A stretch of 64,000 nucleotides of DNA. Origin: Streptomyces brevispora (lineage in GTDB: Bacteria; Actinomycetota; Actinomycetes; Streptomycetales; Streptomycetaceae). Positions 1-64,000 of this stretch are shown in pieces (position 1 is the first letter of the stretch; every line of letters begins with the position of its first letter). A program made the translations under genes and the position numbers. The stretch lies in NCBI RefSeq assembly GCF_007829885.1, contig NZ_VIWW01000001.1:310001-374000 (forward strand). The letters run 5' to 3'. Below the pieces are notes generated by a model, which saw only the letters and a program-made list of their open reading frames with translations, ran no database searches and was not told the DNA's origin.

Positions 1-1
1 G

Positions 2-1144
2 CAGGCCGGTTCTCCGGCGGAGGCCCTGGCCTACTTCGAGCGCAAGTACGAGGGCATTGTGGTCGAGATCGGCCTCCTCGAGCGGCGGGTGAAGACCACC
101 GATCTGTCCGCGAAGGACGCGACGACGGCCATCGAGCATCTGCGTGCGCAGGTGGACGAGCACCATGCCGTCGGCGACCTCGACGCGCTGCGCAAGCGGC
201 TGGACGCCCTGGTGGCGACGGTCGACTCGCGGCGCGAGGAGCGCAAGGCCCAGAAGGCGAAGCAGACCGACGAGGCGAAGCACGCCAAGGAGGCGCTGGT
301 CGTCGAGGCCGAGGAACTGGCGCAGAGCGAGCAGTGGCGTTCCGCGGGCGAGCGGCTGCGTGCGCTCGTCGACACGTGGAAGGGCCTGCCGCGGCTCGAC
401 CGCAAGTCGGACGACGAGCTGTGGCACCGCTTCTCGCATGCGCGCTCGGCGTTCTCCAAGCGCCGCAAGGCCCACTTCGCCTCGCTGGACGCCCAGCGCG
501 AGGAGGCCCGCAGGGCCAAGGAGAAGCTGGTCGTCGAGGCCGAGTCGCTGTCCCGCTCCTCGGACTGGGGCACGACGGCCGCCCGTTACCGCGACCTGAT
601 GACGGAGTGGAAGGCCGCGGGCCGCGCCCAGCGCGAGGCCGAGGACGATCTGTGGAACCGTTTCCGCGGTGCCCAGGACGTCTTCTTCGCCGCCCGTAGC
701 GAGGTCTTCGCCGAGCGGGACGCGGAGCAGAGCGAGAACCTCAAGCTCAAGGAGGAGCTCGCGGCCGAGGCCGAGAAGCTGGTGCCGGTGAAGGACCTGA
801 AGGCATCCAGGGCGGCGTTCCGGTCCCTCAACGAGCGCTGGGAGGCCATCGGCCACGTGCCGCGTGACGACCGCCCGAAGGTCGAGGGGCGGATGCACAC
901 GGTGGAGCGGGCGCTCCAGGAGGCCGAGGAGTCGGAGTGGCGCCGGACCAACCCGGAGGCACGCGCCCGTGCCGCGGGTCTGACCGGGCAGCTCCAGTCG
1001 GCCGTGGACAAGCTGCGTACCCAGATCGACGCGGCGCGCGCCTCGGGCAACAACTCCCGTGCGGACAAGCTCGCCCGCGAGCTGGAGGGCCGGCAGGCGC
1101 TCCTGGACCAGGCTCTGAAGGGCCTGGAGGAGTTCGGCGGCTGA
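2..1144 (+). CDS. DUF349 domain protein, 5' end outside window
   Basis: The reading frame is already open at the window's first bases, so this gene is truncated at its 5' end by the window edge; 380 residues are visible. It is a charged, helical protein with repeated DUF349 units of the form W-x(2)-A/a-x-R-x(4)-(D/E)-x-W-K, for example SEQWRSAGERLRALVDTWK around residues 101-119 and SSDWGTTAARYRDLMTEWK around 182-200, and a third, more divergent unit ending LNERWEAIGHVPRDDR. Long stretches look like coiled coil. DUF349 proteins have no established enzymatic activity. It converges on relA, with a strong hairpin just after its stop. The family call is secure; the function is unknown. Confidence 0.9.
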   Translation, partial: QAGSPAEALAYFERKYEGIVVEIGLLERRVKTTDLSAKDATTAIEHLRAQVDEHHAVGDLDALRKRLDALVATVDSRREERKAQKAKQTDEAKHAKEALVVEAEELAQSEQWRSAGERLRALVDTWKGLPRLDRKSDDELWHRFSHARSAFSKRRKAHFASLDAQREEARRAKEKLVVEAESLSRSSDWGTTAARYRDLMTEWKAAGRAQREAEDDLWNRFRGAQDVFFAARSEVFAERDAEQSENLKLKEELAAEAEKLVPVKDLKASRAAFRSLNERWEAIGHVPRDDRPKVEGRMHTVERALQEAEESEWRRTNPEARARAAGLTGQLQSAVDKLRTQIDAARASGNNSRADKLARELEGRQALLDQALKGLEEFGG

Positions 1145-1166
1145 CGCCCGGCTTGCCGGTTGCTTC

Positions 1167-1207
1167 GTGAAGGGTCCCCTCCGCCACCGGCGGAGGGGAC
1201 CCTTCAC
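1167..1207. terminator. Perfect 19-bp hairpin between convergent genes
   Basis: Arms 1167-1185 and 1189-1207 are exact reverse complements with a 3-base loop (acc). It lies between the DUF349 gene stop (1144) and the relA stop (1289), so it can serve both strands as a bidirectional terminator. There is no long U tract, as is usual in Streptomyces. Confidence 0.85.
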
Positions 1208-1288
1208 ATGGTGGACGGGGTCGGTGCGGCGCACCGCAGCCCCCCGCGTGTGCACGCGAGGGGCTGGAGGGCCGGTGGACGGCCTGGG

Positions 1289-3859
<2,571 letters not shown>

Positions 3860-3955
3860 GAGTGCTCCTCGTGCGGATCCGGACACCCGGAAAGGCCATC
3901 GTATCGACCCTGCGGCCGGTCCTCCCCCGGGGTGACCGTGGGAGCCCGCACAACG

Positions 3956-3993
3956 CGAAGCGGGCACCCGGTTGTTCCCGGGTGCCCGCTTCG
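3956..3993 (-). terminator. Hairpin downstream of apt
   Basis: Arms 3956-3971 and 3978-3993 form a 16-bp perfect stem with a 6-base loop (ttgttc). It follows the apt stop and precedes the relA start, and probably ends most transcripts of the secDF-apt operon, leaving relA to its own promoter between about 3860 and 3955. Confidence 0.75.
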
Positions 3994-4031
3994 GTGCGTG
4001 TGATGCGGTGCCGCGTGAGGTCCGTCGGCGT

Positions 4032-4586
4032 TCAGACCGTGATCAGGGCCTCCAGCGGAGCGCCCTGCAGGTGCTCCTCCAAGCGGCCCCGCCCGGCCAG
4101 GAATCCCAGCTCCATGAGGACGGCCACGCCGGCGACCCGGGCCCCGGCACGCCTGATGAGTTCCAGCGAGGCTCCGGCGGTGCCGCCGGTGGCCAGGACG
4201 TCGTCGATGACCATGATCCGGTCGTCGGGGGACAGGTCCTCCGCGTGGATCTCGATCTCCGCGGTGCCGTACTCCAGCTCGTACGCCTGGCTGAGCGTGG
4301 CGCCCGGCAGCTTCCCGGCCTTACGGACGGGGACGAAGCCGAGTCCGGCCCGTACCGCGACGGGTGCGGCCAGGATGAAGCCTCGGGCCTCCAAGCCGAC
4401 GATCTTCGTGGCGCCGTGCTTCACGCACAGTTCCGCGAGGGCGTCGGTGAGTGCGGTGAAAGCCACCGGGTCCGCGAGCAGCGGGGTGATGTCCTTGAAC
4501 ATCACCCCCGGCTTCGGGTAGTCCGCCACGTCACGGATCCGGCTGAGCAGGAGGTCCCTCGTGCTCGCGGTGGTGCTGCTGGTCAT
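4032..4586 (-). CDS. apt: Adenine phosphoribosyltransferase
   Basis: Converts adenine plus PRPP to AMP in purine salvage. The product is 184 residues, close to the usual bacterial Apt length. Visible landmarks are the N-terminal [15 protein letters not shown], the glycine-rich [14 protein letters not shown], and the PRPP-binding loop [13 protein letters not shown]. The ATG at 4586 has GGGGAAG about 7 bases upstream. Its ATG overlaps the secF stop (ATGA), so translation is coupled. Apt beside a relA gene is a common actinobacterial arrangement, linking purine salvage to GTP/ppGpp balance, although here a hairpin separates the transcripts. Confidence 0.97.
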
Positions 4587-5686
4587 CGACGCTTCCCCGA
4601 GGTCCGGCCGTGGCCCCTGGGGGGCTCCTGGCGCTGGCCGACGACCGCGGCGGCGGGTTCGACGTCCTCGGGGATGCCCTGCTCCGCCTGCTCCGCCTCG
4701 GAGAGCTCGCCCTTGGCGGCGGCTGCCGCGCGCTTGGCGAGGATCCGCTTCTTCAGGGCCTTCATCTGCGGGTCGCGTTCCTTGAGGTCGGCGACGAGCG
4801 GAGTGGCGATGAAGATCGAGGAGTACGCACCGGCGGCGAGGCCGACGAAGAGTGCCAGGGAGATGTCGTTCAGCATGCCTGCGCCGAGGACACCGCCACC
4901 GATGAACAGCAGACCGGCGACCGGCAGCAGGGCGACGACCGTGGTGTTGATCGAACGGACCAGCGTGCCGTTGATGGAGCGGTTGGCGATCTCGCTGTAC
5001 GTCCACCGGGTCTGCTTGGTGATCCCCTGCGTGCCCTCCTTGAGGCTGTCGAAGACGACGACCGTGTCGTAGAGGGAGTAACCGAGAATCGTCAGCAGGC
5101 CGATCACGGTGCCCGGGGTGACCTCGAAGCCCACCAGGGCGTAGACGCCGACCGTGATGGTGATGTCGTGGATCAGCGCGACCAGTGCCGCGATGGCCAT
5201 GCGCCATTCGAAGGCGATGGCCAGGTAGATCACGACGAGGACCATGAAGACGCCGAGTCCGGTCCAGGCCTTGTTGGCGATCTGCTCACCCCAGCTGGGC
5301 CCGACCAGGTCGGCGGCGATCTTCTCGGCCGGAACGCCGAGGTCCTTGGAGAGCTGGCTCTTGATCTGGTCCGACTTCGCGGTGTCGACCTCGGTGATCT
5401 GAATCCGCAGACCGCCGTTGCCCAGCTTCTGGACGATGGCCTGGTGCCCGGAGGCATCCGTGGCCAGCGTCTCCGCGCTGGCGACCGTGACGCTCGTCTT
5501 CGGTGTGGTGAAGACGGCACCGCCCTTGAACTCGATGCCCATGTTCAGGCCGCTGACCGCCAGGGCGACGATGGCCGTGATGGTGATCAGGATCGAGATG
5601 CCGTACCAGATCTTGCGGTTGCCGATGAAGTCGTAGCCGACCTCGCCGCGGTAGAGACGGGCGCCGAGATTGCCGAGTCGCGACAT
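4583..5686 (-). CDS. secF: Protein translocase subunit SecF
   Basis: Membrane subunit of the SecDF complex, which uses the proton gradient to help pull exported proteins through SecYEG. The product is 367 residues with an N-terminal membrane helix (residues about 28-48), an extracytoplasmic domain starting near GIEFKGGAVF, and a C-terminal block of five helices containing the conserved ILGYSLYDTVVVFDSLKE and RSINTTVVALLPV segments. The cytoplasmic tail is charged and Ala/Glu rich. The ATG at 5686 follows GGAGG; it starts one base after the secD stop. The start choice matches the family's N-terminal length. Confidence 0.97.
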   Translation of the reverse strand: MSRLGNLGARLYRGEVGYDFIGNRKIWYGISILITITAIVALAVSGLNMGIEFKGGAVFTTPKTSVTVASAETLATDASGHQAIVQKLGNGGLRIQITEVDTAKSDQIKSQLSKDLGVPAEKIAADLVGPSWGEQIANKAWTGLGVFMVLVVIYLAIAFEWRMAIAALVALIHDITITVGVYALVGFEVTPGTVIGLLTILGYSLYDTVVVFDSLKEGTQGITKQTRWTYSEIANRSINGTLVRSINTTVVALLPVAGLLFIGGGVLGAGMLNDISLALFVGLAAGAYSSIFIATPLVADLKERDPQMKALKKRILAKRAAAAAKGELSEAEQAEQGIPEDVEPAAAVVGQRQEPPRGHGRTSGKRR

Positions 5687-5687
5687 C

Positions 5688-7412
5688 TCACGCCTCCTTC
5701 GGGTCGGTGGGGGCGTTGACACGGCGCGAACGACGCAGCGGCGGCTTGGCACCGAGCCGCTTCGGGTCCAGTCCGGACCACGGGTGACCACTCGCGAAGA
5801 ATTTGGTACGGGCCATGAGCGTCATGACGGGCTTGGTGAAGAGGAACACCACGACCACGTCGAGCAGGGTGGTGAGACCCAGCGTGAACGCGAAGCCCTG
5901 GACCTTTCCGACGGTGACGACGAACAGCACCGCCGCGGCCAGGAACGACACGAAGTCGGAGACCAGGATGGTGCGCCGGGCTCGCGGCCAGGCCCGCTCG
6001 ACGGCCGGACGGAGCGTTCGGCCCTCGCGGATCTCGTCACGGATGCGTTCGAAGTACACGATGAACGAGTCCGCGGTGATACCGATCGCCACGATGGCGC
6101 CGCAGACCGCCGGCAGGTTCAGTGCGAAGCCGATGGCCGGACCGAGAAGCGACATGAGCGTGTAGGTCAGGATGCCGGAGACCAGGAGGCTGAGGAGCGC
6201 GATGAGCGCCAGCCCGCGGTAGTAGGCCACCAGGTAGATGACCACGAGGGCCAGGCCGATGGCACCGGCGATCAGGCCCGCCCGGAGCTGCTCGCCACCG
6301 AGGGCGGCGGTGACAGTGGTGACACTCTGCTCGGTGAAGGAGAGCGGCAGCGCACCGTAGGACAGCACGTTCGCCAGTTCCTCGGCGGACTGCTGGGTGA
6401 AGCTGCCGGAGATCTCGGCGCTGCCGCTGAGCGTCTCGTTCACCTGGGGTGCGGAGACAACCTCGCCGTCCAGTGCGATGGCGAACTGGTTCTGCGGGGA
6501 CTGCTGTGCGGAGAGCTTCTTGGTGATCGTCTGGAACTGCTTGGAGCCCTTGCCGGAGAACTCCATCTGGACGATCCACATGCCACGCTGCTGGTCAAAA
6601 TTGGCCTTGGCGCTGTCCACCTCGGTACCGGACACCTCGGCCGGGCCGAGCACGTACTTCGCATCGCCCTCGGAGCTGCACGCGACGACCGTGTCGGTGG
6701 GCTTGACGCCCAGGGCCGCCTTGGAGCGACTGGCCCTGCTGGAGCAGTCGAGCTCCTCGAACTGCTTCTGCAGCTTGGCGGCGGCCGCCTGCTCCTCCGC
6801 GGAGGCCGTCGGGGCGCTGCTCGCCGCGGGGGTGGGCGAGGTGTCGGCCTTCAGGCCACCGGTGACCGCGCGGCCCTGTGTGGTGGCACTCGCGCTCGGC
6901 TTCCCGGACGGGCTCGTCGCCTTGTCCGAGGCGGAGGAGCTCGGCGATGCCGACGGGCTGGCCTTGTCGGAGGACGAGGCACTGGGTGCCGGGGTGGGCG
7001 TGCCCTGGGCGACCGTCAGCACCGGCCGGAAGTAGAGCTTGGCCGTGGTACCGACCTGCGCCCGGGCCTGGGCGGAGTTCGTGCCCTTGGGGATGTTGAC
7101 GATGATGTTGCGATTGCCCTGGGTCTGGACCTCGGCCTCGGAGACACCAAGACCATTGACGCGGCGTTCCATGATCTGGACCGCCGTGTCCATGTTGGTC
7201 TTGTTGATCGCCGACTCCTGACCGGGCTCGGCCTTCGCCTCGAGCGTGATGGACGTGCCGCCCGCCAGGTCGATGCCGAGTCGCGGCGTCGGCTGATGGG
7301 CCAGGAACATCCCGCCGGTGAGCGCGACCATGGCCATCAGGATCAGAGCCAGGGCACGCCCCGGCCTGCCCTGACCACCGGCCGGACCTCGGCCCTTCTT
7401 CGGTGCTGCCAC
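5688..7412 (-). CDS. secD: Protein translocase subunit SecD
   Basis: Partner of SecF in proton-driven export. The product is 574 residues: one N-terminal helix near residues 20-45, then the large extracytoplasmic region starting with RLGIDLAGGTSI, then a C-terminal membrane domain with AIVAIGITADSFIVYFERIR, the SecD signature helix ending. Residues about 134-185 are a Ser/Ala/Pro/Lys-rich insertion (SPSASPSSSASDK and neighbours) placed outside the membrane, absent from short SecD proteins. The GTG at 7412 gives MAAPKKG; the frame is open 19 codons further, without a convincing site. It is followed immediately by secF and apt. Confidence 0.96.
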   Translation of the reverse strand: MAAPKKGRGPAGGQGRPGRALALILMAMVALTGGMFLAHQPTPRLGIDLAGGTSITLEAKAEPGQESAINKTNMDTAVQIMERRVNGLGVSEAEVQTQGNRNIIVNIPKGTNSAQARAQVGTTAKLYFRPVLTVAQGTPTPAPSASSSDKASPSASPSSSASDKATSPSGKPSASATTQGRAVTGGLKADTSPTPAASSAPTASAEEQAAAAKLQKQFEELDCSSRASRSKAALGVKPTDTVVACSSEGDAKYVLGPAEVSGTEVDSAKANFDQQRGMWIVQMEFSGKGSKQFQTITKKLSAQQSPQNQFAIALDGEVVSAPQVNETLSGSAEISGSFTQQSAEELANVLSYGALPLSFTEQSVTTVTAALGGEQLRAGLIAGAIGLALVVIYLVAYYRGLALIALLSLLVSGILTYTLMSLLGPAIGFALNLPAVCGAIVAIGITADSFIVYFERIRDEIREGRTLRPAVERAWPRARRTILVSDFVSFLAAAVLFVVTVGKVQGFAFTLGLTTLLDVVVVFLFTKPVMTLMARTKFFASGHPWSGLDPKRLGAKPPLRRSRRVNAPTDPKEA

Positions 7413-7510
7413 CTTCTCGTTTCTCCCTAGTCCAACCGCCCCGCGCCGGGTACGCGCCCAAGCGGCCACGAAGTGTAGTGGGGACCCGCCCCCGCAGAAG
7501 ACCGCACGGT

Positions 7511-7551
7511 CCGGGGATGGCCGGATGCCTGTGGGCTCATGGCATCCCCGG
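7511..7551 (-). terminator. Weak hairpin between yajC and secD
   Basis: CCGGGGATG at 7511-7519 can pair with CATCCCCGG at 7543-7551, and a nested alternative pairs 7523-7529 with 7541-7547. It lies in the 147-base gap after yajC. It may attenuate rather than end transcription into secDF; the evidence is the structure alone. Confidence 0.4.
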
Positions 7552-7559
7552 GTCGTGTG

Positions 7560-8063
7560 CTACTTCGCGTCGGCCTCGCCGTCGGCCTTGCCGTCGGCCT
7601 TCTTGTCGGCCTTCTTGTCGACCTGGGTGTCGGCCGCCTCGGCCTCGTCGGCCTCGGCCTTCTTGCCCAGATCGATCTTCGTGTCGTCCGAGGTGTCCTC
7701 GTCCGTGGCGTCGTCGAGCTCGGTCAGCGAGGAGGCGTCATCGGGCACGACCGCGCCGTCGACGTCGAGCTCCTCCTCCTCGTCACCGTGGACGATGCGG
7801 TTGTACTCCGCGTCGTCCAGAACGGCGCCGATGGAGTTCTTGGCGTAGACGGCATGGACGCCGGGAGCGATCTCAAGGAGCACCGAGTCGTCGTGAAGCT
7901 CCTTGACGGTGGCGTACATGCCCCCGATCGTCCGGACGCCGGTGCCGGGCTGCATCTCATTGCGCATGGCCGCAGCCGCCGCCTGCTTCTTCTTGGCGGA
8001 CCGCGTCATCAGGAACATGGCCCCGATAAGCACGATGAAGGGGAGGAGAGTCACGGGATTCAC
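7560..8063 (-). CDS. yajC: Preprotein translocase accessory subunit YajC
   Basis: Small single-pass membrane protein that associates with SecDF. The product is 167 residues: membrane helix LLPFIVLIGAMFLMTR near the N terminus, then the conserved MQPGTGVRTIGGMYATV and DSVLLEIAPGV segments, then a long acidic and Lys/Ala/Asp-rich tail (KADKKADGKADGEADAK) typical of actinobacterial YajC. GTG at 8063 is preceded by GAAGGAAA and gives the usual short N terminus; the open frame continues 27 codons upstream without a plausible signal. It lies directly upstream of secD and secF. Confidence 0.93.
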   Translation of the reverse strand: MNPVTLLPFIVLIGAMFLMTRSAKKKQAAAAAMRNEMQPGTGVRTIGGMYATVKELHDDSVLLEIAPGVHAVYAKNSIGAVLDDAEYNRIVHGDEEEELDVDGAVVPDDASSLTELDDATDEDTSDDTKIDLGKKAEADEAEAADTQVDKKADKKADGKADGEADAK

Positions 8064-8227
8064 GGGACGAGTTTCCTTCGCACGACCGCGCTGGAAGGCG
8101 GCCTGATCTACGGGGGTGGGTACACCGACCTTTAAGGGCGGCATCGGCGGAGTCTAAGTCAGTCCGCATCGATGGAACAACGCCCAGCATGGCACCCGGG
8201 TTCCGCTACGGGCCAACCTGTGACGCA

Positions 8228-9301
8228 TCACGCCCCGAACAGGCCCTGTTGTCCCTTTCCGTCATGCTGCGGTGGAACCAGCCCGAGGTGGGCCCAGGCA
8301 GCCGGTGTGGCGACCCGCCCGCGCGGCGTCCTGGCCAGCAGCCCTTCCCGCACCAGGAAGGGCTCGGCGACCTCCTCGACCGTCTCCCGCTCCTCCCCCA
8401 CGGCGACCGCGAGCGTCGACAGGCCGACCGGGCCGCCGCCGAAAAGTTTCATCAGCGCGCCGAGCACCGCCCGGTCCAGCCGGTCGAGACCGCGGGCGTC
8501 GACCTCGTACACCTGGAGGGCCGCCGCGGCGATGTCCCGGTCGATCCTGCCGTCGGCCTTGACCTGGGCGTAGTCCCGGACACGGCGCAGCAGCCGGTTG
8601 GCGATTCGGGGCGTGCCGCGGGAGCGGCCGGCGATCTCCGCGGCGCCCTCGACGTCTATCCCGACGTCGAGGAGCCGGGCCGAGCGATGAATCACCCTTT
8701 CCAGTTCGACGGGGGTGTAGAACTCCATGTGCCCCGTGAAGCCGAAACGGTCGCGCAGCGGGGGCGGCAGGAGTCCGGCCCGGGTGGTGGCGCCGACCAG
8801 GGTGAAGGGCGGCAGCTCCAGCGGGATGGCGGTCGCCCCCGGTCCCTTGCCGACGATCACGTCGACCCGGAAGTCCTCCATCGCCATGTAGAGCATCTCC
8901 TCGGCAGGCCGGGACATGCGGTGGATCTCGTCGAGGAAGAGGACCTCACCCTCCTGGAGCGAGGAAAGGATCGCCGCGAGATCGCCCGCGTGCTGGATGG
9001 CGGGGCCCGAGGTGATCCGGATCGGCGCGTTCATCTCGGCGGCGATGATCATGGAGAGGGTGGTCTTGCCCAGGCCCGGGGCGCCGGAGAGCAGCACGTG
9101 GTCGGCGGTGGCGCCACGGGCCAGGGCCGCCTTGAGCACCAGGTCGAGCTGTTCGCGCACCGTCTCCTGGCCGACGAACTCGTCGAGGTCCTTGGGGCGC
9201 AGCGCCGCCTCGACGGCGGTGTCCTCGCCGTCCGCGCCGGCGGCGACCAGCCGCTCGTCGAGCAGCTCGCCGGTGTCGGGTCCGGTCTCGTCCCAGTTCA
9301 T
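8228..9301 (-). CDS. ruvB: Holliday junction ATP-dependent DNA helicase RuvB
   Basis: Hexameric AAA+ motor that drives branch migration with RuvA. The product is 357 residues with Walker [10 protein letters not shown], Walker B LFLDEIHR, sensor motif GATTRAGLL with the RDRFG arginine region, and the C-terminal winged-helix domain ([15 protein letters not shown]). The N terminus MNWDETGP is typical of Streptomyces. It ends the ruvC-ruvA-ruvB operon, 94 bases after ruvA. 164 bases separate it from yajC downstream. Confidence 0.98.
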
Positions 9302-9395
9302 CTCGTCAGTCCCGCCTCGGGTGTTTCGGTGCCGGCCGTACGTGGCGGCCCCAGGGTGTCGCTGTCCGGCCGGCGCGGCGCCGGCCGGGGCTCGC

Positions 9396-10022
9396 TCAGC
9401 GCGCGCGGTTGAGGGTCTGCAGGGCGGCGCGCAGCAGCTGCGGCACGGGGGGCTGCGCGCCCTCCGCGATGGCCGCCTCCGCCTGCGGGGCCACGGCGGA
9501 CACCGCCTCGTCCGCCTCGCGGGTCGCGTAGCCGAGGCCGATCAGGGCGGCCTGCAGCTGGTCCCGCCAGGAGGAGGAGACCGGGGTGCCGATGCCCTGC
9601 TGGCCGATGTGGGCGCCGACCGGCTCGCCGAGTCTGTCCTTGAGTTCGAGCAGGAGCTTCTGCGCGCCCTTCTTGCCGATGCCGGAGACCGCGGTGAGCG
9701 CCTTCTCGTCCCCGGTGGACACGGCGATGCGCAGGGCGTCCGGGCTGTGCGTGGCGAGCATGGCCTGGGCGAGCCTGGGTCCGACCCCGCTCGCGGTCTG
9801 GAGCAGCTCGAAGGTCTGCCGCTCGTCGTCGTCGGCGAAGCCGTAGAGCGTGAGGGAGTCCTCCCGTACGACGAGGGAGGTGGCGAGTTTCGCCTCCTTG
9901 CCGATACGGAGGCCGGCGAGGGTGTTCGGCGCGCACTGGACGGCCATGCCGATGCCGCCGACCTCGATCACGGCCGTGGTCGGGGCTAGCGCGGCCACGG
10001 GGCCGCTGACGAAGGCGATCAT
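9396..10022 (-). CDS. ruvA: Holliday junction branch migration protein RuvA
   Basis: Binds four-way junctions as a tetramer and loads RuvB. The product is 208 residues: N-terminal OB fold ([23 protein letters not shown]), helix-hairpin-helix region ([18 protein letters not shown] and [18 protein letters not shown]) and a C-terminal domain that contacts RuvB ([16 protein letters not shown]). The ATG at 10022 overlaps the ruvC stop as ATGA, so ruvA is translationally coupled to ruvC. Confidence 0.97.
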
Positions 10023-10588
10023 CGGGGGACCTTCCGGACGGGAACTGCTGCGGTGCGCGGAACGCGCGCGGTACGGGCTGCGGCGGCCGCGTGCGCCTGC
10101 TGGAGACGGTTGACCGCCGGGGCGCGCCAGATGTGGCAGATGGCGAGGGCGAGGGCGTCGGCGGCGTCGGCCGGCTTCGGTGGGGCGTCCAGCCGAAGGA
10201 GCCGGGTGACCATGGCGCCGACCTGTGCCTTGTCCGCGCGGCCGCTGCCGGTGACGGCGGCCTTGACCTCGCTGGGGGTGTGCAGGGCCACCGGGATGCC
10301 GCGGCGGGAGGCGCAGAGCATGGCGACCGCGCTGGCCTGGGCGGTGCCCATCACCGTGCGGACATTGTGCTGGCTGAAAACCCGCTCGACGGCGACGACT
10401 TCGGGGCGGTGCTCGTCGAGCCACTCCTCGATGCCGCGCTCGATGGCCACCAGCCGGTGCCCGAGCTCGGCATCGGCCGGTGTGCGCACGACTCCGACGC
10501 CGAGCATCGTCAGGGGACGGCCCGCGACGCCTTCGACGACTCCGATGCCGCACCGGGTCAGCCCGGGGTCCACACCGAGTACCCGCAT
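10019..10588 (-). CDS. ruvC: Crossover junction endodeoxyribonuclease RuvC
   Basis: Resolves Holliday junctions by paired nicks. The product is 189 residues. Catalytic acidic residues are recognisable: Asp7 in [12 protein letters not shown], the Glu in VVAVERVF, and the Asp pair in [13 protein letters not shown]. The family-typical [17 protein letters not shown] segment is present. The C-terminal 30 residues are Ala/Arg rich and vary in the family. It is the first gene of the ruvCAB operon, separated from the upstream yebC by a strong hairpin, so it probably has its own promoter. Confidence 0.97.
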
Positions 10589-10653
10589 GGGTCGCCCCCT
10601 CCCTGCCGATCGGTCAACTGTTCCCGCAGGCTATCGGCTCGCACTGACAGTGC

Positions 10654-10689
10654 GACGGGCCGACGGGGCGTGTCCCCCGTCGGCCCGTC
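10654..10689 (-). terminator. 15-bp hairpin between yebC and ruvC
   Basis: Arms 10654-10668 and 10675-10689 are exact reverse complements with loop cgtgtc. It sits in the 134-base gap downstream of yebC and separates the pdxST-yebC unit from ruvCAB. Confidence 0.8.
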
Positions 10690-10722
10690 CCCGGAAAGCT
10701 GCGCCGGTCGGCCGGCGACCGC

Positions 10723-11475
10723 TCAGGCGTCGACCTTCTCCATGACCTCGTCCGAGACATCGAAGTTGGCGAAGACGTTCTGCACGTCGTCGCTGTCCTC
10801 CAGCGCGTCGATCAGCTTGAAGATCTTGCGCGCGCCCTCCTCGTCGAGGTCGACCTGCATGGTGGGCAGGAAGTTGGCCTCGGCCGAGTCGTAGTCGATG
10901 CCGGCCTCCTGGAGCGCGGTGCGCACCGCGACCATGTCGGTGGCCTCGCTGACGACCTCGTACGTCTCACCGAGGTCGTTGACCTCCTCGGCGCCCGCGT
11001 CGAGGACCGCGTCCAGCACGTCGTCCTCGGACAGTTCACCCTTGGGGACGATGACGACGCCCTTGCGGTTGAACAGGTACGAGACCGAGCCCGGGTCGGC
11101 CATCGAGCCGCCGTTGCGCGTCATGGCGACGCGTACGTCGGACGCGGCGCGGTTGCGGTTGTCGGTGAGGCACTCGATGAGCACCGCGACACCGTTCGGG
11201 CCGTAGCCCTCGTACATGATCGTCTGATAATCGACGCCGCCCGCTTCGAGACCGCCACCGCGCTTGACCGCGGAGTCGATGTTCTTGTTCGGGACCGAGC
11301 TCTTCTTCGCCTTCTGGATCGCGTCCACAAGAGTCGGGTTGCCCTCGGGGTCCACACCACCGGTGCGGGCCGCGACCTCGATATTCTTGATCAGCTTCGC
11401 GAAGAGCTTGCCGCGCTTGGCGTCAATCACGGCCTTCTTGTGCTTCGTCGTAGCCCATTTAGAGTGGCCGGACAT
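10723..11475 (-). CDS. YebC/PmpR family DNA-binding or translation-associated protein
   Basis: A 250-residue member of the YebC/TACO1 family, starting with the diagnostic [22 protein letters not shown] (given in part: [14 protein letters not shown]). Further family blocks are [17 protein letters not shown] and an acidic third domain ([14 protein letters not shown]). Family members have been described as transcription regulators and, for TACO1/YebC, as factors easing translation of proline stretches; the sequence alone does not decide. The start is the ATG at 11475 with GAAGGAGAAGG upstream. It sits beside ruvC, a widespread association, and 61 bases after pdxT, possibly co-transcribed with it. 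Confidence 0.95.
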
Positions 11476-11536
11476 CTGCCTTCTCCTTCGCGTCACCAAA
11501 TTCCGTACGAACCCGAGAGATCCTACCGGGATCGAG

Positions 11537-12130
11537 TCAGCGCGCTGCGCGCACCATGTCGACGAAGTACGCGTGAAGCCGGTGGTCCCCGGTCAGTTCG
11601 GGATGGAATGACGTGGCAAGAGCGTTTCCCTGCCGTACTGCCACGATATGGCCGCCGTGCTCGGCAACGACCCGGGCCTGCGCGCCCACGGATTCGACCC
11701 AGGGGGCGCGGATGAAGACGCCCTCGACCGGTCCGCCGTCGATTCCGGCGACCTCGACGGCCGCCTCGAACGACTCGTTCTGCCGCCCGAAAGCGTTACG
11801 CCGCACGATCATGTCGATGCCGCCGATGGTCTCCTGGCCCGAACGCGGGTCGAGGATCTTGTCGGCGAGCAGGATCATTCCGGCGCAGGTGCCGTAGACC
11901 GGCATCCCGGCGGCCACCCGCTCGCGCAGTGGTTCCAGCATGCCGAACAGCGCGGCCAGTTTGGACATCGTGGTGGACTCGCCGCCGGGGACGACCAAGC
12001 CGTCGACCTCGGCGAGTTCCTCGGGCCGCCGGACCGGCCTGGCCAGGGCGTCAGCCGAGGCCAGGGCGATCAGGTGTTCCCGTACGTCGCCCTGAAGAGC
12101 CAGGACTCCGATCACAGGGGTGTCGCTCAT
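11537..12130 (-). CDS. pdxT: Pyridoxal 5'-phosphate synthase glutaminase subunit PdxT
   Basis: Hydrolyses glutamine and channels ammonia to PdxS for PLP synthesis. The product is 197 residues with the class I glutaminase landmarks [22 protein letters not shown], the Cys nucleophile in [11 protein letters not shown] and the His/Glu pair in [11 protein letters not shown]. It begins 6 bases after the pdxS stop, so the two are one operon. Confidence 0.98.
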
Positions 12131-12136
12131 CTGTGA

Positions 12137-13057
12137 CTACCAGCCACGGTTGGCGTAGCGCTCGGCCTCGGGCAGGGTGTCGCAGTTGATGCCGACCATG
12201 GCCTCGCCCAGGTTGCGGGAGGCGTCCGCGATGATCTTCGGGTCGTCGTAGAACGTGGTGGCCTTCACGATGGCGGCGGCGCGCTTGGCCGGGTCGCCGG
12301 ACTTGAAGATGCCGGAGCCGACGAAGACGCCCTCGGCGCCGAGCTGACGCATCAGCGCGGCGTCGGCCGGGGTGGCGACGCCGCCCGCGGAGAAGAGAAC
12401 GACGGGCAGCTTGCCGAGCTCGGCGACCTCCTTGACCAGCTCGTACGGGGCGCGCAGGTCCTTGGCCGCGGCGTACAGCTCGTTGTTGTCGTAGCCGCGC
12501 AGCCGGGCGATCTCGTTCTTGATCTGACGCAGGTGGCGGACGGCCTCGACGACGTTGCCGGTGCCGGCCTCGCCCTTCGAGCGGATCATGGCAGCGCCCT
12601 CGGCGATGCGGCGCAGGGCCTCGCCCAGGTTGGTGGCGCCACAGACGAACGGGGTGGTGAAGGCGAACTTGTCGCTGTGGTTGACCTCGTCGGCCGGGGT
12701 GAGCACCTCGGACTCGTCGATGTAGTCGACGCCGAGGGACTGGAGCACCTGGGCCTCGACGAAGTGCCCGATGCGGGACTTCGCCATGACCGGGATGGAG
12801 ACGGCCTCGATGATCTCCTCGATCATGTTCGGGTCGGACATCCGGGCCACGCCGCCGTCCTTACGGATGTCGGCCGGCACCCGCTCCAGAGCCATGACGG
12901 CCACGGCGCCCGCGTCCTCGGCGATCTTCGCCTGCTCTGCGTCGACGACGTCCATGATCACGCCGCCCTTGAGCTGCTCGGCCATGCCGCGCTTGACGCG
13001 GGCGGTGCCGGTGGCCGGGGAGTCGGCGGACTGCGGGGTGGTGGGAAGCGTGGACAC
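12137..13057 (-). CDS. pdxS: Pyridoxal 5'-phosphate synthase subunit PdxS
   Basis: Builds PLP from ribose 5-phosphate, glyceraldehyde 3-phosphate and ammonia supplied by PdxT. The product is 306 residues, a (beta/alpha)8 barrel with an extra N-terminal stretch ([17 protein letters not shown]) common in streptomycetes. Recognisable are [20 protein letters not shown], the catalytic lysine segment [16 protein letters not shown], and the phosphate-binding [17 protein letters not shown]. The start codon GTG at 13057 has AGTGAGG upstream. It is the first gene of pdxST. Confidence 0.98.
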
Positions 13058-13178
13058 GGATCGACCTCACTGGGAAATAGGACACTGAGCGTGCATGGGG
13101 GTGATGCACTGCTGAGCAAACTCCCCATGACCGGTCCACAGCAAGGGCCAATGGGAGGCCGGTGGATCGTTTTGGCCC

Positions 13179-13234
13179 GGTGGCGGGGCGGGCAGGGCCC
13201 GTGTCCGGTGGCAGGGCGGGCAGGGCCCGTGTCC
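13179..13234. repeat. 28-bp tandem duplication upstream of pdxS
   Basis: Two adjacent 28-base units (13179-13206 and 13207-13234) differ at one base; each contains GGGCGGGCAGGGCCCGTGTCC. It lies in the 240-base gap between pdxS and the next minus-strand gene, roughly 120-180 bases upstream of the pdxS start. It may be a replication slippage product or a spaced binding site. Confidence 0.85.
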
Positions 13235-13297
13235 GGTACGTACCGGCGGCCGGCGGCGCCTGCCGGAAGCCGTCCCGCCACGTGCGCCGTGCGGGCG

Positions 13298-13843
13298 TCA
13301 GCTGACGGGGCGGGCGGCGAGGGCGACCGGCGGTTCGTCGTCCATCTCGAAGGCGAGCGGGAACGGGGCGTGTCCGGCCAGCCGGAACCAGCGCACCGTG
13401 CGGTGACGGCGCAGCGCCCGGGCGGCCCGCACCGCGTCGTTGTGGAAGCGGCGCGCCATCGGGACCCGGCGGACGGCGGCGGCCAGTTCGGACGCGGCCT
13501 CCTCGCCGCCCGGGATCTCCTTCACCGTCTCCACCTGGGCCGGTTCGCCGAACACCGCGCGCAGCGCGGCGCTCAGTTCGCTCTCGGCGACCTCGCGTTG
13601 CTCCTCCTCCGCCTGCCGGGCGGCGTGCGCGGCCTCGTAGAGGACAATGGACGCGGCCGGGTCGAGGACTCCGGACGTGGCGAGTTCCTGGGTGACCGAG
13701 GCCCGGCGCAGCAGTTGTGCGTCGAGCGCGGCCCGGGCCGCGTCGATACGGGTGTGCAGACGGTCCAGACGGCCGGCGGTCCAACTGAGGTAGAGGCCGA
13801 TCGCGACGAGCACGACGACGGTCCAGATGAGGGTTTCGGTCAC
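13298..13843 (-). CDS. Membrane-anchored protein resembling LemA, function unknown
   Basis: 181 residues. An N-terminal helix (TLIWTVVVLVAIGLYLSWTAG) is followed by a helical domain with RLDRLHTRIDAARAALDAQL and LLRRASVTQELATSG, which resembles the layout of LemA-type proteins (membrane anchor, then a helical bundle beginning N-x-V-x-R-x-R-x-A). No enzymatic motif is seen. The GTG at 13843 is chosen because the membrane helix follows at once; the frame is open 25 codons further upstream but that part is Pro/Ala/Arg rich. It lies downstream of the PI-mannoside operon on the same strand, 108 bases from it, and may be a loosely linked envelope gene. Confidence 0.75.
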   Translation of the reverse strand: MTETLIWTVVVLVAIGLYLSWTAGRLDRLHTRIDAARAALDAQLLRRASVTQELATSGVLDPAASIVLYEAAHAARQAEEEQREVAESELSAALRAVFGEPAQVETVKEIPGGEEAASELAAAVRRVPMARRFHNDAVRAARALRRHRTVRWFRLAGHAPFPLAFEMDDEPPVALAARPVS

Positions 13844-13951
13844 GGGCCGAAGGCTACCGGTGACCGGGCACCGCACCGCCCCCTCGGCCGCCGGGAGGGC
13901 CGCCCGGAGAACCGGCACGGTTCAGGGGCTCCTGGGCGGTCCGACGGCCCC

Positions 13952-15112
13952 TCAGTCCCGCGTCAGCCCGAATCTGGCCCGCAGCCCCGTGCGTTCGTCC
14001 GTCGCCACCGACGCCGCCCCGTCCGTCACCGTCTCGTACACCGCGAGGATGTCCGCCCCCACCGTCGACCAGTCGAAGCGCCGCACATGTGCGACGCCGC
14101 GCTCCCGCAGCTCCGCCCGCCGCTCCGGGTCGCCCAGCAGCCGGATCGCCGACCCGGCCAGCGCGTCCGCGTCCTCGTTGGCGAACAGTTCGCCCGCCGC
14201 TCCCAGGTCCAGGACCTGGGCGAATGCGTCCAGGTCGCTGGCCAGGACCGGCGCGCCCGCCGACATGGCCTCGACCAGGATGATGCCGAAGCTCTCGCCG
14301 CCGGTGTTGGGCGCGACGTACACATCGACGCTGCGCAGCAGCCGCGCCTTGTCCTCGTCGCTCACCATGCCGAGGAACTCGACACGCGCACGCATCTCCT
14401 TCGGCAGCGAGGCGACGGCATCCTCCTCGTCGCCCCGGCCGGCCACCAGCAGCCTGGTGTCCGGGCGGGCGGCCAGGATCGCGGGCAGCGCCCGCATCAG
14501 AACGGGCAGGCCCTTGCGGGGTTCGTCGATGCGTCCGATGAAACCGATCGTGCCGCCCTGCCATTCGGGCCTGGGCTCGGCCGCGGCGAAGAACCCGACG
14601 TCGACACCGTTCGGAATGACCACCGCGTCGCCGCCCAGATGCTCGACCAGGGTGCGGCGCGCGTACTCGCTCACCGCGATGCGCGCGCTGATCTTCTCCA
14701 GCGCCGGCTGGAGGATCGGATACGCGGCGATCATCGCCCGGGAGCGCGGATTGGACGTGTGGAACGTGGCGACGATCGGCCCCTGAGCGGCCCAGCAGGC
14801 CAGCAGACCCAGCGACGGCGAGGTCGGCTCATGGATGTGGATCACGTCGAAGGTGCCGTCGTGCAGCCAGCGCCGTACCCGGGCGGCGGACAGGAATCCG
14901 AAGTTCAGCCGGGCCACCGACCCGTTGTACGGGACGGGCACGGCCCGGCCCGCGGACACCACGTACGGCGGGAGCGGCGTCTCGTCGTCGGCCGGGGCCA
15001 GCACGGACACCTGGTGGCCGAGCCGGATCAGATGCTCGGCGAGGTCCCGGATGTGGAACTGCACGCCGCCCGGTACGTCCCAGGAGTACGGGCAGACGAT
15101 GCCGATCTTCAC
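13952..15112 (-). CDS. pimA: Phosphatidyl-myo-inositol mannosyltransferase (GT4), PimA type
   Basis: Transfers mannose from GDP-mannose to phosphatidylinositol at the cytoplasmic face of the membrane, the first step of PI-mannoside synthesis. The product is 386 residues, a GT-B fold: N-terminal MKIGIVCPYSWDVPGGVQFH (glycine-rich acceptor loop), middle IPNGVDVGFF and GFIGRIDEPRKGLPVLM, and a C-terminal nucleotide-sugar segment with GESFGIILVEAMSAG (E-x7-E motif). The GTG at 15112 overlaps the stop of the acyltransferase gene (GTGA), placing it third in a coupled pgsA - acyltransferase - pimA operon, as in mycobacteria. Confidence 0.92.
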   Translation of the reverse strand: MKIGIVCPYSWDVPGGVQFHIRDLAEHLIRLGHQVSVLAPADDETPLPPYVVSAGRAVPVPYNGSVARLNFGFLSAARVRRWLHDGTFDVIHIHEPTSPSLGLLACWAAQGPIVATFHTSNPRSRAMIAAYPILQPALEKISARIAVSEYARRTLVEHLGGDAVVIPNGVDVGFFAAAEPRPEWQGGTIGFIGRIDEPRKGLPVLMRALPAILAARPDTRLLVAGRGDEEDAVASLPKEMRARVEFLGMVSDEDKARLLRSVDVYVAPNTGGESFGIILVEAMSAGAPVLASDLDAFAQVLDLGAAGELFANEDADALAGSAIRLLGDPERRAELRERGVAHVRRFDWSTVGADILAVYETVTDGAASVATDERTGLRARFGLTRD

Positions 15113-16044
15113 TGCTGGTCTCCGAGGGGTTCGAGGTCGGCGAGCCAGAGCCGTTGCAGCATGTGCCAGTCCTCCGGGTGCTCGGCGATTCCCAGGGCGA
15201 AGGCGTCGGCCAGTGCCTGTGTCATGACGGACGTGCGCTGCGCGCGGTCACCTGAGCCGGGAACCTCGACGGGCGGGTGGATCCGCGCCTTCATGACCGG
15301 CGTGTCGTCGTAGTTGAGCGTGACCGGCAGCAGCAGTGCCCCGGTCTGCTGGGCGAGCAGCGCCGGACCGGCCGGCATCCGGGCCGTGTCGCCGAAGAAC
15401 GTCACCTCGACGCCGGAGGCCGACAGATCGCGGTCGGCGACCAGGCAGACCAGGCCGCCCGCCCGCAGGCGCTGTGCCAGCGTTCCGAACGCGGTCCCGC
15501 CGTTGTGTGCCAGGACCTCCATGCCCAGTCCCTCGCGGTACGCCACGAACCGGTCGTACAGCGACTCGGGCTTCAGCCGCTCGGCGACCGTGGTGAACGG
15601 GACCCGCAGATCCGTGGTGACCCACGCGCCCGCCAGATCCCAGTTCCCCAGGTGCGGCAGGGCCAGAACGACACCGCGTCCCGCGGCGAGCCCCTCGGTC
15701 AGCCGGTGCGCGTCTGTCACGTCTATGGAGGCCTTGATCCGCCGCGCACTCCAGGTGGGCAGCCGGAACGACTCCATCCAGTACCGCATGTACGAGCGCA
15801 TCCCGGCCCTGGACAGCTCGGCGAGACGCGCCGGGCTCGCGTCCGGCACGACCCGCGCCAGATTCGACTCCAGCCTCAGCACGCTCTTGCCGCGCCGCTT
15901 CCACACCTGGTCGGCGATGGTGCGGAAGAGCGCCCGCGCAGCCGGTTCGGGAAGCTTCTTCACGGCGGCCCAGCCGAGTCCGTACAGCCCGTCGCTGAGC
16001 CGTTCCTTGGGACCGGGCTTCGCGTCCTCGGGCGGGTGGCTCAC
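15109..16044 (-). CDS. PI-mannoside acyltransferase, LpxL/HtrB family (PatA-like)
   Basis: 311 residues of the lysophospholipid acyltransferase superfamily. The catalytic H-x4-D motif is in LPHLGNWDLAGAW, and the family GGTAFGTLAQRLRAGG and substrate-binding regions follow. It likely acylates the mannose of PIM using acyl-CoA, as PatA does in mycobacteria; this assignment rests on its position between a PIP synthase and a pimA-type gene. The GTG start at 16044 overlaps the pgsA stop (GTGA), and its own stop overlaps pimA, so all three are translationally coupled. No membrane anchor is obvious. Confidence 0.9.
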   Translation of the reverse strand: MSHPPEDAKPGPKERLSDGLYGLGWAAVKKLPEPAARALFRTIADQVWKRRGKSVLRLESNLARVVPDASPARLAELSRAGMRSYMRYWMESFRLPTWSARRIKASIDVTDAHRLTEGLAAGRGVVLALPHLGNWDLAGAWVTTDLRVPFTTVAERLKPESLYDRFVAYREGLGMEVLAHNGGTAFGTLAQRLRAGGLVCLVADRDLSASGVEVTFFGDTARMPAGPALLAQQTGALLLPVTLNYDDTPVMKARIHPPVEVPGSGDRAQRTSVMTQALADAFALGIAEHPEDWHMLQRLWLADLEPLGDQQ

Positions 16045-16721
16045 TTCGCGTCCTCGCTCCCCCGGTCCGCCGTGGCCGACCGGGCGGCGGCCTCGTCGGC
16101 CTCCGCGGACTCGCGGCGCACCGTCACGACGCGCTGCACGAGCGTCACCAGGCTGCCCGCGGCGACGATCCAGAGCGCGATCGGGAGCAGGATCTCGATC
16201 GCCGGCACTCCGAACTTGTGCAGACCGGCGAGTCCGGCCGCCACGAGTGAGATCACCAGTCGCTCGGCACGCTCCACGAGCCCGTTGACCGCGACCGGCA
16301 GACCGATCGACTCACCGCGTGCCTTGGTGTACGAAACCACCTGACCGCTTGCGAGACAGAAGATCGCGACCGCGCACAGGACGTTGTCGTCGCCGCTGCC
16401 CGCGTACCAGAGGGCGAAGCCGGCGAAGATCGCCCCGTCGGCCACCCGGTCGAGCGTCGAGTCGAGGAACGCGCCCCACCGGCTGGAGATACCGGCCTGC
16501 CGCGCCATGTTCCCGTCGACGAGGTCGGAGAAGACGAAGATCGTGATGACGATCGTGCCCCAGAAGAACTCCCCCATCGGGTAGAAGACCAGCGCACCTG
16601 CCATCACCCCGGCCGTGCCGATCAGAGTGACCGCGTCAGGACTCACGCCGAGACGGAGCAGCAGTGCGGCGAACGGCGTGAGGACACGCGTGAAGAATGC
16701 ACGCGCGTACTTGTTCAGCAT
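16041..16721 (-). CDS. pgsA: CDP-alcohol phosphatidyltransferase, phosphatidylinositol phosphate synthase
   Basis: 226-residue membrane enzyme that transfers a diacylglycerol phosphate from CDP-DAG to inositol 1-phosphate, giving phosphatidylinositol phosphate. The complete motif D-x2-DG-x2-AR-x8-G-x3-D-x3-D is present: DLVDG-NMAR-QAGISSRW-GAFLD-STLD. At least five hydrophobic helices are visible. Its position at the head of the acyltransferase/pimA operon argues for the inositol phosphate substrate rather than glycerol phosphate. The start ATG gives MLNKYARAFFTRVLTPF. The gene symbol follows the actinobacterial annotation habit; pis is also used. Confidence 0.9.
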   Translation of the reverse strand: MLNKYARAFFTRVLTPFAALLLRLGVSPDAVTLIGTAGVMAGALVFYPMGEFFWGTIVITIFVFSDLVDGNMARQAGISSRWGAFLDSTLDRVADGAIFAGFALWYAGSGDDNVLCAVAIFCLASGQVVSYTKARGESIGLPVAVNGLVERAERLVISLVAAGLAGLHKFGVPAIEILLPIALWIVAAGSLVTLVQRVVTVRRESAEADEAAARSATADRGSEDAK

Positions 16722-17048
16722 GGCCTTCCCGAGGGTTCGGTGGCCGCATGGCCCCGTCGGCCACCGGCTGGCCCATCGTAGTCACCACCGCCGCACTCCA
16801 CCGTCCGGGCACCCCCGGGCTTCCGGGTCCGGTCGTGCGGATCGTGCCGCAACCACGGCCCCGTCCGGACGGTGGGCCCGGGCCGCGGCTCATGACGTAT
16901 GGACGCATCCCGGACGGAGTGGAAAGCTCGGAAGTACCGCGGGCGTCGCCGAAGCCGCCGTGGCGGCTCCCCCGTGCCCGTGCACCCACTCCCCACCCCG
17001 CGCCCGGCGGTTCTCCCGCCCCGCGCCATCACCTGGGAGGCACACACC
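16722..17048. promoter_or_regulatory. Divergent intergenic region between pgsA and the EF-G paralogue
   Basis: 327 bases between divergently read starts, so promoters for both the PIM operon and the EF-G-like gene must lie here. I see no convincing gene: the plus frame upstream of 17049 is open for 50 codons but Arg/Pro rich and lacks a ribosome site. The last bases before 17049 carry GGGAGG. No clear operator palindrome was found. Confidence 0.5.
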
Positions 17049-19274
17049 ATGGGCGACAAGGCGCACGCACACACCGGGGCCGCCGGAAGAGCGTCGACGG
17101 CCGGCCACCCCTCCTCCATACGGAACGTGGTGCTGGTCGGCCACAGCGGCTCGGGCAAGACCACTCTCGTCGAGGCGCTCGCACAGACCGCGGGCGCGGT
17201 CAACCGGGCCGGCCGGGTCGAGGACGGCAGTACGGTCTCCGACCACGACGGCATCGAGCACCGGCAGCGACGCTCCGTACAGCTCTCCCTCGTCCCCGTC
17301 GAATGGGGCGGGGTCAGGATCAATCTGCTGGACACCCCGGGATACGCGGATTTCGTCGGGGAACTCAGGGCCGGTCTGCGAGCGGCGGACGCGGCTCTCT
17401 TCGTTGTCTCGGCGGCCCAGGAGGCCGACGCCGTGGCCGGTGCCACCCGCGCCGTCTGGGAGGAGTGCGCGGCCGTCGGCATGCCTCGCGCCATCGTCGT
17501 CACCCACCTCGACACCGCCCGCACCTCGTTCGACGCGATGACGCGGATCTGCGGCGAGATCTTCGGCGGCGACGACCCCGACGCCGTACTCCCGCTCCAC
17601 CTGCCCGTGCACGGGCCCGAGGGCCCCGACGGCCACGCCCCGCTGACCGGGCTCACCGGACTGCTCTCCCAGCGGATCTTCGACTACTCCAGCGGCGAGC
17701 GGACCCAGAACCCGCCCGCCGAGGACCAGCAGGGCGCCCTGGCCGACGCCCGTAACCGGCTCATCGAAGGGATCATCGCCGAGAGCGAGGACGAGACCCT
17801 GATGGACCGCTACCTCGACGGCGCGGACATCGACGTCAAGACACTCGTCGACGACCTGGAACGCGCCGTCGCACGCGGCACCTTCCACCCCGTTCTCACC
17901 GCTGCCCCCGCCACCGAGGGCGCCCACCAGGGCATCGGCACCGTCGAACTCCTCGACCTGATCACCGGCGGCTTCCCGACCCCGCTCGAACGCCCGCTCC
18001 CCGCCGTCACCACCCTGCACGGCGATCCGCTCCCCGCCCTCGGCTGCGACGCCCGGGGACCACTGGTCGCCGAGGTCGTCAAGACGGCCTCCGACCCCTA
18101 CGTCGGCCGGCTCTCCCTGGTGCGCGTCTTCTCCGGCACCCTGCGCTCCGACGACACCGTGCACGTATTCGGCCACGGGCTCACCGACCCCGGCCACGAG
18201 GCCAGGCCCTTCCACGAGTCGGAGATCCGTGTCGGCGCGCTCTCCTCACCGTTCGGCAAGCAGCAGCGCCCCCTCACCGAGTGCGTCGCCGGGGATCTCG
18301 CCTGCGTGGCCCGGCTGGGCACCGCCGAGACCGGCGACACCCTGTCCGACCCGGACCACCCGCTGCTGATGGAACCCTGGACCATGCCCGACCCGCTGCT
18401 GCCGCTGGCCATCGAGGCGCACAGCAAGGCCGACGAGGACAAGCTCTCCGAGAGCCTCGCACGGCTGGTCGCCGAGGACCCCACCATGCGCCTGGAGCAG
18501 AACCAGGACACCCACCAGGTGGTCCTGTGGTGCCTGGGTGAGGCCCATCTGGACGTGGCGCTCGACCGGCTGCGCAGCCGGTACGGGGTCCAGGTCGACG
18601 CGGTCCCCCACCGCGTGGCCCTGCGCGAGACCTTCGCGGGCCCGTCCACCGGACGCGGCCGGCACGTCAAGCAGTCCGGTGGCCACGGCCAGTACGCCAT
18701 CTGCGAGATCGACGTCGAGCCCCTGCCACCGGGATCCGGCATCGAGTTCATCGACAAGGTGGTCGGCGGATCGGTACCGCGCCAGTTCATCCCGTCCGTC
18801 GAGAAGGGCATCCGCACCCAGGCCGCCCGCGGCGTCGCCACCGGGCACCCGCTCGTCGACCTGCGGGTCACCCTACGGGACGGGAAGTCCCACTCCGTGG
18901 ACTCCTCCGACGCCGCCTTCCAGACCGCAGGCGCCCTGGCCCTGCGCGAAGCCGCAGCGGACACCCGCATCCAACTGCTCGAACCGGTCGCCGAGATCCG
19001 CGCCCTGGTCCCCGACGACTGTGTCGGCCAGGTGATGAGCGATCTCTCGGGTCGCCGCGGGCGGGTGGTCGGCACGGAACAGTCCGGGCCCGGACGCACC
19101 CTCGTACGGGCCGAGGTGCCGGAGCTGGAGATCGGCCGGTACGCGGTCGACCTGCGCTCCCTGTCCCACGGCGCCGGCCGCTTCGACCGCACGTACACCC
19201 GCCACGAGGCCATGCCCACGCAACTCGCGGACCGGATGCGCGAACAACAGCACAACGGCGTGAACGGCACCTGA
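17049..19274 (+). CDS. Elongation factor G-like GTPase (EF-G2 type)
   Basis: 741 residues with the full EF-G domain layout: GTPase domain, beta barrel, domains III-V. The P-loop is GHSGSGKT (canonical EF-G: GHVDHGKT), G3 is DTPGYADF, and at the G4 position it has THLD where EF-G has NKMD. Domain IV has the glycine-rich RGRHVKQSGGHGQYAICEI, matching an EF-G family segment. Such changes are typical of the actinobacterial EF-G2-like group, whose role is not settled; it is unlikely to be the main translocase. The ATG at 17049 follows GGGAGG. It is transcribed away from the pgsA operon. Confidence 0.85.
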   Translation: MGDKAHAHTGAAGRASTAGHPSSIRNVVLVGHSGSGKTTLVEALAQTAGAVNRAGRVEDGSTVSDHDGIEHRQRRSVQLSLVPVEWGGVRINLLDTPGYADFVGELRAGLRAADAALFVVSAAQEADAVAGATRAVWEECAAVGMPRAIVVTHLDTARTSFDAMTRICGEIFGGDDPDAVLPLHLPVHGPEGPDGHAPLTGLTGLLSQRIFDYSSGERTQNPPAEDQQGALADARNRLIEGIIAESEDETLMDRYLDGADIDVKTLVDDLERAVARGTFHPVLTAAPATEGAHQGIGTVELLDLITGGFPTPLERPLPAVTTLHGDPLPALGCDARGPLVAEVVKTASDPYVGRLSLVRVFSGTLRSDDTVHVFGHGLTDPGHEARPFHESEIRVGALSSPFGKQQRPLTECVAGDLACVARLGTAETGDTLSDPDHPLLMEPWTMPDPLLPLAIEAHSKADEDKLSESLARLVAEDPTMRLEQNQDTHQVVLWCLGEAHLDVALDRLRSRYGVQVDAVPHRVALRETFAGPSTGRGRHVKQSGGHGQYAICEIDVEPLPPGSGIEFIDKVVGGSVPRQFIPSVEKGIRTQAARGVATGHPLVDLRVTLRDGKSHSVDSSDAAFQTAGALALREAAADTRIQLLEPVAEIRALVPDDCVGQVMSDLSGRRGRVVGTEQSGPGRTLVRAEVPELEIGRYAVDLRSLSHGAGRFDRTYTRHEAMPTQLADRMREQQHNGVNGT

Positions 19275-19422
19275 CGCACCGCGTCCCCCACGGTTGTCCA
19301 CAGGGCCGGACACCGAATCGATCCGGACGATACGCTGTGGTCCCAGCTCAGAAAGTGTGCCGGGCACGGCAGTTGGGAAACAGCCGCAGGAGCGGTTCCT
19401 TGGCGGGCGAGTGGGGGCGACA

Positions 19423-21093
19423 GTGGCCAACGACGGATTCGATTTCTCTCCCGGAGCGCAGATTCCACTTCAGGGAGCAGCGGGAGCGGCGGTGGCGACG
19501 AACGCCCTCGCCTCTGCCGCGTACCGCGACAGCCCGGTGGACGAGATCCTCAAGGCCAACAGCGAGTGGCACAAGTCCGAGGTGAAGGCCGGCCGGTCCA
19601 AGTTCATCAAGTCCGACTACTTCAAACCCAACCTCGGCGAGGCCTTCTCCCGCGCCGTACAGGAACGCACGCTGGGCGGCGCCCGCAAGGCACTGATCCA
19701 GTCCTTCGGCAGCGATCCGCAGACCGTCGTCGAGCACTGTCTGTCCGCGTCCCGGCTCCGCAAGGCGCGCGATACCAAGCTCACCGTGGTGACCGCCCTG
19801 TTCGGCTTCCTCTTCCTGCCCGGAATGCTGTTGTGGGTCATCGCGTTCCGGCTGCGCGACGCCCTCTCCAACACCAAGGACAAGGGCCTCTCCGGCCTTG
19901 GCAGCGCCCTGCTGCCGATCATCGGGATCGCCGCGGTGTTCTTCCTGATCAAGATGCCCCTCACCGGATTCCTGGGGCTCTACGTGCGGGCGATGGTCGT
20001 CGCCCCCGTCATCGGCTGGCTGATCGCCAAGCGGATCGCCGAGGCCTCCGCCCAGGACATGCGTGTCCGCTGGGAAGGCCTCCTCTCCGGCGGCGGTGTC
20101 GTCGCCAAGATCCCCGAAGCCGTACCGAAGAACCCGAGCGAGACCGCCCGTGAGGCACTCCGGCAGGGCCTGGAGAAGCTCTCGGCGGAGCAGCAGTCCA
20201 ACTCGGTCTTCTACGCCGGCCCCAAGGGCATCCTGGGCATGGGCACCCGCTGGGGCAGCTGGCAGCTCGCCGAGGACCTCGTGGCCAAGGATCCCGGCAA
20301 GGAGTTCCACCAGTTCCGCAGCTGGGACCTGGTACGCGTCATCCACGACCAGCTCAAGATGCTGGAACGCGGCCCGCTGAACACCGGCGGCTTCCCCAAG
20401 CCCTCGGTCACCCACTGGATCGTGTCGCCCGTCGGTGAGAACGCCGACTCGGTCTCCCGCCCGGCGGGCGAGGACGTCGCCACCTTCCAGGTCAAGCCGC
20501 ACGAGATACAGCGGATCTGCAACCACCAGCAGTTCGGCGGCGGTGACCGCCACTACCTCGGCGTCCAGTTCACCCTCTGGGACGGCCAGTTGGTCATCAC
20601 CATGATGATCACCGTCACCGTGCTCTTCGAGACCCTGCGCATCGAGGTCACCGGACACGCGCTCGGACCGGTCCACTCCCTGTTCACCAGCAAACCCGCC
20701 GCCAAGAAGAAGACGGTCAACAAGACCGTCAGGTTCTGGGAGACCCGCGACATCACGCTGGCGCTGGTCGAGTCCCACGAGGTCGTCCGCCTCGCCCTGC
20801 GTGCCCCGTTCACCTGGTACCCGCCGCTGCTCGACTACCTCGGCGGCAAGATCGCGCTGCCGGAACCGTTCGGGCTGCGGCATGCCTGGGCCGAGAAGCC
20901 GTGGCGCCACCGCTTCATGGCCGACGACGCGATGCGTGCGGCCACGCCGGTGCTGCGCGTGGTGCACAGCGCCGTCATCAAGGTGCTGGACGAGAACGGC
21001 GTCGACACCGAGCGCTTCGGCAACCGCTCGTCGATACTGAGCGGACTCGTCCAGGACCCGACCCCGCGCAAGGCCGACCTGTACGACGCGTAG
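19423..21093 (+). CDS. Conserved streptomycete membrane protein, function unknown
   Basis: 556 residues. I do not recognise a functional family. Hydrophobic segments are VVTALFGFLFLPGMLLWVIAF (about residues 123-143), LLPIIGIAAVFFLIKMPLTG with the following helix (165-205), and LVITMMITVTVLFETLR near 390. The regions between are hydrophilic and well structured (no low complexity), with a large cytoplasmic or external domain from about 215 to 385. GTG at 19423 is preferred, with GGGGG 6-9 bases upstream; an in-frame GTG at 19411 is an alternative. It is 148 bases after the EF-G-like gene and ends before a strong terminator. Confidence 0.85.
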   Translation: MANDGFDFSPGAQIPLQGAAGAAVATNALASAAYRDSPVDEILKANSEWHKSEVKAGRSKFIKSDYFKPNLGEAFSRAVQERTLGGARKALIQSFGSDPQTVVEHCLSASRLRKARDTKLTVVTALFGFLFLPGMLLWVIAFRLRDALSNTKDKGLSGLGSALLPIIGIAAVFFLIKMPLTGFLGLYVRAMVVAPVIGWLIAKRIAEASAQDMRVRWEGLLSGGGVVAKIPEAVPKNPSETAREALRQGLEKLSAEQQSNSVFYAGPKGILGMGTRWGSWQLAEDLVAKDPGKEFHQFRSWDLVRVIHDQLKMLERGPLNTGGFPKPSVTHWIVSPVGENADSVSRPAGEDVATFQVKPHEIQRICNHQQFGGGDRHYLGVQFTLWDGQLVITMMITVTVLFETLRIEVTGHALGPVHSLFTSKPAAKKKTVNKTVRFWETRDITLALVESHEVVRLALRAPFTWYPPLLDYLGGKIALPEPFGLRHAWAEKPWRHRFMADDAMRAATPVLRVVHSAVIKVLDENGVDTERFGNRSSILSGLVQDPTPRKADLYDA

Positions 21094-21113
21094 ACGCCGG
21101 CCACGCGCACACA

Positions 21114-21147
21114 CGTAGGGCGCCCCGGAGAACCGGGGCGCCCTACG
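21114..21147. terminator. 15-bp hairpin between convergent genes
   Basis: Arms 21114-21128 and 21133-21147 are exact reverse complements with loop agaa. It follows the plus-strand membrane protein gene and faces the end of the HIT gene on the minus strand, so it can act on both. Confidence 0.85.
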
Positions 21148-21242
21148 GTGAAAGCCGGATCGAAGCGCGGCCGACCACCGGACCGGAGGCCGGACCGAAC
21201 ACCGGATCGGATGGATCGGTCGAATCAGGCTGTGCGGACGGG

Positions 21243-21788
21243 TCAGACGGGCCAGGCGTCGGCCAGCATCTTCCGGGTGTCCGCCAGCAACTGCGGCAGC
21301 ACCTTGGTGTGCCCGACCACCGGCATGAAGTTGGTGTCACCGCCCCAGCGGGGCACCAGATGCTGGTGCAGATGCGCGGCGATGCCCGCACCGGCCACGG
21401 CACCCTGGTTCATGCCGATATTGAATCCGTGCGCCCCCGACGCCGCACGCAGCGCGGTCATCGCACGCTTGGTGAAATCGGCGAGCTCCACCGTCTCCGG
21501 ACCGTCCAGCTCGGTGTAGTCCGCGACGTGCCGGTACGGCACCACCATCAGATGCCCACCGTTGTACGGGTACAGATTCAGCACGGCATAGACCTTCTCG
21601 CCGCGCGCGACGACGAGCCCGTCCTCGTCCGACATCGAGGGAATCGCGCAGAACGGACAGCCGTCGCCGGCCTCCGGACCGGTCGGCTTGTTCTCACCCT
21701 GGATGTACGCCATCCGGTGGGGCGTCCACAGGCGCTGGAACGCGTCGGGCGTCCCCACTCCGATCTGCTGCTCCGGCTCACTCGTCAT
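21243..21788 (-). CDS. HIT-family nucleotide phosphorylase/hydrolase (Ap4A phosphorylase type)
   Basis: 181 residues with the histidine triad HLHQHLV and the upstream NLYPYNGGHLMVVPYRHV block. The CPFC motif (residues about 40-43, GDGCPFCAI) is a zinc-type element seen in actinobacterial members. The mycobacterial relative Rv2613c is an Ap4A phosphorylase located between thrS and pgsA; here the gene also lies in the pgsA-thrS interval but separated from both, supporting the same identity by synteny. ATG at 21788 gives MTSEPEQ but has no clear ribosome site; an ATG at 21800 (MLIGMTSE) is possible. It diverges from a K+ channel gene. Confidence 0.88.
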   Translation of the reverse strand: MTSEPEQQIGVGTPDAFQRLWTPHRMAYIQGENKPTGPEAGDGCPFCAIPSMSDEDGLVVARGEKVYAVLNLYPYNGGHLMVVPYRHVADYTELDGPETVELADFTKRAMTALRAASGAHGFNIGMNQGAVAGAGIAAHLHQHLVPRWGGDTNFMPVVGHTKVLPQLLADTRKMLADAWPV

Positions 21789-21866
21789 GCCGATCAGCAT
21801 ATTGCTTACCCCGTGCGGAGCGTGTCGCCGGGGCCGAACCCGTTCCCGCACCGCGATGCTTAACCG

Positions 21867-22544
21867 ATGAGCGACCGTGCCACGGCCCAGTCCCCTCCCG
21901 CTCTGACCCGATGGGAGCAGCGCGCCGAGGGACCGCTCTTCGTCGCCTCACTGCTGTTCCTGCTCGGCTACGCGACCCGCGTCCTCGCGCCGCACCACGC
22001 CGAACCCTGGCGCGGCTTGTCCCTCGTTCTGGTCGGCGTCACCTGGCTGCTCTTCGTCATCGACTACGCCATCAGAATCCGACTCAGCGGTCTCGGCCAC
22101 CGCTTCGTCCGGGTGCACTGGCTGGACACCCTGGTACTCATCCTGCCGCTGCTGCGGCCGCTGCGCGTGGTCAAGGTCTACACGGCTGTCCAGAAGCGCC
22201 GCGACAAGCCCCGGCTGAGCCTGTACGCGCGCGTGATGTCGTACGCCGGCATGACATCCCTGCTGCTGGGCTTCTCGGCCGCCCTCGCGATCTACCACCT
22301 GGAGCACAACGCTCCGGGTGCCTCGATCCGGACCTTCGGCGACGCGGTCTGGTGGGCGTGCGCGACGCTCACAACGGTGGGGTACGGGGATGTCGTGCCG
22401 GTGACACCGGTCGGCCGGATCGTCGCAGCGGGCCTGATGGCCTGCGGGCTGGCGCTGCTGGGAGCCGTGACGGGTTCCTTCTCGTCGTGGCTGATCCAGA
22501 CGTTCCGCCGGGAGGACGAGAAGGTGCCCCCGGCGGGCGGATAG
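21867..22544 (+). CDS. Voltage-gated-like potassium channel
   Basis: 225 residues. The potassium selectivity filter TVGYGD is exact, between a pore helix (FGDAVWWACATLT) and a final helix (VGRIVAAGLMACGLALLGAVTG). The N-terminal part has several helices and an S4-like segment, LRPLRVVKVYTAVQKRRDK, with regularly placed Arg/Lys, which suggests a reduced voltage-sensor domain. The C terminus is short, with no RCK/TrkA domain. It starts 78 bases from the divergent HIT gene. Its last codons and its stop lie inside the terminator hairpin. Confidence 0.9.
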   Translation: MSDRATAQSPPALTRWEQRAEGPLFVASLLFLLGYATRVLAPHHAEPWRGLSLVLVGVTWLLFVIDYAIRIRLSGLGHRFVRVHWLDTLVLILPLLRPLRVVKVYTAVQKRRDKPRLSLYARVMSYAGMTSLLLGFSAALAIYHLEHNAPGASIRTFGDAVWWACATLTTVGYGDVVPVTPVGRIVAAGLMACGLALLGAVTGSFSSWLIQTFRREDEKVPPAGG

Positions 22545-22565
22545 CTCGCCGGGGGCACCTTCTCG
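22517..22565. terminator. 19-bp hairpin overlapping the end of the channel gene
   Basis: Arms 22517-22535 and 22547-22565 are exact reverse complements. The 11-base loop (22536-22546) contains the TAG stop of the channel gene, so the left arm is coding sequence (last residues EKVPPA). It faces the thrS stop at 22573, so it serves both converging genes. Confidence 0.85.
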
Positions 22566-22572
22566 TGACCGA

Positions 22573-24549
22573 TCAGACCTGGACGCGGTCCTCGACGGCC
22601 TTGGCGATCTTGGCGATGGCGTCCTCGACCGGAATGCCGTTCTCCTGCGAACCGTCGCGGTAGCGGAAGGAGACGGCGCCGTTGGCCATGTCCTCGTCGC
22701 CCGCGATGATCATGAAGGGGACCTTGGCCTTCTGCTGGTTGCGGATCTTCTTCTGCATCCGGTCCGACGAGGCGTCCACGTCGACCCGCAGCCCCTGCTT
22801 GCGGGCCTTGGCGGCGAACTCCTGGAGGTAGGGGATGTGCGCGTCGCCGATCGGGATGCCGACCGCCTGGACCGGGGCCAGCCACACCGGGAACGCACCC
22901 GCGTAGTGCTCCAGCAGCACCGCGAAGAAGCGCTCGATGGAGCCGAACAGGGCGCGGTGGATCATCACCGGGCGCTGCTTGGTGCCGTCCGGGCCGGTGT
23001 ACTCCAGGTCGAAGCGCTCCGGCAGGTTGAAGTCGAGCTGCACGGTCGACATCTGCCAGGTCCGGCCGATGGCGTCCTTGCACTGCACCGAGATCTTCGG
23101 GCCGTAGAACGCGGCGCCGCCCGGGTCCGGGACCAGCGGCAGACCCTGCTTCTCGGCGACCAGGCGCAGCGTCTCGGTGGCCTCGTCCCATGCCTCGTCC
23201 GAGCCGACGAACTTCTCCGGGTCCTTGGTGGAGAGCTCCAGGTAGAAGTCGGTCAGGCCGTAGTCGCGGAGCAGGTTCAGGACGAAGGTGAGCGTCCGGT
23301 CCAGCTCCTCGGCCATCTGCTCCCGGGTGCAGTAGATGTGCGCGTCGTCCTGCGTGAAGCCGCGCGAGCGGGTCAGGCCGTGCACGACGCCCGACTTCTC
23401 GTACCGGTACACGGTGCCGAACTCGAAGAGGCGCAGCGGCAGTTCACGGTAGGAGCGGCCACGCGCGTCGAAGATCAGGTTGTGCATCGGGCAGTTCATC
23501 GGCTTGAGGTAGTAGTCCACCCCGTCGTCGAGCTGCATGGGCGGGTACATGCCGTCGGCGTACCAGTCCAGGTGGCCGGACTTCTCGAAGAGCTTGCCCT
23601 TGGTGGCGTGCGGACTGTAGACGAACTCGTAGCCCTCCTCCTCGTGGCGGCGCCGCGAGTAGTCCTCCATGGCCCGGCGGATGACGCCGCCCTTGGGGTG
23701 GAAGACCGCGAGGCCGGGGCCGATCTCGTCCGGGAAGGAGAAGAGGTCCAGCTCGCTGCCGAGCTTGCGGTGGTCGCGCTTGGCGGCCTCCTCCAGGAAC
23801 TCCAGGTGCGCCTTCAGCTCGTCCTTGGTGGGCCAGGCGGTGCCGTAGATGCGCTGGAGCATGGGGTTCTTCTCGCTGCCGCGCCAGTAGGCGGCCGCGT
23901 TGCGCATCAGCTTGAACGCCGGGATGAACCGGGTGGTCGGCAGGTGCGGGCCCCGGCAGAGGTCCTTCCAGCAGAGGTCCCCGGTCTTCGGGTCGAGGTT
24001 GTCGTAGATGGTCAGCTCGCCGCCGCCCACCTCGACGTCCGCGCCGTCGTCCGTGGAGGCTGAGCCCTTGATGCCGATGAGCTCCAGCTTGTACGGCTCG
24101 TCGGCCAGCTCCTCGCGCGCCGCCTCGTCCGTCACGACCCGGCGGGAGAACTTCTGGCCCCGCTTCTGGATCTCCTGCATCTTCTTCTCGATGGCCTTGA
24201 GGTCCTCGGGCGTGAACGGCTTCTCGACGTCGAAGTCGTAGTAGAAGCCGTCCTTGACCGGCGGGCCGATGCCGAGCTTGGCCTCGGGGTGCAGCTCCTG
24301 CACGGCCTGCGCCATGACGTGCGCGGTGGAGTGCCGGAGGATGTTGAGGCCGTCCTCGGACGAGATCAGGACGGGCTCGACGGTCTCGCCGTCGGCGACG
24401 ACGTAGGCGAGGTCCTTCAGCTCACCGGCGATGCGGGCGGCGACGACGGTGCGTTCGCCCGGGAAGAGCTCGGCTGCCGTAGTGCCCGTCGTCACCACGC
24501 GTTCTTCCCGCTCGGAATCGCGCTGGATGATCACACGGACGTCTGACAC
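22573..24549 (-). CDS. thrS: Threonyl-tRNA synthetase
   Basis: Charges tRNA-Thr. The product is 658 residues in the order TGS domain ([11 protein letters not shown] onward), editing domain with [11 protein letters not shown], and a class II catalytic core with zinc ligands near KPMNCPMHN, motif 2 around [18 protein letters not shown], and motif 3 near [14 protein letters not shown], followed by an anticodon-binding domain ([17 protein letters not shown]). GTG at 24549 is preceded by AGGAGAG and gives the expected TGS start; the open frame continues far upstream but as a shadow. The 113 bases upstream are too short for a T-box leader. Confidence 0.97.
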
Positions 24550-24662
24550 CGGTCTCTCCTGACTCAGGGGGTGCGGCGCATTCCTCCTGCGCGCGCAAGA
24601 GGAATCGTACCGAGCCTGCACCCCTCTTAGCGAAAGGGCCGGATTCCGTGGTCCGCGACCGG

Positions 24663-25937
24663 CTACTCCCCCGTGCATGCCTCCTCGAAATAGTCGATGT
24701 TCTCCTGGAGCGACTTCATCAGCCGGTCCCGTTCCGCGTCGTCGACCTGCACGGGAATCACCTGCGAGGTCCTGGTCAGCCGCCGGAAGCCGCCCCGGCT
24801 CTCCAGCCTGCCCTCCACCCGCACCGGCAGCCCCACCAGATGGGCGTGGCCGGCGATCCGGTACGCCTCCTCGTCGAGCTCCAGCCGCACATGCGGGACC
24901 TCGGCGCCCGCCAGCACCCGAAGCCGTACGATTCCGGCGCCGCGCGGCCCCGAGCGGCGCAGGCGTACGACGGCGCCGGTGATCCGCACCGCGACCGCGG
25001 GTTCGTCCCGGAGGTAGCGGGCGCCCGCCCGGCGCAGCGCGGGCAGGTCGCCCGGGGAGAACTCCACCGGTTCGGGGCGCGCCGGGCAGCCGTCGGGGGT
25101 TCCCGCGGCGGGGGCCCACTCCAGGGCGATCCCGGCACCCTCGGAGCCGCGGACGAGCGCGACGACGGCCTCGGTCAGTTCACGGCTGACGCCCGCCGCC
25201 ACGGCGCTGTCGAAGGCCTCCATGCCGCCGGTCGCCCGTTGGTAGTCGACGGCCTCGCGGGTGGCGTGCAGGGCGTGATGGAGCCGTACCGCGACGGGGC
25301 GGCCGGTCTCGACGGGGACGAACGCGGTGAGGTCGCGGCCGCCGGGCGCGGGTCCGACGAGGATGCCGTCGAGGGCCGCGAGGGCACGCCGCCGGTGGCG
25401 GGCACCGTGGTACCCGGCCCGGCCGCGGACGGCGAGGGCGCCGGCGAGCAGGATCTGCCGGGCCGCGCCATGGAGCTGCTCGGCTCCCGTCCAGCTGGCC
25501 ACGCCGACGGTTCCGGCGGCCGGTTCGGGGGCCTCGCGCCACCAGCGGATCTCGTCGCTGGGGACGGCGAGGGAGACGAGGATGTCGCGTGCGGAGGGGG
25601 CCGCGCTGCGGGCCAGCGCGGTCAGCGCCTCCCCCAGCAGGTCCTCGCTGTCGGGAAAGGCCCCGTTGTCGGGTACGAGCAGGCTGGTGGAGCCGCCGGG
25701 TGGGGCGGGTGGTCCGGGCGGCGTCCAGCGGCTGTAGCGTCCGGCGGCCCCGCCGCGCCGCCGCCAGCCGTGGCGCGCGAGCAGGGTGCCGAGCACCGCG
25801 GGGTCCACCCGGGCGGGATCCGGCAGGCCACCGGCGGTTGTCGGCCCGATGGGCCGGAGCCCGGGCGGCTCGGTGGGATGGGGTCGTACGACTGACGGGA
25901 TCGCTTCGTCGGCGGACTCGTCCATAGGCCGGTGCAT
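24663..25937 (-). CDS. Unknown protein translationally coupled to a DUF4365 gene
   Basis: 424 residues, not recognised. Features seen: an N-terminal region of about 90 residues rich in Pro/Gly; a middle part with [30 protein letters not shown] and [20 protein letters not shown]; and a C-terminal beta-rich part ([30 protein letters not shown]) ending in a short helical tail ([16 protein letters not shown]). The beta-rich end could be an OB-like fold, by pattern only. The ATG at 25937 shares one base with the upstream gene's stop (TGATG) and has GGAGGGAG 7 bases upstream, so the pair is strictly coupled. Confidence 0.8.
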
Positions 25938-26503
25938 CAGGGTCTCCCTCCTGCCCCGACACGGGTCATGATCTCGCAGAGCGCCCGGTCGTCGAAGATG
26001 CGCGAGGTCGGGATCCGTACGGTCGTCCGGTGCCGGCCGGTCACCGGGTGGCCGGCCAGATTGGTCCAGTAACAGCAGTGCCGCAGGTCGAGGCGGTCGT
26101 GTCCGGCGCTGAGCCAGTCGTCCTGGCTGCGGGGCACGAGCATCACGACGAGGATCTTGTGCACCGACACGGGGCTCCGGGCGAGCTTCACGAGGTGGGC
26201 GTTGTCGAGCGTGAAGGCGAACGTCGCGCCGGGCGGGCGGGCCGGTATCTGGTAGGTGCATTTCAGCTGGACCTTGATGGTCACCTCGTCGTCGACGACA
26301 TGGCCGGGGGCACCGTGGCTGACGTGCCAGTCGATGCCGTTGTCGGGGAACGGCTGCGACAGGGAGCACCCCGCCGCGGCCGCGACCGCGTGCAAGTAGC
26401 CCACCTGGAGGGTCTCCATGCAGGCGGTGGTGGCGAGTGTGCCGCGCAGCGGTGCGATCCGCTGGGGCAGCAGCCCACTCGGTTCGGGCTGCGCGAGTGC
26501 CAT
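25937..26503 (-). CDS. DUF4365 domain protein (PD-(D/E)XK nuclease-like)
   Basis: 188 residues. The body matches DUF4365: an N-terminal helix (CMETLQVGYLHAVAAAAGC) followed by DNGIDWHVSHGAPGHVV, then VTIKVQLKCTYQIP. The Asp in GIDWHV and the Q-x-K in VQLKCT sit where PD-(D/E)XK nucleases carry their metal-binding Asp and (D/E/Q)-x-K. Thus a nuclease-like fold is likely; catalytic activity is not proven. ATG at 26503 gives MALAQPEP; the frame is open 19 codons upstream. It diverges from a DEDDh exonuclease and is coupled to the 424-residue unknown protein. Confidence 0.8.
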   Translation of the reverse strand: MALAQPEPSGLLPQRIAPLRGTLATTACMETLQVGYLHAVAAAAGCSLSQPFPDNGIDWHVSHGAPGHVVDDEVTIKVQLKCTYQIPARPPGATFAFTLDNAHLVKLARSPVSVHKILVVMLVPRSQDDWLSAGHDRLDLRHCCYWTNLAGHPVTGRHRTTVRIPTSRIFDDRALCEIMTRVGAGGRP

Positions 26504-26693
26504 GGCTCCGTATGCCTTCCGGGCCGTGCCAATGGGTCGGCGGACGCGGAGGTGTACCAACTTCCGTCCCCGTCATCTGTGTTGTCACCGCAGCGGGCGG
26601 TCCGCAAACGGCGTATCAGGCAAAGGGTGCGGGTATCACCGAAACGGGCAGGGGAATCACGCCATCTGCCGCTCGGGCGCGAGGAGTTCGGGG

Positions 26694-27419
26694 ATGACTC
26701 AATGGTACGAGGGGCCACTGGCCGCTTTTGACACCGAGACGACGGGAGTGGACGTGGAGGGTGACCGGATCGTTTCGGCCGCCCTCGTCGTCCAGGACAG
26801 TGCCGGCGGGCGGATGCGCGTCACCCGCTGGCTGGTGAATCCGGGGGTACCGGTGCCCGCGGGGGCGACCGAGATCCATGGGCTGACCGATGACCACCTC
26901 CAGCGCAACGGGCGGTGGCCCGCGCCGGTGGTGGAGGAGATAGCCCGGGCGCTGTCCGAGCAGAGCGCGGCCGGCCGGCCGCTGGTGGTGATGAACGCGC
27001 CGTTCGACCTGACGCTGCTGGACCGGGAGCTGAAGCGGCACCGGGCGTCGTCACTGGCCGGCTACCTGGAGAACACGCCGTTGTGTGTGCTGGATCCGCG
27101 GGTGCTCGACAAGCACCTGGACCGCTACCGCAAGGGCCGGCGCACACTCACGGACCTGTGTGAGCTGTACGGGGTGGTACTGGACGGGGCGCATGACGCG
27201 GCGGCCGACGCGGCGGCGTCACTGGAGCTGGTCCGGGCGGTGGGGCGGCGGTTCGCGACCCGTCTGGAGCGGCTGACCCCGGCGGAGCTGCACACACTGC
27301 AGGCGGTGTGGCATGCCGCCCAGGCGCGCGGCCTGCAGGCGTGGTTCACCAAGAGCGGCACGCCGGAGACGGTGGACCCGGCGTGGCCGTTGCGTCCGGA
27401 GCTGCGCGCCGCCGCGTGA
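26694..27419 (+). CDS. DEDDh 3'-5' exonuclease (DnaQ-like)
   Basis: 241 residues. All exonuclease motifs are present: Exo I AAFDTETTG, Exo II VVMNAPFDLTLLD, Exo III HDAAADA with the catalytic His. The rest is compact with no polymerase-binding clamp motif that I recognise. Such short DnaQ-like proteins may proofread, process RNA ends or act in repair. ATG at 26694 has GAGGAG about 8 bases upstream; the open frame upstream is a shadow. The 190 bases to the divergent DUF4365 gene hold both promoters. It ends before a tRNA-Val gene on the opposite strand. Confidence 0.93.
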   Translation: MTQWYEGPLAAFDTETTGVDVEGDRIVSAALVVQDSAGGRMRVTRWLVNPGVPVPAGATEIHGLTDDHLQRNGRWPAPVVEEIARALSEQSAAGRPLVVMNAPFDLTLLDRELKRHRASSLAGYLENTPLCVLDPRVLDKHLDRYRKGRRTLTDLCELYGVVLDGAHDAAADAAASLELVRAVGRRFATRLERLTPAELHTLQAVWHAAQARGLQAWFTKSGTPETVDPAWPLRPELRAAA

Positions 27420-27484
27420 GCTCGTGCGGTCCCTGCGGAGGGCGCGGAGAACGGTTCCGGAGCCGACCGCGCAGCCGGACACGC

Positions 27485-27523
27485 AGAGGCCGGTCCGTCG
27501 GTGTTGCTGACGGACCGGCCTCT
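27485..27523. terminator. Hairpin between exonuclease gene and tRNA-Val
   Basis: Arms 27485-27499 and 27509-27523 are exact 15-base reverse complements with a 9-base loop. It lies just past the tRNA-Val 3' end on the minus strand and past the exonuclease gene on the plus strand, so it can end both. Confidence 0.8.
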
Positions 27524-27530
27524 CCCGGGG

Positions 27531-27602
27531 TGGGCGATACTGGGTTCGAACCAGTGACCTCTTCGGTGTGAACGAAGCGCTCTCCCACTGAGCTAATCGC
27601 CC
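27531..27602 (-). tRNA. tRNA-Val(CAC), copy 1
   Basis: 72 bases. The acceptor stem GGGCGAT pairs with ATCGCCC, discriminator A; the anticodon stem CTTCG/CGAAG encloses loop TTCACAC, anticodon CAC (reads GTG). T arm has GGTTCGAACC. CCA is not encoded. It is identical to the gene at 37460-37531. Confidence 0.96.
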
Positions 27603-27641
27603 GGGAACGGGTTGAACCATACAGGGCTCGGCGGGTGTGGT

Positions 27642-28088
27642 TCAAACCGCTTCCAGCCGGGCCGCGAGGCCACGACGTCCGGCCCGCATCATCAGTGCGT
27701 GATTGGCCCGGAACACGGGCCGCCCCGGCACCGCGAGCACCCGCAGCAGCCTCTTGCGTACCTCGACCTCCTGTTCGTACGTGGCACGGCTCCCGGCCCC
27801 GTGCCGGGTGACGGTCCAGCGGGCCCAGCCTTCGAGGTCGCCGGTGAGGGCCACTTCCAGCACCCCGGCAAGCGGGTCGCGCCGACGTTCGCGGAACGTG
27901 ATGACGAGGTCGTACGGGATCAGTGAGCGGATCCGGGTGGTGCCGGAGGTGTCGTCGACGGGGGTGACCTCGCGGACCTGCGGCCACCATCGCGGGTACT
28001 GCTCCGCCCGTTCCAGGAGCTGGTACACGGCGCCGGGCGGGGCCACGAAGTCCCAAACACTCATAAATCGGTAGTGATTCCAGTCCAT
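27642..28088 (-). CDS. SRPBCC (START/Bet v1-like) family protein
   Basis: 148 residues. The pattern W-x-F-x-A-P-x-G-x-V-Y-x-L-L-E-R-A-E-x-Y-P-x-W-W-P at the N terminus (FVAPPGAVYQLLERAEQYPR) is typical of SRPBCC polyketide-cyclase/dehydrase-type proteins, which bind hydrophobic ligands in a helix-grip fold. The middle YDLVITFRERRRDPLAG and end LRVLAVPGRPVFRANHALMMRAGRRG are family-like. No catalytic residue can be named. The ATG at 28088 gives MDWNHYRF; upstream Shine-Dalgarno is weak. It diverges from the large membrane protein gene, with 41 bases between. Confidence 0.8.
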   Translation of the reverse strand: MDWNHYRFMSVWDFVAPPGAVYQLLERAEQYPRWWPQVREVTPVDDTSGTTRIRSLIPYDLVITFRERRRDPLAGVLEVALTGDLEGWARWTVTRHGAGSRATYEQEVEVRKRLLRVLAVPGRPVFRANHALMMRAGRRGLAARLEAV

Positions 28089-28129
28089 GAGTCCAGGATG
28101 CACGTACTCAGCCGGGGAACTGAGTATCC

Positions 28130-30688
28130 GTGCGCATGTCCGAATGGGTGACCGCCGCCACACTCGCGTTCATGGAACATCTGCTGCCGCCCACCGAGGA
28201 ACTGGCGCTCCTCGACCGTGAGCTCGCCGGGCTGGATCTGCGCCGGTCCCAACTGCTGCGCCGCCGCGCCTGGCTGGTGAGCGTCCTGCAGACGCCCGGC
28301 CCGCTGACCGTCGGGCCGCCCACGCCCTCGTTCCCGCCGCCCGCCGGCCACACCTCGGCGCCCTTCGCGGCTCCGGGCCGGCCGGCCGCTCCTGCGGTCC
28401 GCACCCGCGGTGCGCAGAATGTGCTGCTCACCCTCGGCGGACTGCTGCTGACGGTCGCGGCGATCGCGTTCACCCTGGTCAGCTGGGGTCACATGGGGAT
28501 CGGCGGCCGCTCGGCGGTCCTGTCGACCGTGACGGTGGCGGCGCTGGCCGCGCCTGCGGTGCTGCTGCGTCGGGGGCTGTCCTCGACGGCCGAATCACTC
28601 GCGGCTCTCGGGGCGGTGCTGATGGTGCTGGACGCCTATGCGCTGCATGAGGTGGCACTGCCGAGGACCGGGGGCCTGGGCTTCGCGGCGACCGCTTCGG
28701 CGGTGCTGGCCGTGCTCTGGGCGGCGTACGGACTGGTGCTCGGCGGGCTGCGACTGCCGCTGCCCGCCGCGGTGCTCGGTGCGCAGTTGCCCCTGCTGCT
28801 GTGGGCGTGGGCGGAGCGGGCGGATGCCCTGGTGTTCGCCGGTGCGCTGCTGGCCACGGCGGCGCTGGACTGTGTGATCGCGTTGCGGGGCAAGGGAGTT
28901 GCGGTACGGGTGGCGGCCTGCTCCGGGCTCTGGGTGACCGGTGGCGCGGGGCTGCTGGTGGCGTTGATGGAGTCGCTGTCGGCCGATGCGCCGGCGGACG
29001 CGGTGCTGCCGGGGGCGCTGCTGCTGGCCGGTTCCGCCATCGCGTTGTCCGGGGCCCGGCGGGCACCGGCGGGCGTTGCGGTGGCCGGTGGTCTGGTGGC
29101 GGGCCTGGCGGCCGTCGCCGCCGTCTCCGGAGTGTTGGTCGCGGGGGTTTCCGGCGGCTGGGTGGTGCCGGTGTACCTGCTGTGCGGCGGAGCGCTGCCG
29201 GTCGCTGTGCGGGCTCCGCTGGGTCGTCCGGCCGGGCAGGGGCTGGTGTGGGCGTCGGGGGCGGTCACCGCCGGTTCGGTGCTGTTCTCGCTGCCGCCGG
29301 TCGCGGTGTCGTTGGCAGGTCCGGTGGGGCAGCTGGACCGGGTGTGGGCCGGTGCGCCCCGGGACGGTGTGCGGGGTGCGCTGGGTGCGACGGAGCTGCC
29401 GTGGTCGGAGATGGCCGCTGCCCCGGTGGTCCTGCTCCTGGTGGCGGCGGTGCTCGCGGCGGCGTACCGGTGGTGGGAGGGCGTACTGCGGTGGGCCGGG
29501 CCGGTGCTCTCCCCCGGTCCGGCTGCGCGGGGCGTTGTCGGGGCGACGGCTCCGGTGCTCGGCTGGGCGGGGCTCGCGGTGCTGCCGGCCGCGCTGGACG
29601 CCTCGTACGCGGTGGCCGTTTCCGTGCAGTTGGTGCTGGTCGCGGGCGTGTTCGCGGTGGCGGTGGGCGGTCTGCGGCGCGGGATGACGGGGGTGGCGCT
29701 GACCGCTTCGGTGTGCGGGGCGGCGGGTGCGGTGGGCGTGGCGCTGTTGTCGCTGGGCACGGAACCGGCCACGTATGCGGTGTTCGGGGCGTTGCTGGTG
29801 GTGTTCGTGGCGGCTGCGGTCGCGTGGGACGCTCCGGTGGCCGCTGCCTCGCGGCCGGACCGGGTGCCGGTGACCGTGCAGGCGGTGGCGGCGTGCGCGG
29901 CCGTGGCCTGTGCCGTGGTGCTGGCCGGTGCGTGCGGTGCGTCGCTGGGCCTGGCCGCGCATCGGGCGGCTCCGGTGATCCTGGCCGTCCCCGCGGTGAC
30001 CGTGCTGCTGGGCGCCCGGCTGAAGGGGCGTGCGGTGGCGCTGCCGGTGGAGCTGGCCGGTGGTGCGGCGGCGCTTCCGGCCGTGGGCCTGGCGATGGGC
30101 GACATGCCGTTCCTGGCTATGGTGCTGGCCCTGTGCGCGGTACTGGCCGCGGGCACGGCGTTGCGTCCGGAGCGGCGGCCGGTGGCCGGATATCTGGCGA
30201 CCGCGCTGTTCGTGGCGGCTGCCTGGGTCCGGCTGTCGGCGTCCGGGGTGTCGTCCCCGGAGGCGTACACCCTGCCGGTGACCGTTCCGGCTCTGGTGAT
30301 CGGTGTGCTGCGCCGCCGCCGCGATCCCGCCGCGTCGTCGTGGACCGCGTACGGGGCGGGGCTGACGGCGACGCTGGTGCCGTCACTCGTCGCCGCCTGG
30401 GCCGATCCGCACTGGCTGCGGCCGCTGCTGCTCGGTACGGCGGCGCTCGTGATCACGCTGCTGGGGGCGCGGTGGCGGCTCCAGTCCCTGCTGGTGCTGG
30501 GCGGTGCGGTGCTGGCGCTGGACGCGCTGCACGAGCTCGCGCCGTATGTCGTCCAGGTGGTCGGCACACTGCCGCGCTGGGTGGCTCCGGCGCTGGCCGG
30601 GGCGCTGCTGCTGGCGGTCGGGGCGACGTACGAGAAGCGGCTGCGCGACGCCCGGCGGCTGAGGGACGCCCTGGGCCGGATGCGGTGA
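28130..30688 (+). CDS. Very large polytopic membrane protein (SCO7613 C-terminal-domain type)
   Basis: 852 residues. The N terminus (PTEELALLDRELAGLDLRRSQLL) is a short helical zinc-free segment, followed by a Pro-rich linker, then about 20 or more hydrophobic helices to the end (for example TLGGLLLTVAAIAFTLVSW, FLAMVLALCAVLAAGTAL). I associate this layout with streptomycete proteins annotated as SCO7613 C-terminal domain-containing membrane proteins; function unknown. Ala, Val, Leu and Gly dominate. The coding strand is rich in G over C. Start is either GTG 28130 or ATG 28136; neither has a strong ribosome site. Confidence 0.8.
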   Translation: MRMSEWVTAATLAFMEHLLPPTEELALLDRELAGLDLRRSQLLRRRAWLVSVLQTPGPLTVGPPTPSFPPPAGHTSAPFAAPGRPAAPAVRTRGAQNVLLTLGGLLLTVAAIAFTLVSWGHMGIGGRSAVLSTVTVAALAAPAVLLRRGLSSTAESLAALGAVLMVLDAYALHEVALPRTGGLGFAATASAVLAVLWAAYGLVLGGLRLPLPAAVLGAQLPLLLWAWAERADALVFAGALLATAALDCVIALRGKGVAVRVAACSGLWVTGGAGLLVALMESLSADAPADAVLPGALLLAGSAIALSGARRAPAGVAVAGGLVAGLAAVAAVSGVLVAGVSGGWVVPVYLLCGGALPVAVRAPLGRPAGQGLVWASGAVTAGSVLFSLPPVAVSLAGPVGQLDRVWAGAPRDGVRGALGATELPWSEMAAAPVVLLLVAAVLAAAYRWWEGVLRWAGPVLSPGPAARGVVGATAPVLGWAGLAVLPAALDASYAVAVSVQLVLVAGVFAVAVGGLRRGMTGVALTASVCGAAGAVGVALLSLGTEPATYAVFGALLVVFVAAAVAWDAPVAAASRPDRVPVTVQAVAACAAVACAVVLAGACGASLGLAAHRAAPVILAVPAVTVLLGARLKGRAVALPVELAGGAAALPAVGLAMGDMPFLAMVLALCAVLAAGTALRPERRPVAGYLATALFVAAAWVRLSASGVSSPEAYTLPVTVPALVIGVLRRRRDPAASSWTAYGAGLTATLVPSLVAAWADPHWLRPLLLGTAALVITLLGARWRLQSLLVLGGAVLALDALHELAPYVVQVVGTLPRWVAPALAGALLLAVGATYEKRLRDARRLRDALGRMR

Positions 30689-30725
30689 CGTACCGCACGG
30701 CCGGCCCGGGGCGCCCTCATGGGCC

Positions 30726-33467
30726 TCAGGCCGGCATCCGGTCACCGACGAGGGCGAGGTTCTCGATGGCGGCGAGGCCGTAGAGCGCGGTGTCGTTGGT
30801 GTAGACCCAGTTGGCCTCGCTGCCCGGGACGGTGGTGACCGGGCCGCTCACCTTCTCGGTCTTCCAGGGTGCGGATTCCTTGTACCCGTCACTGTTGTAG
30901 AACTTCTCCCAGGCGCGCGCGGCGAGCTTAGCGTCGCCGGTCTGCACGGCGGCGTACGCGTCCATGCGGGAGTGGCCCTGGAAGAGGAGCAGGGTGCCGA
31001 AGTTGGAGCCGTAGCGGGCTGCCTGTTCGGTCTTGGAGGCGTTGAAGTAGCGGCAGTAGTCGAGGTACGCCTCCTTGAACTTCGGCATGTCGACCAGGTC
31101 GATGAGTTCGGCGCACAGTTCGCCCAGCCCGAAGACGCCGGACAGGTGGGAGACGCTGACCACGGGTTCGGTGGCGACGGCGAACTTCCCGGTGTCCAGG
31201 TCGTAGAGGCCGCTGCCCTGGACGAATCCGTTGGGCTGGGCGGCGATCGTCTCCATGGTGCCGAGGACCCGCGCCCTGGCCTTCTCGGCCTGCGGGCCGC
31301 CGCGCTCCCATTCGGTGAGCCAGGCGGAGACGAGTCCGCTCCAGTCGGTACCGAAGCCGATGGACAGGGCGTGCCGGTCCGGGGTGTAGGGCTCGGTGCG
31401 GATCTTGCGGAGCGGATCGAGAGCGAGGAAGGTCTCGTCGGAGTCGACGTTGGCGCGCATCAGGTCGCCGACGCGTTCGTCCCCGGTGAGGAAGTAGTAG
31501 AACCGCCGGTAGGTGGTGTTGGCGATGCGTTGCTGCTTGGCGCTGTCGGCGTAGTGCTGGACGCCGTGGCGGGTGCCGAGGCCCGCCCAGTCGCCGAGGT
31601 GGTAGACGTCGACCTCACCGGTGTGGCGGGTCATGGCCTCGGCGAAGCGGAAGATGTCGGCGCGGCCGGAGCGCAGGTAGGCGTACCAGAGCCAGAGGTC
31701 CGGTGAGAGTTCGGAGTTGTCCCAGGCGTAGCCGCCGATGTCGTAGCGCCACTGGTGGCGGGCGGGGTCGTAGGAGTGCATGACGTCGCCGTAGTCCCAG
31801 AAGCCGTACCAGCGGCGCATCTCGACCTGGTCCTTGTAGTACGTGAACAGGAAGTCCAGGTGGTCCTCGATCTTCGCCTTGGCGGGGGTGGAGCGGTCGA
31901 CCGGGGAGAAGAGTCCGCCGAAGACGTTCGCGCCGATCAGCTGGGAGGGCGGCGCGACGAGCTGCGGGAGGGTCCGGACGGTGTGGGTCTGCTGGGCGAG
32001 GGCCTCGGCGCTGGGGGTGGACTCGTTGGCCCAGAAGACGAGTTCACTGGTGCGGGCGATGCCGTACGGGGTGCCGAAGCCGGGCTCGTAGTCCTCGTAG
32101 GTGATCTCGAGGCCGTCGAGCTGTTTGGTGTACGTGTCCTGGCCCATGCCGTCGTGGTAGAAGCGCAGGTCCATGGGTTCGGCCTCGGGCGACCAGAGCC
32201 AGAGGGTGACCTCGGCGGCCTTGGTGTCGGCGCCGCGGATGTCGAGCTGGGCGGGGAACTTCTCCCAGAAGTCGCGCAGTCCGAAGGAGAGTCCGCCGCT
32301 CGCGCCGCCCACGTAGCCGAAGCCGGAGGCGCGCCGGCCGCCGCCCGCGGCGATCCAGCCGTGGCCCTTCTTGGTCCGCTTGCGCAGCGCGAAGCCGTCG
32401 GCGGAGAGCTGGCTGAGGGTGTAGTCGCCCCAGGTGGGGATGAGCGGGAGCCGCGTGGTGACGCGCTGGTCCCAGGTCGCCGGATCGGGCAGCTTCGTCC
32501 CCTCGAACTGGGCGGCCTGGACGGCGGCGCCCGGGTCGCGGCGCAGCCCGGTGATGCCCTTGACGGCTTCGCGGAGCATTCCGGTGTCGTCGCCGCCGAT
32601 ACGGATGTGGCGGTCGTACATCTCGTCGCGCATCGGGACGGTGAAGCGGACGCCGAGACCGCGGATGAAGTCGCCGCTCGCGCGGCCGGGTTCCTGGGTG
32701 CCGTCGAAGGTGATGGTGTGCATCATGCGGAACGATTCGGCGCCCGCGTGGAAGTAGAGCCGCACCGAGAACGGGAGCCAGGAGCGGCTGCCGCGGCGGT
32801 GCTTGCCGTCGATGCGGACGACGGCGCGGACGGGTCCGCTCTGTTCGACCTCGGTCTTGCTGATGGCGCTCTCGAACCGTTCGTACTTCTGCTGTCCCTG
32901 GTCGCCGTCCTCGATCTCGCCCTGGCGGATCAGGACGAGCCGGCCGTCCTTCGCTATCTCGGTGGAGCCACGGGTGAGGGAGGTGATCAGCGAGGAGCCG
33001 GTCTTGCCGATCCTGGCGGTGATGGCTCCGGTGGAGACGGTGATCGAGCCGCCGCTGTTCCTGACGGTGACCTTGGCGGCGGGGGCGGCCGGTTCACCGG
33101 CGGTGAGGGCGAACTTCTTGGCCGCCCGGGCCTCGGGGCCCACCGCGTGGGCGGTCCACTTCAGGGAGCCGTCCGGCCATGTGGCGGTGGCCCAGGTCTG
33201 GACGGGGATGTCCTTGCCGTCGGCGGTGGCCAGGGCGAACTTCTGGTCCGCGGGGTGGCGGCCCCGCGCCCACGGGACGCCGAAGGTGGTGCCGGGTGCG
33301 GCGCCGAGCCCGGCGTCTTCCAGCCAGCTGATCTCCACGGGGCCCTCGGCGGCCTTCCCGGTGGCGGCGGCCTGCTGGGCGGTGTCGCTCAGCACCCAGG
33401 AGAAGGGGGTGGCCGCGCCCGCGACGGCGGCGGCCTTGAGAACGGTACGGCGGGGGATCGGGGACAT
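30726..33467 (-). CDS. YetA/PcRGLX-type exo-rhamnogalacturonan lyase relative, Tat-exported
   Basis: 913 residues. The N terminus is a Tat signal (PRRTVLKAAAVAGAATPFSW). The body matches the PcRGLX/YetA architecture: an N-terminal beta domain (VEISWLEDAGLGAAPGTTFG), a second beta domain (SFRMMHTITFDGTQEPGRAS) and a large C-terminal alpha/alpha toroid region with IGGYAWDNSE and YHLGDWAGLGTRHG. PcRGLX is a fungal exo-rhamnogalacturonan lyase; B. subtilis YetA lies by the lpl transporter. Activity here is inferred. ATG at 33467 starts the Tat signal. It is the last gene of the transporter operon. Confidence 0.8.
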   Translation of the reverse strand: MSPIPRRTVLKAAAVAGAATPFSWVLSDTAQQAAATGKAAEGPVEISWLEDAGLGAAPGTTFGVPWARGRHPADQKFALATADGKDIPVQTWATATWPDGSLKWTAHAVGPEARAAKKFALTAGEPAAPAAKVTVRNSGGSITVSTGAITARIGKTGSSLITSLTRGSTEIAKDGRLVLIRQGEIEDGDQGQQKYERFESAISKTEVEQSGPVRAVVRIDGKHRRGSRSWLPFSVRLYFHAGAESFRMMHTITFDGTQEPGRASGDFIRGLGVRFTVPMRDEMYDRHIRIGGDDTGMLREAVKGITGLRRDPGAAVQAAQFEGTKLPDPATWDQRVTTRLPLIPTWGDYTLSQLSADGFALRKRTKKGHGWIAAGGGRRASGFGYVGGASGGLSFGLRDFWEKFPAQLDIRGADTKAAEVTLWLWSPEAEPMDLRFYHDGMGQDTYTKQLDGLEITYEDYEPGFGTPYGIARTSELVFWANESTPSAEALAQQTHTVRTLPQLVAPPSQLIGANVFGGLFSPVDRSTPAKAKIEDHLDFLFTYYKDQVEMRRWYGFWDYGDVMHSYDPARHQWRYDIGGYAWDNSELSPDLWLWYAYLRSGRADIFRFAEAMTRHTGEVDVYHLGDWAGLGTRHGVQHYADSAKQQRIANTTYRRFYYFLTGDERVGDLMRANVDSDETFLALDPLRKIRTEPYTPDRHALSIGFGTDWSGLVSAWLTEWERGGPQAEKARARVLGTMETIAAQPNGFVQGSGLYDLDTGKFAVATEPVVSVSHLSGVFGLGELCAELIDLVDMPKFKEAYLDYCRYFNASKTEQAARYGSNFGTLLLFQGHSRMDAYAAVQTGDAKLAARAWEKFYNSDGYKESAPWKTEKVSGPVTTVPGSEANWVYTNDTALYGLAAIENLALVGDRMPA

Positions 33468-33550
33468 CACGACTCCAGTTCGTTGCGAAACGGGCATGAC
33501 TGATCGCACGCTGACGCGTGGTGGGGTGGGGTGCGGTAGGTGGGGGCGGG

Positions 33551-34132
33551 TCAGCGGCGGTCGGCGGCGACCGCCGCCGCGGCCAGGCAGCCCAGGGCGG
33601 GTGCGGCCAGCGGCGGCACCTGCCGGGCGGCGAGGGCCAGGGCCACGAATCCGCCGACGAGCAGCAGTGATCCGGCCGGGTCGGTCAGGGTCCTGCGGCC
33701 CGCGGCCCGTGCGGTCTGCGGCCAGGGTGTGCCGGGGCGCCAGGCGGCGGCCGTACGCAGTCCCCAGACGGCGACGGCCGGCAGCCCGAGCAGGCTCACG
33801 ACGACGAGCGGGCGGCCGCCCGGCAGCAGGCCCGACCGGGCGACCTGCCAGTCGAAGGCAAGCAGCGCGAGCGCCGCCCACCACAGCAGGGAGACCCGCC
33901 AGCCACTGCGGAACGCCTCCCGTACGTCGGCGGTGAACTCCCGCACCCCGCCCGTCTCACCGGCCAGATAGCGGCGCAGATGGCGGGCCCCGGCGGCGAA
34001 CGCCGCGGGGAAGGTGACCAGCGGCAGGGCGGCGACGGTGATCCACACGCCGGTGAGCAGGCACTCGGTGAACACGCTGAACCGCTCGCGGACGAAGGAG
34101 GTCCTGGGCGCGGTGCCGGATGTGTTGGCCAC
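33551..34132 (-). CDS. YesL/DUF624-like membrane protein
   Basis: 193 residues, five or so hydrophobic helices (TGVWITVAALPLVTFPAAFAAG, LLWWAALALLAF, LVVVSLLGLPAVAVWGL, and a C-terminal pair). The beginning RERFSVFTECLLTGVWIT resembles YesL/DUF624 proteins, which accompany rhamnogalacturonan and complex-sugar ABC operons in Bacillus and actinobacteria and are thought to assist the transporter or a sensor. It starts 7 bases after the second permease, in the same operon, followed by the YetA-like gene. Confidence 0.78.
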   Translation of the reverse strand: MANTSGTAPRTSFVRERFSVFTECLLTGVWITVAALPLVTFPAAFAAGARHLRRYLAGETGGVREFTADVREAFRSGWRVSLLWWAALALLAFDWQVARSGLLPGGRPLVVVSLLGLPAVAVWGLRTAAAWRPGTPWPQTARAAGRRTLTDPAGSLLLVGGFVALALAARQVPPLAAPALGCLAAAAVAADRR

Positions 34133-34139
34133 TGGCTGC

Positions 34140-35003
34140 TCAGCCCTTCAGGCCGGAGGTGGCCATGCCGTCGATGAGGTAGCGCTGGAAGGCCAGGAAG
34201 AAGGCCAGCACCGGAAGCAGGGCCACCAGTGACATCGCGATCATGCCGCCGTAGTCGGCGACGGCGTCCTGGTCGATGAACATCCTCAGCCCCATCGAGA
34301 CCGTGTACTTGTCCGGTTCGTTGAGGTACAGCAGGGGGCCCATGAAGTCGTTCCAGGCCTGGATGAAGGTGAAGATGGCGCTGGTGATCAGTGCGGGCCG
34401 GCACAGCGGCATCACGATCGACCAGTAGATCCGCAGGTGCCCGCAGCCGTCGAGCCGGGCCGCCTCGTCGAGTTCCTTGGGCAGTCCGCGCATGAACTGC
34501 ACCATCAGGAAGACGAAGAACGCGTCGGTGGCCAGGAACTTGCCGATCAGCAGCGGAGTGAAGGTGTTGATCAGCTCCAGCTTCTGGAAGATCACGTACT
34601 GCGGGATGATCAGTACGTGATACGGCAGCAGCAGCGTGCCGACCATGACGGTGAACATGATCTTGCGCCCGGCGAACCTGACCTTGGTGAAGGCGTACGC
34701 CGTGAGTGAGCAGGAGAACACCACCCCGATGACCGAACCGACCGATATGTAGGCCGAGTTCAGGAAGAACCTCCAGATCGGTATGTCGGCGATGCCGTCG
34801 GCGAGCCGTCGGTAGTTGGAGGTGATCGGGTCGGTCGGGAAGAGGTTCAGTGCGCCGACGATGTCCTCGCTCGGCTTGAAGGACGCGCCGATCGTCCAGA
34901 CCACCGGGTAGAGGATCACCACGAGGATGGCGAGCGCCCCGAGGTGCCAGGCGAGTGAGCCGGGGAGCCGGCGTCGCGGGGCAGTGGCTTCCGTCCGGCT
35001 CAT
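34140..35003 (-). CDS. Carbohydrate ABC transporter permease, MalG/LplC type
   Basis: 287 residues, six helices. The permease EAA loop is EAARLDGCGHLRIYWSIVMP, which contacts the ATPase. N-terminal LAILVVILYPVVWTIGASFK and the C-terminal YLIDGMATSGLKG ending are typical of the second permease of CUT1 systems. The ATG at 35003 overlaps the stop of the first permease (ATGA). No ATPase gene is in the operon, so the system likely borrows a shared MsiK-type ATPase, as streptomycete CUT1 importers do. Confidence 0.93.
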   Translation of the reverse strand: MSRTEATAPRRRLPGSLAWHLGALAILVVILYPVVWTIGASFKPSEDIVGALNLFPTDPITSNYRRLADGIADIPIWRFFLNSAYISVGSVIGVVFSCSLTAYAFTKVRFAGRKIMFTVMVGTLLLPYHVLIIPQYVIFQKLELINTFTPLLIGKFLATDAFFVFLMVQFMRGLPKELDEAARLDGCGHLRIYWSIVMPLCRPALITSAIFTFIQAWNDFMGPLLYLNEPDKYTVSMGLRMFIDQDAVADYGGMIAMSLVALLPVLAFFLAFQRYLIDGMATSGLKG

Positions 35004-35989
35004 CGGCCGTCCTCCTCGTAGTGCACCCAGCGCTTCTGGGACCAGAACAGCACGGCGGTGACCAGGCCCACCGCGACGAGCAGCAGCCAGGCCATGGCGG
35101 AGGCGAAGCCCATCCGGCTGTTCGCGAAGCCCTGGTCGTACAGGTAACAGGTGTAGACGAGCGTCGCGTCGCCCGGACCGCAGGTGCCGTTGCTGACGAT
35201 GTAGGCCGAGGCGAAGATCTGGAAGGAGTGGATGGTCTCCAGCAGTACGTTGAAGAACAGCACCGGCGAGATCATCGGCAGGGTGATGCTCCAGAATCTG
35301 CGCCAGGAGCCGGCCCCGTCCATCTCCGCCGCCTCGTACAGTTCCTTCGGGACCTGTTTGAGGCCGGCCAGGAAGATCACCATCGGGGCGCCGAACTGCC
35401 AGACCGTGAGGCCCACCAGCGCGTAGATGATCATCTCCGGGTCGCCGATCCAGCCGCCCGCGTCGATACCGAACAGCTGCTGCCCGCGGTCGACGACGGC
35501 GCCGTCCGAGAACAGCGCGCGCCAGACGATGGCCGCCGAGACGCTCGCGCCGATCAGCGACGGGGCGTAGAACGCGGCCCGGTAGAAGGACTGGCCCCAC
35601 CGCTTCTGGGCGAGCAGCATGGCCACCGCGAGCGCGGCGGCCAGCTTGATCGGGGTACCGATCAGCACGTACCAGGAGGTCACCTTGACCGACTGGCGCC
35701 AGCGCGGGTCGGCGAACATGTCGGTGAAGTTCTGGAGTCCGACCCAGCGCGGCGCGTCGAACAGGTTGTAGTCGGTGAACGCGAGGTACAGCGAGAAGAC
35801 CATGGGCCCGGCGATCAGGAACAGGAAGCCCGCGATCCAGGGCGACATGAAGAGATAGCCGGTCAGATTCTCGCGGTGGCCCCGCGGCTGCGGAGCGGCC
35901 CGGTTCTTGCGTCCCGGGCCGTTCCACTCCGCGGCGGCGGGGTCGCTCTTGAGGGCCGGGCCGCTCGCGGACGTCTGGATGTGAGTCAC
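35000..35989 (-). CDS. Carbohydrate ABC transporter permease, MalF/LplB type
   Basis: 329 residues, six helices after a hydrophilic N-terminal tail of about 45 residues. EAA loop: EAAEMDGAGSWRRFWSITLP. First helix LTGYLFMSPWIAGFLFLIAGP and the FTDYNLFDAPRWVGLQNF segment are typical of CUT1 permeases. GTG at 35989 has GAGAGGGAA upstream and lies 11 bases past the binding-protein stop. It overlaps the next permease by ATGA. Confidence 0.93.
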   Translation of the reverse strand: MTHIQTSASGPALKSDPAAAEWNGPGRKNRAAPQPRGHRENLTGYLFMSPWIAGFLFLIAGPMVFSLYLAFTDYNLFDAPRWVGLQNFTDMFADPRWRQSVKVTSWYVLIGTPIKLAAALAVAMLLAQKRWGQSFYRAAFYAPSLIGASVSAAIVWRALFSDGAVVDRGQQLFGIDAGGWIGDPEMIIYALVGLTVWQFGAPMVIFLAGLKQVPKELYEAAEMDGAGSWRRFWSITLPMISPVLFFNVLLETIHSFQIFASAYIVSNGTCGPGDATLVYTCYLYDQGFANSRMGFASAMAWLLLVAVGLVTAVLFWSQKRWVHYEEDGR

Positions 35990-36000
35990 CGCGTTCCCTC

Positions 36001-37284
36001 TCAGTTCGAGGCGAGGGCGGTCTTCGCCTCGGAGAAGAACTGCTTCACCGAGTCCTGCGGCGAGGACTTGCCCAGGGACATGTCGCTGCCGATGCGCAGG
36101 AAGGCCGCCTCGACGACGTCGGCGCCGGCCGGGTGCGGCGTGATGGGCTCCAGCACTCCGGCGTCGGCGATCTCGGTCTCGTAGGCGCCGATGGCCTTGC
36201 TCGGGGCGTCGGCCGGCTGGAAGGCCTCGAACTGCGCGGTGGTCGCGGGCACTCCGCGGTCGTAGCCCATGATCCGGGCGACCGCGGGGTCGTGGGTCAT
36301 GAAGCTGATGAAGGTGGCGACCTCGGCGGGATGCTTGGTGCGGGCCGTGCCGCTCAGCATCAGCGAGCCGAGGTACTGGCCGGTCTTCTTGCCGTCGGTG
36401 CTCGGGATGGGCGCGAGGCCGTAGCTGCTCTTGCCCTCCGCGCTGTAGCGGACGGAGAAGTTGTCCCAGGTGAACTCTCCGGCCGAGATGCCCTTGGCGA
36501 GCGCGGAGGCGGGCTTGATCTGCTCGACCTTCTTCTGGTCGGCGTAGATTCCCGCCTTGACCCGCGCGAGGGACTCCGTCCAGTACGGAAGCAGTTCGGC
36601 CTCGCCGAAGCCCATGCCGTCCTTGGTGAAGAACGCCTTGCCGTTCTGGCGGAGGATCAGGTCGTACAGGTACATGATGCCGTGCGGGCCGGAGTCGCCG
36701 GCCATGTGCGAGACCGACTTGATCTTCCGCAGCCCCGCGTACCAGTCGTCCCAGGTCCAGCCGAGGCTGTGGTCGATGCCCGCCTTCTCGTAGACCTTCT
36801 CGTCGATGACCAGGGCCATCGAGTTGCTGCCGACCGGTACGCCGAGCAGCTTGCCGTCTATCTCGGCGAACTTCTCCAGCCCCGAGCGGAAGCCGTCCAA
36901 CTGGAGGTTGCCCTTCTTCGCCTGCGGATTGAGGTCCAGCAGGACGTTCTTCGCCTCGTACTTGCGCAGGAAGGTCACCGCGTTCTGGATCACGTCGGGC
37001 GGGTTGCCACCGGCCGCCTGGGTGTTGAACTTCTTCCAGAAGTCCGCGTACTGCTGGAAGTCCGTCTTCACCTTGATCTTCGGGTGCTTCTTCTCGAAGA
37101 GCCTGACGCACTCCTGGACCTTCTTCGCCCGGTCGTCGGCGCCCCACCAGGCATGCCGGATGGTGACCGCCCCGTTCGAGCCGCCGCCGGATCCGCAGCC
37201 CGCCGCCGTCAGCCCGACGCCGGCAGCCGAGAGGCCCGCGAGCCTCAGCAACTGCCGCCGGTCCATGCCTTCGTTCCGAGACAT
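36001..37284 (-). CDS. Sugar-binding lipoprotein of a CUT1 ABC transporter
   Basis: 427 residues. The N terminus combines a Tat motif (DRRQLLRLAG) with a lipobox (LTAAGC), so it is probably a Tat-exported lipoprotein. The body matches extracellular solute-binding protein family 1: ITIRHAWWG-like start (VTIRHAWWGADDR), FEKKHPKIKVKTDF, and AEVATFISFMTHDPAVARIMG near the end. The substrate is likely an oligosaccharide; the downstream YetA-like and YesL-like genes point to pectic (rhamnogalacturonan) fragments. First gene of the operon; its promoter carries operator-like sites. Confidence 0.92.
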   Translation of the reverse strand: MSRNEGMDRRQLLRLAGLSAAGVGLTAAGCGSGGGSNGAVTIRHAWWGADDRAKKVQECVRLFEKKHPKIKVKTDFQQYADFWKKFNTQAAGGNPPDVIQNAVTFLRKYEAKNVLLDLNPQAKKGNLQLDGFRSGLEKFAEIDGKLLGVPVGSNSMALVIDEKVYEKAGIDHSLGWTWDDWYAGLRKIKSVSHMAGDSGPHGIMYLYDLILRQNGKAFFTKDGMGFGEAELLPYWTESLARVKAGIYADQKKVEQIKPASALAKGISAGEFTWDNFSVRYSAEGKSSYGLAPIPSTDGKKTGQYLGSLMLSGTARTKHPAEVATFISFMTHDPAVARIMGYDRGVPATTAQFEAFQPADAPSKAIGAYETEIADAGVLEPITPHPAGADVVEAAFLRIGSDMSLGKSSPQDSVKQFFSEAKTALASN

Positions 37285-37304
37285 AGTTCGCCCCTACGCT
37301 TGAT

Positions 37305-37336
37305 TGAATCGTTTTAGAAAGCGCTTGCCGGGTCAA
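37305..37336 (-). promoter_or_regulatory. Promoter and operator-like sites of the transporter operon
   Basis: Read on the minus strand, a -35-like TTGACC lies at 37331-37336 and a -10 (weak, AACGAT) would fall at 37308-37313 with 17-base spacing. AAGCGCTT (37319-37326), a perfect 8-base palindrome typical of LacI-family operator centres, lies in the spacer. TGAATCGTTTTA at 37305-37316 matches 10 of 12 bases of the palindrome TGAATCGATTCA found at the lacI promoter near 42.1 kb. A second AAGCGCTT followed by TGAATCG lies upstream at 37386-37399. Repression by a LacI-type regulator is inferred. Confidence 0.5.
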
Positions 37337-37413
37337 GGTAAGGAGCGCCATCGACGGCGTCAACAGTTGGGACGAAAATCAGTCGAAGCGCTTGAATCGC
37401 GCACGCGAAAACG

Positions 37414-37453
37414 CCGATGGCCCGGAAGCTTGTTGAAGCTTCCGGGCCATCGG
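37414..37453 (-). terminator. 18-bp hairpin downstream of tRNA-Val copy 2
   Basis: Arms 37414-37431 and 37436-37453 are exact reverse complements with loop gttg. It begins 6 bases past the tRNA 3' end and insulates the ABC operon promoter from tRNA transcription. Confidence 0.85.
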
Positions 37454-37459
37454 TCCGGG

Positions 37460-37531
37460 TGGGCGATACTGGGTTCGAACCAGTGACCTCTTCGGTGTGA
37501 ACGAAGCGCTCTCCCACTGAGCTAATCGCCC
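37460..37531 (-). tRNA. tRNA-Val(CAC), copy 2
   Basis: 72 bases, identical to the gene at 27531-27602, anticodon CAC, CCA not encoded. Identity extends three bases on each side (78 bases in all). Same strand as copy 1, so the two are direct repeats 9.9 kb apart. Confidence 0.96.
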
Positions 37532-37585
37532 GGGCGCAGGCCAAACATTACCCCATGTCAGTGGCGCCCCCCGACCAGCTCCGGA

Positions 37586-38077
37586 TCACTCGTGGATCTT
37601 CCACGGCATGACGATTCCGAACTTCCACACATAGATCCCCACCAGCACCGCGACGATCACCAGACCGATCACCGTGAGCGCGATGTTGCGCCGCCGCACC
37701 TTGGGGTCGAGGGCGCGCCGGGCGGCCTCGGTGACCTTCCGCCGCGTCCAGCGCAGCACCAGCTGCGCCCAGACGAACTCGGTCGCCCAGATCGCCATGC
37801 CCCCGAAGATCACCAGCCAGCCGGGGCCGGGCAGCGGCAGCATGATGATGCCCGCCACCACCACGGCGAGGCCGACCATGAACACGCCGACCTGCCAGCT
37901 CAGGTGCAGCGCCCTGGACGCCTTGATGAACCCGGGCGCCCTGGAGCCGAGCTCGGGATCCACCTCCGCCACACCCGGCACGACGTCTTCCGTGGCGCCT
38001 TCCGTCACGCCCCCCGTCGCGGGCGCCGGATCCGCCGATGCGGCGGCCCCGTCCCGCTCGTCACTCTCCGCATTCAT
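37586..38077 (-). CDS. TIGR02611-type membrane protein
   Basis: 163 residues. An acidic N-terminal tail (about 60 residues) precedes helices WQVGVFMVGLAVVVAGIIML with the conserved LPLPGPGWLVIFGGMAIWATEF, and a last helix NIALTVIGLVIVAVLVGIYV. The PGPG-W-L segment is a family hallmark (TIGR02611, a PGPGW-type transmembrane protein). Function unknown. It is divergent from ssgB, with 190 bases between, as I recall for S. coelicolor. ATG at 38077 is chosen to avoid 131 upstream shadow codons. Confidence 0.85.
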   Translation of the reverse strand: MNAESDERDGAAASADPAPATGGVTEGATEDVVPGVAEVDPELGSRAPGFIKASRALHLSWQVGVFMVGLAVVVAGIIMLPLPGPGWLVIFGGMAIWATEFVWAQLVLRWTRRKVTEAARRALDPKVRRRNIALTVIGLVIVAVLVGIYVWKFGIVMPWKIHE

Positions 38078-38191
38078 GGGGGTCAACCTACCGGAACGGC
38101 CTTCGTCACCGGAATGGCCGCATAACCCAAAGTTACACACCGCTATACGAGCTACCTCAAGAAGCACAAAACGGTCAGACGGGTTTACAAC

Positions 38192-38206
38192 GCCACCGTA
38201 GGTGGC
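38192..38206. promoter_or_regulatory. Inverted repeat GCCACC-gta-GGTGGC upstream of ssgB
   Basis: Perfect 6-base arms with a 3-base centre, about 60 bases upstream of the ssgB ATG, in the divergent promoter region (38078-38267). A TTACACAC element at 38133-38140 partly resembles a BldD half-site; ssgB is a reported BldD target in S. coelicolor. Which regulator binds the palindrome is unknown. Confidence 0.45.
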
Positions 38207-38267
38207 ATGTCGATTTCGCCGACGTGCGAATCCCCGAGCGCACACTGAGCGAAAGGCCCTGGCGCTT

Positions 38268-38681
38268 ATGAACACCACGGTCAGCTGCGAGCTGCACCTG
38301 CGCCTCGTTGTGTCGAGCGAGTCCTCACTGCCTGTACCCGCGGGCCTGCGGTATGACACGGCCGATCCGTATGCCGTGCACGCCACCTTCCACACCGGAG
38401 CGGAGGAAACGGTCGAGTGGGTTTTCGCCCGTGACCTCCTTGCCGAGGGGCTGCACAGGCCCACCGGCACCGGAGACGTCCGCGTCTGGCCATCCCGTAG
38501 TCACGGCCAGGGCGTCGTCTGTATCGCACTGAGCTCCCCGGAGGGCGAAGCCCTGCTCGAAGCCCCGGCAAGGGCCCTGGAGTCGTTCCTGAAGAGGACC
38601 GACGCCGCGGTTCCGCCCGGCACCGAGCATCGTCACTTCGATCTCGATACGGAGCTCTCACACATCCTGGCGGAAAGCTGA
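38268..38681 (+). CDS. ssgB: Sporulation-specific cell division protein SsgB
   Basis: 137 residues, the most conserved SsgA-like protein. SsgB marks future septum sites with SsgA and recruits FtsZ during sporulation-specific division in aerial hyphae. The sequence MNTTVSCELHLRL at the start, the VPAGLRYDTADPYAVHATFH block and the FDLDTELSHILAES end are as I recall for SsgB. ATG at 38268 follows GAAAGG. It is strong evidence for a sporulating actinomycete. Length equals the S. coelicolor protein. Confidence 0.97.
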   Translation: MNTTVSCELHLRLVVSSESSLPVPAGLRYDTADPYAVHATFHTGAEETVEWVFARDLLAEGLHRPTGTGDVRVWPSRSHGQGVVCIALSSPEGEALLEAPARALESFLKRTDAAVPPGTEHRHFDLDTELSHILAES

Positions 38682-38699
38682 GCCAGGCCGAGAACTGCA

Positions 38700-38730
38700 C
38701 GACGCCGTCCTACTCGGGGAGACGGCGTCG
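38700..38730 (+). terminator. Hairpin after ssgB
   Basis: Arms CGACGCCGTC (38700-38709) and GACGGCGTCG (38721-38730), 10 bp with an 11-base loop, 19 bases past the ssgB stop. A likely first terminator. Confidence 0.7.
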
Positions 38731-38758
38731 CGCGGACAACCTCATACGGATGCAGCCC

Positions 38759-38794
38759 GCGCCGTCACCACGGAATCCACCGTGGTGACGGCGC
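38759..38794 (+). terminator. Second, stronger hairpin after ssgB
   Basis: Arms 38759-38773 and 38780-38794 are exact 15-base reverse complements with loop aatcca-like 6 bases. It lies 78 bases past ssgB, forming a tandem terminator with the hairpin at 38700. Confidence 0.75.
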
Positions 38795-38903
38795 CGGTCC
38801 GCGTTCATCCGGTCCCCCGTCCCGCCCGGACGCCCCTGGCCGGCCCGCCGCAGCCCCGCCACGGACCCGCGCCCGTCGCCTCTCGGCCCGATGGCCGGTA
38901 AGT

Positions 38904-38945
38904 GCGCCCCAGGGGCCCCAGAGGCCGTCTCGGGCCCCTGGGCGC
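38904..38945. repeat. Third inverted repeat, upstream of the CGNR gene
   Basis: GCGCCCCAGGGGCCC (38904-38918) faces GGGCCCCTGGGCGC (38932-38945) with one bulged base. It lies about 70 bases upstream of the CGNR gene. It could be a regulatory palindrome or leader hairpin rather than a terminator. The rest of the 333-base gap 38682-39014 shows no gene. Confidence 0.6.
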
Positions 38946-39014
38946 CGCGGCAGTACCAGTAGAGTCAGCCGGCATCGGCGGGCGCCCGCCCGCCGGAGGC
39001 CAGGGAGCGAAAGC

Positions 39015-39590
39015 GTGCTGATTCCCCACGACACCCGGATCGCCCTCGAAACGGTGGTCGAACTGGTGAACACCGCGCCCGAGAGCGCACAGCGGGAGGA
39101 CGGGTCACCGGCCGACGCGCTCGCCGGAATCCCCGCGCTCTACGCGTTCGCCGAGCACCACCGCCTGAGCGGGGTGAGCGAGCTCGACGAGAAGGACCTA
39201 CGGGCCGTGCACGACGTTCGGGCGCGGTTCGCGGCGGTCTTCGCGGCGTCCGACGCACAGGTCGCCGCCTCGCTCGTCAACTCCCTGGTGGCCGCCGCGG
39301 GCACCACGCCGCAGCTCAGCAATCACGACGGCTACGACTGGCACGTGCACTACTTCGCGCCGGACGCCTCCATCGCCGACCACCTGGCGGCCGACTGCGG
39401 CATGGCCCTCGCGTTCATCATCGTGGCGGGCGAGACGGAGCGGCTGAGGCGCTGCGAGGCGCCGGACTGCCGGCACGCCTTCGTCGACCTCTCCCGCAAC
39501 CGCTCCCGCCGCTACTGTTCCAGCCGCACCTGCGGTAACCGCTTGCACGTCGCCGCGTACCGGGCGCGCCGCAGGGAAGCGGCCGGCTGA
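39015..39590 (+). CDS. CGNR zinc finger (ABATE domain) regulator
   Basis: 191 residues. The C-terminal zinc finger holds four cysteines, CEAPDC...YCSSRTCGNR, followed by the basic RLHVAAYRARRR; the CGNR motif names the family. The N-terminal part is the ABATE domain (stress-induced, alpha-helical) that binds unknown ligands. It is likely a transcription regulator. GTG at 39015 follows CAGGGAGCG. No target operon is evident; it stands alone between ssgB and a small membrane protein on the opposite strand. Confidence 0.88.
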   Translation: MLIPHDTRIALETVVELVNTAPESAQREDGSPADALAGIPALYAFAEHHRLSGVSELDEKDLRAVHDVRARFAAVFAASDAQVAASLVNSLVAAAGTTPQLSNHDGYDWHVHYFAPDASIADHLAADCGMALAFIIVAGETERLRRCEAPDCRHAFVDLSRNRSRRYCSSRTCGNRLHVAAYRARRREAAG

Positions 39591-39594
39591 CCGT

Positions 39595-39750
39595 TCACAG
39601 CACGAAGAGATCATGCAACGCGGCCATCAGCAGCAGGCTGCCGACCACCGCGAGGAAGATCATCAGAGGGGGCTGGGAAAGCGCGAAGAGGCAGCCACGC
39701 GGCTCTTCGGCGGGGGGTGCGGGGGCATCGCCCCGTGAGGTGTCCACCAT
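39595..39750 (-). CDS. Small membrane protein, 51 residues
   Basis: Hydrophilic N terminus with PAPPAEEPRG, then helix PPLMIFLAVVGSLLLMAALHD, ending FVL. The G-C-L-F-A-L-S-Q-P-P-L segment just before the helix looks conserved in layout. Start ATG 39750 or GTG 39747; GGAG touches the ATG, so GTG may be the better start. Not recognised. It is the only feature between the CGNR gene and the esterase. Confidence 0.6.
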   Translation of the reverse strand: MVDTSRGDAPAPPAEEPRGCLFALSQPPLMIFLAVVGSLLLMAALHDLFVL

Positions 39751-39916
39751 CTCCGGACGATCATGACGCAGTCCGGACCCGTTGGCGATCAACGCTGCTC
39801 TTCACGAGGGGAGTTCACCCCTCACGTGGTGATCGAAATCGCCTGCGTGTCCGATCATCCGCCCCACGTTCGGGACCGTCGGGCGATCCCCCGCCGCTTT
39901 CCCGGCCCGTCGCCCG

Positions 39917-40888
39917 TCAGCCCAGGTCGCGCAGCATGCGCAACTGAACCCCGCGGTGGGTCGAGCCGCCGCCCTCGTGGTTGTTCCAGGGATAGACCAC
40001 GATCTCCTTGGGGCCCGCCCAGTGGTTGTAGGCGGCGAAGACGGTGGACGGCGGGCAGACGGTGTCCATCAGGGCCACCGAGTAGAGCGCGGGCATCGTC
40101 GCCCGGGCGGCGAAGCTGAGGCCGTCGAAGTACGAGAGGGTCCGGAACACCTGGTCGGAGACACCATGTTGGGCGGACAGGAAGCGGACGATCTCCTGGT
40201 ACGGGTCCTGGTCGGTGATCTCGACGGCGCGCCGGTAGTGCGTCAGGAACGGTACGTCGATGAGCGCGGCCTTGACGTGCGGGCTGAGCCCCGCCACCGC
40301 CTGCGCGATGCCGCCGCCCTGGCTGCCGCCGTGCACGACGATCCGGTCCGGGTCGACGGCCGGGTGGGTACGGGCCACCTCGACGGCGCGTACCGCGTCG
40401 GTGAACACCCGCCGGTAGTAGTACTCGTCGGGGTCGAGGATGCCGCGGGTCATGAAGCCGGGCGACTGCGGATTGCCGCCGCCGTGCGGGTCGGGCGTGG
40501 AGCCGGGCGAGTTGCTGTTGACGGCGCCCTGCCCCCGGGTGTCCACGAGCAGGGTGGCCCATCCGGCGGCGGCCCACACCAGGTGGTCGTGCGGCAGCCC
40601 GCGCCCACTGCCGTATCCCAGGTAGTGGACGACGGTGGGCAGCGGGCCCTCGGCACCGGCGGGCACGTTCAGCCAGGCGCGTATGCGGTGGCCGCCCCAG
40701 CCGGCGAACGACACGTCATGGGCAACGACATTGCTCAACGCGGCGTCGTGCACGGTGAATTCGGCGTCCAGCGGGTGTGCGGAGGCCTCTTCGAGGGTGC
40801 GCCCCCAGAAGGCGTCGAAGTCGTCCGGTTCAGCGGACTCGGGCCGGTAGGAGCGGAGTTGATCCAGGGGAAGGTCGAACAGGGACAC
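39917..40888 (-). CDS. Acetyl esterase, CE7 family (AXE1/cephalosporin-C deacetylase type)
   Basis: 323 residues. The CE7 signature is complete: RGQG (LLVDTRGQGAV), the nucleophile elbow GGSQGGG, and the catalytic His in NNHEGGG. YPWNNHEGGG and the DTVCPPSTVFAAYN segment with catalytic Asp are typical. CE7 enzymes remove acetyl groups from xylo-oligosaccharides and other short acetylated sugars, inside the cell. No signal peptide is visible, so it acts on imported oligosaccharides. It lies 63 bases after lacI, likely co-transcribed. Confidence 0.92.
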   Translation of the reverse strand: MSLFDLPLDQLRSYRPESAEPDDFDAFWGRTLEEASAHPLDAEFTVHDAALSNVVAHDVSFAGWGGHRIRAWLNVPAGAEGPLPTVVHYLGYGSGRGLPHDHLVWAAAGWATLLVDTRGQGAVNSNSPGSTPDPHGGGNPQSPGFMTRGILDPDEYYYRRVFTDAVRAVEVARTHPAVDPDRIVVHGGSQGGGIAQAVAGLSPHVKAALIDVPFLTHYRRAVEITDQDPYQEIVRFLSAQHGVSDQVFRTLSYFDGLSFAARATMPALYSVALMDTVCPPSTVFAAYNHWAGPKEIVVYPWNNHEGGGSTHRGVQLRMLRDLG

Positions 40889-40951
40889 GCGGTCTCCATT
40901 TCGGGCAGGCGGAAAGGAACGGCAGAAGGAACGAAGGGGCGGGCGACCGTC

Positions 40952-41971
40952 TCAGCGAGGCGTGGAGCTCGATGCGCGCACGACGAGTTCCGGCTGGAGC
41001 ACCACACTGCGGTGCTCGTGGTGGCCCTCGTCGTCGTCCGCCTCCTCCAGCAGGAGTTCGGCGGCCAGCCGGCCCATCAGGACCGCCGGCTGGCGGACCG
41101 AGGTGAGCGGAACGGCAGCGGCGGCGGCGAATTCGATGTCGTCGTATCCGACGATGGCGATGTCCTGCGGCACCCGCACCCCGGCCGCGTACAGCGCCTG
41201 CAGGACGCCGAGGGCGAGCAGGTCGTTCGCGCAGAACACGGCGGTGGGGCGGGGCACGAGACCGAGCAGCCGGGCCCCGGCGTCGCGTCCGGCCGCCACG
41301 TCCAGCCGGTCGGAGGGGATCTCGACGAGTGCCTCGGGGGCCAGCCCCGCCTCGGCCAGGGCGGACAGCGCACCCGTGCGGCGGTCCCTGATCTGGTGCA
41401 GGTCGCCGGGTCCGCTGACGTACGCCACCGAGCGGTGCCCGGCCGAGACCAGGTGTCCGACGGCCAGAGCGCCGCCCCGCACGTCGTCGACGGAGACGGC
41501 GCAGGTCCCGGTGCCGGATGCGACGCGGTCCACCAGCACGTAGGGAATGCGGTGGCGGCTGAAGGACTCGAGGTTGCGGCCGGTCGCGTCGGCCGGTGTG
41601 ACCAGCACTCCGCACACTCGCTGTTCCGCGAAGAGGCCGAGATACTCGGCCTCTTCCGCGGGGCTCTGGCCGCTGTTGCAGACCATGACACCGAGGCCCG
41701 CCTGGCGGGCGGCGCGCTCGGCGCCGCGGGCCACGTCGACGAAGAAGGGGTTTCCCATGTCCAGGACGAGCAGGGCCATGATCCGGCTGCGCCCGGCCCT
41801 GAGCTGACGGGCGGATTCACTGCGGACGTAGCCGAGCTCCTCGATGGCGGCCAGCACTCGCGCCCGGGTCTCGGGGAGTACGGCCTCCGGCCGGTTGATC
41901 ACATTGGAGACCGTGCCCACGGAGACCCCGGCCTGCCGGGCCACATCCTTGATCCCTGCCACACGCGCCAC
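40952..41971 (-). CDS. LacI-family transcription regulator
   Basis: 339 residues. The N-terminal helix-turn-helix is typical (IKDVARQAGVSVGTVSNVIN, hinge SARQLRAGRSR), followed by a periplasmic-binding-protein-like effector domain (LVLDMGNPFFVDVARGAE, CANDLLALGVLQAL, IAIVGYDDIEFAA). It is followed on the same strand by the CE7 esterase. GTG at 41971 gives MARVAGIKDV. The promoter at 42066-42094 is flanked by two palindromes, so autoregulation is likely. The related site at the ABC operon suggests one regulon. Confidence 0.94.
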   Translation of the reverse strand: MARVAGIKDVARQAGVSVGTVSNVINRPEAVLPETRARVLAAIEELGYVRSESARQLRAGRSRIMALLVLDMGNPFFVDVARGAERAARQAGLGVMVCNSGQSPAEEAEYLGLFAEQRVCGVLVTPADATGRNLESFSRHRIPYVLVDRVASGTGTCAVSVDDVRGGALAVGHLVSAGHRSVAYVSGPGDLHQIRDRRTGALSALAEAGLAPEALVEIPSDRLDVAAGRDAGARLLGLVPRPTAVFCANDLLALGVLQALYAAGVRVPQDIAIVGYDDIEFAAAAAVPLTSVRQPAVLMGRLAAELLLEEADDDEGHHEHRSVVLQPELVVRASSSTPR

Positions 41972-42042
41972 TTGCCCTGCCCCACTGGTGCCCTCGGCCG
42001 CACTGGTCCAGCGGCGTCACCCCATCGTACGGACGGCGTGAG

Positions 42043-42116
42043 TGAATTGATTCAATCCGGTCGGGACGCTAGCCCCATCCCCGAACACCGTCAAGGATCA
42101 TGCCTGAATCGATTCA
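42043..42116 (-). promoter_or_regulatory. lacI promoter flanked by two operator-like palindromes
   Basis: On the minus strand a strong promoter reads TTGACG (42089-42094), a 17-base spacer, TAGCGT (42066-42071). Just upstream of the -35 is the perfect 12-base palindrome TGAATCGATTCA (42105-42116); just downstream of the -10 is TGAATTGATTCA (42043-42054), one position off perfect symmetry. Their centres are 62 bases apart, near six helical turns, which fits repression by DNA looping by a dimer or tetramer of the LacI protein. Confidence 0.7.
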
Positions 42117-42185
42117 TTCCAGCTGTTGCCCTCACTCTCCCACTCCCCCGCAGCCGGGTACGTGATCGGGCGTACGGGCGGGCCG

Positions 42186-42647
42186 TCAGATGCCGTGCTT
42201 CTTCAAAATGGCCTCGATGTCGCTGAAGTCGTCGCCCGAGCCACGCGCGGCGGTCTGCTTCTCCGGCTTCTCCCGCTGCTGCGACCGGACTGCCGGAAGA
42301 CCTGCCCCCAACGAGGGGGCCGAGGCGGCCGGAGCCACCGCGCCGTTCCTCGCGGCACGGGCGGCCTCCTTGCGTTCCTTGCGGGTGCCGCCCCCGCGCC
42401 GTTCGATCGCGCGGGTCATGATGAACAGCAGCCAGGCCACCCCCAGCAGGCCGAAGCCCAGCCAGACACTCGGCTTGAACGCGATGTCCGTCACCCACTG
42501 GACGACACCGGTCAGCACCAGGCCGATCGGGACCAGGGAGTAGGCCGCGATCCTCGTCGCGGCGAGGAAGCGCTTCCGGTACGCGGTGACGGCGGCGATG
42601 CCCAGGCCCGCCGCGGACGCCGCGGAACAAATGGTCTCGGCAAGCAT
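42186..42647 (-). CDS. Small integral membrane protein, streptomycete type
   Basis: 153 residues. Helices: ETICSAASAAGLGIAAVTAY, YSLVPIGLVLTGVVQWV, VWLGFGLLGVAWLLFIMT; then a basic Ala/Arg tail ending in the acidic helix DDFSDIEAILKKHGI. The C-terminal helix looks like a conserved protein-binding element. Function unknown. ATG at 42647 follows GGAGGC; the frame is open 26 codons upstream. It reads away from the DsbA-like gene. Confidence 0.8.
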   Translation of the reverse strand: MLAETICSAASAAGLGIAAVTAYRKRFLAATRIAAYSLVPIGLVLTGVVQWVTDIAFKPSVWLGFGLLGVAWLLFIMTRAIERRGGGTRKERKEAARAARNGAVAPAASAPSLGAGLPAVRSQQREKPEKQTAARGSGDDFSDIEAILKKHGI

Positions 42648-42817
42648 CGGTGCCTCCAGGCGCAGGGGAAACGTCCCTTCCATCCTGCACCCGTCCACGG
42701 GCCCGCGGCCACGCCCGGAGCCCACATCAGGGACATATCAGGGCCGGGATCCTCCCCAGGTGCCGTGCGGGCCGGTGCCGGTCGGTACTCCCCGGTACAC
42801 CCTGGGAGACTGGTCCC

Positions 42818-43333
42818 ATGAGTGATTCCACCCCCGCAGCACCGGTCGTCCTCGACATCTGGTGCGAGCTCCAGTGCCCCGACTGCCACCACGCCCTCAC
42901 CGATGTGCACGCCCTGCGGGCGCGGTACGGCGACCGGATCGAGGTGCGACTGCGGCACTTCCCGCTGGAGAAGCACAAGCACTCCTATGCCGCCGCTCAG
43001 GCCGTCGAGGAGGCCGCGGCGCAGGGCAAGGACTGGCCGTACATCGAGGCCGTACTCGCCCGCACCGATGACCTCGCCCGCGCCGGCGAGCCGATGCTGA
43101 TCGAGGTGGCGGGGGAACTCGGTCTGGACGCCGAGGAGTTCGACACCGCCCTGATCGACGGCCGGCACATGCTGATCGTCGACGCCGACCAGGCCGAGGG
43201 CAAGGCGATCGGGGTCACAGGCACCCCGACCTATGTGATCGGCGGCGAGCGGCTGGACGGCGGCAAGAGCCAGGAAGGACTGCGCGAGCGCATCGAGGAG
43301 ATCGCCGACCGGCTGCTCGCCGGACAGGGCTGA
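42818..43333 (+). CDS. DsbA-family thioredoxin-fold oxidoreductase
   Basis: 171 residues. The active site CPDC follows IWCELQCPDCHHAL; the middle is helical (KHKHSYAAAQAVEEAA) and the cis-Pro loop is GVTGTPTYVIGG. No signal peptide is visible, so it acts in the cytoplasm (FrnE/DsbA-like disulphide exchange). ATG at 42818 has GGGAGA about 10 bases upstream. It converges on the GNAT gene, 26 bases apart. Confidence 0.88.
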   Translation: MSDSTPAAPVVLDIWCELQCPDCHHALTDVHALRARYGDRIEVRLRHFPLEKHKHSYAAAQAVEEAAAQGKDWPYIEAVLARTDDLARAGEPMLIEVAGELGLDAEEFDTALIDGRHMLIVDADQAEGKAIGVTGTPTYVIGGERLDGGKSQEGLRERIEEIADRLLAGQG

Positions 43334-43359
43334 GAGGGCGGGCGAGAGGCCCTGGACGC

Positions 43360-44196
43360 CTACAGCGGCTTGGTCAGGTGGTACTGGCTCGGCTCGTAGC
43401 CCAGCGACTCGTACAGCCGGACCGCGGCCGTGTTGGCCGTGACCACGTGCAGGCCCAGCCGCTCGTCGCCCGCCGCGAGAGCGATCCGCTCCGCCTGGAG
43501 CATCAGTGCCCGCCCGTACCCCCGGCCACGGAACTCCTCATGCACCTCCACGTCGAACACGTAGCCGACGAGCAGACCGGGGTGGATCTCGAACCGGGCC
43601 ACCCAGACGTGCCCCACGGCCTCGCCGTCGTGGATCAGGAGGTGCAGATGGGCGCCCTCGGTGGCCAGGCCGTCCGGCAGGTGCCGGGCGTGGGAGGTGC
43701 GGGCGGCCTCGAGGGCGGTCGCCTCCGAGGTGCCGCGGGTGACCAGGCTCTCCGCGTAGGCGGCGATGGCCCTCTCCTCCCATGCCGCGAACTCCCCGGG
43801 CGTCATCGGGCGTGCGGTCAGTCCTTCCGCCAGGGCCGGGGGGCCGGACGGCAGGGTCTTGATCATGTTCCGGCTGCGCTCGGTGTAGCCGAGTGCGGCG
43901 GCGAGCCGCCGCGCCGCGGTGTTGTCCGCGGCGACTTCCGTACGCACCTGGGTACAGCCCCAGCCGCGCAGCACCTCCTCGGCCGCCAGGGCCGCGATGG
44001 TCCCGCGGCCGCGCCTGCGGACGGGCTCGTCGATCCGCAGGGACCGCAGCAGGCCCGCGCCGCCGGCCGGCCCCGGCTCGGTGGCGATATCGACGGCGCC
44101 GACGGGCCGCCCGTTGTCACATACGTCGTAGGCGCGGTGCTGTGCGCCGTCGGCGCCTGACTGGATCGGCCCGGAAGGCCGGAGTGTCGTGGTCAT
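43360..44196 (-). CDS. Tandem GNAT acetyltransferase
   Basis: 278 residues containing two GNAT domains: the N-terminal one with VRRRGRGTIAALAAEE, where the pyrophosphate-binding R-x2-G-x-G/A loop is RRGRG, and the C-terminal one with EFRGRGYGRALMLQAERIA, R-G-R-G-Y-G. The C-terminal half with LHVVTANTAAVRLYESLGYE is the more canonical; the first has a shorter, less regular acetyl-CoA loop. Substrate unknown. ATG at 44196 gives MTTTLRPSG; ribosome site is weak. It follows pabC by about 100 bases on the same strand but is not clearly part of that operon. Confidence 0.85.
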   Translation of the reverse strand: MTTTLRPSGPIQSGADGAQHRAYDVCDNGRPVGAVDIATEPGPAGGAGLLRSLRIDEPVRRRGRGTIAALAAEEVLRGWGCTQVRTEVAADNTAARRLAAALGYTERSRNMIKTLPSGPPALAEGLTARPMTPGEFAAWEERAIAAYAESLVTRGTSEATALEAARTSHARHLPDGLATEGAHLHLLIHDGEAVGHVWVARFEIHPGLLVGYVFDVEVHEEFRGRGYGRALMLQAERIALAAGDERLGLHVVTANTAAVRLYESLGYEPSQYHLTKPL

Positions 44197-44300
44197 CAGG
44201 GGATTTCTATCCCCCTTACGGGGAGCCGTCATCCGCTTTTCCGGCATCCCCCGTACTCGGCGGACGGCCCGGCGTACCGGCGTGACCCGGCGATCCGGCC

Positions 44301-45122
44301 CTACGGGTCCAGGTCGTCGCCGGCCCGCTCGTCGAAGACGCGCATGGCCTTGGCGGTCACCGGACCGGGGCCGCCGGGCAGTTCCCTGCCGTCGACCCGG
44401 TGGACGGCCTGGATGTCGCGGAGGGTGGAGGTCAGGAAGATCTCCTCGGCCCGCTCCAGGACGTCGAACGGCAAGTCGGTCTCCTGCGCCCCGGTCCACT
44501 CCACCGCCAGCGCGCGGGTGATCCCGGCCAGGCAGCCGGAGGCGACCGGCGGGGTGTGCAACTGCCCGTCGAGGACGACGAAGACATTGGACCCGGTGCC
44601 CTCGCAGAGCTGTCCGACGGTGTTCGCGAAGAGCGCCTCGGTGGCACCCCGCTCGTGGGCGCGGGCGAGCGCGACGACGTTCTCCGCGTACGAGGTCGTC
44701 TTGAGCCCCGCGAGCGCGCCGCGTTCGTTGCGCGTCCAGGGGACGGTGATGACCGCCGTGCTGTCCGGGCGGCGCTTCACCTCCCCGAGGGCGACGACCA
44801 GGCCGGGGCCGGCGTTGCCGCGGTCGGACCCGAGCGGTGAGATGCCTCCGGTGTAGGTGATCCGCAGCCGGCCGAGGGTGGCCGGGTTGGCCTCGATGAC
44901 GGCGGCGCAGGCCCGGCGAACCTCGTCCCGGTCGGGCTCCGGCAGACCGAGGCCCCGGGCGGAGCGGGCAAGCCGGTCGAGATGCCGGGTGAGCGCGAAG
45001 GGCCTGCCGTCGGTGGTCCTGACCGTCTCGAAGATGCCGTCGCCGACGGTGAGCCCGTGGTCGAGCACGGACACCCGGGCGTCATCGGCGGCCCGCAGTT
45101 CGCCGTTGACCCAGATCCTCAT
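44301..45122 (-). CDS. pabC: Aminotransferase class IV, aminodeoxychorismate lyase type
   Basis: 273 residues of PLP fold type IV. It converts 4-amino-4-deoxychorismate to p-aminobenzoate and pyruvate in folate synthesis. Landmarks: VLDHGLTVGDGIFETVRT, the PLP lysine in GLKTTSYAENVVA, and GTGSNVFVVLDG. ATG at 45122 has GGAAGGA upstream and overlaps the pabB stop (ATGA), so it is coupled to a chorismate-binding enzyme, which supports PabC over branched-chain or D-amino-acid aminotransferases that share the fold. Confidence 0.88.
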   Translation of the reverse strand: MRIWVNGELRAADDARVSVLDHGLTVGDGIFETVRTTDGRPFALTRHLDRLARSARGLGLPEPDRDEVRRACAAVIEANPATLGRLRITYTGGISPLGSDRGNAGPGLVVALGEVKRRPDSTAVITVPWTRNERGALAGLKTTSYAENVVALARAHERGATEALFANTVGQLCEGTGSNVFVVLDGQLHTPPVASGCLAGITRALAVEWTGAQETDLPFDVLERAEEIFLTSTLRDIQAVHRVDGRELPGGPGPVTAKAMRVFDERAGDDLDP

Positions 45123-46198
45123 GGTGCGGTCCTTCCGGTTGTTTCGTATGCGCCCGACGCTACCGCGAGCAGCCTGGACGCCTTGAGTTCGGTCTCGTCC
45201 CATTCGCGTTCCGGATCCGACCCCCAGGTGATGCCGGCGCCGGTGCCGAAGCGCAGGACGGGGGCGGGCCCGGCACGGTCGATCCAGAAGGTGCGGATAC
45301 CCACGGCGAGCGAGGCGGTGGCCCGGTCGGCGTCCACCCAGCCGATGCCGCCGCAGTACGGGCCGCGCGGGGCGGTCTCCAGTTCCCCGATGATCCTCAG
45401 CGCGCTGGATTTCGGGGCGCCCGTGACCGAACCGGGCGGAAAGGCGGCGGCGAGGAGCTCCGGCCAGCCGGTCCCCTCGGCCAGCAGGCCGCGCACCGTG
45501 GAGACGAGGTGGACGAGGCCCGGGTGCTTCTCGACCACACAGAGATCGGGGACGCCGACCGATCCGGTGGCACAGACCCGTCCCAGGTCGTTGCGGACCA
45601 GGTCGACGATCATGACGTTCTCGGCGTGGTCCTTCTCCAGCAGATCGTCCTCGGTGCGGCCGGTGCCCTTGATCGGCCCGGACTCGATCGTGCGGCCGTC
45701 CCTGCGGAGGAACAGCTCGGGCGACGCGGTCGCGATCTCCACACCGTGCGCGGGCAGCCGAATCGTTCCTGCGTACGGGGCGGGATTGCCGCGCGCCAGC
45801 AGTGAGGTGAGGGCGTCCACGTCCGCGGCGGCCGGATCGGGCAGCCGGGCGGTCATCACCCGGCAGAGGTTGGCCTGGTAGACCTCGCCCGCCGCGATGT
45901 ACTCACGGATGCGACGCACTCCCGCGGTGTAGGCGTCGCGGTCGAGGGACGAACTCCAGTCACCGGCGGCGGGCCCGCGCCAGGCACCCCGCACCGGGGC
46001 GGGCACGGCCGCGGTGCGCACGGTGGCGAAGCGGGCGCAGACGAGCCTGCCCTCGAAATCGGCACATACAGCCCAGAATCCGGACGAGTCGAGGGCCGCG
46101 GGATCACTGGTCACATCCTGCAGATCGGAGGCGACGAGGCCGCCGAAGCGGGCCATGGGAGCAAGGTCGTACACGCCGGTGAGTCTAGGACGGCCCAC
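45119..46198 (-). CDS. pabB: Aminodeoxychorismate synthase component I, chorismate-binding
   Basis: 359 residues of the chorismate-binding superfamily. The key segment is SGPIKGTGRT: Lys in PIKGT is the nucleophile typical of aminodeoxychorismate synthase, whereas anthranilate synthases have PIAGT. HAENVMIVDLVRNDLG and PPGSVTGAPK follow. No glutamine amidotransferase (PabA/TrpG) is in the window, so the ammonia donor must come from elsewhere. The start is uncertain (GTG 46198 or ATG 46156); neither has a good site. Short for PabB because there is no fused amidotransferase domain. Confidence 0.88.
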   Translation of the reverse strand: MGRPRLTGVYDLAPMARFGGLVASDLQDVTSDPAALDSSGFWAVCADFEGRLVCARFATVRTAAVPAPVRGAWRGPAAGDWSSSLDRDAYTAGVRRIREYIAAGEVYQANLCRVMTARLPDPAAADVDALTSLLARGNPAPYAGTIRLPAHGVEIATASPELFLRRDGRTIESGPIKGTGRTEDDLLEKDHAENVMIVDLVRNDLGRVCATGSVGVPDLCVVEKHPGLVHLVSTVRGLLAEGTGWPELLAAAFPPGSVTGAPKSSALRIIGELETAPRGPYCGGIGWVDADRATASLAVGIRTFWIDRAGPAPVLRFGTGAGITWGSDPEREWDETELKASRLLAVASGAYETTGRTAP

Positions 46199-46319
46199 GG
46201 TGACCCGCGCCGGGGCGAGCGCACCTCAGCACGCTGCGCAAACGCGTTTTTGTACTGGCCCCGGAATCCGCTAGAGTTCATCACGTCGCCGGGACGCGCA
46301 AGTGAACCGGAACCGACAA

Positions 46320-46392
46320 GCGGACGTAGCTCAGTTGGTAGAGCGCAACCTTGCCAAGGTTGAGGTCGCCAGTTCGAACCTGGTCGTCCGCT
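46320..46392 (+). tRNA. tRNA-Gly(GCC)
   Basis: 73 bases. Acceptor GCGGACG with CGTCCGC, discriminator T; anticodon stem CAACC/GGTTG with loop TTGCCAA, anticodon GCC. First gene of a five-tRNA array. CCA not encoded. Confidence 0.95.
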
Positions 46393-46429
46393 CGCAGAAG
46401 GTGGGGGATCTTCCCGAACCCCCACCCCT

Positions 46430-46500
46430 GGTGGAGTGGCCGAGAGGCGAGGCAACGGCCTGCAAAGCCGTCTACACGGGTTCAAATCCCGTCTCCACCT
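46430..46500 (+). tRNA. tRNA-Cys(GCA)
   Basis: 71 bases. Acceptor GGTGGAG with CTCCACC, discriminator T; anticodon stem ACGGC/GCCGT with loop CTGCAAA, anticodon GCA. The next three bases (46501-46503) are CCA, so this gene encodes its 3' end, unlike its neighbours. Confidence 0.94.
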
Positions 46501-46504
46501 CCAA

Positions 46505-46576
46505 GGACGATTAGCTCAGCGGGAGAGCACTTCCCTGACACGGAAGGGGTCACTGGTTCAATCCCAGTATCGTCCA
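46505..46576 (+). tRNA. tRNA-Val(GAC), copy 1
   Basis: 72 bases. Acceptor GGACGAT with ATCGTCC, discriminator A; anticodon stem CTTCC/GGAAG with loop CTGACAC, anticodon GAC. It begins one base after the encoded CCA of tRNA-Cys. Confidence 0.95.
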
Positions 46577-46595
46577 CCGGTCCGCAAGGACCCCC

Positions 46596-46667
46596 GCGCG
46601 ATTAGCTCAGCGGGAGAGCGCTTCCCTGACACGGAAGAGGTCACTGGTTCAATCCCAGTATCGCGCA
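46596..46667 (+). tRNA. tRNA-Val(GAC), copy 2
   Basis: 72 bases, as copy 1 but with a GCGCGAT/ATCGCGC acceptor stem and minor variable-region differences (GGAAGAGGTC). Anticodon GAC. Confidence 0.95.
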
Positions 46668-46690
46668 CGCAGTACACGCAGGGTCACCCT

Positions 46691-46762
46691 GCGCGATTAG
46701 CTCAGCGGGAGAGCGCTTCCCTGACACGGAAGAGGTCACTGGTTCAATCCCAGTATCGCGCA
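46691..46762 (+). tRNA. tRNA-Val(GAC), copy 3
   Basis: 72 bases, identical to copy 2 by eye. Followed at once by a GC hairpin and T run that end the array. Confidence 0.95.
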
Positions 46763-46772
46763 CAGTCCGAAG

Positions 46773-46796
46773 CCCCGGTCGTCTCGACGACCGGGG
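46773..46796 (+). terminator. tRNA array terminator
   Basis: CCCCGGTCGTC (46773-46783) faces GACGACCGGGG (46786-46796), followed by TTTC. Stem of 10 bp with a small loop, 10 bases after the last tRNA-Val. Confidence 0.8.
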
Positions 46797-46871
46797 TTTC
46801 GTCGTTGCCGCACGCGTCCGTGCAGCGGACCGGGCATGTGCCGTCCGGTCCGCGGCGCGGGGCGAGCCGGG

Positions 46872-47162
46872 TCAGGACGAGAAGAGCATCCGGCCGAAGC
46901 TCTTCTGCCGGTAGTGGCCGTGGTGACCGCCGTGGTGCTGCTGCTGCGGGGCACCCCAGGCGGGTGCTTGGGCGGCCGGGTAGGCCTGCTGAGGGGCGGG
47001 CGGCGGAGGCGGGGCCTGCTGCGTCCACTGCGATTCGATGCGGGTCAGGGACTCCAGCTCGCCGTAGTCCAGGAATATCCCCCGGCAGCCGCTGCACTGC
47101 TCGATCTGAATGCCGTTGCGGTTGTACGTGTGCATCTGTGCGTGGCACTTGGGGCACTGCAT
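46872..47162 (-). CDS. TFIIB-type zinc ribbon protein
   Basis: 96 residues. MQCPKCHAQMHTYNRNGIQI with EQCSGCRGIFLDYGELESL: two C-x2-C pairs forming a zinc ribbon (zf-TFIIB, PF13453 type). The C-terminal half is Pro/Gln/Ala/His rich low complexity, ending SFGRMLFSS. ATG at 47162 starts MQCPKC and has GAGGAG about 11 bases upstream; a GTG 4 codons earlier is less likely. Function unknown. Short gap of about 110 bases to the tRNA array. Confidence 0.85.
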   Translation of the reverse strand: MQCPKCHAQMHTYNRNGIQIEQCSGCRGIFLDYGELESLTRIESQWTQQAPPPPPAPQQAYPAAQAPAWGAPQQQHHGGHHGHYRQKSFGRMLFSS

Positions 47163-47230
47163 GTTCGGGCTCACTCCTCGCCGTCGGTTGGCCGTCGCCG
47201 GAATGCGTGCCCGCCGACGGTCGGTTCACC

Positions 47231-48361
47231 CTACGACGCGTGCTCGGCGGCCAACTCGGTTGGGAGAGACGCGATTCGGGCGCAGGCCTCGATCATCATC
47301 TGTTCCACCTCATCCGGATTCCTCCCCTCCGCCGCGGACTTGGCGAGGGCCAGTGCCGCGGTCTGTACGGTCAGGGTGCGCGCGGCGACGTCCAACTCGG
47401 GCCAGGGGTCGCCCTCGGCGGGCAGCGCGGGGCCGCCGACGGCCCGGTAGGCGTCCACGAAGCGGAACCAGACGTCGGGGGGAAGCAGTCCGGCCGCGTA
47501 CCAGGCCGCGGGCCGGGCCAGATCCCAGGCGGCGTCGCCGAGGCCCGCGTCGTCGATGTCGATCAGCAGCCAGCGGCCGTGCGGGGCGGGGTGCCGGACG
47601 AGCTGGCCCAGGTGCAGATCACCGTGGCAGAGGAAACGCGAGCGGTGCGCGGGTGCGGGGGCCGCGTCACGGGCCCAGGCGGGCAGCCGCTGCCAGGCCG
47701 CGAGGACGGGCTCGACGGACGGGTCCCCGGGGCGTGCCGTACACATCCGGTCCACGGCGATAGCCGCCTTCGCGGGCCCCCGCATCACCGGGAGCACGAG
47801 TGGTTGCCCGGCCGGGGACAGGAGCGGTTCCGCTGCCTGGGGCACGAGCGGTCGCCCGGCCGGGGACAGGAGCGGTTCCGCTGCCTGGGGCACGAGCGGT
47901 CCCGCGGCCGGGAGCGCGGCGGTCGGGAGTTCGGTGCGGTGGAGGCGCGCCAGGAGCACGGCGGCCTCCTCCCACGGGGCCGCGTCCGGGTCACCCGGAT
48001 TCACGGGCTCCCCGTGGGGCCACAGCGTGACCGGGCGGCCATGGAGCTCGGTGAGGTACGGCGACGGGGCGACGAGGTGCGCGGGGGCCGTCACCGGGGC
48101 CGCCGGGGGCTGTACCGGCAACGGCTCGAGCAGGACGCCCGCCAGGTCGGGGCGGGCCGCCAGCCAGAGGCGTACGGCCAGGGCGTCGGTGTCCGTGCCG
48201 GGGGCGTGGGCCTTGGCGACGACGGAGCCGGAGCGGACCACGGTGCCGTCCGCCCGGTCCGCGAGCACGGCCGGCGGCGGGCAGTCGCAGCCGGCCGGGG
48301 CGGGCGCGTGGGCCGCTTCGTGGGCGAGGGCGCCCAGCGCGCGTACGACTGCGGTGGTCAC
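47231..48361 (-). CDS. APH-family phosphotransferase (aminoglycoside phosphotransferase-like)
   Basis: 376 residues. Catalytic loop HGDLHLGQLV and the metal-binding DIDDAGLGDAAWDLA are clear APH/choline-kinase-like motifs. The N-terminal ATP-binding lobe is Pro/Ala rich and weakly conserved. Two 16-residue copies of PLVPQAAEPLLSPAG lie between the lobes, matching a 48-bp DNA tandem repeat. Substrate unknown; an antibiotic role is not implied. GTG at 48361 follows GGGGGAGA and gives the first likely helix; upstream is shadow. Confidence 0.87.
   Translation of the reverse strand: MTTAVVRALGALAHEAAHAPAPAGCDCPPPAVLADRADGTVVRSGSVVAKAHAPGTDTDALAVRLWLAARPDLAGVLLEPLPVQPPAAPVTAPAHLVAPSPYLTELHGRPVTLWPHGEPVNPGDPDAAPWEEAAVLLARLHRTELPTAALPAAGPLVPQAAEPLLSPAGRPLVPQAAEPLLSPAGQPLVLPVMRGPAKAAIAVDRMCTARPGDPSVEPVLAAWQRLPAWARDAAPAPAHRSRFLCHGDLHLGQLVRHPAPHGRWLLIDIDDAGLGDAAWDLARPAAWYAAGLLPPDVWFRFVDAYRAVGGPALPAEGDPWPELDVAARTLTVQTAALALAKSAAEGRNPDEVEQMMIEACARIASLPTELAAEHAS
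47806..47901. repeat. 48-bp in-frame tandem repeat inside the APH gene
   Basis: Unit 1 at 47806-47853 and unit 2 at 47854-47901 are identical or nearly so and encode two PLVPQAAEPLLSPAG-x repeats. A partial third copy precedes them (GAGCACGAGTGGT near 47792). Confidence 0.9.
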
Positions 48362-48467
48362 GGTCTCCCCCGGTGGCGCAGGATCTGCGGGCCCGGCCGA
48401 CGCCGCACCCGCCGAGGAGCGTACAAGGGCCGCCCGCCGGTCGCTCCGAGGACTCCGGAAAGCGCGA

Positions 48468-48497
48468 TGTCCGGTCAGCTCCCCAGCTGACCGGACA
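48468..48497 (-). terminator. 13-bp hairpin between small membrane gene and APH gene
   Basis: Arms 48468-48480 and 48485-48497 are exact reverse complements with loop cccc. It is downstream of the small membrane protein gene on the minus strand, upstream of the APH gene start. Confidence 0.75.
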
Positions 48498-48585
48498 AAC
48501 GCTGCCGTCCGCCGCACCCCCGTCCCCACGGGGTTGTTGGCCGGATGTCCCGGTCCGAACCGCTCTTCCGGACCCGGGGCGCCGC

Positions 48586-48795
48586 TCAGCGCCCCAGCAT
48601 CACGCCCACGGACGACGCCTGTGTGACCACTGCTTCCCAGCCGCCGAAGGCGACCACGAGCAGGGCCGCCAGAGGAAGAACCATGGCTGTCGCCACCAGC
48701 GGGTGGCGCTTGCCGGACGACGGGCGGCTGCCGAACGAGGCGTAGGCCTTGCGTCCCCGCGTGCGGATCATGGTCCGCGTTGCCGTGTCCGCCAT
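48586..48795 (-). CDS. Small membrane protein, 69 residues
   Basis: N-terminal basic segment (TMIRTRGRKAYASFGSRPSSGKR) followed by one helix, HPLVATAMVLPLAALLVVAFGGW, and a short tail. Not recognised. The ATG at 48795 has a strong AGGAGAGG 5-12 bases upstream, so it is expressed. It is flanked by a terminator and a long gene-free region. Confidence 0.75.
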   Translation of the reverse strand: MADTATRTMIRTRGRKAYASFGSRPSSGKRHPLVATAMVLPLAALLVVAFGGWEAVVTQASSVGVMLGR

Positions 48796-49498
48796 GGTTC
48801 CTCTCCTGACCTGATGTGGAGCGGCGGGCGCTTGGCCTCGGGGGACGAGTGCGACGCCCGCCGCATGACTTCAACATTAGGGATGCGGGGGACGGGCGGC
48901 GTCATGCCCGCGTACCGAATGCCGGGCCTCCCGGAGGATGAGCCGTGGGTAGTCGGCGTACTCCCCTGGGTGGAGATGGGTCTACCGGACCTTGGGGTCA
49001 TCCCCGAGTACACGCTCGGAGGCATCCTCCCTGGGTATTGGTTGTCCGACGAGCGCGAACACCCTGGTCGAGGCGATCACCCCGGCCGCCATGACCGGGT
49101 GGTGCTCACCCCTGATCCGAAGAGGGCACCTCCCCTGCCTTCGGGGCTGTGAGCGAAGGGTGACTTCACTCACTTCGGCCACCCCTCGGCGGACCGCTGT
49201 CTCCACCCGGCGGCCTGCTCCGGAGGCCACCACTTCGTAGACACGGGCCGCGTCCCCGACGACCATGACTTCCTCGGTTCGATCGCCCTTCGCTGATCCA
49301 ATCCCCCTTCAGCGACGGACCATTGAGATCTCTCGCGGGCCGAGGAGTGCGGATGCGCGGCTCCCTGACCACTCCTCACGTTTCCCGCCCGGCACTGACA
49401 ATCGATTCGCCGACGAGGGCGCGGCCTCTGAGCGCCCCGGGCGGCGGGTACGTAAGCTGTGCCTCGTAAGGCGGACCAGGCAGCGGGGATGGGCAGAC
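48796..49498. promoter_or_regulatory. 703-base gene-free region upstream of the kinase and small membrane gene
   Basis: Frames here (for example plus 48373-49152) have irregular third-base composition and no ribosome sites, so I annotate no gene. The region is less GC-biased than neighbours and contains clustered short complementary pieces (CCGGGCCTCCCGG near 48923, GGGGTCATCCCC near 49002). A -10-like TAAGCT lies at 49453-49458 upstream of the kinase start. Divergent promoters for the kinase (plus) and the small protein (minus) are expected. Confidence 0.5.
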
Positions 49499-50791
49499 AT
49501 GGCGATGATGCGGCTCCGGCGCGAGGACCCGCGTGTCGTCGGTTCGTTCAGGCTGCACCGACGGCTCGGGGCGGGCGGCATGGGTGTCGTCTACCTGGGT
49601 TCGGACCGGCGTGGCCAGCGGGTGGCGCTGAAGGTGATCCGCCCGGACCTGGCGGAGGATCAGGAGTTCCGCTCGCGGTTCGCCCGTGAGGTGTCCGCCG
49701 CCCGGCGGATCCGCGGCGGCTGCACGGCCCGGCTGGTGGCCGCCGATCTGGACGCGGACCGCCCGTGGTTCGCCACGCAGTACGTACCGGGGCCCTCGCT
49801 GCACGACAAGGTGGCCGAGGAGGGTCCGCTGTCGGCCGCCGAGGTGGCCTCGATCGGGGCGGCGCTGTCCGAGGGTCTGGTGGCGGTGCACGAGGCGGGT
49901 GTCGTCCACCGTGATCTGAAGCCGTCGAACATCCTCCTCTCCCCCAAGGGCCCGCGGATCATCGACTTCGGGATCGCCTGGGCGACCGGCGCGTCCACCC
50001 TCACGCACGTCGGTACGGCGGTGGGTTCGCCGGGGTTCCTCGCACCCGAGCAGGTGCGGGGTGCGGCGGTGACGCCCGCGACGGACGTCTTCTCGCTCGG
50101 CGCCACGCTGGCGTACGCGGCGATGGCCGATTCGCCTTTCGGGCACGGCAGTTCCGAGGTGATGCTCTACCGCGTGGTGCACGAGGAGCCGCAGTTGCAC
50201 GACGTGCACGACGCACTCGCTCCACTGGTGAGCGCCTGTCTGGCGAAGGACCCGGAGGAACGGCCGAGCACGCTGCAACTCTCCATGCGGCTCAAGGAGA
50301 TCGCGGCGCGGGAGGCGCAGGGGCTGCACGAGAGCCGGCCGCCGGCCCAGCGCTCCGCGCACGAGGCGGACCGGCCGACCAGCCGTCTCGACGGCCCGTA
50401 CACCGAGCAGCAGACCCGCCGTTCGGCCGGTCCCGCCCCGGTGTCACGTCCGCAGAACCGGCAGACCGCGCCGCCGCGTCCCGCTTCGCCCCGCACCGGG
50501 GGTTCGCGCCAGGAGAGGCAGCCGCGCAACACGACGCGTTCCGGGAGGCGGCCGCAGGGTACGAACGGGACGAACGGCAGGCCTCGTACCCGTCCCGGGC
50601 CGCGTACGACCTCGACCGGGCGGCGTCCCGCCAATCCCCGGCTGCTGCGGCAGCGGCTCGTCGTCTTCGTCGTGGTGACGCTGCTGGTGGCGCTGGGCAT
50701 CGCGGCGGCCCAGGGCTGCCAGGGACCGGCACGCGGCCTCGGCGCGGGCCAGAGCCAAAGCCGGAGTCACAGCCCGAGCCAGCAGCAGTAG
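49499..50791 (+). CDS. Membrane Ser/Thr protein kinase
   Basis: 430 residues. The kinase domain is N-terminal: GAGGMGVVYLG (P-loop), VALKVI (catalytic Lys), VVHRDLKPSNILL (HRD loop), IIDFGIAW (DFG) and FLAPEQV (APE). Residues about 275-385 are a Pro/Arg/Thr-rich linker, then one helix near the end (RLVVFVVVTLLVALGIAAA) and a short outside tail with one Cys. No PASTA or other sensor domain is visible. ATG at 49499 is in frame; the open frame upstream (49265) has no site. It converges on the methyltransferase gene. Confidence 0.93.
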   Translation: MAMMRLRREDPRVVGSFRLHRRLGAGGMGVVYLGSDRRGQRVALKVIRPDLAEDQEFRSRFAREVSAARRIRGGCTARLVAADLDADRPWFATQYVPGPSLHDKVAEEGPLSAAEVASIGAALSEGLVAVHEAGVVHRDLKPSNILLSPKGPRIIDFGIAWATGASTLTHVGTAVGSPGFLAPEQVRGAAVTPATDVFSLGATLAYAAMADSPFGHGSSEVMLYRVVHEEPQLHDVHDALAPLVSACLAKDPEERPSTLQLSMRLKEIAAREAQGLHESRPPAQRSAHEADRPTSRLDGPYTEQQTRRSAGPAPVSRPQNRQTAPPRPASPRTGGSRQERQPRNTTRSGRRPQGTNGTNGRPRTRPGPRTTSTGRRPANPRLLRQRLVVFVVVTLLVALGIAAAQGCQGPARGLGAGQSQSRSHSPSQQQ

Positions 50792-50801
50792 CCGCCGGGC
50801 C

Positions 50802-51620
50802 CTAGCTCTCCGGGCGGCCGGTGGCCACCGCGTAGAAGGCGACCGCCGCGGCCGCGCCCACGTTCAGCGAGTCGACGCCGTGGGCCATCGGGATGCGTAC
50901 CCATTCGTCGGCGGCCACGAGCGCCTGGGTGGACAGTCCGTCGCCCTCGGCGCCGAGCATCAGGGCCACCTGGTCCATCCGGTGCGGCGCTGCCTCCTCG
51001 ATGCTGCTGGCCTTCTCGTCGGGCGTCAGGGCGAGCAGCTTGAAGCCGGCTTCCCGTACGGTTTCGAGGGCCTTGGGCCAGGTGTCGAGGCGGGCGTAGG
51101 GGACGGAGAAGACCGCACCCATCGAGACCTTGACGGAGCGTCGGTAGAGCGGGTCGGCGCAGTCCGGGGAGAGCAGGACGGCGTCCATGCCGAGGGCGGC
51201 GGCGCTGCGGAAGATCGCCCCGATGTTCGTGTGGTCGTTGACGGCTTCCATGACGACCACGCGCCGTGTGGTGCGCAGCAGTTCGTCGGCGGTCGGCAGC
51301 GGTTTGCGCTGCATGGAGGCGAGGGCACCGCGGTGCACGTGGTAGCCGGTGACACGCTCGGCGAGCTCCGGGCTGACCGCGTACACGGGGGCCGGGACCT
51401 CGTCGATGACGTCGCGCATCAGGTCGACCCACTTCGCCGAGAGCAGCATGGACCGCATCTCGTACCCGGCCTGCCTGGCGCGTCTGATCACCTTCTCGCC
51501 CTCGGCGATGAAGAGGCCCTCGGCGGGCTCGCGTCTGCGTCGGAGCTCGACATCGGTCAGGCCGGTGTAGTCGCGCAGTCGGGGGTCGTCGGGGTCGTCG
51601 ACGGTGATGAGATCAGCCAC
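50802..51620 (-). CDS. TrmH/SpoU-family RNA methyltransferase
   Basis: 272 residues. SPOUT fold motifs: NDHTNIGAIFRSAAALG (motif 1), LMLGAEGDGLS (motif 2) and PMAHGVDSLNVGAAAAV (motif 3, knot with SAM). The N-terminal part (GLFIAEGEKVIRRA) is the RNA-binding substrate domain. It likely methylates a 2'-OH in rRNA or tRNA. GTG at 51620. Only 10 bases separate it from the convergent kinase gene. Position-specific target cannot be told from sequence. Confidence 0.93.
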   Translation of the reverse strand: MADLITVDDPDDPRLRDYTGLTDVELRRRREPAEGLFIAEGEKVIRRARQAGYEMRSMLLSAKWVDLMRDVIDEVPAPVYAVSPELAERVTGYHVHRGALASMQRKPLPTADELLRTTRRVVVMEAVNDHTNIGAIFRSAAALGMDAVLLSPDCADPLYRRSVKVSMGAVFSVPYARLDTWPKALETVREAGFKLLALTPDEKASSIEEAAPHRMDQVALMLGAEGDGLSTQALVAADEWVRIPMAHGVDSLNVGAAAAVAFYAVATGRPES

Positions 51621-51684
51621 AGGTTGATACTGCCTTGTCCGGTGTGTGGTGCCAACGGTCTGGAGAAAGTTCCGTTACCGATGG

Positions 51685-52938
51685 TTACTCGGCGGAGTGT
51701 CCCTCGGTGGCCGGGCCGACCGCGACGACGTCACCGATGACGATGACCGCCGGCGGGCGCACCTCCTCGGCCACGGCGCGCTCGGCGACCGTCGCGAGCG
51801 TCGCGTCGACGCGGCGCTGGGCGGCCGTGGTCCCTTCCTGGACCAGCGCGACCGGGGTCTCGGGGGATCTGCCGTGGGCCATGAGCGTACGGGCGATGGC
51901 GCCGATCTTGTCGACGGCCATCAGGAGAACCAGGGTGCCGCGCAGCTGGGCGAGGGCCGCCCAGTCGACCAGCGAGCGCTCGTCATCGGGGGCGAGGTGG
52001 CCGCTGACCACGGTGAACTCGTGGGCGACTCCGCGGTGGGTGACCGGGATACCGGCCGCGCCCGGCACCGAGATGGAGCTGGAGATGCCGGGGACGACGG
52101 TGCAGGGGATGCCCTCGGCGGCGAGCGCCTGGGCCTCTTCCATGCCGCGCCCGAAGACGAACGGGTCGCCGCCCTTGAGTCGCACGACGGCCTTGCCGGC
52201 CTTCGCGTGCTCGATCAGCGCGTTGTTGATCGCTTCCTGGGCCATGTAGCGGCCGTACGGGATCTTGGCGGCGTCGATCACCTCGACGTGCGGCGGGAGT
52301 TCGTCCAGCAGGTCGCGCGGGCCGAGCCGGTCCGCGATGACGACGTCGGCCTCGGCGAGGAGGCGGCGGCCGCGGACGGTGATCAGGTCGGGGTCGCCGG
52401 GGCCGCCGCCGACCAGGGCGACACCGGGTGTCCGGGTGCGGTGGTGGGGCGCGGCGAGGGTGCCGTCGCGCAGGCCTTCGACGATGGCGTCGCGGACGGC
52501 GGCGGAGTGGCGCGGGTCGCGGCCGTGCGCGTCGGTGGTGAGCACGGCGACGGTGACGCCCTCGCTGCGGCCGGTGGCGGGGGTCCAGGCGGTGGCGGCG
52601 TCCGCGTTGTCGCTGCGGACGCACCAGGTGCGGGTGCGCTCGGCCTCGGCGGAGGCGGCGTCGTTGGCAGCGGTGTCGTCGGACGCGATGAGGGCGTACC
52701 AGGTGTCCGCCAGGTCCCCGTCGGCGTACGCCCGGCGCTCCCAGCGGATCTCGCCCGCGTTGGCCATCGCCTCGACGGAGGGGGTGGCGGACGGCGACAC
52801 GAGAACGATGTCCGCACCGGCCGCGATGAGGGCGGGGAGGCGGCGCTGCGCGACCTGGCCGCCGCCGACGACGACTACGCGGCGCCCGCTCAGGCGCAGT
52901 CCGACGGGGTACGCGGGGTGAACGGCGTGCTCGGCCAT
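51685..52938 (-). CDS. cysG: Siroheme synthase-type enzyme: uroporphyrinogen-III C-methyltransferase with precorrin-2 dehydrogenase domain
   Basis: 417 residues. The N-terminal domain (about 1-160) has the NAD-binding VVVVGGGQVAQRRLPAL of precorrin-2 dehydrogenase/ferrochelatase. The C-terminal domain (about 165-417) is the SAM uroporphyrinogen methyltransferase, with LVGGGPGDPDLITVRG, GDPFVFGRGMEE and PGISSSISVPGAAGIPVTHRG. It supplies precorrin-2 for cobalamin and siroheme. ATG at 52938 gives MAEHAVHP. It lies upstream of the gene-free stretch before cobT. Whether the N-terminal domain works as chelatase is unknown. Confidence 0.92.
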   Translation of the reverse strand: MAEHAVHPAYPVGLRLSGRRVVVVGGGQVAQRRLPALIAAGADIVLVSPSATPSVEAMANAGEIRWERRAYADGDLADTWYALIASDDTAANDAASAEAERTRTWCVRSDNADAATAWTPATGRSEGVTVAVLTTDAHGRDPRHSAAVRDAIVEGLRDGTLAAPHHRTRTPGVALVGGGPGDPDLITVRGRRLLAEADVVIADRLGPRDLLDELPPHVEVIDAAKIPYGRYMAQEAINNALIEHAKAGKAVVRLKGGDPFVFGRGMEEAQALAAEGIPCTVVPGISSSISVPGAAGIPVTHRGVAHEFTVVSGHLAPDDERSLVDWAALAQLRGTLVLLMAVDKIGAIARTLMAHGRSPETPVALVQEGTTAAQRRVDATLATVAERAVAEEVRPPAVIVIGDVVAVGPATEGHSAE

Positions 52939-53241
52939 GGCGGTGCGGGCTCCTCGTGCGGTGCGGGGTGCGGGCCGCTGCGGCGGTGGAGCGGCTGTGA
53001 CGTGCGGGTATGCGGGGCGGGGCGGATGGGAGCCCACGATACGGGGTGCGGGGCGGGGTGGGCCCTGTGTGGAGGGGCGGGGTGTGGAGGGGCGGGGTGA
53101 GGCGCGACTGCGGCGGGCTTTGCCCCCTCCCCGCCTCTCCCTCGTAACCGGGGATCCGCCCCGGACCCCGCTCCTCGAATGCCGGTGAGGCGGGAGGAGG
53201 AGGGGTCCGGGGCGGAGCTCCCGGGCCCAGCGGCCCCTGTA
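52939..53241. other. Gene-free, G-rich spacer between cysG and cobT
   Basis: 303 bases with no gene. The plus strand is strongly G rich (GGGGCGGGG runs) and holds a perfect 15-bp tandem repeat at 53068-53097. The runs could form quadruplexes; a promoter for cysG is expected here, as cysG starts at 52938. Confidence 0.6.
53068..53097. repeat. 15-bp perfect tandem repeat in the cysG upstream region
   Basis: TGTGGAGGGGCGGGG repeated exactly twice (53068-53082 and 53083-53097), about 130-160 bases upstream of the cysG ATG. Confidence 0.9.
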
Positions 53242-56200
53242 CTACTTCTCCGTGACGCCAGCCGAGTCGAACGTCGCCACCTCGTGCATCGCGCGGGCCG
53301 CGCTCTGCACGATCGGCAGGGCCAGCAGGGCGCCGGTGCCCTCGCCGAGGCGGAGGTCGAGGTCGACCAGCGGTCGCAGGCCCAGCTTGTTGAGCGCGGC
53401 GACGTGGCCGGGCTCGGCACTGCGGTGGCCCGCGATGCAGGCTGCCAGCGCTTCCGGTGCGATGGCGCGTGCGACCAGGGCCGCGGCGCCCGCGCTGACG
53501 CCGTCGAGGATGACCGGCGTACGGAGCGAGGCCCCGCCGAGGAGGAACCCGGCCATCGCGGCGTGCTCCAGGCCTCCGACGGCCGCGAGCACGCCGATCG
53601 GATCGGCCGGGTCCGGCTGGTGCAGGGCGAGCGCACGGCGGACCACGTCGACCTTGCGGGCGTGCATCTCGTCGTTGATGCCGGTACCACGGCCGGTCAC
53701 CTCTGCCGCGTCCATCCCGGTGTACACACAGATCAGGGCGGCCGACGCGGTGGTGTTGGCGATGCCCATCTCACCGGTGAGCAGGCCCTTGTTGCCCGCC
53801 GCGACCAGATCGCGGGCCGTCTCGATGCCGACCTCGATCGCCGCGAGGACCTCCTCGCGGGTGAGGGCGGGGCCGGTCGTGAAGTCGGCCGTCCCGGCGC
53901 GCACCTTGCGGGGCAGCAGGCCGGCCGTCGCGGGCAGCTCCGAGGCCACACCGACGTCGACCACGCACACCTCGGCGCCGACCTGGGCCGCGAAGGCGTT
54001 GCAGACCGCGCCGCCGCCGAGGAAGTTGGCGACCATCTGGCCGGTCACCTCCTGGGGCCAGGCCGTGACGCCCTGGGCGTGCACCCCGTGGTCGCCCGCG
54101 AAGATCGCGACGGCCGCGGGCTCCGGGATCGGAGGCGGGCACATCCGGGAGAGCCCGGACAGCTGCGCCGAGATGATCTCCAGCATCCCGAGCGCACCGG
54201 CCGGCTTGGTCATCCTCTTCTGGCGTTCCCAGGCCTCGCCGAGCGCCTTGGCGTCCAGCGGCCGGATGCTGGAGATGGTCTCCTGCAGCAGGTCGTGCGG
54301 CTCCTCGCCGGGCAGGGCCCGGCGGCCGTACGTCTCCTCGTGGACGACCCACGACAGCGGCCGGCGCTTGGACCAGCCCGCCTGCATCAGCTCGGGCTCC
54401 TCCGGGAACTCGTCGACGTAACCGACGCAGAGGTACGCGACGACTTCGAGGTGCTCGGGCAGGCCGAGGGAACGGACCATCTCGCGCTCGTCGAAGAAGC
54501 TGACCCAGCCGACGCCGAGCCCCTCGGCCCGGGCGGCGAGCCACAGGTTCTCGACGGCGAGCGCCGAGGAGTACGGGGCCATCTGCGGCTGGGTGTGCCG
54601 GCCCAGGGTGTGGCGGCCGCCACGGGTGGGGTCGGCGGTGATGACGATGTTGACCGGGGTGTCGAGGATCGCCTCGATCTTCAGTTCCTTGAACTGCTTC
54701 GCCCGGGCCTTGGGGAGCGACTTGGCATACGCGTCGCGCTGGCGCTGCGCCAGTTCGTGCATGGAACGGCGGGTCTCCGCGGAACGGATGACGACGAAGT
54801 CCCAGGGCTGCGAGTGCCCGACACTGGGCGCGGTGTGGGCCGCTTCCAGAACGCGCAGCAGGACCTCGTGCGGGATCGGGTCGCTGCGGAAGCCGTTGCG
54901 GATGTCGCGGCGTTCCCGCATGACGCGCAGTACGGCTTCGCGCTCGACGTCGTCGTAACCGGGTGCGGGCGGCGAGGTGACGGGCGCCTCTTCGGACTCC
55001 GGCGCCTCGGCCGCGGGAGCTTCGGCCTCGGGAGCTTCGGCCTCGGCTTCGAGGCCTTCGAGGCCTTCGGAGGCTTCGGGGGCTTCGAGGCCTTCGAGGC
55101 CTTCGGAGGCTTCGAGCGTTTCAGGTGTTGCGACGGGGGTGTCCGCGGCCGGAGCGCCGTTCACGGCCTCCGGCTGTACGGGCGCCGGGGCGTCCTGCGG
55201 CACGACCGGCTCAGCCGGTTCGGCGGCCTGCTCGGCCTCCGGCGTCTGCGCCGGAGCGGTTTCGGTGCCGTGCGTGAGGTCCGGGGTCTCGATGACCTCA
55301 GGGCCCGTCTCCGGCTCCGGCTCAGCCACGGGCTCCGGAGCGGCCGCCGTGATGATCTCTGCCGCCTCTGCCGGCTCTGTCACCTCGACCGCCACGGGCT
55401 CCACGGGCTCCACGGGCTCCACGACGATCGCCTGGGCCACGGGCGCGGGCGCGGCCTCCACGACCGCCTCGGGCTGCACCGGCTGCTCGACGACGGGCGT
55501 CGGGGCCAGGTGCGGGGCGGTCGGCAGTGACCCCTGCACCGGCACGAACCGGCCCAGGGACGCGCCGTCCGGCACAGGCTCCACGGGCAGCGCGTCGACG
55601 GGGGCAGCGTCCACCGACGGCTCCGCGACGGGTGCCGCGTCCACCGGCGCCGCTTCAACGTCAACGGCGGCCTCAACCGGTGCCGATGTCTGTGCGGGTG
55701 CGGGCGCGGGCGCCGGTGCGGGCACCGAAGCCGTCTCCGACGGGGCGCCGGCCGGAAGCTCCGCCTGGACCTCGGTCGCCACCGGCACGGGAGCCGGCTC
55801 CTCGGCCACGACCGGTACGGGTTCGACGGGCTGCGCGACCACTGCGGGCTCTACGGGTTCTGCGGGCTCTACGGGTTCCGCGGGCTCTACGGGCTCTGCC
55901 GTTTGCGCCGCCGCCACGGGATCAGCGGCAGCCGCCTCAGGGACGACCGTTTCTGCTGACGGCACTTCCACCGCCGCCGGTTCCGGTTCCGGTTCCGCTT
56001 CCACGGCGACCGGCGCGGCGGCCTGCTGCGGCGCCTGGGCCGCCCACATGTTCACGTTCTGCGGCGGGATCCCACCGAGCTGCGGGCCCGGCAGCGCGGC
56101 CGATTCCTCGGCCGTCATCTCGAAGTACTCGGGTTCGGCGGTGACCGGTCCCGCGTGCCGTGCGGGGGCGGGCGCCGCGACAGGGGCCTGCACCCGGGTC

Positions 56201-56808
56201 TGGGCCTGCGGCACGCCCGCGGGCCCCCGGTCGGCGAGCGAGCGGACCACGCCACCGCCCGACGTACCGCCGTACGCCGGGCCCGAATCGGGCGAGGCGG
56301 GGCCGCGGTGCAGCGGCCTGCGCACGCTCGCCTGGGTCTGCGCCACCGGCACCTGGGCCTGCGCCGGGGCGGGGACGGGCGACGGGATGCGAACGCCGCT
56401 GAGGTCAACGGCGCCCGAGTCGCGGCCACCGGACTCATGGGTCCCCTGGCCGGTCCCCGGCAGCGGCTCCGAGGGGGCCTGCATGGCGTACTCCGGAACC
56501 TGGACCTGAACCTGGACCGGCTCCTGGAGCTGTACCGGGCCCTGAGTCTGCGGCCGGTTCTCGCCCTGCAGCCGGGCCTGGTGCTGCGCGGAGGGCCGTG
56601 GTTGGTACCCGCCCTGCTCGGGCAGGGCGACGTGCGGCTCGCTCCAGGCACCCTGGGGGCTGGGCATCAGCAGAAGGTCGTCGTCCTCGGACGCCTGCTC
56701 GGAGGGATCGAGGAAGGTGTAGGCATCCGGGGCGGGGATGCCCGGCTGCTCCACCATGCCTGCGTTCTCCGGCAGTCCCTCGCCCGGGACCTGGCCGGTG
56801 TCACTCAT
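53242..56808 (-). CDS. cobT: BluB-CobT fusion protein with long repetitive N-terminal extension
   Basis: 1188 residues. Residues about 1-615 are low complexity, rich in Ala, Pro, Val, Glu (EPVEPAEPVEPAEP, EASEGLEGLEA). Residues 616-840 are a BluB/nitroreductase domain (ERRDIRNGFRSDPIPHE, SVGHSQPWDFVVI, GLGVGWVSFFDE), which makes 5,6-dimethylbenzimidazole from FMNH2. Residues about 845-1188 are CobT (MTKPAGALGMLE, IAIFAGDHGVHAQGV as AVAIFAGDHGVHAQGV, LRLGEGTGALLA with catalytic Glu), which activates the base with NaMN. Start ATG 56808, MSDTGQVPGE; the open frame upstream is shadow. Confidence 0.93.
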   Translation of the reverse strand: MSDTGQVPGEGLPENAGMVEQPGIPAPDAYTFLDPSEQASEDDDLLLMPSPQGAWSEPHVALPEQGGYQPRPSAQHQARLQGENRPQTQGPVQLQEPVQVQVQVPEYAMQAPSEPLPGTGQGTHESGGRDSGAVDLSGVRIPSPVPAPAQAQVPVAQTQASVRRPLHRGPASPDSGPAYGGTSGGGVVRSLADRGPAGVPQAQTRVQAPVAAPAPARHAGPVTAEPEYFEMTAEESAALPGPQLGGIPPQNVNMWAAQAPQQAAAPVAVEAEPEPEPAAVEVPSAETVVPEAAAADPVAAAQTAEPVEPAEPVEPAEPVEPAVVAQPVEPVPVVAEEPAPVPVATEVQAELPAGAPSETASVPAPAPAPAPAQTSAPVEAAVDVEAAPVDAAPVAEPSVDAAPVDALPVEPVPDGASLGRFVPVQGSLPTAPHLAPTPVVEQPVQPEAVVEAAPAPVAQAIVVEPVEPVEPVAVEVTEPAEAAEIITAAAPEPVAEPEPETGPEVIETPDLTHGTETAPAQTPEAEQAAEPAEPVVPQDAPAPVQPEAVNGAPAADTPVATPETLEASEGLEGLEAPEASEGLEGLEAEAEAPEAEAPAAEAPESEEAPVTSPPAPGYDDVEREAVLRVMRERRDIRNGFRSDPIPHEVLLRVLEAAHTAPSVGHSQPWDFVVIRSAETRRSMHELAQRQRDAYAKSLPKARAKQFKELKIEAILDTPVNIVITADPTRGGRHTLGRHTQPQMAPYSSALAVENLWLAARAEGLGVGWVSFFDEREMVRSLGLPEHLEVVAYLCVGYVDEFPEEPELMQAGWSKRRPLSWVVHEETYGRRALPGEEPHDLLQETISSIRPLDAKALGEAWERQKRMTKPAGALGMLEIISAQLSGLSRMCPPPIPEPAAVAIFAGDHGVHAQGVTAWPQEVTGQMVANFLGGGAVCNAFAAQVGAEVCVVDVGVASELPATAGLLPRKVRAGTADFTTGPALTREEVLAAIEVGIETARDLVAAGNKGLLTGEMGIANTTASAALICVYTGMDAAEVTGRGTGINDEMHARKVDVVRRALALHQPDPADPIGVLAAVGGLEHAAMAGFLLGGASLRTPVILDGVSAGAAALVARAIAPEALAACIAGHRSAEPGHVAALNKLGLRPLVDLDLRLGEGTGALLALPIVQSAARAMHEVATFDSAGVTEK
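55045..55114. repeat. 36-bp period repeat within the cobT extension
   Basis: A 34-base segment at 55045-55078 recurs exactly at 55081-55114 and encodes the 12-residue units EASEGLEGLEAP/E. Shorter 18-base PVEPAE-coding repeats lie around 55840-55900. Confidence 0.9.
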
Positions 56809-57141
56809 GCGTACCCCTCGCCCATCGTCAGTGCTCCTTCGGCCCTTCGCCCGGGACGCCCGAACACGGCACACAGGCGCTCGTCCAGTGGAACGAGCGG
56901 GCGCGCCGCGCGGCACGAAACGGTCGCGGACATACTGCATTCTCGCGGTCGTTCGCCGCCGCGGCAGCTCATTTCGCCACGGCTCGCTGTGGACTGCGCC
57001 ACGTTGCGCGTCCCCCGGTCATGCCGTACCACAACGAGGACCAAAACGGTCCCCTTTTCCGGACATTGACGAACGAAGCGACGATGATCCGAGCGCGGTG
57101 CAACGATCGGCCAGCCTACCTCCCGCCGTATGCCGGCAGGG
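56809..57141. promoter_or_regulatory. Spacer between cobL and cobT, promoter region
   Basis: 333 bases with no gene. It is markedly less GC rich than neighbouring coding DNA near 56960-57110. The cobT promoter should lie here. I looked for a B12-box (GCCACTG) and cobalamin riboswitch layout on the minus strand and found only TCCACTGG (56884-56891, read minus), not a riboswitch core. Confidence 0.5.
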
Positions 57142-58380
57142 TCAGGGGGCGAGGTCCGAACGCAGTGCGGAAAGCAGAAAGACGACCGAGCGTTCGCGCT
57201 CCGACCATGCGGACGTGTCGAGTTCGACGGACTGCAGGAGCGAGCAGGCGACCGTGTATCCGTTCTCGGCGAGGGCGGCGCCCAGTGCCTCGGCCTCGTC
57301 GCGGGTCGAGGCATGGGTCACGATCCGCTCCGGCCTGCGGTCGGCGACGGCGGTGACGACGGGCACGCCACCGCCGCCGATCCGTACGACATCGGGCTCG
57401 GGCAGCCGTTCCAGTACATGCGGTGCGCGGCCCTCGACCACCTGGAGCTGGACCCCGAAGGCGCGGGCCGCCGCCGCGGTGCGGGCGCAGGCGTCCGGGT
57501 CGCTGTCCACGGCCAGGACCGCCGCGCCGAACCGGGCCGCCTCCACGGCCAGGGCGCCGCTGCCGGAGCCGATGTCCCAGACCAGGTCGCCGGTCCGGGG
57601 CCCGAGGTGGGCGAGTTGGGCGGCGCGCAGCCCCGGGGACTCGCCCTCGCCGCTCTCCGTCACGGGGTCCGGGCCGTCTCCCCGGTAGGCGGCGGCGGGC
57701 AGCGCCCAGCCGCGTACGCCCTGGGGGTAGGCGGGGTGGCGGCCCGCGATCCACGCTCCGGTGGCCTGTCGTTCGGGGCCGCCGCCGATGACGATGACGA
57801 CGTTGGGGTCGCGCCAGACGTGGTCGGCGGCCCTCTCGGAGGTGACGACGGTGACCTGTTCGCGGGCGGTGCCCAGTTCCTCGCAGATGACGAACGTGCG
57901 GTGCACGCCCTCGAGCAGCAGGGCGAGTTCGGCGGGGCCGGCGCCCGGCGAGGTGAGGACGGCGACCTTGTGGTGGGCGCGGCAGACGTTCACCGCGCGG
58001 CGCAGGGTGCGGGGGTGGGCGACGACGGTCTGGGCGTCCTCCCACGGCATTCCGGCGCGGGCGAAGGCGGTGGCGACGGCGGAGACCGCGGGCACCACTT
58101 CGACTTCCAGGCCGTGTTCGGGGGCGCGCAGGCTGCGTACGACTCCGAAGAATCCCGGGTCGCCGTCGGCGAGGACCACGACGCTGCCGCGGTGGCCGGC
58201 GATCCGCCGGGCGGCCAGGTCGATGGAGCCGAGCCGGATGCGTTCCGCGTCGTGCGGTACTTCGGGCAGTGCGAGGTGGTGGGCGGCTCCGGCGACGAGC
58301 GTGGCGGCCGAGAGCGCGGCGGTGGCAGCTCTGGTCAGTGGTGAGCCGTCCCAGCCGATCACTGTGACCCGGTCGGCCAT
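57142..58380 (-). CDS. cobL: Precorrin-6Y C5,15-methyltransferase (decarboxylating), CbiE-CbiT fusion
   Basis: 412 residues. The N-terminal CbiE-like domain (about 1-205) has VTVIGWDGSPL and VVVLADGDPGFFGVV; the C-terminal CbiT-like domain (220-405) has the SAM-binding VWDIGSGSGALAVEAA and RIVTHASTRDEAEALG. It methylates corrin C-5 and C-15 and decarboxylates the C-12 acetate during B12 assembly. It is upstream of the BluB-CobT gene on the same strand. ATG at 58380 gives MADRVTVIG. Confidence 0.94.
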   Translation of the reverse strand: MADRVTVIGWDGSPLTRAATAALSAATLVAGAAHHLALPEVPHDAERIRLGSIDLAARRIAGHRGSVVVLADGDPGFFGVVRSLRAPEHGLEVEVVPAVSAVATAFARAGMPWEDAQTVVAHPRTLRRAVNVCRAHHKVAVLTSPGAGPAELALLLEGVHRTFVICEELGTAREQVTVVTSERAADHVWRDPNVVIVIGGGPERQATGAWIAGRHPAYPQGVRGWALPAAAYRGDGPDPVTESGEGESPGLRAAQLAHLGPRTGDLVWDIGSGSGALAVEAARFGAAVLAVDSDPDACARTAAAARAFGVQLQVVEGRAPHVLERLPEPDVVRIGGGGVPVVTAVADRRPERIVTHASTRDEAEALGAALAENGYTVACSLLQSVELDTSAWSERERSVVFLLSALRSDLAP

Positions 58381-58487
58381 CTGTCGTCAGTCTCCTGGAG
58401 TCGTTGCAGGCGGGGCTGGTCGCCCGGGGGGGCGGGCAGGGCGGAATCACCTGGTCCGTGCCGGTGCGGCGGCGAGCCGGGAATGGG

Positions 58488-59126
58488 TCAGTTCCAGTCG
58501 TTGTACGTACCGTATCCACCGGCGTCGGCGAGCTGCTCGGCGACTCCCTCGAGGTCCTCGGGAAGCAGGCCCCAGACGATCAGATCGGTCCTGATGTCGG
58601 CCCAGCCTCCGTCCTCGGTCTGTGAGCGGGCTATGCGGGCGTTGCGCAGGATTCCCTCACTGATGCAGCCGAGTTTCTGGGCGACCTGCTGGGAGGAGGT
58701 GTTGTCTGCGGCGGTGCGCAGTTCTATCCGCTCGAAGCCCTGGTCGCGGAAGAGCCACTGGGCGAGGGCCAGCATGGACTCGGTGGCGTAACCCTCGCCG
58801 CGCGCCCAGGGCGCGGTGATGTAGGCGGCCTCGGTGGCCAGGGTGCGCCAGTCGGTGTTGTGCAGCCGGACCGAGCCGACGAGTCGCTGGGTGAGGAACT
58901 CGGTGACGGCGAAGACGATGCCGTCGCCCTTGGTGCGCTGTGCGGGAGCGATCCTGCGGACCCAGCGTTCCGCGTCGACCTGGGTGTAGGGGTGGGGTGC
59001 CTCGGTCCAGGCGGTGACGAGTTCGTCGTTCATCATCTCGATGTACGCGGGTACGTCCGCCATGTCGAAGGGGCGCAGCACCAACCGATCCGTGCTGATG
59101 GAGATGTCCGGAAAGGTGGAAGTCAT
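58488..59126 (-). CDS. GNAT acetyltransferase, RimJ/RimL type
   Basis: 212 residues. Start DRLVLRPFDMADVPAYIEMM, then AAYITAPWARGEGYATESMLAL (acetyl-CoA loop), and FERIELRTAADNTSSQQVAQKLGC, all typical of RimJ/RimL-type N-acetyltransferases. Substrate unknown. ATG at 59126 has GGAG at 8 bases; an ATG 4 codons upstream (59138) is less well placed. It follows metQ downstream on the same strand, after a hairpin, and precedes cobL. Confidence 0.9.
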   Translation of the reverse strand: MTSTFPDISISTDRLVLRPFDMADVPAYIEMMNDELVTAWTEAPHPYTQVDAERWVRRIAPAQRTKGDGIVFAVTEFLTQRLVGSVRLHNTDWRTLATEAAYITAPWARGEGYATESMLALAQWLFRDQGFERIELRTAADNTSSQQVAQKLGCISEGILRNARIARSQTEDGGWADIRTDLIVWGLLPEDLEGVAEQLADAGGYGTYNDWN

Positions 59127-59208
59127 GCGCAGCTCCATGCCGAAGACCGTGTAAAGGCACAGCATGCAGCATGGGGCGGGCCTTGTGCATGGGCGGGTCC
59201 GCACGACG

Positions 59209-59243
59209 GAGCCCCGCGCACCCGGGTGGGGTGTGCGGGGCTC
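59209..59243 (-). terminator. Hairpin downstream of metQ
   Basis: Arms 59209-59223 and 59229-59243 pair over 15 positions with one G-T wobble, loop of 5 bases. It ends the metNIQ operon, 24 bases past the metQ stop. Confidence 0.75.
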
Positions 59244-59266
59244 GTCGGACAAGTGCCGCGCGGGGG

Positions 59267-60133
59267 TCAGGACTTGGCGGCGGAACCGAAGGCCGGAATG
59301 ACCGAGCCCTGGTAGCTGTCCTCGATGAACTTCTTGACTTCGTCGGAGTGGAGGAGCTTCACGAGCTTCTGGACGCGGGCGTCCTGCTCGTTGCCCTTCT
59401 TCACGGCGAGGATGTTGGCGTACGGGTTGTCGTCGGCCTTTTCGAGCGCCAGGGCGTCCGTTGAGGGCTTGAGCTTGGCCTCGATGGCGTAGTTGCCGTT
59501 GATGACGGCGGCGTCGACGTCGTTCAGGGCGCGGGGGACGGTGGCCGCCTCCAGCTCCTTGAACTTCAGGCCCTTCTTGTCGGTGATGTCGCTCAGCTTG
59601 GCGCTGGTGCCGACGCCGTCCTTGAGGGTGATCAGGCCGTTCGCCGCGAGCAGCTGGAGTGCCCGGCCCTCGTTGGTGGTGTCGTTCGGTACGGCGATGG
59701 TCTGGCCGGACTTGATGTCGCCCAGGTCCTTGACCTTCTTGGAGTAGAGGCCGAGGGGCTCCAGGTGCACGGTGCCGACGGAGACCAGGTGGGTGTTTTT
59801 CTTCGTGTTGAAGTCGTCGAGGTAGGGCTGGTGCTGGAAGAAGTTGACGTCGACCTGGCCGGTCTCGGTGGCGGTGTTCGGCAGGACGTAGTCCGTGAAC
59901 TCCTTGACCTCCAGCTTGAGGCCGGCCTTCTCCGCCAGGTTCTCCTTGACGAAGTTCAGGATGTCGGCGTGCGGCGTCGGGGACGCGGCGACGACGAGGG
60001 CCTTGGAGGTGTCGGCCTTGGCGCCGGTGTCGCTCTTGGACGCCGGGTCGGAGTCCGTACCGCAGGCGGTGAGGCCGAAGGCGAGAGCGGCGGTGGCGGC
60101 GGCAGCCGCGGTGATCTTGATGTTCTTGCGCAC
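59267..60133 (-). CDS. metQ: Methionine-binding lipoprotein MetQ (NLPA family)
   Basis: 288 residues. Lipobox LTAC after a signal sequence (NIKITAAAAATAALAFGLTAC). NLPA-type body: SPTPHADILNFVKENL, QVDVNFFQHQPYLDDFN, IAVPNDTTNEGRALQLLA, NGNYAIEA. It delivers methionine to MetNI. GTG start at 60133. It lies 73 bases after metI, same operon. Also seen in family members for related amino acids; methionine is favoured by the NIL domain of its ATPase partner. Confidence 0.95.
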   Translation of the reverse strand: MRKNIKITAAAAATAALAFGLTACGTDSDPASKSDTGAKADTSKALVVAASPTPHADILNFVKENLAEKAGLKLEVKEFTDYVLPNTATETGQVDVNFFQHQPYLDDFNTKKNTHLVSVGTVHLEPLGLYSKKVKDLGDIKSGQTIAVPNDTTNEGRALQLLAANGLITLKDGVGTSAKLSDITDKKGLKFKELEAATVPRALNDVDAAVINGNYAIEAKLKPSTDALALEKADDNPYANILAVKKGNEQDARVQKLVKLLHSDEVKKFIEDSYQGSVIPAFGSAAKS

Positions 60134-60206
60134 GAAGAGTGCCTCTTTCGGATGGTGATGGTGGTGCGCCCGGACAAGGAGTGCGGGCTCTTGGGGAGGA
60201 GAAGTC

Positions 60207-60878
60207 TCAGGAGGTGGTGCGGCCCCGGCGGGCCAGCAGGCGGACGGCTCCGTCGCCGATCAGCTGGATCACGGTCACGATGACGATCAGCAGCGCGACG
60301 GTGATGAGCATGAACTGGTTGTCGAAGCGCTGGAATCCGTAGGTGACGGCCTTGGAGCCGAGCCCTTCGCCGCCGACCGCGCCGGCCATCGCGGAGTAGC
60401 CGATGAGCACGATGACGGTGGTGGTGATGCCGGAGACGAGGGACGGCAGCGCCTGCGGCAACAGGACCTTGCGGACGATCGTCGGAACGGATCCGCCCAT
60501 GGACTGGACGGCCTCGACGAGCCCGTGGTCGACCTCGCGGACAGCCGTCTCGACGAGCCGGGCGAAGAACGGGATGGCGCCTACGGCGAGCGGCACGATC
60601 ATCGCGGTCGGGCCGATGAAGGTGCCGACGACCCAGGTGGTGAAGGGGATCAGGGCAATCAGCAGGATGATGAACGGCAGGGAGCGGCCGATGTTCACGA
60701 TCACGCCGATGACCTTGTTCACCGGGGTGTTCTGCAGCAGCCCGCCCTTGTCGGTGAGGACGAGCAGGACACCGAGCGGCAGTCCGACCAGGACGGTGAC
60801 GACCGCGGACCACAGCACCATGTAGAGGGTGTCGACGGTGCCCTGTGTCAGCAGCGGCTGCATTTCGGACCAGGTCAC
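60207..60878 (-). CDS. metI: Methionine ABC transporter permease MetI
   Basis: 223 residues, about five helices. The permease loop is EAVQSMGGSVPTIVRKVLLP. The starting MQPLLTQGTVDTLYMVLWS is typical of MetI. GTG at 60878 overlaps the metN stop as GTGA, so it is coupled to metN. Confidence 0.95.
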   Translation of the reverse strand: MTWSEMQPLLTQGTVDTLYMVLWSAVVTVLVGLPLGVLLVLTDKGGLLQNTPVNKVIGVIVNIGRSLPFIILLIALIPFTTWVVGTFIGPTAMIVPLAVGAIPFFARLVETAVREVDHGLVEAVQSMGGSVPTIVRKVLLPQALPSLVSGITTTVIVLIGYSAMAGAVGGEGLGSKAVTYGFQRFDNQFMLITVALLIVIVTVIQLIGDGAVRLLARRGRTTS

Positions 60879-61951
60879 TTCGCCACCTCCTTGGTGAGCG
60901 GTGCGGCGACGGGGGCGGCGTCCGTGTCGTCCGCGTCCTCGACGAGTTCGGCCTGCAGGCCCTGCTCGCGCAGGAAGCCGATGGGCACGACGTTCTCCTC
61001 GAACCGGCCGGGCAGCTCGATGCGCATGCGGCCGATCTGTTTGCCGCCGACGGTGTCCATCGCGGCGCCGAGGATCGAGATGTCGATGTTGTACGTACGG
61101 GAGAGCTGCGAGATCACCGGCCGGCCGGCGGCCTCGCCGTGGAAGGTGACGTCGACGACCGTGCGGTCGGGGCCGGAGGCGGTGCCGCCGACCGGGAACA
61201 GTTCGTGGGCGAGTTCGGAGCCGGGGGTGGCGAGCAGTTCGCCCACGGTGCCGGACTCGACGATGCGGCCCTTGCGCATCAGCGCGGCGGAGTCGCAGAC
61301 CGTTTTGACGACGTCCATCTCGTGCGTGATGAGCAGGACGGTGAGGCCGAGCTGCTGGTTGAGGTCGCGCAGCAGCTGGAGGATGGAGCGGGTGGTCTCG
61401 GGATCCAGCGCCGAGGTCGCCTCGTCGGAGAGCAGCACCTTGGGGTCGCCGGCGAGTGCGCGGGCGATTCCGACGCGCTGCTTCTGGCCGCCGGAGAGCT
61501 GGCCCGGGTACGCCTTGGCCTTGTCGGCGAGGCCGACCAGGTCGAGGAGTTCGAGGGCCTTGCGGGTCCGTTCGCGGCCGGCGACGCCGAGGATCTCCAG
61601 CGGGAGCTCGACGTTGTCCCGCACGGTGCGGGAGGCCAGCAGGTTGAAGTGCTGGAAGACCATGCCGATGCGGCTGCGCGCCTCGCGCAGTTCCCTGCCG
61701 GCCCGGCGGCCCCGGCCCGCGAGGGCCGTGAGGTCCTGGCCGGCCACGGTCACGGTGCCCGCGGTGGGGCGCTCCAGCAGGTTGACGCAGCGGATCAGGG
61801 ACGACTTTCCGGCACCGCTCTGTCCGATGACGCCGTAAACCTCACCCTCGCGGACATGCAGGTCGACGCCGTCCAGAGCAGCGACATCACGGTCGCGCGA
61901 CTGGTAGACCTTCGTGAGGCCCGTAGTGGTGATCACAGGGGTTTCCGTCAC
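60875..61951 (-). CDS. metN: Methionine ABC transporter ATP-binding protein MetN
   Basis: 358 residues. Walker A GQSGAGKSSL, signature LSGGQKQRV, Walker B LLSDEATSALD, H-loop ITHEMDVV, then a C-terminal NIL domain (SRTYNIDISILGAAMDTVGGKQIGRM) which senses methionine and inhibits transport. The start is GTG 61951 or GTG 61936; only the second has a purine-rich stretch at proper distance. First structural gene of metNIQ, preceded by a 200-base leader and a candidate leader peptide. Confidence 0.95.
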   Translation of the reverse strand: MTETPVITTTGLTKVYQSRDRDVAALDGVDLHVREGEVYGVIGQSGAGKSSLIRCVNLLERPTAGTVTVAGQDLTALAGRGRRAGRELREARSRIGMVFQHFNLLASRTVRDNVELPLEILGVAGRERTRKALELLDLVGLADKAKAYPGQLSGGQKQRVGIARALAGDPKVLLSDEATSALDPETTRSILQLLRDLNQQLGLTVLLITHEMDVVKTVCDSAALMRKGRIVESGTVGELLATPGSELAHELFPVGGTASGPDRTVVDVTFHGEAAGRPVISQLSRTYNIDISILGAAMDTVGGKQIGRMRIELPGRFEENVVPIGFLREQGLQAELVEDADDTDAAPVAAPLTKEVAK

Positions 61952-62160
61952 TGTCGAGTGCGCGGCGCGGTGTCCGCCGGGCACGGGGCATTCGTCCGGT
62001 GAGACTTTTCGGACGTCGATCGGACGTTTCGAGCGGGGTTCTGGGCACGGCCCGGCGCGGTGGTGACCGCGGGGCGGCGTGCCGGGGCAGGCTCGTTCCG
62101 CTGGGTGCGGACGGCTCGGGCTCGGTCTCGCTTCGGGGCGCGAGGCTCAGGCTGGGGCCC
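61952..62160 (-). promoter_or_regulatory. metN 5' leader with GC hairpins, possible attenuator
   Basis: Between the leader peptide stop and metN. Two structures stand out on the minus strand: a short hairpin using 62124-62131 and 62140-62147 right after the peptide stop, and a long imperfect GC hairpin spanning 62044-62083 (outer GGCACG/CGTGCC, inner CGCGG/CCGCG). No U tract. No SAM riboswitch motif recognised. Translation-coupled attenuation is inferred. Confidence 0.45.
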
Positions 62161-62247
62161 TCAGAAGGCGCGCATTCGACACATACAACGAGCACCGGGC
62201 GTCGTGATCGCCTCGGTCGCAAGGGTGCGGCTGCTCGTCGTGGTCAT
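62161..62247 (-). CDS. Candidate 28-residue leader peptide, Cys/Met rich at its end
   Basis: ATG at 62247 opens a 28-codon frame ending ARCMCRMRAF-stop at 62161: Cys21, Met22, Cys23 and Met25 lie within five residues. Both Cys codons are TGT and CGA encodes an Arg, codons that are rare in high-GC streptomycetes and could stall ribosomes under cysteine or methionine shortage. No strong Shine-Dalgarno is seen, so it may be leaderless. It is upstream of metN with hairpins between. Inference only. Confidence 0.5.
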   Translation of the reverse strand: MTTTSSRTLATEAITTPGARCMCRMRAF

Positions 62248-62558
62248 GGCCCAAGTAAAACAGACGTAACGTTCCGCTCGAACCGGTTGTCCGAATAGTG
62301 GACGGCCGTGGATGGTGTCCCGGCCTCGGCCCGCCAACCACGGAGATTTCCGGCCACACCGCTGTGACCTGCGGCGATATGGCGGGTTGGCGCTCGTCGG
62401 CGCCATCGGTCCCCGGCCCCGGCCGGTCCCGGGCTGTGGCCAAGGCCACGGTCACCGTGCGGCAGGGCGTCGGCGTGGGGCTTCCGGTTCACCGGTCGTC
62501 GGCACCTGGGTACGGGGGCGCACGCGGCGGGCCTCCCGGTCCGTAATACCCTCGGCTC
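62248..62558. promoter_or_regulatory. Divergent promoter region between metN leader and membrane genes
   Basis: 311 bases. The metNIQ promoter should lie just beyond 62247 on the minus strand; the stretch ACGTTACGTC with palindromic AACGTT is at about 62263-62276. The plus-strand membrane gene starts at 62559. No other gene seen. Confidence 0.45.
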
Positions 62559-62918
62559 ATGCTTGACGCCCTGACGATCGCGGTCGGCGTGGCCGCCCTG
62601 GCCCTCGCCGCCTGGTGCGGATTCGCCGCCTACCGGGACCAGCCGACCAAGGACTGGCACTTCATCGGGATGGCCGTGGTCTCGGTGCTCGCGCTGGCCC
62701 AGCTGGTGGTGGGGATCGTGCAGATGGCCCGCGGCGAGCGGCCGGAGCAGGGCATGACCATCTTCATCGCGTATCTGATCGGGGCCTTCCTCGCCGTACC
62801 CGCGGCGGGCTTCCTGTCGCTGAGCGAGCGGACCCGGTGGGGTTCGGTGACGGTGGCGGCGGGCGCGGTGGTGCTGGCCGTACTCGAAGTGCGGCTCTAC
62901 GACATCTGGGGAAACTGA
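62559..62918 (+). CDS. Small integral membrane protein
   Basis: 119 residues with four hydrophobic helices ([76 protein letters not shown]). Conserved-looking loop ERPEQGMTIFIAY. Function unknown. Two bases separate it from the next membrane gene, so they are one operon. Confidence 0.85.
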   Translation: MLDALTIAVGVAALALAAWCGFAAYRDQPTKDWHFIGMAVVSVLALAQLVVGIVQMARGERPEQGMTIFIAYLIGAFLAVPAAGFLSLSERTRWGSVTVAAGAVVLAVLEVRLYDIWGN

Positions 62919-62920
62919 CC

Positions 62921-63358
62921 GTGACCGACACCGAGCGCACCCCTGCGGCGGCCACCGGCCGGAAGCAGCCGTTCGACCTCGGTACCGGTCCGGGCCGGGT
63001 ACTGGTCTGGTTCTACGGCGTGTTCACCGTGGCGGCGGCCTCCCGTTCGATCGTGCAGATGATCCTGGACTTCGGCAAGGCCCCACTCGCCTATGTGCTG
63101 TCGGCCGTCGCCGCGCTCGTCTACGGCTTCATCACCTATTCGCTGGTGCGCGGCGGCGAGAGGGCGCGCAGGACCGCGCTGGTGTGCTGCGCCGCCGAGC
63201 TCGCCGGGGTGCTGATCGTGGGTACGTGGACGCTGGCCGACCCGTCGGCGTTCGCGGACGCCACCGTCTGGTCGGACTTCGGCAGGGACTACCTGTTCAT
63301 CCCGGTGATCCTGCCGGTCACCGGGATGATCTGGCTGCGCCGCGCGAGGACCGCGTAG
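62921..63358 (+). CDS. Small integral membrane protein, partner of the preceding gene
   Basis: 145 residues. Hydrophilic start (TDTERTPAAATGRKQPFD), then helices VLVWFYGVFTVAAASRSIVQ, LAYVLSAVAALVYGFITYSL, VCCAAELAGVLIVGTWTLA, and YLFIPVILPVTGMIWLRR. GTG at 62921 follows the upstream stop by two bases. It converges on the GNAT gene. Not recognised; the pair may form a heteromer. Confidence 0.85.
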   Translation: MTDTERTPAAATGRKQPFDLGTGPGRVLVWFYGVFTVAAASRSIVQMILDFGKAPLAYVLSAVAALVYGFITYSLVRGGERARRTALVCCAAELAGVLIVGTWTLADPSAFADATVWSDFGRDYLFIPVILPVTGMIWLRRARTA

Positions 63359-63387
63359 GCCCTGCGGACGTCTCCTCGTCACCTGCC

Positions 63388-63891
63388 CTACGCGCTCGTC
63401 ACGTACGCGGCGGCGGAGGCCTCCTTCTCCAGCAGGATCATCCGGACGCCGTCCTGGCCGGTGGTGTTGCCCACGGGGGCGTAGCCCGCCCGGCGGTAGA
63501 GCCGCAGGTTGCTCTCACTGAGGTGTCCGGTGTGCAGCCGGAATCGGACGGCCGACCGCTGGTCGGCGAGTCCGGACTCCGCCGCCCGCAGCAGCCGGGC
63601 TCCGAGGCCGTGTCCCTGGAGCCTGGGGTGGACGCAGAGCCGCCCGATCTCCCCGGTGCCGTCCTGATCCGCCGATCCCCGTACCGAACCGACGACTTCC
63701 TCTCCGAGCCGCGCCACGAACACCAGGTTCGTGGCGATTTCGGCGCGCACGGAGTCGAGGGTCTGGACGAGCGGGTCGATCCGGTAGTTGCTGTACAGCT
63801 CCGCTTCGCTCTGAAAACAGAGGTACTGGAGTTTCAAGATCTGTTCGGCGTCCTGTGTGCCCGCCGCAGAGATGATCACGCTCATGCCCAT
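63388..63891 (-). CDS. GNAT acetyltransferase
   Basis: 167 residues. RLCVHPRLQGHGLGARLLRAAE is the acetyl-CoA loop; the end SESNLRLYRRAGYAPVG fits GNAT proteins. ATG at 63891 has GGGAGG 9 bases upstream; ATG 63885 and GTG 63912 are alternatives. Substrate unknown. It reads toward the plus-strand membrane pair, 29 bases apart. Confidence 0.9.
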   Translation of the reverse strand: MGMSVIISAAGTQDAEQILKLQYLCFQSEAELYSNYRIDPLVQTLDSVRAEIATNLVFVARLGEEVVGSVRGSADQDGTGEIGRLCVHPRLQGHGLGARLLRAAESGLADQRSAVRFRLHTGHLSESNLRLYRRAGYAPVGNTTGQDGVRMILLEKEASAAAYVTSA

Positions 63892-64000
63892 CCGCGCATG
63901 CCTCCCGCTCACCTGATCCGCCGGTTGTCTACCGCTCCTTTCCCCGCAGTTCAGGAGCTACAACCTCCGCCGCCAGCATTCTGCGCAGACATCCAAGGCA

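Follow-up and report, generated by a model that had tools for sequence, protein, structure and literature searches.

The leader open reading frame (ORF) described here is located on the minus strand of a 64,000-nucleotide stretch of Streptomyces brevispora DNA, referred to below as the window, and lies 5′ of metN, which is followed by metI and the gene of a MetQ-like lipoprotein. The features of the locus, with coordinates counted from the first letter of the window, are as follows.

59267–60133, minus strand: MetQ-like substrate-binding lipoprotein, identified by sequence and position, its family not scored
60207–60878, minus strand: metI, permease
60875–61936, minus strand: metN, methionine ABC transporter ATPase (TIGR02314, NIL domain), probable start GTG at 61936
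62125–62146, minus strand: post-stop hairpin GCCTCGC-GCCCCGAA-GCGAGAC, no U tract, not scored as a terminator
62161–62247, minus strand: leader ORF (metL ortholog), 28 codons, MTTTSSRTLATEAITTPGARCMCRMRAF then stop, C-terminus ARCMCRMRAF-stop, with cross-genus orthologs and the frame intact in divergent loci
62170–62187, minus strand: Cys/Met codon cluster TGT ATG TGT CGA ATG CGC, codons 21–26, core CGA-ATG
62185–62193, minus strand: 3′ arm of predicted helix P1, GCTCGTTGT, codons 19–21, closing at the first Cys codon, with compensatory changes
62194–62217, minus strand: predicted P3 hairpin within the ORF, ACCGAGGCG...CGCCCGGT, 99% of cells paired, G-C to A-U in 4 sequences
62218–62229, minus strand: predicted P2 hairpin within the ORF, CGCA-CCCT-TGCG, C-G to U-A in 3 sequences
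62233–62241, minus strand: 5′ arm of predicted helix P1, ACGACGAGC, codons 3–5, pairing with codons 19–21 with covariation
62254–62265, minus strand: promoter -10 region GTCTGTTTTACT, extended -10 TG-N-TTTACT, 6 nt from the ATG, near-invariant in the alignment
62288–62304, no strand assigned: imperfect palindrome CGTCCACTATTCGGACA, upstream of the promoter, centre about 50 nt from the ATG, candidate operator

A sequence-only reading of this DNA had proposed a 28-codon frame (62247–62161) with the end ARCMCRMRAF, two TGT codons and one CGA within its last eight codons, and a position upstream of metNIQ; the coordinates and the codons are confirmed, and metN, metI and the gene of a MetQ-like lipoprotein lie downstream. 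The last eight codons read TGT ATG TGT CGA ATG CGC GCC TTC and are followed by TGA. In the long ORFs of the window TGT makes up 21% of the Cys codons and CGA 5% of the Arg codons, and the chance of finding at least four Cys or Met in five residues at a given place is 1.9e-6. The start of metN is likely the GTG at 61936 rather than that of a longer reading from 61984, since the upstream GTG is not maintained in frame from species to species.

The element itself is not new, because its ortholog in Streptomyces lividans TK24, metL (SLIV_29928), was described in 2021, when it was named from transcript ends and sequence and annotated as a methionine attenuator (PMC8079986). The two peptides, of 28 residues in the window and 29 in the published metL, were aligned by eye and the gene order is the same. 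As reported there, metL shares with the present locus an orthologous leader (MSTTSDRTPATEATTTPGARCMCRRMCAF then stop), the same operon, hairpins without a typical terminator and, probably, a leaderless start; the published description differs in making it methionine-dependent, with Met and Thr as its abundant residues. The account of metL in that paper, as far as it goes, does not discuss cysteine, the CGA core, the RNA fold or a wider distribution.

Transcription of the leader most likely begins at the ATG itself. A leaderless start is indicated because the -10 box sits 6–7 nt before the leader ATG, a spacing that is conserved in Streptomyces and found in nearly all leaders from outside this genus, and the S. 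lividans ortholog, which has the only start mapped, was assigned a leaderless start by RNA-seq in the published account (PMC8079986). Further upstream, a palindrome of the type TGTCC...CGGACA is kept in most of 30 aligned Streptomyces loci and is a candidate operator for a putative regulator of metNIQ. Matches to it in the genome number in the hundreds and are weak, and no palindrome regulon emerged, because the two best-looking sites that were opened fall inside genes.

Aligned upstream of metN across Streptomyces, as the sequence-only reading had suggested, the leader region is matched in 215 of 220 genomes; in four of the remaining five metN itself is not matched at E ≤ 1e-60, and the contig of the fifth breaks off at metN. 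In 14 other genera of Streptomycetaceae, the sampled genera including Streptacidiphilus (g16) and Yinghuangia (g15), 43 of 44 loci likewise have a short ORF with a Cys-rich end before metN, L152 being unclear, and in a second family a leader stands before metN in all six loci of Catenulispora. Most of the metN loci sampled outside the order of Streptomycetaceae and Catenulispora have no such leader. Judged by these alignments, the leader is conserved across two bacterial families and its conservation is not due to chance. Strong nucleotide conservation, synonymous sites included, together with the conserved upstream palindrome, could be taken to mean that the ORF is untranslated and that a promoter, an operator or a structured 5′ end alone is being maintained. 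We consider this very improbable, because the frame is unbroken in every locus examined, insertions separating the conserved flanks come in multiples of three, and the Cys-rich end outlasts nucleotide divergence.

The N-terminal half of the leader peptides is variable while the end stays Cys-rich, also in loci whose nucleotide sequence has diverged. In a first tally of 105 distinct peptides, the enrichment over the proteins of the window within the last 14 residues is 22-fold for Cys and 10-fold for Met. At least two Cys stand among these residues in 100 of the 105, and of the five exceptions two proved to have been read from a wrong start. The composition of the end does shift between lineages: extra Cys, Met or Arg codons are gained in L029, L030, L070 and L153; L053, L059 and L066 carry one Cys and two Met; and single Cys or Met codons are lost in L008, L017, L020, L023, L053 and L075, which, like the replacement of the third Cys by Arg in the window's own clade, counts against the explanation that we favor below. 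A contiguous poly-Cys run is absent: the window and most relatives show a mixed C-M-C-R-M pattern, and CC pairs occur in only some leaders.

These counts bear on the identity of the signal. The published assignment of the S. lividans leader (PMC8079986) implies a methionine-responsive attenuator, in which a lack of Met-tRNA would stall ribosomes at the Met codons and the cysteines would be incidental or secondary. It is in keeping with the import of methionine by the operon, the enrichment of Met near the end and the presence of one to three Met codons in nearly all leaders. We nevertheless regard it as unlikely, as the enrichment of Cys exceeds that of Met, L075 has four Cys and no internal Met, and the distant leaders of Catenulispora and Yinghuangia have gained Cys; a shortage of methionine would also hit the initiation of all proteins and so make a blunt signal. 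Comparison of the peptides shows cysteine to be conserved at the leader end more than methionine. The Cys/Met attenuator of the sequence-only reading stands in part, as a conserved, evidently translated leader with its Cys and Met codons kept, refined to cysteine first and methionine second.

One codon of the end is kept with unusual strictness. For the last Arg in front of a Met, 100 of 102 distinct leaders use CGA (codon 24 in the window, 62178–62176), a codon that serves only 8 of their 348 remaining Arg positions, although the leader counts are non-independent because the species share ancestry. Catenulispora and the most divergent Streptomyces retain the CGA-ATG core. A class-wide scan in which the Arg codon was left free (CGN) gave three matches in 393 genomes, too few to bear on the rule outside the family. 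Within the 130 nt that lead up to the start of metN, 26 of 74 Streptomyces loci have a second CGAATGC motif, typically CGAATGCCCCGTGCCCGGCGG.

The RNA of the leader ORF is also constrained. An RNAalifold consensus of 42 non-redundant leaders from Streptomyces and its sister genera gives three helices, P1, P2 and P3, within the ORF. Compensatory changes in P1 include AGC/GCT to AAC/GTT and A-U to G-C; the former is the clearest case, as it replaces Ser by Asn and, along with it, Ala by Val while the pair is kept, and it may represent a single event on the tree. P3 is weaker as evidence because it is mostly invariant. Over the three-helix fold 93.8% of cells are paired, against 24–44% with the partners slid, and 26 cells are changed on both sides, against 8.5 in shuffles (0 of 500 reach that value). 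How many pairs show a double change is unexceptional, since 43 of the 500 shuffles come up to it. On this comparative evidence the RNA of the leader ORF is a covarying three-helix fold that ends at the cysteine codons. That the same sequence serves both peptide and RNA would account for a large part of the ORF's nucleotide conservation. It does not account for CGA, which lies outside P1–P3, so that the near-absolute demand for this rare codon finds no explanation in the RNA helices found.

Past the stop codon, the sequence-only reading had seen two GC hairpins before metN, and only one of them is a conserved feature. The hairpin at 62146–62125, with its nearly invariant GCCCCGAA loop, is present in 96 of 128 loci, mostly 20–29 nt past the stop, and the second, CGCGGT-CACC-ACCGCG at about 62075–62056, falls in a stretch that cannot be aligned between species and is not conserved. 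The near-invariance of the post-stop loop, a CGA-ATG core kept beyond the needs of amino-acid sensing and the covarying fold in the ORF would all suit an arrest peptide or RNA element that senses no amino acid and instead answers to a drug, a redox state or a metabolite, or that simply loads ribosomes onto the transcript. We think such an element distinctly unlikely, because the peptide ahead of its end is free to vary, as known arrest peptides are not, the Cys codons cluster and multiply, the leader is tied to a sulfur amino-acid operon, and an Rfam match is absent.

An intrinsic terminator, that is, a hairpin with a U tract, was sought and no terminator-like site was found at the locus, which gives no indication of a classical terminator/antiterminator switch. 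Two long-range pairings were considered and set aside. Pairing of TGTCGA at the Cys codons with TCGACA in the ribosome-binding region of metN is striking in Streptomyces, but it was dropped, both as a mechanism for leaders in general and as an explanation of CGA, because it is absent in Catenulispora, Yinghuangia and others and its mean probability in the folds is only 0.16. For a pairing between the last codons and a segment downstream of them, the rank was 0.56 when compared with swapped partners and 0.49 when compared with shuffles. No anti-RBS or terminator pairing was found to be consistent across the leader loci, and since both long-range pairings failed their tests we claim no specific switch. 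Neither did the locus give a plausible match to an Rfam riboswitch, SAM families included. The same genome contains two SAM-IV riboswitches (RF00634) elsewhere, one of them near an aminotransferase-V/cysteine-desulfurase-like gene, whereas the metN locus has a conserved reading frame instead; the statement that the leader stands in place of a SAM riboswitch is accordingly apt as a description and not as a history.

Conservation of the frame, and of the Cys and Met codons beside its stop, is what the alignments establish, and the step from a stalled ribosome to expression is inferred. The reading that we favor as probable is a leaderless attenuator in which the leader peptide serves to sense charged tRNA-Cys, perhaps with tRNA-Met as well, and which controls the import of methionine. 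With ample cysteine (or methionine), ribosomes would run through the leader and leave, its RNA would fold, and the expression of metNIQ would be kept low. Under cysteine shortage a ribosome would slow at the Cys codons, perhaps aided by a slowly read CGA, and would keep P1 and the RNA ahead open, so that metNIQ is expressed. We take cysteine for the main signal because, of the two residues, it is the better conserved. It would also be a sensible signal for a methionine importer, since cysteine can be made from imported methionine by reverse transsulfuration. The output could be translational, as described for mycobacteria, or could act through Rho-dependent termination.

In Mycobacterium smegmatis, leaderless ORFs with Cys codons are reported to attenuate downstream translation depending on the supply of cysteine (Canestrari 2020, as cited in PMC9031893 and PMC13236596). 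These polycysteine ORFs are leaderless, as the present leader probably is, and resemble it in that they carry Cys codons near the stop, precede sulfur genes and are kept across species (Canestrari 2020; Shell 2015, PMC4633059). As described, they contain contiguous Cys runs before Cys-related operons, whereas the metL leader mixes Cys, Met and Arg codons, stands before a methionine importer and has an RNA fold in the ORF. The classical actinobacterial attenuators of trp and ilvB (PMC1262725) likewise combine a leader peptide, regulatory codons and a downstream amino-acid operon; for the metL leader, in contrast, no U-tract terminator hairpin was found, and the candidate long-range pairings did no better than null tests.

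Look-alike leaders occur in other taxa. In Cellulosimicrobium (L314) and seven further loci (L210, L211, L233, L239, L244, L249 and L252) a conserved leader end, C-C-R...TGRMCGC-stop, precedes a MetQ-like lipoprotein gene with a MetN-like ATPase further downstream, and a -10-like CATGAT box stands before the ATG in most; the CGA of these leaders was part of the search pattern. From its GRMCGC end and MetQ-like/MetN-like operon, the Cellulosimicrobium leader looks similar in kind, in another order. Very short ORFs ending in RMC[GS]C-stop were seen in Ornithinicoccus (L301, before a MetY-like PLP enzyme), Nakamurella (L281, before a flavin monooxygenase-like gene), Promicromonospora (L280) and Actinomyces provencensis (L262), the downstream genes being read by eye, and could be Cys leaders or chance matches. 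In another family, 459 nt upstream of metN, L169 (G462) reads MTTTAGTPRHLRRAAPMACCRRPDASC with TAGGGT 6–7 nt before the ATG, possibly an independent leaderless Cys leader at metN.

To the published annotation, comparison adds the range of the leader, its reading as a cysteine leader, the CGA core and the fold within the ORF. Together they suggest that cysteine is the signal for the leader, with the same device in two families and look-alikes in other orders. More tentatively, and with considerable doubt, there may be a class of Cys-sensing leaders in several actinobacterial orders that controls methionine import and other sulfur genes, with an R-M-C-x-C-stop type of end, an obligatory slow CGA and, in Streptomycetaceae, a three-helix fold in the coding sequence. 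If this were true, one short ORF would be sensor peptide and structural switch together. For the antibiotic producers that carry it, a one-line annotation becomes a testable regulator of methionine import.
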